Part shown: positions 1 through 37,650 of the stretch, one piece after another
Numbering within the stretch: the first letter of the stretch is position 1
How the letters are laid out: every line of letters starts with the position of its first letter
From: Lachnospiraceae bacterium
GTDB taxonomy: Bacteria > Bacillota > Clostridia > Lachnospirales > Lachnospiraceae
Direction of reading: 5' to 3'
Assembly (NCBI GenBank): GCA_024696825.1
Contig: JAILGL010000088.1
Location: forward strand, 1-37,650
DNA length: 37,650 nucleotides
Translations under genes and position numbers: made by a program
The notes under the pieces: generated by a model
Databases searched by the model: none
What the model was told of the DNA's origin: nothing
What the model saw: the letters and a program-made list of their open reading frames with translations, nothing else

Positions 1-136
1 AATCAATTTAAGATAGCAGCCTGATGTTGTTTTAGGCGTGTGACCTGCCGTGTGACCAGAAGATGGTTGGCACTATAAACCTCCTTTCTATGGGTGTTTC
101 TGGTCGTTCTTTTGGGTTCAAGTCCCATCTTCCGCA
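1..136 (+). ncRNA. ssrA: 3' part of a tmRNA-like RNA (possible ssrA), 5' end outside window
   Basis: The last bases form a tRNA-type T-arm (GGG, loop TTCAAGT, CCC at 115-126) and an acceptor 3' strand CTTCCGC at 129-135 with discriminator A136; no CCA is encoded. No matching 5' acceptor strand (GCGGAAG) lies within 80 bases upstream, so this is not an ordinary tRNA. A stem GACCAGAA/TTCTGGTC (54-61 with 99-106) precedes the T-arm, and the segment TTTCTGGTC just before it resembles the end of Firmicute tmRNAs as I recall them. Bases 10-27 could be read as the end of a tag peptide (frame ending Ile-Ala-Ala-stop, TGA at 22-24), but only about 110 bases follow that stop, short for a tmRNA with its usual pseudoknots. 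A strong terminator follows directly. A truncated or island-disrupted RNA gene is the main alternative. Confidence 0.42.
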
Positions 137-144
137 TAAAATAA

Positions 145-177
145 GCCCCCTGGCCTTTGGCTAGGGGGTCTTTTTTT
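145..177 (+). terminator. Rho-independent terminator of the left-edge RNA gene
   Basis: A 10-bp stem (CCCCCTGGCC at 146-155 with GGCTAGGGGG at 159-168, one G-U pair) with a TTT loop is followed by seven T residues. It lies 9 bases after the tRNA-like acceptor end, as expected for a stable RNA gene. Confidence 0.9.
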
Positions 178-180
178 ATG

Positions 181-223
181 TGCACGAGCTCCTTGAAGCC
201 CAGTGGCTTCAAGGTCTCGTGCA
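181..223. repeat. Large inverted repeat (18 bp paired)
   Basis: TGCACGAG (181-188) pairs with CTCGTGCA (216-223), and CCTTGAAGCC (191-200) pairs with GGCTTCAAGG (205-214) around a 4-base loop. The structure starts right after the terminator's T-run and its 3' arm runs into the 31-bp direct repeat. There is no T-tract, so a simple terminator is unlikely; it may be a fold of a transcribed spacer or an element end. Confidence 0.75.
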
Positions 224-244
224 GCTGGTGCTGCACTCGGTCGG
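214..244 (+). repeat. 31-bp direct repeat, copy 1
   Basis: This copy is identical to 402-432. It contains an internal hairpin GTGCAGC/GCTGCAC around TGGT (219-236). Downstream sequence diverges completely, so the repeat boundary is sharp on the right. Confidence 0.85.
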
Positions 245-253
245 TTCGGCGGG

Positions 254-281
254 AAAAAGGTCCACAGGACCTTTTTCTTTT
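254..281 (+). terminator. Terminator-like hairpin in the left spacer
   Basis: AAAAAGGTCC (254-263) pairs perfectly with GGACCTTTTT (267-276) around ACA, with a T-rich tail CTTTTT after it. It indicates that the repeat-rich spacer is, or once was, transcribed on the + strand. Confidence 0.6.
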
Positions 282-291
282 TCCACCTCAC

Positions 292-368
292 CCCATCTTC
301 CGCTTTGTACCACTACGTACTGGTAAAAGAATGGGCGCCTTCGGTCGGTATAACCCCGATCTTCCGCA
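292..368 (+). repeat. Two degenerate copies of the RNA-gene 3' end
   Basis: The 12-base acceptor-end sequence CCCATCTTCCGC of the left RNA gene (124-135) recurs exactly at 292-303 and with one inserted base as CCCGATCTTCCGC at 355-367. Both copies are followed by related sequence (TTTGTAC or ATTGTAC, then CTACGT and TGGTAAAA). Duplicated RNA-gene 3' ends are what tyrosine recombinases leave as attachment sites, but no integrase is present here, so that origin is inference. Confidence 0.6.
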
Positions 369-401
369 TTGTACACCGCTACGTTGTGGTAAAAACAAAT
401 A

Positions 402-432
402 GTCTCGTGCAGCTGGTGCTGCACTCGGTCGG
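402..432 (+). repeat. 31-bp direct repeat, copy 2
   Basis: This copy is identical to 214-244, 188 bp downstream of copy 1. The interval between the two holds the terminator-like hairpin and the two acceptor-end copies. Confidence 0.85.
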
Positions 433-454
433 CACAGGTTATTTTAATTGCTGA

Positions 455-491
455 AAAGCCGTAAATTTAAGGATTTAAGGCTTTCTTTTTT
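455..491 (+). terminator. Terminator closing the repeat-rich spacer
   Basis: AAAGCC (455-460) and TAAAT (462-466) pair with ATTTA (473-477) and GGCTTT (479-484), followed by CTTTTTT. It insulates the promoter at 532 from upstream transcription. Confidence 0.65.
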
Positions 492-531
492 GCGAAAAAG
501 TGGTGCTTTCTGTAGAATTATGAAAAAACCG

Positions 532-560
532 TTGACGGTATAACTTTATAAGGTTATAAT
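532..560 (+). promoter_or_regulatory. Sigma-A-type promoter for the two small genes
   Basis: TTGACG (532-537), a 17-base spacer and a consensus TATAAT (555-560) lie about 110 bases before the gene at 669. The leader between them is very AT-rich, with no other recognisable signal. Confidence 0.75.
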
Positions 561-668
561 GTTCCTCACAGTTTATATTCAAAAGTGCGTAATATAATAA
601 AAATAGAGCGATTAACAAAAAAATATTTTTTAAAATTTTTTATCATATAATGATAGGAGAAACAAATT

Positions 669-959
669 ATGACAAATACAAACAGAAAGACAGAAATAAA
701 CAATATCGTATCACGTATCCTTAAAAGTAAAGACAAGGATTGGATTACAGAAATCTACGCAACAAAAGCTAGTATAAAGGACGGTAACGTTCAGGATGAC
801 GTCGTTATTTCAGTTTGTTGCGATCCAAACTTTAAAAATACCGACCTTTTCGAAGTATTCTCCAACATCGAAAGAGATAATCATTCTTTTTCACTTTTCA
901 TTTTCGCCGAGCCGGATATGATGGATAGGGAATATGGTATTGTTCTCTGGAAGAGGTAA
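669..959 (+). CDS. Small protein of unknown function, nucleotidyltransferase-like C-terminus
   Basis: I do not recognise this 96-aa protein with confidence. It is soluble and charged, with no signal peptide or membrane segment. The start is supported by TAGGAGA at 653-659. The core has a hydrophobic strand (VVISVCCDP, about residues 44-52) after a DD pair, and the C-terminus (REYGIVLWKR) resembles the closing strand of MNT-type minimal nucleotidyltransferases, which often end in a REGVVLYE-like string. The catalytic GSxARG...DxD motif of that family is not visible, so if it is related it is degenerate. It sits 4 bases before a HEPN-like gene with which it must be co-transcribed. MNT and HEPN proteins commonly occur as toxin-antitoxin-like pairs, which makes the pairing suggestive rather than proven. 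Confidence 0.6.
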   Translation: MTNTNRKTEINNIVSRILKSKDKDWITEIYATKASIKDGNVQDDVVISVCCDPNFKNTDLFEVFSNIERDNHSFSLFIFAEPDMMDREYGIVLWKR

Positions 960-963
960 AAAA

Positions 964-1458
964 ATGAACATACTACAACATCTTATCGACGAAATTAATA
1001 AGAAAAGCGATCCTTTAGAAAACCATTATTTTATTCACGCTTTTTCTGCGCTTGAAGCTCTTAACAGGGTTGATAAAAACAACTTTTGTTATGATGATGT
1101 TAGTCGCGCAGTATACACTTTGGAAAGACTTTACAAAGGATTTTTATATGCCGCACAGGAAAATCTTGGCTGGTATCGGGTCCCAGACACACAATTTCTT
1201 ACACAGCAGCACGATCTTTCTGTGTTGTTTAAAGAAATTATGAACTGTTCTCCGTATGTTTTTCCTAGGCAGAATCGATATGAGTGGGAAGAAACCCAAC
1301 AGTTTCTAAAAGACCTTAGTAACGCTTGTTTCGAGTCTAGATATACTACATATCCGACTTATGAAGAATTTGATTCTATTCGTAAATTTGTAAATTATCA
1401 GAAGAAAATTATCGAAACATTTATTAAGTCTGGAGGTCTTGAGGAAACAGACGAATAG
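964..1458 (+). CDS. HEPN-domain-like protein
   Basis: This 164-aa, largely helical soluble protein follows the previous gene after 4 bases. I chose ATG 964, with AGAGG at 952-956, over an in-frame ATG at 934 that lies inside the upstream gene. Helix-rich segments, a QHDLSVLFKEI stretch at residues 82-92 and ESRYTTYP at 124-131 match the layout of the PF05168-type HEPN family (HdL...L and aRYp near the C-terminal helix). The RNase signature R-x4-6-H of toxic HEPN proteins is not seen after R126, so ribonuclease activity is doubtful. It could be the antitoxin-like or scaffold half of a pair, or a remnant from an accessory island. A strong terminator follows at 1584, so the two genes form a closed unit. 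Confidence 0.6.
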   Translation: MNILQHLIDEINKKSDPLENHYFIHAFSALEALNRVDKNNFCYDDVSRAVYTLERLYKGFLYAAQENLGWYRVPDTQFLTQQHDLSVLFKEIMNCSPYVFPRQNRYEWEETQQFLKDLSNACFESRYTTYPTYEEFDSIRKFVNYQKKIIETFIKSGGLEETDE

Positions 1459-1583
1459 GATATGCGAGAAGATTATTAAAGGTCGTCTTATCGAAATAAG
1501 AGAAAATAAACTCAAGTTATAAAGAGGATAGCAAAAAAAATATTGCAAATATTTTGGAATAGCAAATACCAAATAAAAAACAA

Positions 1584-1643
1584 GAGAGTAACTATTGCAT
1601 ACCTCTTATCAAGAGGATAATGCATAAGGTTACTCTCTTTTTT
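1584..1643 (+). terminator. Long bipartite terminator after the HEPN-like gene
   Basis: GAGAGTAAC (1584-1592) pairs with GTTACTCTC (1629-1637), the middle TTGCAT region pairs partly with ATGCAT, and CCTCTT (1602-1607) pairs with AAGAGG (1611-1616). Six T residues follow. It lies 125 bases after the stop codon. Confidence 0.85.
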
Positions 1644-1727
1644 AGCAGATGATTTAGAATGAAGGATGGACATTATGAAAATATATGTCCTTATTATCGT
1701 GAATTGTATACTTAAAACGGATAAATG

Positions 1728-1870
1728 AAATTTCCTGAGGTTTCCTAAAATTAGCTATAGGAAATTTCCTTAAAAATTTCCTTAAAAATTTCCTGAGGTT
1801 TCCTAAAATTAGCTATAGGAAATTTCTTTAAAAATTTCCTTAAAAATTACCTTAAAAAATTTCTTAAAAA
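1728..1870. repeat. 58-bp tandem repeat with palindromic TTTCC/GGAAA sites
   Basis: Two near-identical 58-bp units start at 1728 and 1786, followed by decaying 12-bp sub-repeats (TTTCCTTAAAAA-like) up to about 1870. Each unit contains the inverted repeat TTTCCTA/TAGGAAA (1741-1747 with 1758-1764; copy at +58) and the perfect palindrome AGGAAATTTCCT. It lies just upstream of the promoter at 1891, so a multi-site binding region for a regulator is possible. The rest of 1644-1890 shows no gene. Confidence 0.8.
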
Positions 1871-1890
1871 CTACCAAACCGCCATTTTTC

Positions 1891-1920
1891 TTGTAACTTG
1901 GCTGTTATCTGTGCTATAAT
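1891..1920 (+). promoter_or_regulatory. Promoter of the glycosyltransferase operon
   Basis: TTGTAA (1891-1896), an 18-base spacer and a consensus TATAAT (1915-1920) are seen. The transcript would start near 1927 and begin with the 11-bp repeat array. Confidence 0.65.
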
Positions 1921-1935
1921 TATTTGGTAATTGCT

Positions 1936-2001
1936 GAATTACTGATATATTACTGATGAATTACTGATGAATTACTGATGAATTACTGATAAATTATAGA
2001 T
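1936..2001 (+). repeat. 11-bp tandem repeat in the 5' leader
   Basis: The unit GAATTACTGAT occurs at 1936, 1958, 1969 and 1980, with variant ATATTACTGAT at 1947 and a degenerate copy at 1991. It ends directly before the ribosome binding site AGGAGA at 2005-2010. Each junction creates TGATG, so three minimal frames Met-Asn-Tyr-stop overlap end to start at 1956-1989. Confidence 0.85.
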
Positions 2002-2017
2002 GTTAGGAGATAGTTAA

Positions 2018-2710
2018 TTGAAGAAGCTAGTGGTTATTCCGGCATATAATGAGTCCGCCAGCATAGTTTCTACTGTTGAGGACATTAAGCAAAATGCACC
2101 GGATTTTGATTATATTGTTGTAAATGATTGTTCTACAGACAATACTGTAGAAGTCTGCAAAGAAAATGGAATAAGGTGTTTGCAGCTACCTATTAATCTT
2201 GGGATTGGCGGTGCTGTACAGACTGGATATATTTATGGTGTTCGTAATGGATATGATGTGGTGGTTCAGTTTGATGGAGACGGACAGCATAGCGCAAGAT
2301 TTCTTGAAACCATGGTTGAGGCTATGGAAGAGAATGATGCGGATATGGTCGTTGGTTCAAGATTTATTACCAATGAAGGTTTTCAGTCTTCTGCAATTAG
2401 AAGATTAGGTATTAGATTTCTTAGTGGTGTTATCAAGCTTTTAACCGGAAAAACTATAACAGATCCAACCTCCGGAATGCGTCTTATTAATAGAAATATT
2501 ATGGAAATATATGCTAAGGATTATCCTAAAGATTATCCTGAGCCGGATAGTCTGGTACAGATTATTGCAGCTAAAAAGAAAGTGATAGAAATTCCTGTAA
2601 TTATGAATGAGAGGACAGAGGGGGTTTCTTCGATATCTCCAATAAATGCTATTTATTATATGATAAAGGTTACACTTGCAATTATATTTGCAAGATTTAA
2701 GAAAATATAG
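2018..2710 (+). CDS. Family 2 glycosyltransferase (dolichol-phosphate mannosyltransferase-like)
   Basis: This 230-aa GT-A enzyme probably transfers a sugar from a nucleotide sugar to polyprenyl phosphate or a cell-surface glycan on the inner face of the membrane. The N-terminus has the family motif VVIPAYNES (residues 4-12), a donor-binding NDCSTDNT stretch near 36-43, and FDGDGQH around 88-94 carrying the DxD-type metal site. VVGSRF and TDPTSGMR further on are typical of the DPM1/ArnC-like clade. There is no long C-terminal membrane domain, only a hydrophobic tail. The start is TTG, placed by AGGAGA 7 bases upstream and the directly following KKLVVIPAYNE. The next gene, a DUF2304 protein, is a frequent neighbour of this clade. 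Confidence 0.88.
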   Translation: MKKLVVIPAYNESASIVSTVEDIKQNAPDFDYIVVNDCSTDNTVEVCKENGIRCLQLPINLGIGGAVQTGYIYGVRNGYDVVVQFDGDGQHSARFLETMVEAMEENDADMVVGSRFITNEGFQSSAIRRLGIRFLSGVIKLLTGKTITDPTSGMRLINRNIMEIYAKDYPKDYPEPDSLVQIIAAKKKVIEIPVIMNERTEGVSSISPINAIYYMIKVTLAIIFARFKKI

Positions 2711-2726
2711 AGAAGGAGGGTCAGTT

Positions 2727-3086
2727 ATGAGTATAAAATTACAGATTATTGTAGCAGTACTTGTATTACTTATGTTGCTTTACATAATAAGAATGATATC
2801 TAAGAAAAAAATAGATATTAGGTATGCACTCAGATGGATGGCTCTTTGTATTATCGTTCTTGTTTTTGATATTTTTCCGAAAATGTTTAACTGGCTTTCA
2901 AAAGTCATTGGTATTCAACTTCCGTCTAATATGATTTTTATGGTGGCGATTATTCTTTTAATTACGACGATGTTTGCTCTTACAACAAATGTCAGTAGGA
3001 TTTCTCAGAAGAACACCCGATTAATTCAGGAGGTCGCATTGCTTAGAGATGAGATTGACAAAATAAAGGAAAAAGAACAATCTTAG
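2727..3086 (+). CDS. DUF2304-type small membrane protein
   Basis: This 119-aa protein has three predicted membrane helices (about residues 4-24, 34-50 and 66-87) and a charged, likely coiled-coil C-terminus (SQKNTRLIQEVALLRDEIDKIKEKE). That architecture matches the DUF2304 family, commonly encoded beside GT2 polyprenyl-phosphate glycosyltransferases and thought to assist or anchor them; its molecular role is not established. I chose ATG 2727 with AGAAGGAGGG just upstream, rather than the in-frame ATG 2676 that lies inside the previous gene. It is 16 bases after the glycosyltransferase, so the two are co-transcribed. Confidence 0.82.
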   Translation: MSIKLQIIVAVLVLLMLLYIIRMISKKKIDIRYALRWMALCIIVLVFDIFPKMFNWLSKVIGIQLPSNMIFMVAIILLITTMFALTTNVSRISQKNTRLIQEVALLRDEIDKIKEKEQS

Positions 3087-3101
3087 AAAGGAGTTTAGTG
3101 T

Positions 3102-3758
3102 ATGGATAATAATATAGAGAATTCAAATTCAGATAATAAAAATTTAGATAATTCTAATAATAATGATAACAATAGCAATAGCAATAACAATAACAATAAA
3201 TTATTTAATCTGGTTGTTTTAATTATAGCGGTTGCTGCTCTTTGTACTTCAGGGGCTAATTTGGTTATAATGAAAAAGGTTATGGATAATCAGAAAAAGC
3301 AAAGTAATAAGAGAATTGAAAGATTTGACAATGAAGTAAAACCCGGCAAAATAGATAAATCTGATAAATCAGATAAGGTAGGAAAGCCTGATATAGCTGA
3401 TGATGACAAGGATGCAAAGGATGCTGATGATGCAGATGACAAGGATATTCAGTATGTAATGTATCTTGGTACTAATGATAAGGATACTAATAAGCCTGTA
3501 TTTGATGAGGATGAAGCTAAGGAAAAGGCAGAAGAGGTTCTGCTTGAACATTTTGGTGGCTATACTATCTCTGATGCCGATGGTGGCTGGAAGGATGGAG
3601 ATAAGATTTATACTGAGTATTCATTGGTTATTTATCTTAGTGATACTGATATTGAAAGCGTTCATAAGGCTGCGGATGAGTTGATTAAGAAGTTTAATCA
3701 GAGCTCAGTTCTTATTCAGGAAAATGAAACTTCTACTGAATTTTACGAGGGTAAGTAA
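3102..3758 (+). CDS. Membrane-anchored low-complexity protein with DUF3574-like domain
   Basis: This 218-aa protein begins with an Asn/Ser/Asp-rich stretch (residues 1-33), then one membrane helix (about 35-58), an Asp/Lys-rich linker with repeated DKSDK and DDADD blocks (about 80-120), and a folded C-terminal domain. That domain (from YVMYLGTND near 123) has the order lyfG, then GGYTISDADGGW, then YTEYSLVIYL, which resembles DUF3574. The assignment rests on pattern recall, and the domain's function is unknown. With an N-in orientation the domain would lie outside the membrane. It follows the DUF2304 gene by 15 bases behind AAAGGAG, suggesting a third member of a surface-glycan-related operon. 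The homopolymeric N and D/K tracts may vary in length between strains. Confidence 0.6.
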   Translation: MDNNIENSNSDNKNLDNSNNNDNNSNSNNNNNKLFNLVVLIIAVAALCTSGANLVIMKKVMDNQKKQSNKRIERFDNEVKPGKIDKSDKSDKVGKPDIADDDKDAKDADDADDKDIQYVMYLGTNDKDTNKPVFDEDEAKEKAEEVLLEHFGGYTISDADGGWKDGDKIYTEYSLVIYLSDTDIESVHKAADELIKKFNQSSVLIQENETSTEFYEGK

Positions 3759-4083
3759 ATTTTCGTTTTACATTTATAACCCCCATTTATAACACCCATT
3801 TATTGAGTTTAATTTATCAGTATTAATTTATAAAAATATACTTATTTACCAGCATTACATTTGAAAAGAAGGTATTGCCTTCGTGGTTAAAGTCGGCGGA
3901 GCCGTTGAAGCTGTTGGAAAGGGCGATGTGGAACCATATAGATGTTAAAGAGTATAAATATCATTGATATGGCTATTGTTATATACCATATTTTCTTTTG
4001 CTTCAGATTATCTTACAATCGGTAAGAAGGTTAAGATTAAATAATAAATCAATCTAAGGTTGGTTAATTATTAATAAATTTTT

Positions 4084-4122
4084 CTCCGATGTCTGTCTTT
4101 TAGGCAGATGTCGGAGATTTTT
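4084..4122 (+). terminator. Rho-independent terminator
   Basis: CTCCGATGTCTG (4084-4095) pairs with CAGATGTCGGAG (4105-4116), a 12-bp stem with two G-U pairs, followed by ATTTTTTAT. It is 325 bases after the nearest upstream gene, so it may end either the glycosyltransferase operon or an unrecognised small transcript. Confidence 0.85.
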
Positions 4123-4144
4123 TATAAATATGTTTATTTTAAAA

Positions 4145-4218
4145 AGTGTAATAAATTGAAAAAAACCATGCAAATTACACTTGAGTGTAATATACATTTT
4201 TCAAAATTATGGTACAAT
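4145..4218 (+). promoter_or_regulatory. Palindromic operator and probable promoter of the LAL regulator
   Basis: A perfect 8+8 inverted repeat ATTACACT-TG-AGTGTAAT lies at 4174-4191, with a third identical half-site AGTGTAAT at 4145-4152. An extended -10 element TGG-TACAAT (4210-4218) starts 19 bases downstream, with no good -35, so the palindrome would sit at the -35 region or just upstream. This is a natural place for an activator or for self-regulation by the gene at 4483, which has a C-terminal LuxR-type DNA-binding domain. Confidence 0.55.
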
Positions 4219-4482
4219 ATGTATTAAGGTTATTATGTATTATTATGAATTTATAATTATGTAGTTATGTAATCTAGTGATTTGTTACATTTGGTATTTT
4301 TACATGCCATTTTGCAAGTTGCCGATTGGATAGTTACCGGTTATAAAAGCTATAATCAAATAACTTGGTTAATTATATGATTATTAGATTATTTAATTAT
4401 TTTCTATTAATACAGGTAAATGATACTATTGTGGTCATAGTTTTTTACAGAATAATTATGATGAGAATAGGAGGTACAGAGG

Positions 4483-6855
4483 TTGAGCTATATAAAGGTG
4501 CCTAAGGTTTACAAAAAGCTTAAGAAAGCAGAGGATTCATTTTTACCTGTAATTATGACTGCTCCTACAGGTTGGGGTAAGTCTGCAGCAATCGAATACT
4601 ACTACAGAAGGAAATCAACTCTTACCCTCTATTGTAAGGATGGTAAAATTTTGGATAAGCCTGATATAAAAGATATAAGGCGGACTGTAGTTATTATCGA
4701 GGATGTTCACCTTCTCTGTGGAGGTGAAGATTTTGGATATCTTAGAAAGCTTTTAAAAGAAGTGGGAATACAGGTAATAGTTATTACCAGAGGCAGTTTT
4801 CCAAAATGTCTTTCAAGTGAAGAACAGGATTGTAATTTCATACGTATTGTGGAATCAGATTTTGTTATGGGTGAGAAAGAGGTTGAGAAATTCTTTGAGG
4901 ACAGAGAGGTTAGTATAAATCCTGAAGATGTACCTTTAGTTACTAAGGCTTCCATGGGTTATCCAAGGGCTGTTTATTATTATACGGTTCATATGGCTAA
5001 TGGTGTTAGATATTCACAAAAGGTTTATCAAAAGGTTCTTGAAGATATATATCATCTTTGGGATGGAATGGTTTTTGATAGCTGGCCTGATAATCTTCAG
5101 AGATTCGTGCTTTCTGTTAGTCAGTATGAGGATTTTACTGAGGATATGGCCGGAGTTCTCTCAGGTAACCTTAATATATCAGAGGTTCTTGAGTGTTGTC
5201 GTAACACTACTTCTATGGTTGACAGATTACCTAATGGAAACTATACATTCCGTGAGGAGCTCAGGGGGTTCTTTCAGTGGAAGCAGGCTATGAGCTGGCC
5301 TAGAGAAGCTATTGAAGAGAATTACAGGATTGGTGCATATTATTATGAGATGCACGGAGATATTCCAAAAGCTTTAAAGTATTATGATAAGGGTAAAGAT
5401 AAACCTAATATCATGAAGCTTTTAATTAAGAATGCACAGTTACATCCGGGAACAGGTCATTATATAGAGACCAAGGATTATTATCTTGAGATTCCGGAGG
5501 AAGAAGCTAAGAAAAATACCACTCTTATGGCAGGTTTAAGTATGCTTTATGCATTGATTTTAGAGCCTGATAAATCTGAGAGATGGTATCATGAGCTGGA
5601 GTTAGTGGAAAAGGATAAGGATAAACCTAAGGAGGTTAGAAAGGATGCAAGAATGCGTCTTTCTTATCTGGATATATCCCTTCCTCAGCGTGGAGTTAAA
5701 GGTATACTCCGTATCATGAAAAATGTATTTAGCTTAATTAGGAAGGGAGATGTTACTCTTCCTGAAATGTCAGTTACGGGCAATATGCCTTCTCTTATGA
5801 ATGGAGGATTAGACTTTAGTGAATGGTCTAAATCTGACACTCAGATTGCAAGGTTTATGGCAAAGCCAATAGAAGTAATAGTTGGAAATTATGGTAATGG
5901 TCTTGTTACCATAGCTCTTGCTGAAAGCGGTTTTGAAAAGGCCAGTATGAGGCCTTATGAGGTACTTACAAGACTTACTGCCGGATATGAAGCAGCTGCT
6001 CATGGTGGTAAGGTTGAGATGTGCTTTAGTGCCGCAGGTGTTCAGGCAAGACAGCATATAGTAGAGGGACAGTATCCTTCTGCTAAACGTATTAGAGATA
6101 CTATTCATAGATTAGTATACGAAAGAGAGGCAGATAATTTATATTCTAACTTAGAAGCTTTTGAAGCCTGGTTATCTCTTTATACAGGCTCAGGAAATGA
6201 AGTTAGAAGCTATATTGAGAAAACAGATAGTATTATGGATTCATTTACCATTCTTGACAGATATCGCTGCATGATTAGAATAAGATGTCTTATCTCTGAG
6301 AATAAGCTTATGGAAGCTATGTCTTTAGCAAGCTATCTGACAGTATATTTTGAAAGATATGAGCGCTATTTTTATTGGATGGAGAATGAGATACTAAAAG
6401 GAGTTATACTTTATCGTTTGGGTGATAAGCATTGGGAAAAACATATTATGGCTGCTGTTAAGAAGGCAGAGGAATATCATTTTGTGCGTATTATCTCTAT
6501 GGAAGGTGAGGCAGTACTTCCACTCTTAAAGGAGTTAGAGGAGAAAAATGCATTTAAGGATATTGATGAAGATTATTATCAGCAGGTAATTATGGAGACT
6601 GAGAAGGTTGCCCATACATATCCTGATTATATGAAGTTCATCCCTAAGGAAGAGATTTCTCTTACCAAGAGGGAGTCAGAGATATTGTCATTACTTTGTG
6701 GAGGATATACCACAGAAGAAATTTTAAAAACACTTGGGATTACCGCAAATGGTCTTAAGAAACATAATTATAATCTGTATAAAAAGCTGGGAGTTAATAA
6801 CAGGGCTGAGGCTGAACGAAAGGCTGCTAAGTTAGGGTTGGTCGTTCGAAAATAA
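4483..6855 (+). CDS. LAL-family (MalT-like) LuxR-type transcriptional regulator
   Basis: This 790-aa protein has the three-part layout of the STAND/LAL family. The N-terminal ATPase has Walker A APTGWGKS at residues 27-34 and Walker B-like VVIIED at 69-74. A long middle region is built of helical repeats (TPR/MalT-like, about 280-700) that in relatives senses a ligand. A C-terminal LuxR HTH follows (LTKRESEILSLL near 725, then ITANGLKKHNYNLYKKLG). Relatives switch on catabolic or secondary genes when a small molecule binds. The TTG start is supported by GGAGG at 4470-4474. The nearest carbohydrate gene is the glycoside hydrolase at 7556, a plausible but unproven target. The gap before it and the operator suggest its own promoter. 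Confidence 0.9.
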   Translation: MSYIKVPKVYKKLKKAEDSFLPVIMTAPTGWGKSAAIEYYYRRKSTLTLYCKDGKILDKPDIKDIRRTVVIIEDVHLLCGGEDFGYLRKLLKEVGIQVIVITRGSFPKCLSSEEQDCNFIRIVESDFVMGEKEVEKFFEDREVSINPEDVPLVTKASMGYPRAVYYYTVHMANGVRYSQKVYQKVLEDIYHLWDGMVFDSWPDNLQRFVLSVSQYEDFTEDMAGVLSGNLNISEVLECCRNTTSMVDRLPNGNYTFREELRGFFQWKQAMSWPREAIEENYRIGAYYYEMHGDIPKALKYYDKGKDKPNIMKLLIKNAQLHPGTGHYIETKDYYLEIPEEEAKKNTTLMAGLSMLYALILEPDKSERWYHELELVEKDKDKPKEVRKDARMRLSYLDISLPQRGVKGILRIMKNVFSLIRKGDVTLPEMSVTGNMPSLMNGGLDFSEWSKSDTQIARFMAKPIEVIVGNYGNGLVTIALAESGFEKASMRPYEVLTRLTAGYEAAAHGGKVEMCFSAAGVQARQHIVEGQYPSAKRIRDTIHRLVYEREADNLYSNLEAFEAWLSLYTGSGNEVRSYIEKTDSIMDSFTILDRYRCMIRIRCLISENKLMEAMSLASYLTVYFERYERYFYWMENEILKGVILYRLGDKHWEKHIMAAVKKAEEYHFVRIISMEGEAVLPLLKELEEKNAFKDIDEDYYQQVIMETEKVAHTYPDYMKFIPKEEISLTKRESEILSLLCGGYTTEEILKTLGITANGLKKHNYNLYKKLGVNNRAEAERKAAKLGLVVRK

Positions 6856-6899
6856 GGTTATACGCTTTTATTTATTGAAGAGATTGAGAGGATTTTTTT

Positions 6900-7163
6900 A
6901 TGAAGTGGAAAAAAGGCGTTAGTGTAACAAGAGATGGAGGAGTATTTGTATGCTACTCCGGCAAGAAAAAGGAAGTCCCCGAAGAGGATATCCTCATCGT
7001 GGATCTTATGGGTAATGGCATCACGGATGATGACATGCTTATAAGAGAGGTAGCAAGGAGCGAAGAGAATGAAGTTATAAATGCTGAATTCAGACTTGCT
7101 CAATTTGTAGAGGATTATGGCGAGTTTTTAGAAAAGGCTGAACCAAGTCCATTATATGAGTAA
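6900..7163 (+). CDS. 87-aa protein of unknown function beside the LAL regulator
   Basis: I do not recognise this protein. It is acidic, soluble and has no signal peptide or membrane helix. It opens with a short beta-rich part (KKGVSVTRDGGVFVCYSGKK, residues 4-23), then DILIVDLMGNGITDDDMLI (31-49), then a helical acidic tail. The order of two strands and helices could be a small winged-helix or PqqD-like fold, but that is only an impression. A GAGAGG ribosome site lies 7-12 bases before ATG 6900. It starts 44 bases after the regulator with no terminator between them, so co-transcription is likely and a modulatory role for the regulator is possible. Confidence 0.55.
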   Translation: MKWKKGVSVTRDGGVFVCYSGKKKEVPEEDILIVDLMGNGITDDDMLIREVARSEENEVINAEFRLAQFVEDYGEFLEKAEPSPLYE

Positions 7164-7248
7164 TTAATATTATTTACTATAGATCGTTTGAAGAGAGTAT
7201 TATAAGTTGTCTTCATAAGAAAGGTAGAAAAAGAAAAGAAAATCATTA

Positions 7249-7285
7249 TAGGTAAAGGCAAGCTTAAAAAACTTGCTTTTACCTA
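7249..7285 (+). other. Perfect 14-bp hairpin without T-tract
   Basis: TAGGTAAAGGCAAG (7249-7262) pairs with CTTGCTTTTACCTA (7272-7285), one G-U pair, loop 9 bases. Purines follow, so it is not a classical terminator; it is 86 bases after the 87-aa gene and just before a real terminator. RNA stability or processing is possible. Confidence 0.6.
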
Positions 7286-7298
7286 AGGGGGATAGAGG

Positions 7299-7340
7299 TC
7301 TTCGGTATTACTTTAACAGTTATTACCGAAGATTTTTTTT
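7299..7340 (+). terminator. Terminator of the regulator operon
   Basis: TCTTCGGTA (7299-7307) pairs with TACCGAAGA (7324-7332), with further partial pairing inside, followed by eight T residues. Together with the preceding hairpin it closes the transcription unit of the LAL regulator and the 87-aa gene. Confidence 0.88.
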
Positions 7341-7383
7341 GCAAAACTCTCAAATGTTTTCGTTGATTTTATGCTATATTTCA

Positions 7384-7417
7384 TTTGATTATATAAGAAA
7401 ATTCATATATAATCAAA
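7384..7417. promoter_or_regulatory. Symmetric promoter/operator before the GH26-like gene
   Basis: A perfect 12+12 inverted repeat (TTTGATTATATA and TATATAATCAAA, 10-base spacer) contains TTGATT at 7385-7390 and TATAAT at 7408-7413, 17 bases apart. Because of the symmetry the same elements occur on both strands. The downstream gene starts 139 bases later, leaving a long leader (7418-7540) in which I see no further signal. Confidence 0.65.
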
Positions 7418-7555
7418 GTATCTGAGCGTTTTTATCGGCTGTTTTTTGTTTTTTTATGTTGTTTATAAGCTGTTAGGGGTTAGGGCAGCTTTAAAATACA
7501 TTTAAAAAAGCTTATTTAGACGGTAATTGCTAATAATTAATGGAGGGTCATTGTA

Positions 7556-9025
7556 GTGGAAATAAAGAATATTACTAAAGTTTCTAATGTTAAAAAAATT
7601 GAGTTAGGCTCAGCAAAATGTGCTTTGGATATCGGTGATGGTAGCGAGAGAGGAGAGTATGTTAATCAGGATTATATTCTTCAGACTCTTGGAAGACCAC
7701 ACAGAGCTGTAAGTCTTATGTACTGCTATTATCCTAATGAGGAGACCTGGCCGGTTCGTGCCAGCATCGCTCATGCAGATAGTGATGTAAGCTTCCAGTG
7801 GGATTATCCTTATGATGATTATTTTACCTATAAGGGTGGTCTTAATGGCAATCTTCTTGATGAGCCATTTAATTACATGAGAGAGGTAAGACGTCATGGA
7901 CAGGACGTACTTCTTACTCTTACCATAGATCCAAAGCTTACAGAGGATCACATCGTAGCTATAGCTAAGGATTTATCTACATTTGGTAGAGTTATGTTAA
8001 GAATTAATCATGAAGCTACAGGAGACTGGTTCTCATTTAACAAGAGAGCTGATTATCCTGAGGTTGCAGCCTTCTTTAAGAAATGTTGCGATATTATTCA
8101 CAGAGAGGCTCCTAATATTAAGACTATTATCTGTCTTGATGGCTGTACCTCTGTTGAAGAAGAGAAAATGAAGATGGAAGATATATTTGCAGAGGCTTCA
8201 CGTGCTGCAGATATCGTATCTGTTGACAGATATTTAAGTCTTCACTGGGGATGGCCTTATGATGTTGCTGAAGAAGGTGGTGACACCTTTAAGCGCGATA
8301 AGGTAGAAGATATCTATGCAATGTGCAAGAAGAGCTATGACAGATATACAACTGTTAATGGCGGTGTTAAGCGTCCTATGGTGCTTTCAGAGATGAATGC
8401 AGATGGTGATGTTACAGGTCCTTATGATCAGGCAGATATGGTTTTAGAGTTCTGTGATCTTTTAAAGAAGGACGATGAGAAATGGCTTGACGGCTTTACT
8501 ATGTATCAGTTTAGAGACAGAGGTCGTCTTGGTCTTGAAATCGAAGATCCTAACAATAAGGACGTAGGTATTAAGCAGCCTGTACTTGATACTTATAAAA
8601 AGCTTCTTCATGATGATTATTTTAAGCCAGAGGTTAAGGAAATAGGTGGTGTAGACCTTCCTGTTACCCTTCGCTGGGGTGGAGCAGAGGATGCTGAAGG
8701 TATCCAGGTTGACATTGATTTTGAAGGAAATCCTGTTTTCTGCGAGGCTTATTTTGATGATGACTTAAAGGAAGAAAATCTTATGATAGAGATTAACGAC
8801 TGGTGGTTCTACAAGGCTCCAGGCGTTGAGTGTGTTGATTTTATGTCTGCATTTTTCGAGAAGCCACTTGATAAGGCGCAGACTCTTCAGATGAGAATCT
8901 TTGCTCCTCCTGCAACAGGAGAGAATGATCCTTCTCAGGGAGAGGATTGGCAGACTAACTATTATCACGAGCTTAAAGGATTACCTAAGATGCGTGTAAT
9001 GTTTAAACCTGTTGTTGAGGGTTAA
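7556..9025 (+). CDS. Cytosolic TIM-barrel glycoside hydrolase, GH26-like
   Basis: This 489-aa enzyme has no signal peptide, so it should act on imported oligosaccharides in the cytoplasm. The catalytic-domain pattern fits a clan GH-A retaining hydrolase of the GH26 type (mannanase and related): RINHEATGDWF around residues 150-160 with E153 as candidate acid/base, and VLSEMNADG with E279 as candidate nucleophile. The remaining 150 residues form a beta-rich C-terminal domain with many aromatic and acidic residues (EINDWWFYKAPG). GTG 7556 is favoured by GGAGGG 8 bases upstream. Exact family and substrate are uncertain; another clan A family or an inactive relative is possible. It is a single-gene unit behind a symmetric promoter, close to the LAL regulator that may control it. 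Confidence 0.65.
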   Translation: MEIKNITKVSNVKKIELGSAKCALDIGDGSERGEYVNQDYILQTLGRPHRAVSLMYCYYPNEETWPVRASIAHADSDVSFQWDYPYDDYFTYKGGLNGNLLDEPFNYMREVRRHGQDVLLTLTIDPKLTEDHIVAIAKDLSTFGRVMLRINHEATGDWFSFNKRADYPEVAAFFKKCCDIIHREAPNIKTIICLDGCTSVEEEKMKMEDIFAEASRAADIVSVDRYLSLHWGWPYDVAEEGGDTFKRDKVEDIYAMCKKSYDRYTTVNGGVKRPMVLSEMNADGDVTGPYDQADMVLEFCDLLKKDDEKWLDGFTMYQFRDRGRLGLEIEDPNNKDVGIKQPVLDTYKKLLHDDYFKPEVKEIGGVDLPVTLRWGGAEDAEGIQVDIDFEGNPVFCEAYFDDDLKEENLMIEINDWWFYKAPGVECVDFMSAFFEKPLDKAQTLQMRIFAPPATGENDPSQGEDWQTNYYHELKGLPKMRVMFKPVVEG

Positions 9026-9129
9026 TAGTTATTAAAATACAAATATTTTTTTAATTTAATTTGACTAATATTTGGTTTTACTAAAACATTTAAGGGTGCA
9101 TTTTATCGTGATTTTTGGGGTGGTTGTCC

Positions 9130-9158
9130 TTGACAATATAACAAAAAAAGTATAAAAT
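9130..9158 (+). promoter_or_regulatory. Promoter of rny
   Basis: Consensus TTGACA (9130-9135) is followed after 17 bases by TAAAAT (9153-9158), or after 15 by TATAAA. It lies about 50 bases before the rny start. No clear terminator separates it from the upstream hydrolase gene. Confidence 0.7.
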
Positions 9159-9205
9159 TAAAATGTTGCGTTAAAGCGATTATTTTTTAGGAGGTTATTT
9201 TTTCG

Positions 9206-10783
9206 ATGGTATCACAGATAGTATTTATTAGTACTATTGTGGTTTTAGTCGTTCTCTTATTGGTTGCTGTATTAGTGACCGCTTCAGTTGTTAAGAAAAA
9301 GGCCATTGAAGACTATGTTGCTTCAGAGGAAACTAAACTTGGCAATGCTGAAACTCGTGCGAGAAAAATTATAGATGATGCTATAAAGACCGCAGAGACT
9401 AAGAAGCGTGAGGCACTTTTAGAGGCTAAGGAGGAAGCGTTAAAGAACAAGAATGAGATTGAGCGTGAATCCAAGGAAAGACGTGCCGAGATAGCAAGAT
9501 ATGAGAAACGTGTTTTGTCGAAAGAGGAGACTCTGGATAAAAAGACTGAGGCAATTGAGAAAAAAGAGGCTAAGCTTGTAAACAAGGAGAATGAATATCA
9601 GAAGAAGTTAAAAGAACTTGAAGAATTAAAGGCTGGTCATATTAAAGAATTGGAAAAGATTTCTGAATTGTCAAGAGAAGAAGCCAGAGAATACCTGTTA
9701 AAATCTGTTGAAGATGATGTTAAACATGAAACTGCGATATTAATCAAAGAAGCTAATCGCAGAGTGAAAGATGAAGCGGACAAGAGAGCTAAGGAATATG
9801 TAGTTGATGCTATTCAGCGTTGTGCAGCAGATCATTTTGCTGAGTCTACTATTTCTGTTGTCCAGTTACCTAATGATGACATGAAGGGAAGAATTATCGG
9901 ACGTGAGGGTAGAAATATCCGTACGCTTGAAACCCTTACAGGTGTAAGTCTTATTATTGACGATACACCTGAGGCAGTAGTTCTATCATCCTTCGATGGC
10001 GTAAGACGTGAGGTTGCACGTTTGGCACTTGAGAAGTTAATTGTAGATGGTCGTATTCATCCTGCTAGGATTGAAGAGACAGTTGAAAAGGCTAAAGTTG
10101 AAGTAGAATCTATGATTAGAGAGGAAGGTGAGTCAGCTGTTCTCGAGGTTGGAGTACAGGGACTTAATCCTGAGCTTATAAGACTTCTTGGTAGAATGAA
10201 GTTTAGAACGAGTTACGGACAGAATGCACTTAAGCATTCCTTAGAGGTAGCTCATCTTGCCGGTCTTATAGCTGGGGAGGTTGGATGTGATGTCCGTACT
10301 GCTAAGAGGGCAGGTCTTTTACATGATATCGGTAAATCTATCGATCAGGAGATGGAAGGTACACATGTACAGATAGGTGCTGATCTTTGTAGAAAATACA
10401 AGGAATCAGAAATTATTGTCAACGCTGTGGAGGCTCACCACGGAGACGTTGAACCAAGATCTCTTATTGCATGCATAGTTCAGGCAGCAGATACTATTTC
10501 TGCAGCTCGTCCGGGTGCCAGAAGAGAGACTCTTGAAACATATACAAACAGATTAAAACAGTTAGAAGATATTTCAAACAGCTTCAAAGGAGTTGAGAAG
10601 TCATTTGCTATACAGGCAGGTCGTGAACTTAGAGTTATGGTTGTGCCTGAGAAGGTTTCTGATGACGATATGGTTATTATCGCAAGGGATGTAGCTAAGC
10701 GAATCGAAGAGGAGCTTAAGTATCCTGGACAGATAAAGGTTAATGTTGTCAGAGAGTCCAGAGTAGCCGATTACGCAAGGTAA
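9206..10783 (+). CDS. rny: Ribonuclease Y
   Basis: This is the membrane-anchored endoribonuclease that starts decay of many mRNAs in Firmicutes. The 525-aa length is normal. Domains in order are an N-terminal membrane helix (about residues 4-27), a long charged coiled coil (about 30-190), a KH RNA-binding domain with [15 protein letters not shown] (about 228-242), and an HD catalytic domain with [10 protein letters not shown] and LLHDIGK (about 346-377) carrying the metal-binding His-Asp pair. AGGAGG 11 bases before ATG 9206 sets the start. It has its own promoter and ends in a strong terminator, so it is a single-gene unit. Confidence 0.97.
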
Positions 10784-10814
10784 TCACAATAGTAAATTAA
10801 TGAGAAAATTTAGG

Positions 10815-10846
10815 AAGGGCCACCTAGTTTTAGGGGCCCTTTTATT
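10815..10846 (+). terminator. Terminator of rny
   Basis: AAGGGCC (10815-10821) pairs with GGCCCTT (10835-10841), and the inner CCTA/TAGG (10823-10826 with 10831-10834) closes a GTTT loop. A TTTTATTTC tract follows. Confidence 0.9.
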
Positions 10847-10923
10847 TCTTTAGTAGTTTTACTTTATAAGATTTTAGATTTTAACTTATGGTTATGTTTT
10901 TTTGATTAAAGGAGAAAGCATAA

Positions 10924-12351
10924 ATGGTTATAGTCAGACAGGAATATGAAAACCTACATGAGTTACCTGATTTTAATTTTGAAAATATTAACGAGATATT
11001 TGTGAGTGTGGATATAGGTACCACAAATATAGTTATTGACATATATGATTGCAGTGAGTCCTTTAAGGAAAAAAGACTCATTAGATACAGTGAGCTTAGT
11101 AAGCAAACCATTCTTGGTAAGGATGTTGCCATGAGAATTATGCATTGCATGAATGGTAAGCTTTCAATCCTTCATGAACAGGTGGTTTCACAGATTGAGG
11201 AAATGATTTCTTTTGGCCTTTTACAGTTGGGGCTTAAGGATAAGCTTTCTGATATTGCCATTAGAAATATGCATGTGACGGGTAATACCACCATGTGCCA
11301 TATTTTTCTAAATGAAGATCCAAGTGGTCTTAAGGGTGCTCCCTTCAAAATGAGTTATGAGGGAGACAGAAGAGTAAAGGGTGAGGACATTGGCTTTAGA
11401 ACATTAAAGAATACTGAAGTTTATGTATTTCCTGCTATTTCTGCCTTTGTGGGAGCGGATGCTCTTACTGCATTTATGGCAAGCGGTATTTATGATACTT
11501 CTAAAGTAAGCTTTTTAGTGGACATAGGTACTAATGCAGAGATTATTCTAAATGCCAGGGGTAAGCTTTATGCTACCTCAGTTGCAGCAGGTCCTGCTTT
11601 TGAAGGTAATATTTTAAGCTGTGGCATGGGCGCAAAAGAGGGGGCAGTAAGTAAGGTTAGTTGTATTCCTTCCATGGGTAGCATTATTTTAAGTGTTTTA
11701 AGGGAAAGTGAAGAGAACGATGGCAGGCCTAAGGGTATCCTAGCTTCCGGTTATATAGACCTTTTAAGCCATCTTAAAAAGCTTAAAATCATGACTCCTG
11801 ACGGCTATCTTATAAGTCGTGAGGAAGCAGAAGAGTTATTAGTTAATAAGGATTATATCAGTAACATTGAAGAGGTTAATGGAGTTAAGAGGTTTTATTT
11901 ACTTAGAGGGAATGAGGAGTTTGACCTTATGGGCGGCAGAAGACTTAAAGCTGAACCTGTGGATAAAGCCTTAAATAAGCCTAAATCCATTTATATTACT
12001 CAGGATGATATAAGAGCCCTGCAGTTAGCTAAGGCGGCCATTAAAGCCGGTGTATGCTCTCTTCTTAAGGAGGCAGGGATTAGTAAGGATGAAGTTGATA
12101 ATACTCTTATTGCAGGTATGTTTGGCAGTCATATGGACATTTCAAACTGTAAGAGTATTAATATGCTGCCGGAGGATATGACAGGCAGTGTGGAAAGTAT
12201 AGGAAATGCGGCTTTAGATGGAGCAGGAAGAGCTTTCTTTGACAGAGAGTTTTTCAAGGATTGCCTTAAGATTAAGGATAGTATAGTTCATGTTCAGTTA
12301 GCCGACAGCAGTGAATTTAAAGAACTATATATGGATTCATTTGAATTTTAG
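10924..12351 (+). CDS. ASKHA/DUF4445 ATPase, RACo-like without ferredoxin domain
   Basis: This 475-aa protein has the actin-like ATPase fold of corrinoid-protein reductive activators (RACo/RamA-type, DUF4445). The visible motifs are VDIGTTNIVIDIYD (about residues 28-41), NMHVTGNTTMCH near 117, VDIGTNAEI (about 200-208) and a glycine-rich AAGPAFEGN segment. Family members restore inactive Co(II) corrinoid proteins with ATP, taking electrons through an N-terminal 2Fe-2S ferredoxin domain; here only about 25 residues precede the ATPase and no Cys cluster is seen. No corrinoid protein or methyltransferase gene is near. It may act with a separate ferredoxin or on another target. RBS AAAGGAG lies upstream of ATG 10924. 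It lies between the rny terminator and proC with no clear terminator after it. Confidence 0.78.
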   Translation: MVIVRQEYENLHELPDFNFENINEIFVSVDIGTTNIVIDIYDCSESFKEKRLIRYSELSKQTILGKDVAMRIMHCMNGKLSILHEQVVSQIEEMISFGLLQLGLKDKLSDIAIRNMHVTGNTTMCHIFLNEDPSGLKGAPFKMSYEGDRRVKGEDIGFRTLKNTEVYVFPAISAFVGADALTAFMASGIYDTSKVSFLVDIGTNAEIILNARGKLYATSVAAGPAFEGNILSCGMGAKEGAVSKVSCIPSMGSIILSVLRESEENDGRPKGILASGYIDLLSHLKKLKIMTPDGYLISREEAEELLVNKDYISNIEEVNGVKRFYLLRGNEEFDLMGGRRLKAEPVDKALNKPKSIYITQDDIRALQLAKAAIKAGVCSLLKEAGISKDEVDNTLIAGMFGSHMDISNCKSINMLPEDMTGSVESIGNAALDGAGRAFFDREFFKDCLKIKDSIVHVQLADSSEFKELYMDSFEF

Positions 12352-12416
12352 TAAAAAACTTTAGATTAGTATTAAAAACATTAAAAAAACATTTAAAAAC
12401 AGAAAGGAAAAATATC

Positions 12417-13214
12417 ATGAAAATTGGTTTTATCGGTGCAGGTAATATGGCTAGTGCCATTATGGGAGGTCTTATTAGTAACAATTATGTAAATGCTTCT
12501 GATATATGTACTTCTGACAAGTCAGAGGCTGCTTTAGAAATGGCAAAGAATAATCTTGGTGTCAATACATTTAGCGATAATAAAGAGGTTGCAAAGAGTG
12601 TGGATGTGTTGTTCTTATGCGTTAAGCCATTTTTTGCTGAGGATGTTATCACTGAGATTCGTGAGGTGGTAAAGAAGGAGACTATTATAGTTTCCATAAT
12701 TGCAGGTAAGAGTCTTGATTTTCTTAAGAGCACCTTTAAAAATGAGGAGCTTAAGATTGTAAGAACCATGCCTAATACTCCTGCTCTTGTAGGGGAGGCT
12801 ATGGTTGCCATCTGTCCGAATGTTACTCTTTCTGAAGAGGAAAAGGATATGGTAGTTAAGATGTTTGAATGCCTTGGAAAGGGTAAGATTGTAACAGAGA
12901 ATCTTATGGATGCAGTGACCAGTGTTAGCGGTTCTTCACCAGCTTATGTATTTATGTTTATCGAGGCTATGGCTGATGAGGCTGTAAAGCTTGGTATGGC
13001 AAGAAATGATGCTTATGTTTTTGCGGCTCAGGCGGTTTATGGTTCTGCAAAGCTTGTACTTGAGACCGGAAAGCATCCTGGAGAGCTTAAGGATATGGTT
13101 TGCTCACCAAAGGGAACTACCATAGCTGCAGTTAAGGTTCTTGAGGAGAAGGGCTTTAGAGGAGCTGTAATGGACGCTATGGAGGCTTGCGCAGAGGTTT
13201 CTAAGAATATGTAA
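12417..13214 (+). CDS. proC: Pyrroline-5-carboxylate reductase
   Basis: This 265-aa enzyme reduces 1-pyrroline-5-carboxylate to proline with NAD(P)H, the last step of proline synthesis. The Rossmann motif GFIGAGNMASAIMGG is at residues 4-18. VRTMPNTPALVGEAM (around 117-131) and VSGSSPAYVFMF with the SGSSPA substrate motif (around 165-176) are typical, and the length is standard. RBS AGAAAGGAA lies just before ATG 12417. It heads a chain of five closely spaced genes ending with recU. Confidence 0.96.
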   Translation: MKIGFIGAGNMASAIMGGLISNNYVNASDICTSDKSEAALEMAKNNLGVNTFSDNKEVAKSVDVLFLCVKPFFAEDVITEIREVVKKETIIVSIIAGKSLDFLKSTFKNEELKIVRTMPNTPALVGEAMVAICPNVTLSEEEKDMVVKMFECLGKGKIVTENLMDAVTSVSGSSPAYVFMFIEAMADEAVKLGMARNDAYVFAAQAVYGSAKLVLETGKHPGELKDMVCSPKGTTIAAVKVLEEKGFRGAVMDAMEACAEVSKNM

Positions 13215-13270
13215 TTTAGCTGCATTTATAAAGGCTTTTTATTAAGGGGAAGTAACAGGAGGGTTTACTT

Positions 13271-14080
13271 ATGGAGATACAGCTTTGGAGAGAGATTCTT
13301 GATCCATACAGACAGGCGGTGGATGAGCTTGTTGTTAAATTTAATCATATAAAATACGAGTATCAGATGGAGGGTCTTTATTCACCTATTGAGCAGGTTA
13401 ATGGCCGTCTTAAAAGAATTTCAAGTATTTTGGAAAAGGCTCAGAAAAAGGGTATTCCTTTGGATGAGATAGATGGAAAAATCGATGATATCGCAGGTAT
13501 CAGAATTATATGTCAGTTCGTGGAGGATATTAAAACTGTTGTTGAGATTATCAAGAAGCGAAGCGACATTACTATAGTTGAGGAAAAGGATTATATTTCT
13601 CATGCTAAGAAATCCGGATACAGAAGTTATCATTTAATAGTTAATTATGTGGTGCAGACCTTAGAGGGTCCTAAGGAGCTTGGAGTGGAGATTCAGATTA
13701 GAACTCTTGCCATGAATTTCTGGGCTACAATAGAGCATCATCTGCAGTACAAGTATAACGAGAACATGCCTGATGAGATTAGACAGAGACTTCTTAGTGC
13801 GGCTAAGGCCGTTGGTGCTCTGGATAATGAGATGGCTTCCGTTCGTAATGAAATAATGGATGCGCAGATTAGTAACAGGCAGAAAAATACTGTTATTATC
13901 AGCATTTTAAATGAGATTGAAAATCTTTACAGAAGCGCTAATAAGCGTGAGGTTGAAAAGATTCAGGATGAATTCTTTAAGATTTATAAGCTTGACGACA
14001 TGGATATGTTGCTTAAGTTTGAAAAGCAGTTGGATATACTGGCGGAGAATTACAGAGCGCAGAGTATAACAGACGACTAA
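13271..14080 (+). CDS. Small alarmone synthetase (RelQ-like GTP pyrophosphokinase)
   Basis: This 269-aa protein transfers pyrophosphate from ATP to GTP or GDP to make (p)ppGpp. It has the RelA/SpoT synthetase domain only, with no HD hydrolase and no TGS/ACT regulatory part, as in RelQ/RelP-type enzymes. Visible motifs are DDIAGIRIICQF (about residues 73-84), KKSGYRSYH (about 113-121) and the nucleotide-binding EIQIRTLAMNFWATIEHHL near 140-158. The C-terminal 80 residues are helical and longer than in the shortest RelQ proteins. RBS ACAGGAGGG precedes ATG 13271. It sits 56 bases after proC and 10 before a membrane protein, within one operon. Confidence 0.92.
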   Translation: MEIQLWREILDPYRQAVDELVVKFNHIKYEYQMEGLYSPIEQVNGRLKRISSILEKAQKKGIPLDEIDGKIDDIAGIRIICQFVEDIKTVVEIIKKRSDITIVEEKDYISHAKKSGYRSYHLIVNYVVQTLEGPKELGVEIQIRTLAMNFWATIEHHLQYKYNENMPDEIRQRLLSAAKAVGALDNEMASVRNEIMDAQISNRQKNTVIISILNEIENLYRSANKREVEKIQDEFFKIYKLDDMDMLLKFEKQLDILAENYRAQSITDD

Positions 14081-14090
14081 GGAGATAGAT

Positions 14091-14699
14091 ATGCATTTTT
14101 CAATGTCTAAGGATGATTATAATTATACCCTTAACAGAAAAAAGAATAATATTATTTTAATAATTCTTATGATTATTTTAGGTGTCTCTATATTTTTGGT
14201 GGGCTATTTTGTAAATGGCAGAAGCACTAAAAATGTATTTACGGTGGTGGCTATTTTATTCGCCCTTCCGGGTGCCAAATTCATGACTTCTCTTATTATT
14301 CTTTTACCTTCTAAGAAAAATGAGAAGGAAGAATATGAGAGGATTAAGGGAGAGTGTAAGGAGCCTTCTAAGCTTTATTCTTCAGTGGTTGTAACCTCTG
14401 TAGATAAGGTTATGTATATGAAATACATTTACATCGGTCATGCTAATGTTTTCTATGTCTATGATGAGAAAAAGAAGTATGATGACGAGGGGAAAAAGGG
14501 CGTTAAGAAAAGAGATGAAGACAGAAAATACGTAAAGGATTATATATATAAGGGCGTTAATAATTATAGCTCCGGCTTCAAGGTTCAGATGTTTACGGAA
14601 GTAAAGAAATTTGAAAATGAGATTAAAAGAGTTGAAGAAAAAGATGAAGTGAAAAATGAGGCTGAGGTTATCTCTTATATTGAATCATTGATTGTGTAA
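14091..14699 (+). CDS. Membrane protein of unknown function
   Basis: This 202-aa protein has two membrane helices (about residues 20-42 and 51-72) and a lysine/glutamate-rich cytoplasmic-type domain of about 130 residues with many Tyr residues and VEEKDEVKNEAEVISYIESL at the end (helical). I cannot match it to a named family. The start ATG 14091 follows GGAGATA after the synthetase stop by 10 bases, and the next gene begins 24 bases after its stop, so it belongs to the alarmone synthetase/pseudouridine synthase operon. The position may hint at envelope-stress or growth control, but nothing in the sequence shows it. Confidence 0.72.
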   Translation: MHFSMSKDDYNYTLNRKKNNIILIILMIILGVSIFLVGYFVNGRSTKNVFTVVAILFALPGAKFMTSLIILLPSKKNEKEEYERIKGECKEPSKLYSSVVVTSVDKVMYMKYIYIGHANVFYVYDEKKKYDDEGKKGVKKRDEDRKYVKDYIYKGVNNYSSGFKVQMFTEVKKFENEIKRVEEKDEVKNEAEVISYIESLIV

Positions 14700-14723
14700 T
14701 TAGCTATATAAAGGAGAGCGTAG

Positions 14724-15797
14724 TTGAAATCATTTATAGTTCCTGAGGTTTTGGAAGAAAAAAAGCTTATAAGATATCTTGGAAGCATTATGCCTGAGGC
14801 ATCTAATGGATTTCTCTATAAGATGCTCAGAAAGAAAAATATAGTTTTAAATGATAAGAAAGCTGATGGTAATGAAGCTTTAAAATCTGGAGATGAGATA
14901 AAGATTTATTTTAGCGATGATACCTTTTTTAAGTTTTCTAAGGGTAGCGCGGTTACTGAGAATGTAACTAATAAGGGTTTGGATAATTTAGTAAAATCAG
15001 ATAATGTGGGGGATTCAGAAGATTCTATTCATGAAGAATTAAATGAAGTCCTTGAAAGACTTGATTTTAAGAAGCATATTATCTATGAGGATTCTGATAT
15101 TTTAATTATAAATAAGCCTGCGGATTTACTTTCTCAAAAGGCGAAAAAAGAAGATATTTCTCTTACAGAGCTTGTAAACTTTTATCTTAGTCGTGAGGAA
15201 GACCTTAATAATACAGGTTTTAGGGCAGGTGTATGTAACCGCCTGGATAGAAATACCACCGGGGTTATAAGTGTAGGAAAGAGCGTTAAGGGGCTTCACG
15301 CCTTGAATGACGCCATTAAGAATAAATATACGGATAAATGGTACTTAACCCTTATAGAGGGCAGGATGGAGGAGACTATTCGTAAAAAGGCCTATCTGGT
15401 TAAGGACAGATCTCATAATAAAAGCAGCATTTATGATGATTATAGGGAGGATGCTTTTGTAATAGAGACAGAATTTATCCCTGAGCACCATTATAAATAT
15501 AAGGGAAAAACCTATACTCTTATTAAGGTTAAGCTTTATACAGGTAAGTCTCATCAGATAAGAGCACATTTAAAGCATCTTGGTTATAGGGTTGTAGGGG
15601 ATTCTAAGTATGGAAGTAAGGATAATTACAAGCTTTTTAAGAAGGACTTTAAGCTTAAGCACCATTTACTTCATGCCGGGGAGCTTTCCTTTTACGATAA
15701 TGAAAATGTATCTGAAATCCTTAGGGGAAAGGCCTTTAAGGCACCACCCCCTAAGCAGTTTAAAAATATTTTATCTTCTATGGAGGTATTGGATTAG
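14724..15797 (+). CDS. RluA-family pseudouridine synthase
   Basis: This 357-aa enzyme converts uridine to pseudouridine in structured RNA. It carries an N-terminal S4-type RNA-binding segment (about residues 12-75) and an RluA-type catalytic domain. The family signature is GVCNRLDRNTTGV with the catalytic Asp at residue 175, followed by the LTLIEGRM and GKSHQIRAHLKHLGY motifs. The TTG start is favoured by AAAGGAGAG 7-10 bases upstream; no ATG lies near. Which site in rRNA or tRNA it modifies cannot be told. It overlaps recU by one base, so translation is coupled. Confidence 0.93.
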   Translation: MKSFIVPEVLEEKKLIRYLGSIMPEASNGFLYKMLRKKNIVLNDKKADGNEALKSGDEIKIYFSDDTFFKFSKGSAVTENVTNKGLDNLVKSDNVGDSEDSIHEELNEVLERLDFKKHIIYEDSDILIINKPADLLSQKAKKEDISLTELVNFYLSREEDLNNTGFRAGVCNRLDRNTTGVISVGKSVKGLHALNDAIKNKYTDKWYLTLIEGRMEETIRKKAYLVKDRSHNKSSIYDDYREDAFVIETEFIPEHHYKYKGKTYTLIKVKLYTGKSHQIRAHLKHLGYRVVGDSKYGSKDNYKLFKKDFKLKHHLLHAGELSFYDNENVSEILRGKAFKAPPPKQFKNILSSMEVLD

Positions 15798-16342
15798 TGG
15801 CTACATGGAATTCCAGAGGTCTTAGAGGCTCCATGCTTGAGGAGTCCATTAATATGACTAATGAAAAATATAGAGATATGGGACTTGCTCTGGTTCAGAA
15901 GATTCCAACTCCCATAACTCCCGTTGAATTTGATAAAAAGACAAATCATATAGTGCTTGCTTATTTTGAGCAGAAAAGTACGGTGGATTACATAGGGGCA
16001 GTGCAGGGGATTCCTGTATGCTTCGATGCAAAGGAATGTGCTACCGATACATTTCCACTGCAAAATGTTCACGAGCACCAGATGAAATTTATGAAGGACT
16101 TTGAAAAGCAGGGTGGCATAAGCTTTATAATTATTTATTTTAAGAAGTCTGATATCTATATGTATCTCCCCTTTGATAAGCTTTTATCCTTCTGGGAAAG
16201 AGGTAAAAATGGGGGAAGAAAGAGTTTTCTTTTAAGTGAGCTGGAGGATAAATATCGCATAAATGTAAAGAGCGGTTTCTTTGTGCAGTACCTAGAGGCC
16301 TTGAATATAGATATATTAAGGCGTGAGGATAATAAGGAATAA
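15797..16342 (+). CDS. recU: Holliday junction resolvase RecU
   Basis: This 181-aa nuclease cuts Holliday junctions during recombination and chromosome segregation in Firmicutes. The N-terminus (WNSRGLRGSMLEESINMTN) and the metal-binding nuclease core EQKSTVDYIG...FDAKEC (about residues 55-77) match RecU, with D/E/K catalytic residues in place. The start GTG at 15797 overlaps the last base of the upstream TAG stop; GGAGG lies 10 bases before. In many Firmicutes recU sits beside ponA; here the class A PBP gene lies elsewhere, at 32483. Confidence 0.93.
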   Translation: MATWNSRGLRGSMLEESINMTNEKYRDMGLALVQKIPTPITPVEFDKKTNHIVLAYFEQKSTVDYIGAVQGIPVCFDAKECATDTFPLQNVHEHQMKFMKDFEKQGGISFIIIYFKKSDIYMYLPFDKLLSFWERGKNGGRKSFLLSELEDKYRINVKSGFFVQYLEALNIDILRREDNKE

Positions 16343-16385
16343 ACACCGGAATCCATATGAATATGGGTTTTCCGGTGTTTTTTGT
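16341..16385 (+). terminator. Terminator of the proC-recU operon
   Basis: AAACACCGGA (16341-16350) pairs with TCCGGTGTTT (16371-16380) and inner ATCCATAT pairs with ATATGGGT, followed by a T-rich tail. The stop codon of recU lies in the stem's first bases. Confidence 0.92.
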
Positions 16386-16449
16386 TTTTGCTTGTGGGAT
16401 TATTTCTGGGTTATCTTTAAAATTCCTTCACAATATTTTGTGTTTTTTA

Positions 16450-16478
16450 TTGACTTGAATACCAAGATATGGTATTAT
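16450..16478 (+). promoter_or_regulatory. Promoter of nrdD with inverted repeat in the spacer
   Basis: TTGACT (16450-16455) and TATTAT (16473-16478) are 17 bases apart. The repeat AATACCA/TGGTATT (16458-16464 with 16470-16476) fills the spacer and is well placed for a repressor. It does not match the NrdR box as I know it. Confidence 0.65.
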
Positions 16479-16530
16479 CTCTATAATTTATACGTTTGGT
16501 ATGAAGAAGTGCCTGGGGTTAGATGATTTG

Positions 16531-16554
16531 AAAGGGCGATTTTTACGCCTTTTT
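16531..16554 (+). promoter_or_regulatory. Terminator-like hairpin in the nrdD leader
   Basis: AAAGGGCG (16531-16538) pairs with CGCCTTTT (16546-16553), one G-U pair, loop 7, ending in a T-run. It lies only 23 bases before the nrdD start and 55 after the promoter, where it could act as an attenuator. No antiterminator fold was identified. Confidence 0.55.
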
Positions 16555-16576
16555 AGAGCGAGAGGATGGTAAATTT

Positions 16577-18778
16577 ATGAAAATTATTAAGAGAAGCGGA
16601 AGCGAGATGGTCTTTGATATTACTAAGATCACAGCTGCTATTGAGAAGGCAAATAAGGAAGTTCCTGAGTCTGAGAGACTTACCAGGGAACAGGTTTTAA
16701 GTATTTCTTCCAATGTTGAGAAGAAGTGTAGTGCTCTTGGAAGAGCAGCTTCAGTAGAAGAGATTCAGGATATGGTGGAGAACCAGATTATGAGTACAGA
16801 GAATTATTCTGTAGCCAGAAAGTATATTACCTACAGATATACAAGAGCTCTGGTTCGTAAGTCTAATTCTACTGATAAGCAGATTTTATCACTCCTTGAG
16901 TGTGAGAATGAGGAGGTTAAGCAGGAGAATTCTAATAAGAATCCTACTGTTAACAGTGTTCAGAGAGATTATATGGCAGGTGAGGTTAGTAAGGATATTA
17001 CCAAGAGATTCTTGCTTCCTGAGGATATAGTTAAGGCTCATGAGGAGGGTGTTATACATTTTCATGATGCTGATTATTTTGCACAGCATATGCATAACTG
17101 CTGTCTTGTAAACCTTGAGGATATGCTTCAGAATGGCACAGTTATATCTGAGACCATGATTGAGAAGCCTAGAAGCTTTTCTACAGCTTGTAATATAGCT
17201 ACTCAGATTATTGCTCAGGTTGCAAGCTCACAGTATGGTGGACAGAGTATTTCTCTATCTCATCTTGCTCCATTTGTGGAGGTTAGCCGTAAGAAGTTTA
17301 GAAAGGCTGTTAAGGAGGAGTTTGAGGCAGCAGGTATAGAAACTACGGAAGAGCAGATTAATGCAGTAGCTGAGAACCGTGTAAAGGAAGAGGTTAACCG
17401 TGGTATTCAGATGATTCAGTATCAGGTTATAACCCTTATGACTACTAATGGACAGGCTCCATTTGTCACTGTATTTATGTATCTTGACGAGGTACCAGAA
17501 GGTCAGACAAGAGATGACCTTGCCATGCTCATTAAGGAAATGCTTCTTCAGAGAATTAAGGGCGTTAAGAATGAGAAGGGGGTTTATATAACTCCAGCCT
17601 TCCCTAAGCTTATCTACGTTCTTGAGGAAGATAATATTAAAGAGGGAACCAAATATTGGGATATTACCAAGGTTGCCGCTGAGTGTACTGCTAAACGTAT
17701 GGTTCCTGATTACATTTCAGAAAAGGTTATGAAGGAGCTTAAGGGTGGCGATGTTTATACCTGTATGGGATGCCGTTCCTTCCTTACTCCTGACAGATTT
17801 ACTGATGCAGGAGTTTCTAATATTGCTAATGCTCTTAACTATAAAGAGGGTAAGCATAAATACTATGGCCGCTTTAATCAGGGTGTAGTTACCATTAACC
17901 TTGTAGATATTGCCTGTTCATCAGGTGGAGATATTGAAAAGTTCTGGGAGATTTTTGATGAGCGTATGAGACTTTGTAAGAGAGCTCTTATGTTCCGCCA
18001 TAACAGACTTCTTGGAACTCCTTCAGATGTGGCTCCTATTCTCTGGCAGTATGGTGCTCTTGCAAGACTTAAGAAGGGTGAGACTATTGATAAGCTCCTT
18101 TATTCAGGATATTCAACCATTTCCCTTGGATATGCAGGTCTTTGCGAATGTACCAAATACATGACAGGTAAGTCACATACTGACCCTTCAGCAACTCCAT
18201 TTGCCCTTGAGGTTATGCAGAAGTTAAATGACTACTGTGCAATGTGGAAGAAGGAAAAGGACATTGACTTTAGTTTATATGGTACTCCATTAGAGTCTAC
18301 CACCTATAAGTTTGCAAAATGCTTACAGAAAAGGTTTGGAAAGATTGAGGGAGTTACCGATAGAAATTATATTACCAACAGCTATCATGTTCATGTAACT
18401 GAGGAAATCGATGCATTTAAAAAGCTTAAGTTTGAATCTCAGTTCCAGGCTCTTTCACCGGGTGGCGCCATCTCTTATGTGGAGGTGCCTGACATGACTA
18501 ATAATGTGGAGGGTGTTATAGCTGTAATGCAGTATATTTATGATAATATCATGTATGCAGAGCTTAATACCAAGAGTGATTATTGTCAGGTTTGCGGTTA
18601 TGACGGACAGATTCAGATTATCAAGGAAGATGGGAAGCTTAAGTGGGAATGTCCTAACTGCGGTAACCGTGACCAGGATAAGATGAATGTTGCCAGAAGA
18701 ACCTGCGGATATATCGGTACTCAGTTCTGGAATCAAGGAAGAACACAGGAAATTCAGGAAAGAGTAATGCATTTATAA
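16577..18778 (+). CDS. nrdD: Anaerobic ribonucleoside-triphosphate reductase (class III)
   Basis: This 733-aa glycyl-radical enzyme reduces ribonucleoside triphosphates to deoxyribonucleotides without oxygen. An ATP-cone lies at the N-terminus (MKIIKRSGSEMVFDITKI, about residues 1-90), giving allosteric control. The catalytic domain follows; the C-terminus has a four-Cys zinc site (CQVCG and CPNCG, about 670-695) and the glycyl radical site RRTCGYIGT with Gly711. The start ATG 16577 follows GAGAGGATGG. The activating radical-SAM protein NrdG is not downstream, where it is often found, and does not occur elsewhere in the window. A strong terminator follows, so nrdD is a single-gene unit. Confidence 0.97.
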   Translation: MKIIKRSGSEMVFDITKITAAIEKANKEVPESERLTREQVLSISSNVEKKCSALGRAASVEEIQDMVENQIMSTENYSVARKYITYRYTRALVRKSNSTDKQILSLLECENEEVKQENSNKNPTVNSVQRDYMAGEVSKDITKRFLLPEDIVKAHEEGVIHFHDADYFAQHMHNCCLVNLEDMLQNGTVISETMIEKPRSFSTACNIATQIIAQVASSQYGGQSISLSHLAPFVEVSRKKFRKAVKEEFEAAGIETTEEQINAVAENRVKEEVNRGIQMIQYQVITLMTTNGQAPFVTVFMYLDEVPEGQTRDDLAMLIKEMLLQRIKGVKNEKGVYITPAFPKLIYVLEEDNIKEGTKYWDITKVAAECTAKRMVPDYISEKVMKELKGGDVYTCMGCRSFLTPDRFTDAGVSNIANALNYKEGKHKYYGRFNQGVVTINLVDIACSSGGDIEKFWEIFDERMRLCKRALMFRHNRLLGTPSDVAPILWQYGALARLKKGETIDKLLYSGYSTISLGYAGLCECTKYMTGKSHTDPSATPFALEVMQKLNDYCAMWKKEKDIDFSLYGTPLESTTYKFAKCLQKRFGKIEGVTDRNYITNSYHVHVTEEIDAFKKLKFESQFQALSPGGAISYVEVPDMTNNVEGVIAVMQYIYDNIMYAELNTKSDYCQVCGYDGQIQIIKEDGKLKWECPNCGNRDQDKMNVARRTCGYIGTQFWNQGRTQEIQERVMHL

Positions 18779-18808
18779 TACGACTTACATTTCCCCCAAA
18801 TAGATTGG

Positions 18809-18852
18809 CGAGGGATGGTTTTCGTTTTTCGAAAATCATCTCTCGTCTTTTT
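18809..18852 (+). terminator. Terminator of nrdD
   Basis: A 16-bp uninterrupted stem (18809-18824 with 18830-18845, three G-U pairs) around a TTTTT loop is followed by TCTTTTT. Confidence 0.93.
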
Positions 18853-18867
18853 CATTTTACTCTTTTT

Positions 18868-18891
18868 TTGACAAGGTAATTGTGGTATAAT
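18868..18891 (+). promoter_or_regulatory. Probable promoter of the REC-EAL gene
   Basis: An extended -10, TGG-TATAAT (18883-18891), is clear. The TTGACA at 18868-18873 is only 12 bases away, too close for a normal -35, so the extended -10 probably defines the promoter. The coding start follows 57 bases later. Confidence 0.55.
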
Positions 18892-18948
18892 TAAACCAAA
18901 TAAGAACGAATTACATATTGAATTTTATGTCGAAAAGAGGGAACTTGG

Positions 18949-20649
18949 ATGAAAAATTTTATTGATAGTACCAGGTTAAAAAGAAGAGTTCTCATAGTGG
19001 ATGACGAAAAGGAAAAAAGAGAGAGATTAAAGGAAATCCTTAAGGTCAAATATGATATTAGCTTTGCCGGTGATGGAAAAGAGGCATACGAGATAGTTAA
19101 AGCAAAGAAAGATAATATTTCCCTTATACTTACGGATTTAAATATGCCGGTAATGGATGGATTTGGTCTTTTGGATGCTATGAAAAAGGATGATCTTCTT
19201 AAGAAAATACCGGTTATAGTTATTACTCCCGAAAGGGAATCAGAGGTTAGAAGTATAGAGCTTGGGGCAGCGGATTTTCTGTCTAATCCATATGAGATGC
19301 CCGAGGTTTTAGTGGCGCGTAGTGCTCGTGTAATCGAGCTTTTTGAAGATAAGAACATCATTAGTCATACTGAACGTGATGATCTTACAAATTTATTTTC
19401 TAAGGAATTTTTCTGCGAATATATAAGACAGATTGAAAGCAGAGGCGTTAAGGAAAATGTTGACGTAGCCTTTATAAACATTGAGAAATTCCATCTTGTA
19501 AATGAGATTCATGGAAAGCAGATGGGGGATATAGTTCTTAAAAGATTAGGTGACGCCCTGCATCTTACCATGAAGAAGATTAAAGGAATTGCCTGCAGAC
19601 ACGAGGCTGATTTATTCTATGCTTATTTTAAGCATAATACAGACCTTGAAAGTATAATTAAATCCATTGAAGATGAGGTCAATGAGGTTATTCCGGAACA
19701 TAATATAAAAATAAGGGCAGGTATATATCAGTTTGCCGATAAGAACATAGAGGTGGAAGACAGGTTTGACAGAGCAAAGCTTGCCTGTGACAGAATCCGT
19801 GGTGATTACACCAAGCAGATTGCCTATTATAACAGCGATATGCATCAGAAAATTATCTATAATCAGAGACTTATTAATGATATTGACAGCGCTATTGCCA
19901 ATAAAAATCTCATGGTTTACTATCAGCCAAAGTACAGTATAGAAGGGGATAAGCCTAAGCTTAAAAGTGCAGAGGCTCTTGTTAGGTGGATGCATCCGAA
20001 ATTTGGCATGATTAGTCCCGGAGATTTTATACCACTTTTTGAAAGCAATGGTCTTATTCAGAAGCTTGACCGTTTTGTATGGAAAGAGGCAGCGGCTCAG
20101 ATTAATAAATGGAAGAAGGAATATGATGTAACGGTTCCTGTTTCCGTAAATGTATCGAGAATCGATATTTACGACCCTGAGCTTGAAAGCGAGATAATGA
20201 GTGTGGTAAATGATAATGGACTCAGTAATGATGAGCTTATGTTAGAAATTACAGAGTCTGCCTATGCTGATAATGCCAGTGGCCTTGTAGAGGTTGTGGA
20301 GCATCTTAGAAGCAAGGGCTTTAAAATCGAGATGGATGACTTTGGCTCAGGCTACTCATCCCTTAACATGCTTACCACCCTTCCTATCGACGTTTTAAAG
20401 CTGGATATGAAATTTATCAGAAACATGCAGAAGGACGAAAAAAGCTTAAAGCTTGTGGAGCTTATAATCGACATTTCAGACTTCTTAAATGTGCCCGTAG
20501 TTGCAGAGGGAGTAGAGGATGAAGAGCAACTTATGATTCTTAAGAAAATGGGCTGCGAGATTATTCAGGGCTATTTCTTCTCCCGTCCCGTACCTGCAAA
20601 GGAATTCAATGCATTTATTGAAAGAGACAAGATGGGAATGGGGGCTTGA
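18949..20649 (+). CDS. Response regulator with degenerate GGDEF and intact EAL domain
   Basis: This 566-aa protein likely hydrolyses cyclic di-GMP. The REC domain (about residues 12-135) has acidic residues D18/D19 and phospho-acceptor D63 (TDLNMPVMDG), but the invariant Lys before Pro near the end is Asn113 (LSNPYE). The middle GGDEF-like domain (about 145-280) has RHEAD where GGDEF is expected, so no diguanylate cyclase activity. The EAL domain (about 300-560) keeps its signature E342-A-L, EITES, MDDFGSGYSS (D463/D464) and AEGVED...GYFFSRP, so phosphodiesterase activity is likely. A GAGGGAAC site lies before ATG 18949. No histidine kinase gene is adjacent. The Lys replacement suggests altered or phosphorylation-independent signalling. 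Confidence 0.9.
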   Translation: MKNFIDSTRLKRRVLIVDDEKEKRERLKEILKVKYDISFAGDGKEAYEIVKAKKDNISLILTDLNMPVMDGFGLLDAMKKDDLLKKIPVIVITPERESEVRSIELGAADFLSNPYEMPEVLVARSARVIELFEDKNIISHTERDDLTNLFSKEFFCEYIRQIESRGVKENVDVAFINIEKFHLVNEIHGKQMGDIVLKRLGDALHLTMKKIKGIACRHEADLFYAYFKHNTDLESIIKSIEDEVNEVIPEHNIKIRAGIYQFADKNIEVEDRFDRAKLACDRIRGDYTKQIAYYNSDMHQKIIYNQRLINDIDSAIANKNLMVYYQPKYSIEGDKPKLKSAEALVRWMHPKFGMISPGDFIPLFESNGLIQKLDRFVWKEAAAQINKWKKEYDVTVPVSVNVSRIDIYDPELESEIMSVVNDNGLSNDELMLEITESAYADNASGLVEVVEHLRSKGFKIEMDDFGSGYSSLNMLTTLPIDVLKLDMKFIRNMQKDEKSLKLVELIIDISDFLNVPVVAEGVEDEEQLMILKKMGCEIIQGYFFSRPVPAKEFNAFIERDKMGMGA

Positions 20650-20731
20650 ATTTAAAATGTAAATAGGTTATACTTCATATTTGGTAAGTTAAATGCATAA
20701 GATTTTACATTTACGATTATGGAGGAAAAAT

Positions 20732-22276
20732 ATGAGTAAACAACCTACAGTACTTATGGTGCTTGACGGATACGGGATTAACGAGAGAACAGATGGTAAT
20801 GCTATAGCACAGGCTAAGACTCCTAATATGGATAAGCTTATGGCTGAATGTCCATTTCAGAAGGGGTATGCCAGTGGACTTGCAGTAGGTCTTCCTGATG
20901 GTCAGATGGGTAACTCTGAGGTAGGCCATATGAACATTGGTGCAGGACGCATCATTTATCAGGATCTTACTAAGATTACCAAGGATATAGAGGATGGAGT
21001 TTTCTTTAAGAATGAAGGACTTCTTAAGGCAATTGAAAATGTTAAGAAGAATAATTCCGACCTTCATTTATGGGGACTTTTATCAGATGGTGGTGTTCAT
21101 AGTCACAACACTCACCTTTATGGAATATTAAAGCTTGCACTTGATAATGGAGTTGAAAATGTTTATGTTCATACCTTCCTTGACGGAAGAGATACACCTC
21201 CACAGTCAGGTATAGATTATCTCAAAGAGTTAGAAGAGAAAATGAAGGAAATCGGAGTTGGTAAGATTGCTTCTATTCATGGCCGTTACTATGCCATGGA
21301 CAGAGATACTAACTGGGATAGAGTTGAGAAGGCTTATAGAGCTCTTACTCTTGGCGAAGGTAACACAGCAGAGTCAAGTGCTGAGGCTATTGAAAAGTCT
21401 TATGCAGACGGTGTTACAGATGAGTTTGTTATCCCTACTGTTATTACAAAGGATGGAAAGCCTCTTACAACAGTAAAGGATGGAGATTCAGTTATTTTCT
21501 TCAACTTCAGACCAGACAGAGCTCGTGAGATAACCAGAGCATTTTGTGATGATAAGTTTGAAGGCTTTGAGCGCCCAACAGGCTTCTTAAAGCTTACATA
21601 TGTTTGCTTCAAGGATTACGATGAGACTATTCCTAATAAAATCATCGCTTTCCCTAAGGAGAATATAGTTAATACCTTAGGTGAGTATCTTGCTAAGCTT
21701 GGCAAGACTCAGTTAAGACTTGCAGAGACAGAGAAATATGCTCACGTTACATTTTTCTTCAATGGTGGTGTTGAAGAGCCTAATGAGAATGAGGAGCGTT
21801 CTTTAGTAAAGAGTCCTTCTGTTGCAACCTATGATTTACAGCCGGAGATGAGTGCTCCTGAGGTTAGCAGAAGACTTAATGAAGCTATTGTTTCAGACAA
21901 ATATGATGTAATCGTTATCAACTTTGCAAACCCTGATATGGTTGGTCATACAGGTGTTATGGAGGCTGCAGTTGCAGCGGTTGAGAGAGTTGACCAGGCA
22001 GTGGGAGAGGCTGTAGAGGCTGTTAAGAAGGTTAACGGAACTATGTTTATATGTGCTGATCATGGTAATGCAGAGCAGATGGTTGACTATACTACAGGCA
22101 ATCCACATACTGCTCATACTACTAATCCGGTACCATTTATCTTAGTTAATTATGACCCTGCTTATACCATCAAGGAAGGCGGAAAACTTTGCGATATAGC
22201 ACCTACTCTTCTTGAGGTTATGGGAATTGAAAAACCAGCTGAGATGACTGGTGAATCATTGATAGTAAAAAAATAA
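20732..22276 (+). CDS. gpmI: 2,3-bisphosphoglycerate-independent phosphoglycerate mutase
   Basis: This 514-aa glycolytic enzyme interconverts 3- and 2-phosphoglycerate using two metal ions (usually manganese). It has the alkaline-phosphatase-like fold; the metal-binding start VLMVLDGYG (residues 8-16) and phosphoserine S62 in MGNSEVGHMNIGAGR are intact, and later FVAD-type FICADHGNAEQM and the GNPHTAHTTNPVPF stretch carry further metal ligands. I chose ATG 20732, behind GGAGG, over an upstream in-frame ATG at 20693 that adds 13 atypical residues. It lies 82 bases after the EAL gene with no terminator; a promoter before secG follows. Confidence 0.96.
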   Translation: MSKQPTVLMVLDGYGINERTDGNAIAQAKTPNMDKLMAECPFQKGYASGLAVGLPDGQMGNSEVGHMNIGAGRIIYQDLTKITKDIEDGVFFKNEGLLKAIENVKKNNSDLHLWGLLSDGGVHSHNTHLYGILKLALDNGVENVYVHTFLDGRDTPPQSGIDYLKELEEKMKEIGVGKIASIHGRYYAMDRDTNWDRVEKAYRALTLGEGNTAESSAEAIEKSYADGVTDEFVIPTVITKDGKPLTTVKDGDSVIFFNFRPDRAREITRAFCDDKFEGFERPTGFLKLTYVCFKDYDETIPNKIIAFPKENIVNTLGEYLAKLGKTQLRLAETEKYAHVTFFFNGGVEEPNENEERSLVKSPSVATYDLQPEMSAPEVSRRLNEAIVSDKYDVIVINFANPDMVGHTGVMEAAVAAVERVDQAVGEAVEAVKKVNGTMFICADHGNAEQMVDYTTGNPHTAHTTNPVPFILVNYDPAYTIKEGGKLCDIAPTLLEVMGIEKPAEMTGESLIVKK

Positions 22277-22283
22277 AAAATAC

Positions 22284-22312
22284 TTGAAATAATAGACATC
22301 TTATTGTATAAT
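22284..22312 (+). promoter_or_regulatory. Promoter of secG
   Basis: TTGAAA (22284-22289), a 17-base spacer and TATAAT (22307-22312) lie 77 bases before the secG start. The leader (22320-22375) is richer in G and C than the flanks and could fold, but I see no known riboswitch. Confidence 0.78.
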
Positions 22313-22388
22313 TATAATCGAGCGTCGGGGCTTGTTGTATTTACTGCGCTTATTGAACCCTGGCGTATGGAATGGAGGAATAAATATT

Positions 22389-22637
22389 ATGATTAGTACA
22401 TTACATGGAATTTTACTTATCCTGTATATAATTGTATGTATATTTGTTAACGTTGTAGTGCTTATGCAGGAAGGTAAAGAGGCTGGTCTTACAGGTGCTA
22501 TCAGTGGAGCGGCAGAGTCTTACTGGGGAAAGAATAAGGCTCGTTCTATGGAAGGTGGTCTTGTATTAGCTACAAGAATATCTGGAGCACTTTTTATCAT
22601 AATTTCATTAGTTCTTAACTTAAATGTATTTAACTAA
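22389..22637 (+). CDS. secG: Preprotein translocase subunit SecG
   Basis: This 82-aa protein is the small auxiliary subunit of the SecYEG export channel. It has two membrane helices (about residues 5-25 and 58-78) joined by a loop with the family motif VVLMQEGKEAGLTGAISG and FLGR-like region replaced here by SYWGKNKARS. ATG 22389 is favoured by AATGGAGG 9-16 bases upstream; the in-frame ATG 22332 would add an unusual N-terminus encoded by the leader. It is a single-gene unit with its own promoter and terminator. Confidence 0.93.
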   Translation: MISTLHGILLILYIIVCIFVNVVVLMQEGKEAGLTGAISGAAESYWGKNKARSMEGGLVLATRISGALFIIISLVLNLNVFN

Positions 22638-22694
22638 TAAGATTTGATATTTAGTTTAAGAATTTGAAATTGGGATAATTTATATAAGATTAGC

Positions 22695-22733
22695 AAAAGT
22701 GCTACAGTTGGTTTCTTTCCGGTGGCACTTTTT
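22695..22733 (+). terminator. Terminator of secG
   Basis: AAAAGTGC (22695-22702) pairs with GCACTTTT (22725-22732), with a further T. The hairpin loop holds weak inner pairing. Confidence 0.85.
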
Positions 22734-22831
22734 GTGTTAAATATATCGCATTGTTCGTCGGATAATGCGTATACATATTATGGGGGATTATAAAATCCGT
22801 AAAATGATTTTATGAAAGGTTGGTGGTTTAG

Positions 22832-23074
22832 ATGGCACTTTTTGGAAGAAAAAAAGCAGTTGTTGAAAGAATGGATTTTCAGACATTCAAGGCAAAATAT
22901 AATAAGATAGCTCACGGAGCTGAAGTTATAATTGAAGAACCGTCTGATGAATATTATACTTTGGCAACCTTCAAGAAGGAGCTTGATGAAACTACGTATC
23001 GTTATGCCTGTAATGTGACTGGAGAGGTCCAGGAAGTTAATGGAATGCTTTCGGCTAAGTGTTACAAATTGTAA
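22832..23074 (+). CDS. 80-aa protein of unknown function
   Basis: I do not recognise this short, soluble protein. It begins MALFGRKKAVVERMDF, rich in basic residues, continues with an AEVIIEEPSDEYY segment (about residues 30-42) and ends with a Cys near the C-terminus (SAKCYKL) and another at residue 60. No signal peptide or membrane helix is visible. RBS GAAAGGTTGG precedes ATG 22832. It stands alone, with a terminator before it (secG) and one after it, so expression is independent. The codon usage looks like that of the neighbours, so it is likely a genuine native gene. Confidence 0.72.
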   Translation: MALFGRKKAVVERMDFQTFKAKYNKIAHGAEVIIEEPSDEYYTLATFKKELDETTYRYACNVTGEVQEVNGMLSAKCYKL

Positions 23075-23098
23075 TTTGTTACTAAAAGTGTATTTTTT

Positions 23099-23149
23099 AA
23101 TCTGTTGTTATCGGTTGTCTTTTGATTGCAGGTGACAACAGATTTTTTT
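23099..23149 (+). terminator. Terminator of the 80-aa gene
   Basis: AATCTGTTGT (23099-23108) pairs with ACAACAGATT (23135-23144), followed by a seven-T run. The loop is 26 bases and partly self-pairing. Confidence 0.88.
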
Positions 23150-23156
23150 GTTTACA

Positions 23157-23176
23157 GCGTGAGAACGTTCTCGCAT
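23157..23176. promoter_or_regulatory. LacI-family-like operator before the GH95 gene
   Basis: The perfect palindrome GAGAACGTTCTC (23161-23172) with outer G/C symmetry has the central CG and two-fold design of LacI/GalR-type operators and loosely resembles a CcpA site. A weak promoter (TTTACA at 23151-23156, CATAGA at 23174-23179) would overlap it, so binding would block transcription. No LacI-family gene is in the window. Confidence 0.6.
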
Positions 23177-23237
23177 AGACAAGACCTGAATAGATTTTAC
23201 GTTAATAGGAATAATAAAGAAATGGAGAGGGAAAAGT

Positions 23238-25709
23238 ATGAATAACAACAGACTTTGGTATAACAAGCCTGCTGGCGAATGGAAAGAAGGTTTACCTATC
23301 GGCACCGGAAGACTTGCTGCTATGATTCTTGGTGGTGCTCCAAAGGAGAGAATTGCCCTTAATCATGAATGGCTTTCTTCAGGTTATCATGTTGAACGTC
23401 ATAATGAAGATAAAACAGATTATCTTCCAAGGGTTAGAAAGCTTATTGAAGAAGAAAATTACGGTGAGGCCTCTTTACTTGCTAATGAAGCATGGGGAGG
23501 TGGCGGCGGAATAAGCGGAAAGCCTTCTTCAGAGGATCCATATAAGCCTTTTGGAGATTTATATATAGAATTAGATCATGGTAAGGTTGAGAATTATAAG
23601 AGAGAGCTTAATCTGGATGATGACCTTGTTACTATTAGCTATGATGCTGACGGTAAGAAATTCACCAGAAGATACCTTGCACACCTTGTTAAGGATATTC
23701 TCATTGTAAATATTAATGCAGGTGGAGAGACCTTCAGCGCTAATGCATATTTTACAAGAGTTGAAGAAGAGGGCGTGGAGGTTAAGACAGGAGTTGCTCC
23801 TATAGAAGACCTTGACCTTTTATTTGAAAGTGAAGGAATTGATTCCTCTAACATAGATATAGCACCAAATGGCGCATTTATCCGTATGGACGGTGAGTTT
23901 ACAGGAGGAGGCCTTAAGTTTACAGGTCTTTGCGTTGCCGACTGTAAGGAGGGACAGACTGCCATCCTTGGTGACAGACTTACCATTAGAGATACTAAGG
24001 AGCTTACCCTCTACATTAATATGGGTACAAGCTATAATAAAAAGGCTGCAAAGTTCCCTCGTTCTCCTATAGGAGAGTGTCTTACAACAGATGTTAAGTC
24101 AGGCGATATTGATGCTGTTATTGAGGAGAATATTAAAGAATACAGAGCTCATTATGGAAGACTTTCTCTGGACATTAAGGCTGAGAATAATGAATATGAG
24201 GCTCTTCCTACTGATGAGAGAATTATAGCCTATAGAAACTTTGTGAATAAAGAGGATAATCCTGCTATTAAGGCAGGGCTTATTGATGACACGGATAACA
24301 TCGATGGAAAGAGTGGCATAAAGCTTGATACAGATGATGTTACCATGCCGCTTCTCTATTTTAACTATGGAAGATATCTTTTAACTGCATCTTCAGCTAA
24401 TGGAGAGCTTCCAGCTAACCTTCAGGGTAAATGGAACGAAGATATCTATCCTGCATGGGATTGTGATTATCATAATGATATTAATATTCAGATGAACTAT
24501 TGGCCGGCTGAGGCAGGTCATCTTCAGGAATATATGAGTGCTTTCTTTACATACCTTGAGAAGCTTACAGAGTCCGGTAAAGAGGCTGCCATGAAGCTTT
24601 TCGGTTGTAGGGGCGTATGGATTCCACTTTGTTCTGATGCCTGGGGACAGGCTACTCCTGAAACCTATGGATGGAGTGTATGGTGTTCAGTGGCTGCCTG
24701 GTTTGCTGAGCATGTATGGTGGCATTATGAATACAGTCAGGACATTGAATTCCTTAAAAATGAAGGTTATCCATTCTTAAAGGAGGTTGCTTCATTTTAT
24801 GAGGATTTCCTTGTAAAGGATGCAGATGGAGTTTATCAGATAGTGCCTTCACAGTCACCTGAGAATCATTTTGAAGGCGGCGGTGAGATGCCTGTTACTA
24901 TTTGTAAATCTTCAGCAGTAGATATAGAGCTTGCAGATGAAGCCTTAGAGCATGCCATTATGGCAGCTAAGGAGCTTAATGTGGATGAAGAGCTTACTCA
25001 TGTCTGGGCTGAGCTTAGAGAGAATCTTCCTAAGCTTCAGATAGGCTCTAAGGGACAGCTCCTTGAGTGGAATAAGGAGTTTACAGAGTCTGAACCTCAT
25101 CACAGACACATTTCACATCTCATCGGTTTATATCCGGGAGACAGAATTGACAGATATAAGACACCTGAGCTTTTTGAGGCGGCAGCTAAGTCTCTTGATT
25201 TAAGACTTAAGGCAGGTGGCGGTTATACAGGCTGGAGCCGTGCATGGACTGCCTGTGTATTTGCCCGTATGGGTAATGGAACAGATGCCTGGGAGCATCT
25301 TCGTTCACTTATCGGTGATTACGCAACAGAGAGTCTTCTTGACCTCCATCCACCAAGAATTTTCCAGATTGATGGTAACCTTGGAGGTACAGCAGCAATG
25401 CTTGAGATGATTCTTCAGAGTTATTACGGAATTATAGATATTCTTCCTGCACTTCCACCTCTTTGGAAGGAAGGATGCATAAGTGGTATAAGAGCAAGAG
25501 GTGGCTATACCATGGACATAGCCTGGGCTGACTCAAAGCTTACAGAGGCTTCTTTAGTAAGTATTAAGGACAGACAGTGTAGTATAAGAGTTAAGGATAA
25601 TCCTTATAAGATTACAGATGATAATGGCGCTGAGGTTGAAAATTTTGTAAAAGATGGTATACAAATGTTTGACTGTAAGGCTGGAATAAAGTATCATATT
25701 AAGGGTTAA
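23238..25709 (+). CDS. GH95 alpha-L-fucosidase-type glycoside hydrolase
   Basis: This 823-aa enzyme should cleave terminal alpha-1,2-linked fucose (or a related sugar) by inversion. It shows the GH95 layout: an N-terminal beta domain (LWYNKPAGEWKEGLPIGTGRL, about residues 6-26), a linker, and an (alpha/alpha)6 catalytic domain with DYHNDINIQMNYWP (N416 candidate), SPENHF (E542 candidate acid) and QIDGNLGGTA (D712 candidate). By recall these match AfcA catalytic residues. No signal peptide is present, so the substrate must be imported. GGAGAGGGAA precedes ATG 23238. No transporter or other fucose gene is nearby, and pyrH begins 70 bases after the stop with no visible terminator. Some GH95 members act on galactose or related residues, so specificity is open. 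Confidence 0.92.
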   Translation: MNNNRLWYNKPAGEWKEGLPIGTGRLAAMILGGAPKERIALNHEWLSSGYHVERHNEDKTDYLPRVRKLIEEENYGEASLLANEAWGGGGGISGKPSSEDPYKPFGDLYIELDHGKVENYKRELNLDDDLVTISYDADGKKFTRRYLAHLVKDILIVNINAGGETFSANAYFTRVEEEGVEVKTGVAPIEDLDLLFESEGIDSSNIDIAPNGAFIRMDGEFTGGGLKFTGLCVADCKEGQTAILGDRLTIRDTKELTLYINMGTSYNKKAAKFPRSPIGECLTTDVKSGDIDAVIEENIKEYRAHYGRLSLDIKAENNEYEALPTDERIIAYRNFVNKEDNPAIKAGLIDDTDNIDGKSGIKLDTDDVTMPLLYFNYGRYLLTASSANGELPANLQGKWNEDIYPAWDCDYHNDINIQMNYWPAEAGHLQEYMSAFFTYLEKLTESGKEAAMKLFGCRGVWIPLCSDAWGQATPETYGWSVWCSVAAWFAEHVWWHYEYSQDIEFLKNEGYPFLKEVASFYEDFLVKDADGVYQIVPSQSPENHFEGGGEMPVTICKSSAVDIELADEALEHAIMAAKELNVDEELTHVWAELRENLPKLQIGSKGQLLEWNKEFTESEPHHRHISHLIGLYPGDRIDRYKTPELFEAAAKSLDLRLKAGGGYTGWSRAWTACVFARMGNGTDAWEHLRSLIGDYATESLLDLHPPRIFQIDGNLGGTAAMLEMILQSYYGIIDILPALPPLWKEGCISGIRARGGYTMDIAWADSKLTEASLVSIKDRQCSIRVKDNPYKITDDNGAEVENFVKDGIQMFDCKAGIKYHIKG

Positions 25710-25779
25710 TTTAATATAACTAATGCGTCGATGATTAATGCGGCCATAACTAATATGATGAAAGGAAGAGTAAGGTAAG

Positions 25780-26484
25780 ATGTTAAAGTATAAGAGAATT
25801 ATGCTTAAGCTTAGCGGAGAGGCTCTTGCTGGTGATAAGCATACCGGTTTTGATGAGGAGACATGTATCAATGTTTCACGTCAGGTTAAGAAGCTTGTAG
25901 ATGAAGGAGTTCAGGTTGCTGTTGTTACAGGCGGCGGTAACTTCTGGAGAGGTCGTACCAGTAATAACATTGACAGAACCAAGGCTGATCAGATAGGTAT
26001 GCTTGCTACAGTTATGAACTGTATCTATGTATCAGAGATATTTAGAAGCCAGGGTCTTGAGACTAATATTTATACTCCATTTACCTGTGGTGCTTTTACA
26101 GAGCTTTTCTCAAAGGACAGCGCTGTTAAGAGTCTTAATGAGGGTAAGGTAGTATTTTTCGCAGGTGGAACAGGTCATCCTTATTTTTCAACAGATACAT
26201 CTACAGTACTTCGTGCTATAGAAATAGAGGCAGATGTTATTCTTTCAGGAAAGAGTATTGACGGAGTTTATGATTCAGATCCTAAGCTTAATCCTGATGC
26301 TAAGAAGTTTGATGAGATTGACATTAATGAGGTAATTAATAATCGTCTCGGAGTTGTGGATACAGCATCAGCAGTGCTTTGTATGGAGAATCACATGCCG
26401 ATGATGATATTCGGACTTAACGAGGAGAATTCCATTGTTAATACAGCTCTTGGTAATACCAAGGGAACCTTAATAAAGGCATAA
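25780..26484 (+). CDS. pyrH: UMP kinase
   Basis: This 234-aa amino-acid-kinase-fold enzyme phosphorylates UMP to UDP in pyrimidine nucleotide synthesis. The ATP-binding start YKRIMLKLSGEAL (residues 4-16) and VVTGGGNFWRGR (around 47-58) are intact, and FFAGGTGHPYFSTDT marks the UMP site. GGAAGAGTAAGG lies before ATG 25780. It opens the conserved cluster with frr, uppS, cdsA, dxr, rseP and ispG. No promoter was recognised in the 70-base gap after the GH95 gene, where ATAACTAAT occurs twice. Confidence 0.97.
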   Translation: MLKYKRIMLKLSGEALAGDKHTGFDEETCINVSRQVKKLVDEGVQVAVVTGGGNFWRGRTSNNIDRTKADQIGMLATVMNCIYVSEIFRSQGLETNIYTPFTCGAFTELFSKDSAVKSLNEGKVVFFAGGTGHPYFSTDTSTVLRAIEIEADVILSGKSIDGVYDSDPKLNPDAKKFDEIDINEVINNRLGVVDTASAVLCMENHMPMMIFGLNEENSIVNTALGNTKGTLIKA

Positions 26485-26499
26485 AAAAGGAGGAAAATT

Positions 26500-27054
26500 A
26501 TGAGTTCACAGTTAGCAGAATTTGAAGAGAAAATGCAGAAGGCAATTGACAGTCTTCAGAATGAGTTTTCTACTATTAGAGCGGGTCGTGCAAACCCACA
26601 TGTTCTTGATAAGATTAAAGTTGATTATTATGGACAGCCAACAGGCTTACAGTCTGTAGCAAATGTTAGTGTTTCAGAGGCTAGAACTCTTGTGATTCAG
26701 CCTTGGGAGCCATCCTTAGTAAAGGATATAGAGAAGGCAATCCTTGTATCTGATTTAGGTATTACTCCTAATAATGATGGAAAGATTATTCGTCTTACCT
26801 TCCCAGAGCTTACTACTGAAAGACGTAAGGAGCTTGCTAAGGATATTAAGAAATATGGCGAGGATGCTAAGGTTGCTGTTAGAAATGTTAGACGTGATGC
26901 TAACGATAAGATGAAGAAGCAGCACAAGGCTAATGAAATATCTGAGGATGAGTTAAATAATGTTCAGGATGATATTCAGAAGCTTACTGACAAGTTTATT
27001 GCAGAAATTGACAAGGCTGTAGCTGAGAAGTCAGATGAAATTATGACTATCTAA
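26500..27054 (+). CDS. frr: Ribosome recycling factor
   Basis: This 184-aa protein splits post-termination ribosomes together with EF-G. The length and content are typical: helix-bundle start FEEKMQKAIDSLQNEF, then TIRAGRANPHVLDKIKVDYYG (about residues 25-45), and a KDIKKYGEDAKVAVRNVRRDAND segment. It follows pyrH by 15 bases, behind AAAAAGGAGGAAAA, as in most Firmicutes. Confidence 0.98.
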   Translation: MSSQLAEFEEKMQKAIDSLQNEFSTIRAGRANPHVLDKIKVDYYGQPTGLQSVANVSVSEARTLVIQPWEPSLVKDIEKAILVSDLGITPNNDGKIIRLTFPELTTERRKELAKDIKKYGEDAKVAVRNVRRDANDKMKKQHKANEISEDELNNVQDDIQKLTDKFIAEIDKAVAEKSDEIMTI

Positions 27055-27074
27055 TATAGCCCGAAAGGATATAT

Positions 27075-27788
27075 ATGTCAGATAATGAATTGAAGATACC
27101 AACTCATGTTGCCATTATTTTAGATGGTAACGGACGTTGGGCTAAAAAGAGATTTCTTCCACGTAATGCAGGACATGCAGCAGGCAGTAAAAATGTAGAG
27201 AAGATATGTGAGGCGGCATGGAATATGGGTATTTCCTATGTTACCATGTATGCATTTTCTACAGAAAACTGGAACAGACCTAAGGACGAGGTGGATGCTC
27301 TTATGAAGCTTCTTAGAAGCTATCTCTCAGACTGTATTAAAACCAGCAAGAAAAATAATATGCAGGTTAGAGTTATAGGAGACAGAACGAAGCTTGATAA
27401 GGATATTCAGGATAGAATCGAAGAGTTGGAGAGAGTTTCAGCCGAGAATACAGGTCTTCATTTTCAGGTTGCCCTTAACTATGGTGGAAGAGATGAGATT
27501 ACAAGAGCCGTTAAGGATATAGCTTATAAGGTTAAGGAAGGTAGTCTTAATCCTGAGGATATAGATGAGGGGGTTATTACAGAAAGCCTTGATACTAAGG
27601 ATATTCCTGATCCGGACCTTATGATTAGAACCAGTGGAGAGCAGAGACTTTCCAATTATCTTTTATGGCAGCTTGCCTATGCAGAGTTTTATTTTACTGA
27701 TGTGCTTTGGCCTGATTTTAACAAGGATGAGCTTGTTAAGGCGGTAGAGTTTTACAGTAAAAGAGACAGACGTTTTGGCGGTGTTTAA
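27075..27788 (+). CDS. uppS: Undecaprenyl diphosphate synthase
   Basis: This 237-aa cis-prenyltransferase builds the C55 lipid carrier for peptidoglycan and other wall glycans from farnesyl and isopentenyl diphosphate. HVAIILDGNGRWAKKR (about residues 11-26) carries the catalytic Asp and P-loop-like binding site; AFSTENWNRP (about 64-73), RTSGEQRLSNYLLW (about 190-203) and the FYFTDVLWPDF segment are all family hallmarks. RBS CGAAAGGA precedes ATG 27075, 20 bases after frr. Its lipid product is used by the PBP at 32483 and probably by the GT2 at 2018. Confidence 0.97.
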   Translation: MSDNELKIPTHVAIILDGNGRWAKKRFLPRNAGHAAGSKNVEKICEAAWNMGISYVTMYAFSTENWNRPKDEVDALMKLLRSYLSDCIKTSKKNNMQVRVIGDRTKLDKDIQDRIEELERVSAENTGLHFQVALNYGGRDEITRAVKDIAYKVKEGSLNPEDIDEGVITESLDTKDIPDPDLMIRTSGEQRLSNYLLWQLAYAEFYFTDVLWPDFNKDELVKAVEFYSKRDRRFGGV

Positions 27789-27834
27789 TTTGAGTTTAGT
27801 TTAGCTTTATTTAGAGAAGAGGTTATAGTTTATT

Positions 27835-28668
27835 ATGTTTAAGACCAGATTACTTAGTGGTATAGTTTTAATGGCAGTTATAATATTTTTCATGGTTTAC
27901 GGTTCATATCCCTTATTTGTATTTATAACAGCTATTTCCCTTATAGGTTTATTTGAGCTTTATAGAACTGTGAAGATGGAAAAATCAGTTCCAGCCATAC
28001 TTTGTTATATCACAAGTATAGCCCTTGATATTTTTATTTTAGATGGTTATTACTATATGGCAGCAATTGCAGGTATCGCTGTATTTTTACTTGTTATGGC
28101 CTGCTATGTATTTGGTTTTCCAAAGTATAAGTCAGATCAGATAAGCATGCTTTTATTTGGTCTTATGTATGTTACCGTATGTCTTTCATGCGTATTTAAG
28201 GTACGTTTCATGCAGAACGGTATAGTAAATGTATGGCTTATATTTATCTGTGCATGGGGCTCAGATACTTGTGCTTACTGTGTTGGAAGACTTATAGGTA
28301 AGACTCATCTTCCTGGTAACTTACACGAGCTCAGTCCTAAGAAGACTGTTGCAGGCTGTGTGGGTGGTGTAGTTGGAGCCGCTTTAATCGGTGGTATTTA
28401 TGCAGCTATTATGTATAAGGATAAGAATATGATTTGGGTATTTATCTTTATCTGTGCAGTTGGTGCAGTTATCGGTCAGATTGGCGATTTGGCAGCTTCT
28501 GCTATTAAGCGTAATAATAACATTAAGGACTATAGCAATCTGATTCCGGGTCATGGTGGAATCTTAGACAGATTTGACAGTATTATATTTACTGCCCCTA
28601 TTGTCTTTACACTTTTACTTTTGACCTATGGAAAATACCATACACTCTTTATGTGTTTGGACATATAA
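27835..28668 (+). CDS. cdsA: Phosphatidate cytidylyltransferase
   Basis: This 277-aa membrane enzyme makes CDP-diacylglycerol from CTP and phosphatidic acid, the branch point of phospholipid synthesis. About eight membrane helices are visible. The C-terminal signature SAIKRNNNIKDYSNLIPGHG followed by GILDRFD (about residues 222-248) is intact with its conserved Lys-Asp and His. AGAAGAGG lies before ATG 27835. It is 46 bases after uppS. Confidence 0.97.
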   Translation: MFKTRLLSGIVLMAVIIFFMVYGSYPLFVFITAISLIGLFELYRTVKMEKSVPAILCYITSIALDIFILDGYYYMAAIAGIAVFLLVMACYVFGFPKYKSDQISMLLFGLMYVTVCLSCVFKVRFMQNGIVNVWLIFICAWGSDTCAYCVGRLIGKTHLPGNLHELSPKKTVAGCVGGVVGAALIGGIYAAIMYKDKNMIWVFIFICAVGAVIGQIGDLAASAIKRNNNIKDYSNLIPGHGGILDRFDSIIFTAPIVFTLLLLTYGKYHTLFMCLDI

Positions 28669-28693
28669 TAAAAGATTCAAGCTTTAAATTAAC

Positions 28694-28724
28694 ATATCCC
28701 TACAAATATGATTTGTAGGGATAT
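28694..28724 (+). other. Perfect 14-bp hairpin between cdsA and dxr
   Basis: ATATCCCTACAAAT (28694-28707) pairs with ATTTGTAGGGATAT (28711-28724), loop ATG. The following TCTAATG is not a T-tract, so it is at most a weak terminator. It splits an otherwise continuous operon and may limit or process downstream transcript. Confidence 0.7.
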
Positions 28725-28758
28725 TCTAATGAATTGACAAATGTATTTGGAGGCTTAT

Positions 28759-29907
28759 ATGAAAAATATATCCATACTTGGTTCTACAGGTTCCATAGGA
28801 ACCCAGACCTTAGAGGTTGTTAGAAATAATGAGGATATGAGGGTGGTAGCGCTTTCAGCGGGAAGTAATATCGATTTAATTGAAAAACAGATTTTGGAAT
28901 TTGAGCCGGAAGTAGCCTGTATTAACGGTAAGGATAAGGCTTTAGAGCTTAAGAAAAGACTTGAAGGGGCTTCTGTTAAGACTGAGATAGTAGAGGGGAT
29001 GGAAGGCCTTATAGAGGTGGCTACAGTTGAGTCAGCTAATATAGTTGTGGCGGCTATAGTTGGAATGATTGGAATCCGTCCTGTAATTCATGCCATAGAG
29101 GCAGGTAAGGATATAGCCTTTGCCAATAAGGAAACCCTTGTTACTGCAGGTCATATAATTATGCCTCTTGTAAAAAAGAAACAGGTGCATTTTCTTCCTG
29201 TGGACAGCGAGCATTCTGCTATTTTCCAGTGCTTGCAGGGAAGAAGTGAAGGGGCAGTGGAGAAGATTCTTATTACTGCTTCAGGGGGTCCTTTTAGAAA
29301 TTATGACCCTGAGGATTTAAAGCGTGTTACCATAGAGGATGCTCTTAATCATCCTAACTGGTCTATGGGAAGAAAGATCACCACAGACTCTGCAACCCTT
29401 GTTAATAAGGGGCTTGAGGTTATAGAAGCTAAGTGGCTTTTTAATGTGGATTATGACGATATAGAGGTGGTAGTTCAGCCTCAGAGTATTATTCACTCCA
29501 TGGTTCGTTTTAAGGATGGTGCGGTTATAGCTCAGCTTGGAACTCCTGATATGAAGCTTCCTATTCAGTACGCTCTAACCTATCCTGAGAGGCGTTATCT
29601 TCCGGGAGAAAGGCTTGATTTTAAGAAAATTTCAGAAATTAAATTTGAGGATGTGAGAAGGGATGTATTCCCGGCTCTTGATATGGCTATAGCTGCAGGA
29701 AAGGCTGGAGGCACTATGCCTACGGTATTTAATGCCGCTAATGAAGCTGCTGTAAGCTTGTTTTTAGATAATAAAATAAGCTTTACAAGTATTGTAGATG
29801 CGATTGACAAATGCATGAAAACGCATATAATTAAAGAAAACCCATCTTTAGATGAGGTTTTAGAGGTTGAAAAGGAAGTAAGAACAAAGGTTTTAGAACT
29901 TTTTTAG
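28759..29907 (+). CDS. dxr: 1-deoxy-D-xylulose 5-phosphate reductoisomerase
   Basis: This 382-aa enzyme makes MEP from DXP with NADPH and a metal ion, the committed step of non-mevalonate isoprenoid synthesis. The NADPH motif GSTGSIGTQTLEVV (about residues 7-20), ANKETLVTAG, SEHSAIFQ and the substrate loop PNWSMGRKITTDSATLVNKG are intact. I chose ATG 28759, placed 7 bases after TTTGGAGG, over ATG 28741 which would overlap that site. It follows the hairpin at 28694 and is followed by rseP after 55 bases. Confidence 0.97.
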   Translation: MKNISILGSTGSIGTQTLEVVRNNEDMRVVALSAGSNIDLIEKQILEFEPEVACINGKDKALELKKRLEGASVKTEIVEGMEGLIEVATVESANIVVAAIVGMIGIRPVIHAIEAGKDIAFANKETLVTAGHIIMPLVKKKQVHFLPVDSEHSAIFQCLQGRSEGAVEKILITASGGPFRNYDPEDLKRVTIEDALNHPNWSMGRKITTDSATLVNKGLEVIEAKWLFNVDYDDIEVVVQPQSIIHSMVRFKDGAVIAQLGTPDMKLPIQYALTYPERRYLPGERLDFKKISEIKFEDVRRDVFPALDMAIAAGKAGGTMPTVFNAANEAAVSLFLDNKISFTSIVDAIDKCMKTHIIKENPSLDEVLEVEKEVRTKVLELF

Positions 29908-29962
29908 GATGATAAAATAGCATATAATGAAATAAAGGTTTAGGAAGGAATTAGTAACATTT

Positions 29963-31312
29963 ATGAATATTTTAATAGCATTGATTATATTTTCTGTAAT
30001 CGTTTTATTTCATGAGTTTGGGCATTTCTTATTTGCCAAGCTTAATGGAATAGGAGTTATAGAGTTTTCTCTTGGAATGGGTCCAAGAATTATTACCTAT
30101 GCAAAGGTGAATGGGAAGAGTAAGCTTATATTCTTCTGTTCCTCTAAGAGATTTGAGGAAGAAAAATGGGAAGAGGTAACTAAGTATTCCTGGAAGATTC
30201 TTCCACTTGGTGGATCTTGTGCCATGGTTGGTGAGGATACAGATTCTGATGCTCCGAATGCATTTAATAAAAAGGGTGTTTGGGCAAGATTTCAGGTGGT
30301 ATTTGCAGGTCCATTTTTCAATCTTATTTTAGCATTTATTTTCTCAATAATTATTATATTTAATACAGGTGTTGATCTTCCAAAGGTTGCCTATGTGGTA
30401 GAGAACCAGCCTGCTTATAATGCGGGTATTAAAGAGGGTGACTTAATTAAGAAGATTAATAAAACCAATATTCATATAGGTAGAGAGGTTTCAACTTATT
30501 TCTCCATTAACAATGTAGGGGACTCAGTAGATGTAGTAGTGGAGAGAGATGGAAAGCTTAAGACCTTCGAGGTTGATCCTAATTATGAGAGATATGTCTT
30601 CGGTATTAATTATACGGATTCTGAAACCTCACCTGCTAAGATTTCACAGGTGGTTGAGGGAAGTGCCGCTGATAAGGCAGGCATAAAGGATGGCGATATA
30701 GTTAAGAGTATTAATGATATAGAGGTTAAGTCCGGAAGCGGCATAAGAGAGACCCTGGATAAGATTAATTCTCAGGGTGAAGAGACTACCTTTGTGGTGG
30801 AGAGAAATGGTAAAGAAAAGACCTTAGAGGTTACTCCTAAAAAGGAGAAGTCTAAGACCTTAGGTTTACTTGCTACCTCTAATACAAAGGTTGGTATTCT
30901 TAAAAACATTGGTTACAGTGCCTATGAGGTTAAGTACTGGGTTGTAACCACTGTTGGAAGTTTAAAACAGCTTATTATGGGTAAGGTTTCCCTTAATGAT
31001 ATGTCAGGCCCTGTGGGTATAGTTGACATGGTTGGTGATTCAGTAGAGGAAAGTAAGAGTTATGGAATTAAGACAGTCTTACTTAACATTTTATATATGG
31101 CAGTACTTTTAAGTGCCAACTTAGGTGTTATGAATCTCCTTCCAATTCCGGCTCTTGACGGTGGAAGACTTGTATTTATCATTATCGAGGCTATTCGTAG
31201 AAAACCTATAGACCCTGATAAGGAGGGCTATGTTCACTTTGGTGGATTTGTGGCTCTTATGATACTTATGGTTGTTATTATGTTTAATGATATTATGAAA
31301 ATTATAAGATAG
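29963..31312 (+). CDS. rseP: Site-2 protease RseP
   Basis: This 449-aa intramembrane zinc metalloprotease releases anti-sigma factors and clears signal peptides within the membrane. The zinc site HEFGH is at residues 17-21 in the first membrane helix, and the second site NLLPIPALDGGR lies near 395-406. Two PDZ-like domains are visible between (about residues 140-205 and 215-300), whereas many Gram-positive homologues carry one. AAGGAA lies 12-17 bases before ATG 29963. Its place between dxr and ispG is conserved in Clostridia. Confidence 0.96.
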   Translation: MNILIALIIFSVIVLFHEFGHFLFAKLNGIGVIEFSLGMGPRIITYAKVNGKSKLIFFCSSKRFEEEKWEEVTKYSWKILPLGGSCAMVGEDTDSDAPNAFNKKGVWARFQVVFAGPFFNLILAFIFSIIIIFNTGVDLPKVAYVVENQPAYNAGIKEGDLIKKINKTNIHIGREVSTYFSINNVGDSVDVVVERDGKLKTFEVDPNYERYVFGINYTDSETSPAKISQVVEGSAADKAGIKDGDIVKSINDIEVKSGSGIRETLDKINSQGEETTFVVERNGKEKTLEVTPKKEKSKTLGLLATSNTKVGILKNIGYSAYEVKYWVVTTVGSLKQLIMGKVSLNDMSGPVGIVDMVGDSVEESKSYGIKTVLLNILYMAVLLSANLGVMNLLPIPALDGGRLVFIIIEAIRRKPIDPDKEGYVHFGGFVALMILMVVIMFNDIMKIIR

Positions 31313-31329
31313 TTTGATTGGAGATTGCT

Positions 31330-32397
31330 TTGTTTAAGAGAGAGAATACAAGGGTTGTTAATATTGGTGGTGTGCTGATAGGCGGTAATAATCCTATAGC
31401 TATTCAGTCCATGACTAATACTAAAACAGAGGATGTAAAGGCTACAGTTGAGCAGATTAAGGAGCTTTCACGCGCAGGCTGTGACATTATCAGATGTGCA
31501 GTTCCAACTATGGAGGCTGCAGAAGCGGTGCGTGACATTAAGAGACAGATAGATATCCCTCTTGTCTGTGATATACATTTTGATTACAGGCTTGCCATAA
31601 AGGCTATGGAATCAGGCTGTGACAAGATTAGAATTAATCCGGGTAATATAGGAAGTCTTGAAAATGTAAAGAAAGTAGTGGATAAAGCAAAGGAAAGACA
31701 CATTCCTATAAGGGTTGGAGTTAATTCCGGCTCTCTTGAGAAAAAATATATAGATAAATATGGCAAGGTTACCAGTCAGGGAATCGCTGAAAGTGCCATG
31801 GAAAAAGTAAAACAGTTGGAAGATATGGATTTTTCTGATATAATTATCAGTATTAAATCTTCAGATGTATTAATGTCCATAAAGGCCCATGAAACCATTG
31901 CCCAGATGACAGATTATCCTCTTCACGTGGGTATAACTGAGTCAGGTAGTGTGAAAGCCGGTAATATTAAGTCGGCAGTAGGTCTTGGAAATATATTATA
32001 TCAGGGCATTGGTAATACCATCAGAGTGTCTCTTACAGGTGATCCTGTAGAAGAGATATATTCTGCCAAGGAGATTTTAAAATGCTTAGGCCTTAGAAAG
32101 GGAGGCATTTCCATAGTTTCCTGTCCGACCTGTGGAAGAACAGAGATAGACCTTATAGGTCTTGCAGGTAAGGTTGAAGAACTTTGCAAGGACTATGATG
32201 ATCTTAATATAAAGGTGGCTGTTATGGGCTGTATAGTTAATGGCCCTGGAGAAGCCAAGGAAGCTGATATAGGTATCGCAGGCGGTAAGGGCCGTGGTAT
32301 CGTTATAAAGAAGGGTGAGGTTATTAAGAATCTTCCGGAGTCAGAGCTTCTTAATGCTCTTAAGGAAGAACTTGATAAATTTAGGTTAGCTAATTAA
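31330..32397 (+). CDS. ispG: (E)-4-hydroxy-3-methylbut-2-enyl-diphosphate synthase
   Basis: This 4Fe-4S enzyme converts MEcPP to HMBPP late in the MEP pathway. It has the TIM-barrel front (NNPIAIQSMTNTKTEDV, near the start) and the cluster-binding cysteines in SCPTCGRTEIDL and MGCIVNGPGEAK at the end. I chose TTG 31330, giving about 355 aa, because GGAG (31320-31323) lies 6 bases upstream; an in-frame TTG at 31318 adds four residues but has no ribosome site. The gene follows rseP after 17 bases. Confidence 0.95.
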   Translation: MFKRENTRVVNIGGVLIGGNNPIAIQSMTNTKTEDVKATVEQIKELSRAGCDIIRCAVPTMEAAEAVRDIKRQIDIPLVCDIHFDYRLAIKAMESGCDKIRINPGNIGSLENVKKVVDKAKERHIPIRVGVNSGSLEKKYIDKYGKVTSQGIAESAMEKVKQLEDMDFSDIIISIKSSDVLMSIKAHETIAQMTDYPLHVGITESGSVKAGNIKSAVGLGNILYQGIGNTIRVSLTGDPVEEIYSAKEILKCLGLRKGGISIVSCPTCGRTEIDLIGLAGKVEELCKDYDDLNIKVAVMGCIVNGPGEAKEADIGIAGGKGRGIVIKKGEVIKNLPESELLNALKEELDKFRLAN

Positions 32398-32482
32398 AAT
32401 TAAGCTAATTTTGACATATTTGCTTCACTTGTAGGACATAAATGATTTCTAAAATAAATTAAGTTATAAGAATGGAGTAGGC

Positions 32483-35278
32483 ATGAAAGGGAAAAAAGTA
32501 GGTTCAGTTATCGGTGGAATTTTTAAAATGATATTTGGCTTTATAGGAAGCTATGCAGGTATCATGACAAGTATTATCGGTGCCATACTGGGAATATTTG
32601 CAACTGCTATACTTATAGCAGCCCTTGGTGGTGTGTTAATATACGTTAAGGTTTTACCTGATTTTACCAAAGCCAGAAATGCTGTATTTGAAAAGCTTGT
32701 TAATATGAGTGCCAAGGATTTCGTCATGAATGAGGATACTAAGATTTATGATAAGAATGGCGATAAGATTGGTACTGTTAATGCAGGTCACTATAAATAC
32801 GTTAAGGTTAATAAGATTTCACCATATGTTTATAATGGTTATATTGCAGTAGAGGATAAGCGTTTTAGAACTCACGCCGGTGTGGATATGCTTTCTACAC
32901 TTAGAGCTGCAGTTTCTATGGCAAGAAATAACGGAGAAGCTACCTCCGGTGGTAGTACCATTACACAGCAGGTTATCAAGAACAACCTTCTTACTCAGGA
33001 AAAAACTATGGTAAGAAAGATGTCCGAGATAATGCTTGCACCTACAGTAGAAGAGAAGTTTAGCAAGGATAAGATTATGGAGTTTTATTGTAACTCTAAC
33101 TACTATGGCAACAGATGTTATGGTATTAGTGCTGCAAGTAAATATTACTTCGGAAAGAAACCGGCAGATCTTACACCTGCTGAGGCTGCACTTCTTATAT
33201 CTCTTTCTAATAACCCTGCAAAGTACAATCCTGTTAATCATCCGAAGGCTGCTAAGGAGAAGAGAAATTCAAGTCTTAAGAGGATGCTTGACAGTGGTGT
33301 TATTTCTAAAAAAGAATATAAAAAAGCTATTAAATCCAAACTTAATGTTCTTCAGATTACAGGTAAAGTAGTTAATGAGAATTATCAGACCAGCTATGCA
33401 ATTCATTGTGCGGCCATAAACCTTATGGAGAAGGAAAACTTTGAATTTAAGTATACATTTTCAAATAAGACTGAATATACAGATTATATTGAAAAGTATT
33501 CTGATTTATACAGTGAGAAGAGTGAAGAAATAAGAAAAGGTGGCTATAAGATTTATACATCTATCAATCCTAAGATTCAGAAGAAGCTTCAGAGTGCCAT
33601 AGATAATGGACTGGCCTTTGATACTGAGAAGACTAAGGATAATAAATATGCTCTTCAGGGAGCCGGTGTATGTGTTGATAATAAAACCAACTATGTTATA
33701 GCTATCGTTGGAGGTAGAGGTACAAAGGATTCTTATAACCGTGGTTATCTTTCAGCCAGACAGTCAGGAAGTTCCATAAAACCTCTTATTGACTATGCCC
33801 CAGGTATAGAGTCTGGTGCATTTACTCCTTCGAGTATAGTAGATGATCACAAGATTAAAAATGGACCATCCAATGCGGGTGGCGGATATCATGGAACTAT
33901 GCATTTACGTGAGGCGGTGGCGCGTTCACTGAATACCGTAGCATGGCAGGTACTTTCTACAATTACCCCTGAGTACGGTCTTTCCTTCTTGGATAAAATG
34001 CAGTTCCATAACTTAAGCTATGTAGATAATGGAAACCTCGCTCTTTCTCTCGGTGGTTTCACCAAGGGTGTAAGAGTAGTAGATATGGCGAAAGGTTTTT
34101 CAACTCTTGCCAATGGTGGTGAATATTGTGAAAGAACCTGCGTTAAGAAAATAACTCATACCTCTGAGGGTATGGTTTATCAGGATACAGACGAAGATCC
34201 TGATGTTACACAGGTTTATTCTAAGGATACTGCATTTATGATGACTGATATTCTTAAGGGTGTTATTAATGAGGATTATGGTACAGGTCATTCTCTTAAG
34301 CTTGATAATGGTCATATAGCAGCAGGTAAAACCGGTACCACAAACTCTAATAAGGACCTTTGGATGTGTGGTTATACCTCTTATTATTCAACTGCTATAT
34401 GGACAGGTTATGATACACCTAGAGCCATCGCTGGTTCTTCTGCATCAGTTCCTGGTTCTATCTGGAAGAATTTCATGAATTCTATCCATACCAAGAAGGA
34501 GCCTTTGGAATTTGAAAAGCCTGAAACAGTAGTTCTTGCTAAGAGTGATGGAACCGGTAAGATTATCGAAGGTACCGAAATGGAACCTAAGGATACTAAG
34601 AATTATTATGATAAGCCTTATGGTTATGACTACTTCTCAACTGCTATCTTAGAGGATACCTCAGGATATGTTAATAAGATGAAGGATAAGGCATATCAGA
34701 AGAAGTGTCTTAAGAAGCTTAAGAAATTTGAGAAACTCTATATTACAGAGCTTGCAGATTATTATACTCTTGAAGAGGATTATAAGACTCTTAAGAATAT
34801 GATTTCAGCCATTGATGATGATACTGTTAGAAAGGCTTATTTAACCCGTGTTACTGATAAGTATGAAAGTCTTGCTGATCAGACCTTAGAGTGGAAGAAG
34901 GTTGTTAAGGCTTATAACAAGAAGAAGAAAGAAGAGGCTGAGGCTCTCGCAGAAAAGACTGCAGAGGAAAGTGTTGTTAATGCTGTTGAAGCAGTTAAAA
35001 ATGCAAGAATTGAAACAGCAAAAACAGCGATTAAACGTCTTTCAAGCAGAAAGTTTAAACCTGATAATATATCTACTTTGATTAAAAATGCAGAGGATGC
35101 TGTTAAGAAGTGTAAGAATTATTCTGAATATGCTTCCTTAGTTAGCTCATTAGATGCTGCTAAGAGACATGTTAGCAGTCTTCCTACAAAACAGGAATAT
35201 ATTGAAAGTAAGAAACCTAAGAATACACCGACTCCATCGCCGGAAACAGAGGAAGAAACGGATGAAACCGAAGAGTAG
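32483..35278 (+). CDS. ponA: Class A penicillin-binding protein (PBP1a type)
   Basis: This 931-aa enzyme polymerises and cross-links peptidoglycan at the outer face of the membrane. A hydrophobic N-terminal segment (about residues 12-60) anchors it. The glycosyltransferase 51 domain has EDKRFRTHAGVD (E in the catalytic motif) and GGSTITQQ. The transpeptidase domain has S430-x-x-K433 (in QSGSSIKP), a RSLN motif and K616-T-G. About 240 residues follow that are Lys/Glu-rich and coiled-coil-like, ending in a PTPSPETEEETDETEE tail; this is a long extension compared with typical homologues. ATG 32483 follows AATGGAGTAGG. A promoter-like TTGACA lies at 32412. Confidence 0.95.
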   Translation: MKGKKVGSVIGGIFKMIFGFIGSYAGIMTSIIGAILGIFATAILIAALGGVLIYVKVLPDFTKARNAVFEKLVNMSAKDFVMNEDTKIYDKNGDKIGTVNAGHYKYVKVNKISPYVYNGYIAVEDKRFRTHAGVDMLSTLRAAVSMARNNGEATSGGSTITQQVIKNNLLTQEKTMVRKMSEIMLAPTVEEKFSKDKIMEFYCNSNYYGNRCYGISAASKYYFGKKPADLTPAEAALLISLSNNPAKYNPVNHPKAAKEKRNSSLKRMLDSGVISKKEYKKAIKSKLNVLQITGKVVNENYQTSYAIHCAAINLMEKENFEFKYTFSNKTEYTDYIEKYSDLYSEKSEEIRKGGYKIYTSINPKIQKKLQSAIDNGLAFDTEKTKDNKYALQGAGVCVDNKTNYVIAIVGGRGTKDSYNRGYLSARQSGSSIKPLIDYAPGIESGAFTPSSIVDDHKIKNGPSNAGGGYHGTMHLREAVARSLNTVAWQVLSTITPEYGLSFLDKMQFHNLSYVDNGNLALSLGGFTKGVRVVDMAKGFSTLANGGEYCERTCVKKITHTSEGMVYQDTDEDPDVTQVYSKDTAFMMTDILKGVINEDYGTGHSLKLDNGHIAAGKTGTTNSNKDLWMCGYTSYYSTAIWTGYDTPRAIAGSSASVPGSIWKNFMNSIHTKKEPLEFEKPETVVLAKSDGTGKIIEGTEMEPKDTKNYYDKPYGYDYFSTAILEDTSGYVNKMKDKAYQKKCLKKLKKFEKLYITELADYYTLEEDYKTLKNMISAIDDDTVRKAYLTRVTDKYESLADQTLEWKKVVKAYNKKKKEEAEALAEKTAEESVVNAVEAVKNARIETAKTAIKRLSSRKFKPDNISTLIKNAEDAVKKCKNYSEYASLVSSLDAAKRHVSSLPTKQEYIESKKPKNTPTPSPETEEETDETEE

Positions 35279-35374
35279 GAGTATAAGGGGCTTAGTAGGT
35301 TAGTTACATTTGATATATTTAAATATTTGATACATTGATAATTGATTTGGATAGATTAGGAGAGGATTAAACTT

Positions 35375-35899
35375 ATGTTTGATGGAAATGTTAATCAGGA
35401 TGCGGCTGAGAAACAGAAGGAGCTTGACAGAAAAAGAAACCAGGTTCCCGTAAGTTCTAACGCAAAAGTTGTTACTAGTTATGATAATAAAGATGATGGA
35501 ACAAAGGTTTATACAAAAAATTCTTTAAATAAAACTTCTGGCAGCACAGTTAAAGGGTCACAGGCTGCAACTACAGAAAAGAGTGATAATACTGAATATA
35601 AGGGTACAGGTAAAGCTTTTAGTGAGGATAAAAGGGGTAAGAGATATCCTAATACCGTAGGTGACTGGTTTATAACGGTTTGCTGTATACAGATTCCTGT
35701 GGTTGGACTTATTATTTTACTTATTTTAGCTTTCTATCCTAAGAATATTAATCCTTCCAAGAAGGCTTATGCAAGAGCTTATCTTATTTATAGAATCCTT
35801 GTATGGTGCCTTGCTGCACTTGTATTATACATTCTTTATCTTGCAGGAGCAGATTTTGTAGATAATGCATTAAGCTATATCGGCAAGTCTGTTGTTTAA
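35375..35899 (+). CDS. Small membrane protein of unknown function
   Basis: This 174-aa protein begins with a charged, low-complexity cytosolic part (about residues 1-95, rich in Lys, Asp, Ser and Thr) and ends with two membrane helices (about 100-123 and 137-160). The segment between them (FYPKNINPSKKAYARAYLIY) is basic. I know no family for it. RBS TTAGGAGAGG lies before ATG 35375. The gap of 96 bases from the PBP gene has no terminator, so it may be co-transcribed and could help wall synthesis, but this is inference from position only. Confidence 0.75.
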   Translation: MFDGNVNQDAAEKQKELDRKRNQVPVSSNAKVVTSYDNKDDGTKVYTKNSLNKTSGSTVKGSQAATTEKSDNTEYKGTGKAFSEDKRGKRYPNTVGDWFITVCCIQIPVVGLIILLILAFYPKNINPSKKAYARAYLIYRILVWCLAALVLYILYLAGADFVDNALSYIGKSVV

Positions 35900-35908
35900 A
35901 GCAGTAAA

Positions 35909-35961
35909 AGAAATCCCCACCTCTAAGTCGTTAGGGTATAGGTTGGGGGTATTGGATTTCT
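35909..35961 (+). terminator. Hairpin after the small membrane protein, weak terminator
   Basis: AGAAATCC (35909-35916) pairs with GGATTTCT (35954-35961), with inner CCCACCT/AGGTTGGG pairing (one bulge). There is no T-run after it, only TAGTATAAAA, so termination is uncertain. Confidence 0.5.
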
Positions 35962-36030
35962 AGTATAAAATAATAGGAAGAAAAATAACGTATAGACCTG
36001 TATGATTGAAAGATCATAGGAGGTAGTAAT

Positions 36031-37650
36031 ATGAGAAAAGGTTTACTTAAAGGACTGGCTATTATTTCTACTGGAGCACTTTTACTTACTTCAGTTTCTG
36101 TTGGAACTGTTAGAGGTAAGGCTAGTGCAGAATCGGATGAAGCTTCAACCGAGATTGATAATACCTATAATGCTGTTTTTACAAGGAATGACGGCCTTAT
36201 AAAAAAGCATTTTGAAGACAGTGACGGTAATAGAATTATATTTAACAAAAAGAAAGATAATAATGATTCCGGTAAGAAGAGAGGACTACTTAAAGCTTCA
36301 ACTCTTCCTGAATCATATGATGCTACAGATAATTATGTTACAAGCATAAAGGATCAGGGTTATACAGGCTCATGTTGGTCATTTTCCATGATGAAGACCT
36401 TAGAGGCTACAGCTATTAAGGAAGGCTATGAAACTAAGGATAGTGCTGATTTTTCTGAAAGCCATCTGGTTTATTATTCGTATTTTAGAAATACGGATTC
36501 CTCAGATTCAACCTATGGTGACTGTAATTATCTGACCTCAAGTGCCTCTGATGCTTGTACCTATCCTTATATGATAGGTGGTTCTGTAGGAATCGGTGGT
36601 CCTGTTCTTTTAAGGGGAACAGGTATAGCCAGTGAAAGTTCATTTCCATTTAGCGCTGACTCTAATTCTGAGTTAGAAGATATGGGTGAGTCCATGGAAG
36701 CTTACGGAGCTAGTGAATATTATCACATAGATAATTACAGACTCACAGGCTTTAAGGATTACAGCTATAGTGATGCTGATGAAATCAAACAGGCTTTGAT
36801 TGATAACGGAGTGCTTACAGCTGCTCTTTATTATGATACAAAATATCTAAAAACTACAAGTGACAGCTATGATGTGAACTCCTGTTACTATCAGAATCTT
36901 TATACTGAGACTGATGAGGATTCAGATGATTATGCACCATATTATGCTGATCATGCTGTAACGCTTATAGGTTATGATGATAATTATCCTGCAAGTAATT
37001 TTAAAAATACTCCTGCAGGTAACGGAGCATGGCTTATAGCCAATAGTCATGGAACTAATGCTTCTGATGACAATGGTTATTTTTGGCTTTCCTATTATGA
37101 TGCTTCATTTTCAGATATATATAGTATGCAAATAGAAAAAAAGGATTTTGCAGATGACATCTTCCAGTATGACGGAAATGGATATGGTGATGTTAATGAG
37201 TCTTCAGGTTCTATGACTCTTGCTAATATATATGAAAATAGTTCTGATACTACTAAATATATTCATTCTGCAGGTATTTATACTGTAGAGGATAATCAGA
37301 GTTGTATTATAAATGTTATGAAAAATCCGGCGGCAGATATGTCCTCCGGTGATATAATTGAGGATGCTTATACAGTTCTTGAAGGGGATAAAAGCGGTTT
37401 TTACACTGTTCCTCTTACTAAAGCTGTAGCTATAGAACCAGGGGAAAGCTTTGCCATATTAGTTACTTATATGTCTAATGGTGGTACAGTTTATTATCCT
37501 ATAGAAGGTCAGACTCAGTCCTATAGGGATTCTGATTATGGAACTGTTAAATTTGCATTTGCATCTAAGGCAGAGCAGAGCTTTTATTATAGCCGTAACA
37601 GATGGTCTGACAGCTATTATAAAACCTATAATAACTTCTGTATAAAGGGT
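36031..37650 (+). CDS. Secreted papain-like (C1A) cysteine protease, 3' end beyond window
   Basis: The frame is open for 540 codons to the window edge. A signal peptide is clear (RKGLLKGLAIISTGALLL then a small-residue stretch near VRGKASA, about residues 2-35). The C1A protease core has Gln109 and catalytic Cys115 in DQGYTGSCWSF, His308 in DHAVTLIGYDD and Asn338 in WLIANSHG; together these form the papain triad. A region after residue 350 is beta-rich and could be the lectin-like domain often attached to such clostridial proteases, though I cannot confirm it. AGGAGG 7-12 bases before ATG 36031 sets the start. The enzyme should act outside the cell or on the wall. The rest is cut by the window. 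Confidence 0.9.
   Translation, partial: MRKGLLKGLAIISTGALLLTSVSVGTVRGKASAESDEASTEIDNTYNAVFTRNDGLIKKHFEDSDGNRIIFNKKKDNNDSGKKRGLLKASTLPESYDATDNYVTSIKDQGYTGSCWSFSMMKTLEATAIKEGYETKDSADFSESHLVYYSYFRNTDSSDSTYGDCNYLTSSASDACTYPYMIGGSVGIGGPVLLRGTGIASESSFPFSADSNSELEDMGESMEAYGASEYYHIDNYRLTGFKDYSYSDADEIKQALIDNGVLTAALYYDTKYLKTTSDSYDVNSCYYQNLYTETDEDSDDYAPYYADHAVTLIGYDDNYPASNFKNTPAGNGAWLIANSHGTNASDDNGYFWLSYYDASFSDIYSMQIEKKDFADDIFQYDGNGYGDVNESSGSMTLANIYENSSDTTKYIHSAGIYTVEDNQSCIINVMKNPAADMSSGDIIEDAYTVLEGDKSGFYTVPLTKAVAIEPGESFAILVTYMSNGGTVYYPIEGQTQSYRDSDYGTVKFAFASKAEQSFYYSRNRWSDSYYKTYNNFCIKG

Follow-up and report, generated by a model that had tools for sequence, protein, structure and literature searches.

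The stretch of DNA analysed here (the window, 37,650 nucleotides) carries near its start a compact unit of two genes, P0001 and P0002, together with a promoter-like site and an intrinsic terminator (Table 1). Both open reading frames described in the first-pass annotation, as well as the 4-base gap between the P0001 stop and the P0002 start, were found intact. The P0002 frame is already open at position 934, and the ATG at 964 is provided with a GAGG-type ribosome site. The codon log-likelihood was highest in the annotated frames (0.20 and 0.07 bits per codon, versus -0.34 and -0.33 in shuffles), and an open frame of at least 164 codons was observed in only 1 of 2000 Markov-random stretches of 900 nt. 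The promoter (here a promoter-like site) and the long terminator that had been attributed to the unit were likewise recovered, the latter folding at -28 kcal/mol in the segment 1570-1650 (z -7.2), with none of the shuffles being equally stable. An inverted repeat, TATAAC (539-544) and GTTATA (553-558), read by eye within the promoter-like site, forms a dyad that could possibly serve as an operator. It was also noted on first pass that the MNT catalytic motif and the HEPN R-x4-6-H motif were not visible, and motif scans found neither GSx10DxD in P0001 nor Rx4-6H in P0002.

Table 1. Coordinates of the gene pair and its flanking signals in the window.
Feature	Position	Strand	Description
P0001 ORF	669..959	+	96 aa; candidate antitoxin; ribosome site AGGAGA upstream
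P0002 ORF	964..1458	+	164 aa from ATG at 964; most likely HEPN-T (PF05168-type); candidate toxin
Promoter-like site	532..560	+	TTGACG-17-TATAAT, 11/12 matches
Intrinsic terminator	1582..1643 (about)	+	Long hairpin, then TTTTTT

P0002 most likely belongs to the PF05168 (HEPN-T, "Class II") group of HEPN proteins. In Pfam, it matched PF05168 with an E-value of 0.0075 and 16.9 bits, under the curated cut-off of 22. When profiles of PF05168 relatives from the same bacterial family were used, P0002 was outscored by 8 of 20000 shuffles (28 sequences) and by 5 of 20000 (13 sequences), these being the best figures picked out of six groupings; the other groupings of the same relatives were weaker (33, 153 and 240 of 20000, and 90 of 10000 shuffles). 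Alignment with 16 relatives revealed that P0002 keeps E54-x3-K58, H83 and R126-Y127, in which the histidine aligned with H83 is invariant in all 16 and R126-Y127 falls on the R(K)-Y positions. According to Anantharaman et al. (2013; PMC3710099), HEPN-T proteins typically lack the H of Rx4-6H, with the R retained, and have a second strongly conserved His located upstream. This signature, consisting of E-x3-[KR], the upstream conserved His and the Arg of the lost Rx4-6H motif, was found in P0002. A regular expression for it was too loose, matching 6 of 124 controls, and in pairwise global alignment with HEPNs 8 of 149 controls did as well as P0002. The 2020 HepT/MntA paper (PMC7641770) placed PF05168/PF01909 pairs in Class II, whose HEPNs are without Rx4HxY. 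Since the PF05168 group as a rule lacks the motif, its absence from P0002 is normal and not a sign of decay. In this way, the HEPN-like character assigned to the second protein on first pass was upheld by the Pfam match, by the retained group residues and by the profiles of its own group, which placed it above nearly all shuffles. The degenerate HEPN active site, in turn, was a misreading, as PF05168 HEPNs have an alternative conserved His that P0002 retains.

Structural models of P0001 and P0002 were built from single sequences, lest an alignment impose the expected fold. The P0002 model was all-helical, with low confidence (pLDDT 41.8), and of the Foldseek matches listed, the one that superposed best on it was 7bxo_F, the S. 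oneidensis toxin (HepT) chain (TM 0.55 by target, rmsd 5.0 Å, E 3.5), a likeness that may lend weak support to an HEPN fold. Close relatives of P0002 were found neither in the remainder of its own genome, in 397 genomes of the family and in 391 genomes of the class, nor among genome contigs, viral contigs, plasmids and phages. The matches at E 0.005-0.02 in the class genomes lay inside unrelated long proteins and were as many as chance predicts, and a PADLOC match to Csx19 (E 0.0074) was also judged to be due to chance.

A PF05168 HEPN match was present in 118 of the 397 family genomes. Among 88 HEPN ORFs inspected, a protein with intact GSx10DxD was found directly upstream in 77 (47 of 50 plus 30 of 38), which is no population estimate, as the sample was partly score-selected. 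The 11 exceptions comprised truncated pieces, HEPN without MNT, a different type, of 218 aa, and fusions 429-454 aa long; in none of them did a small motif-less partner, itself intact, accompany an intact HEPN. P0001 is thus unusual, because the upstream partners carry the intact motif in so large a part of this sample. The first-pass annotation had made its reading depend on conservation of the pair in other genomes: the exact pair was not recovered in the collections searched, whereas the general gene arrangement was conserved. Four loci of related genomes (L094, L097, L112 and L113) held visibly decayed MNT/HEPN genes and provided a yardstick for decay. Two long proteins from different genera, of 454 aa (L096, 1522-2886) and 429 aa (L116, 1540-2829), carried a C-terminal PF05168-type HEPN domain preceded by an unfamiliar N-terminal part.

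The nature of P0001 is less clear-cut. The MNT HMMs tried on it, built from MNTs neighbouring HEPN genes, gave no significant result, since 667, 1618 and 6555 of 20000 and 1801 of 10000 shuffles scored equal or better. In global alignment with MNTs, P0001 ranked above 249 of 250 control fragments, these controls being pieces of longer proteins and not small alpha/beta domains, so that shared architecture may explain part of the result. When P0001 and its only clear relative, P0003 (see below), were compared by hhalign with two MNT sets, the alignments were collinear and full length (P 0.001-0.003, probability 10-19%); the overall range of probabilities against MNTs was 2-19%. Furthermore, the C-terminal strand GIVLWKR resembles EGIVIWKKN of the MNT at L048. 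The unguided P0001 model displayed an H-E-E-H-E-E order with pLDDT 60, ending in two strands without a helix, and Foldseek placed it closest to circularly permuted ribosomal protein S6 (E 0.0055), the top 50 matches containing no MNT. Altogether, kinship with MNTs is plausible and descent from an MNT is only weakly supported. Thus, the nucleotidyltransferase-like protein with a degenerate site proposed on first pass stands in part, as the absence of the motif is real and unusual, while the MNT identity is not established. Foldseek of the P0001 model against viral models gave nothing significant, and a pattern scan found no relatives in viral or genome contigs. Weak matches to PBP4/S13 were judged to be chance, and those in L003 and L125-L137 were not counted as relatives, L130 and L133 being ACT-domain proteins. 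The L003 match (1423-1947; E 0.02) is a 174-aa protein from the same genus, which adjoins a dynamin-like GTPase gene.

P0003 (G086:C25) was the one clear relative of P0001 recovered in a six-frame search of the 397 family genomes (E 2e-13, 36% identity), and its host belongs to another genus. The core of P0001 common to both proteins comprises I26-T-E-I-Y, S35, G39, D52-P-x-F, N57-T, E81-P-D83 and K95-R96, with the shared patterns ITEIY, S-x3-G, DP-x-F-x-NT, IF-x-EPD and KR. The motif scan did not find GSx10DxD in P0003, which carries NGSIRQG at the position of the MNT GSYARG, and there was no significant match to MNT profiles, as with P0001. The P0003 gene is equipped with a ribosome site of its own, shows a terminator-like end and is present in only one of nine genomes of its genus; no relatives were found in plasmids, phages or viral contigs. 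Because P0003, from another genus, is also without the motif, the motif-less form predates the P0001/P0002 locus, which argues against recent decay. The possibility of a decayed system, left open on first pass, became unlikely on this ground, and the conserved pattern suggests that the motif-less form has apparently been maintained. There is no HEPN gene beside P0003 in its genome, and this solo placement weakens the tie of P0001-type genes to HEPN.

Among known systems, the Class II HEPN/MNT pairs (PF05168 plus PF01909; PMC7641770) are like P0001/P0002 in gene order, sizes and spacing, and their HEPNs share with P0002 the lack of Rx4HxY and the presence of E-x3-K, the upstream His and R-Y. 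However, their partner has GSx10DxD, which is conserved across both HEPN/MNT classes (PMC7641770) and is missing from P0001. The type VII HepT/MntA system (S. oneidensis SO_3166/SO_3165, Class I) displays the same two-gene layout with a small upstream partner, and the P0002 model is weakly like its HepT chain 7bxo_F, but it has Rx4HxY in the toxin and the AMP-transfer motif in the partner, neither of which occurs in P0002/P0001. In the L. pneumophila HEPN-MNT system (PMC11586414), the short MNT is devoid of the C-terminal alpha4 helix, and the low-confidence P0001 model is also helix-less at its end; unlike P0001, that MNT keeps GSx10DxD and AMPylates the toxin. Since the defining partner motif is absent, P0001/P0002 cannot be filed as Class II HEPN/MNT or type VII, although the pair may work like either module.

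The reading proposed here, whose chances we regard as evenly balanced, is that the pair constitutes a variant toxin-antitoxin system of the Class II HEPN/MNT kind, in which P0002 would be an RNA-directed toxin and P0001 would neutralise it by binding, not by AMPylation. P0002 probably cuts or binds RNA through an alternative site made up of His83, Arg126-Tyr127 and Glu54, and free P0002 would slow growth. P0001, placed in the antitoxin slot directly upstream and presumably co-produced with P0002, would neutralise it through direct contact, since it has no residues for AMP transfer. In the gene order, P0001 fills the slot of the small upstream MNT seen at HEPN genes of the family. The catalytically dead MntA of S. 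oneidensis still binds HepT and neutralises less well (PMC7641770); therefore, control by binding alone is possible and would need a stronger complex here. More tentatively, P0001 and P0003 may form a small antitoxin family, derived from a dead MNT line or representing a new ferredoxin-like fold, that acts at this locus only by binding, with HEPN uncoupled from AMP transfer. A natural pair whose partner is without the AMP-transfer motif offers a test of whether AMP transfer is required for the control of Class II HEPNs or binding is enough.

The main rival, which we hold to be rather unlikely, is that a partner of another fold replaced the MNT, P0001 being a non-MNT small alpha/beta (ferredoxin-like) protein that took over as partner of an HEPN-T toxin. 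Such a replacement would fit the absence of GSx10DxD, the non-significant MNT profiles and the unguided helix-strand-strand-helix-strand-strand model with its permuted S6 match, and the P0001+P0003 profile twice picked ACT-domain proteins, at chance level. However, the confidence of that model is just 60, the global alignment statistics and the C-terminal GIVLWKR favour MNT kinship, and both the gene order and the near-MNT length are those expected of MNT pairs. It is improbable that P0002 is a non-toxic RNA-binding or sensor HEPN, domesticated together with P0001 as its regulatory partner: inactive HEPNs have a precedent in MtlR (PMC3710099) and P0002 is without Rx4-6H, but it retains the alternative His/Arg/Glu set of HEPN-T, and its sporadic distribution and placement beside tRNA-end repeats are atypical for a house-keeping function.

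That the locus is a decayed leftover of an ordinary MNT/HEPN pair seems very unlikely. The MNT motif is indeed missing from P0001 and decayed pairs do exist in the family; yet those loci are visibly truncated, whereas here both frames run to full length and have coding-like codon use, ribosome sites, a promoter-like site and a terminator are in place, and the motif-less pattern is kept at 36% identity in another genus. Hardly any more credence, if not slightly less, is given to P0001 and P0002 being chance neighbours with unrelated jobs, to which the solo P0003 gene and the lack of P0002 relatives that could reveal co-occurrence would be congenial; against this stand the 4-base gap, the single promoter-like site ahead of the pair and single terminator behind it, and the near-universal presence of a small upstream partner at HEPN-T genes.

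Upstream of the pair, near the start of the window, lie tandem fragments of a tRNA-Leu 3' end (113-141, 285-303 and 350-368), in repeat units of about 65 nt accompanied by a 31-nt repeat (214-244 and 402-432). An intact tRNA-Ser/tRNA-Leu locus, situated on a different contig of this genome, is followed downstream by the same repeats (L076, 1848-2370). These tRNA-Leu end repeats are reminiscent of the E. coli tyrT (rtT) repeats; alternatively, they might represent stacked integration sites. ARAGORN called a tRNA-Arg(TCT) at 57-135, the last part of which is the tRNA-Leu 3' end, so that this call is probably either spurious or a hybrid formed where an element has its border. The GC skew in the first 2 kb is mostly 0 to 0.17, versus 0.25-0.30 further on. 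These features fit an accessory, candidate mobile region at a tRNA end, where the contig stops. Between the pair and a glycosyltransferase gene, the sequence at 1728-1876 and 1932-2008 carries two almost identical tandem repeats of 58 nt (AAATTTCC...) as well as an 11-nt repeat, TGATGAATTAC, in five copies that overlap.
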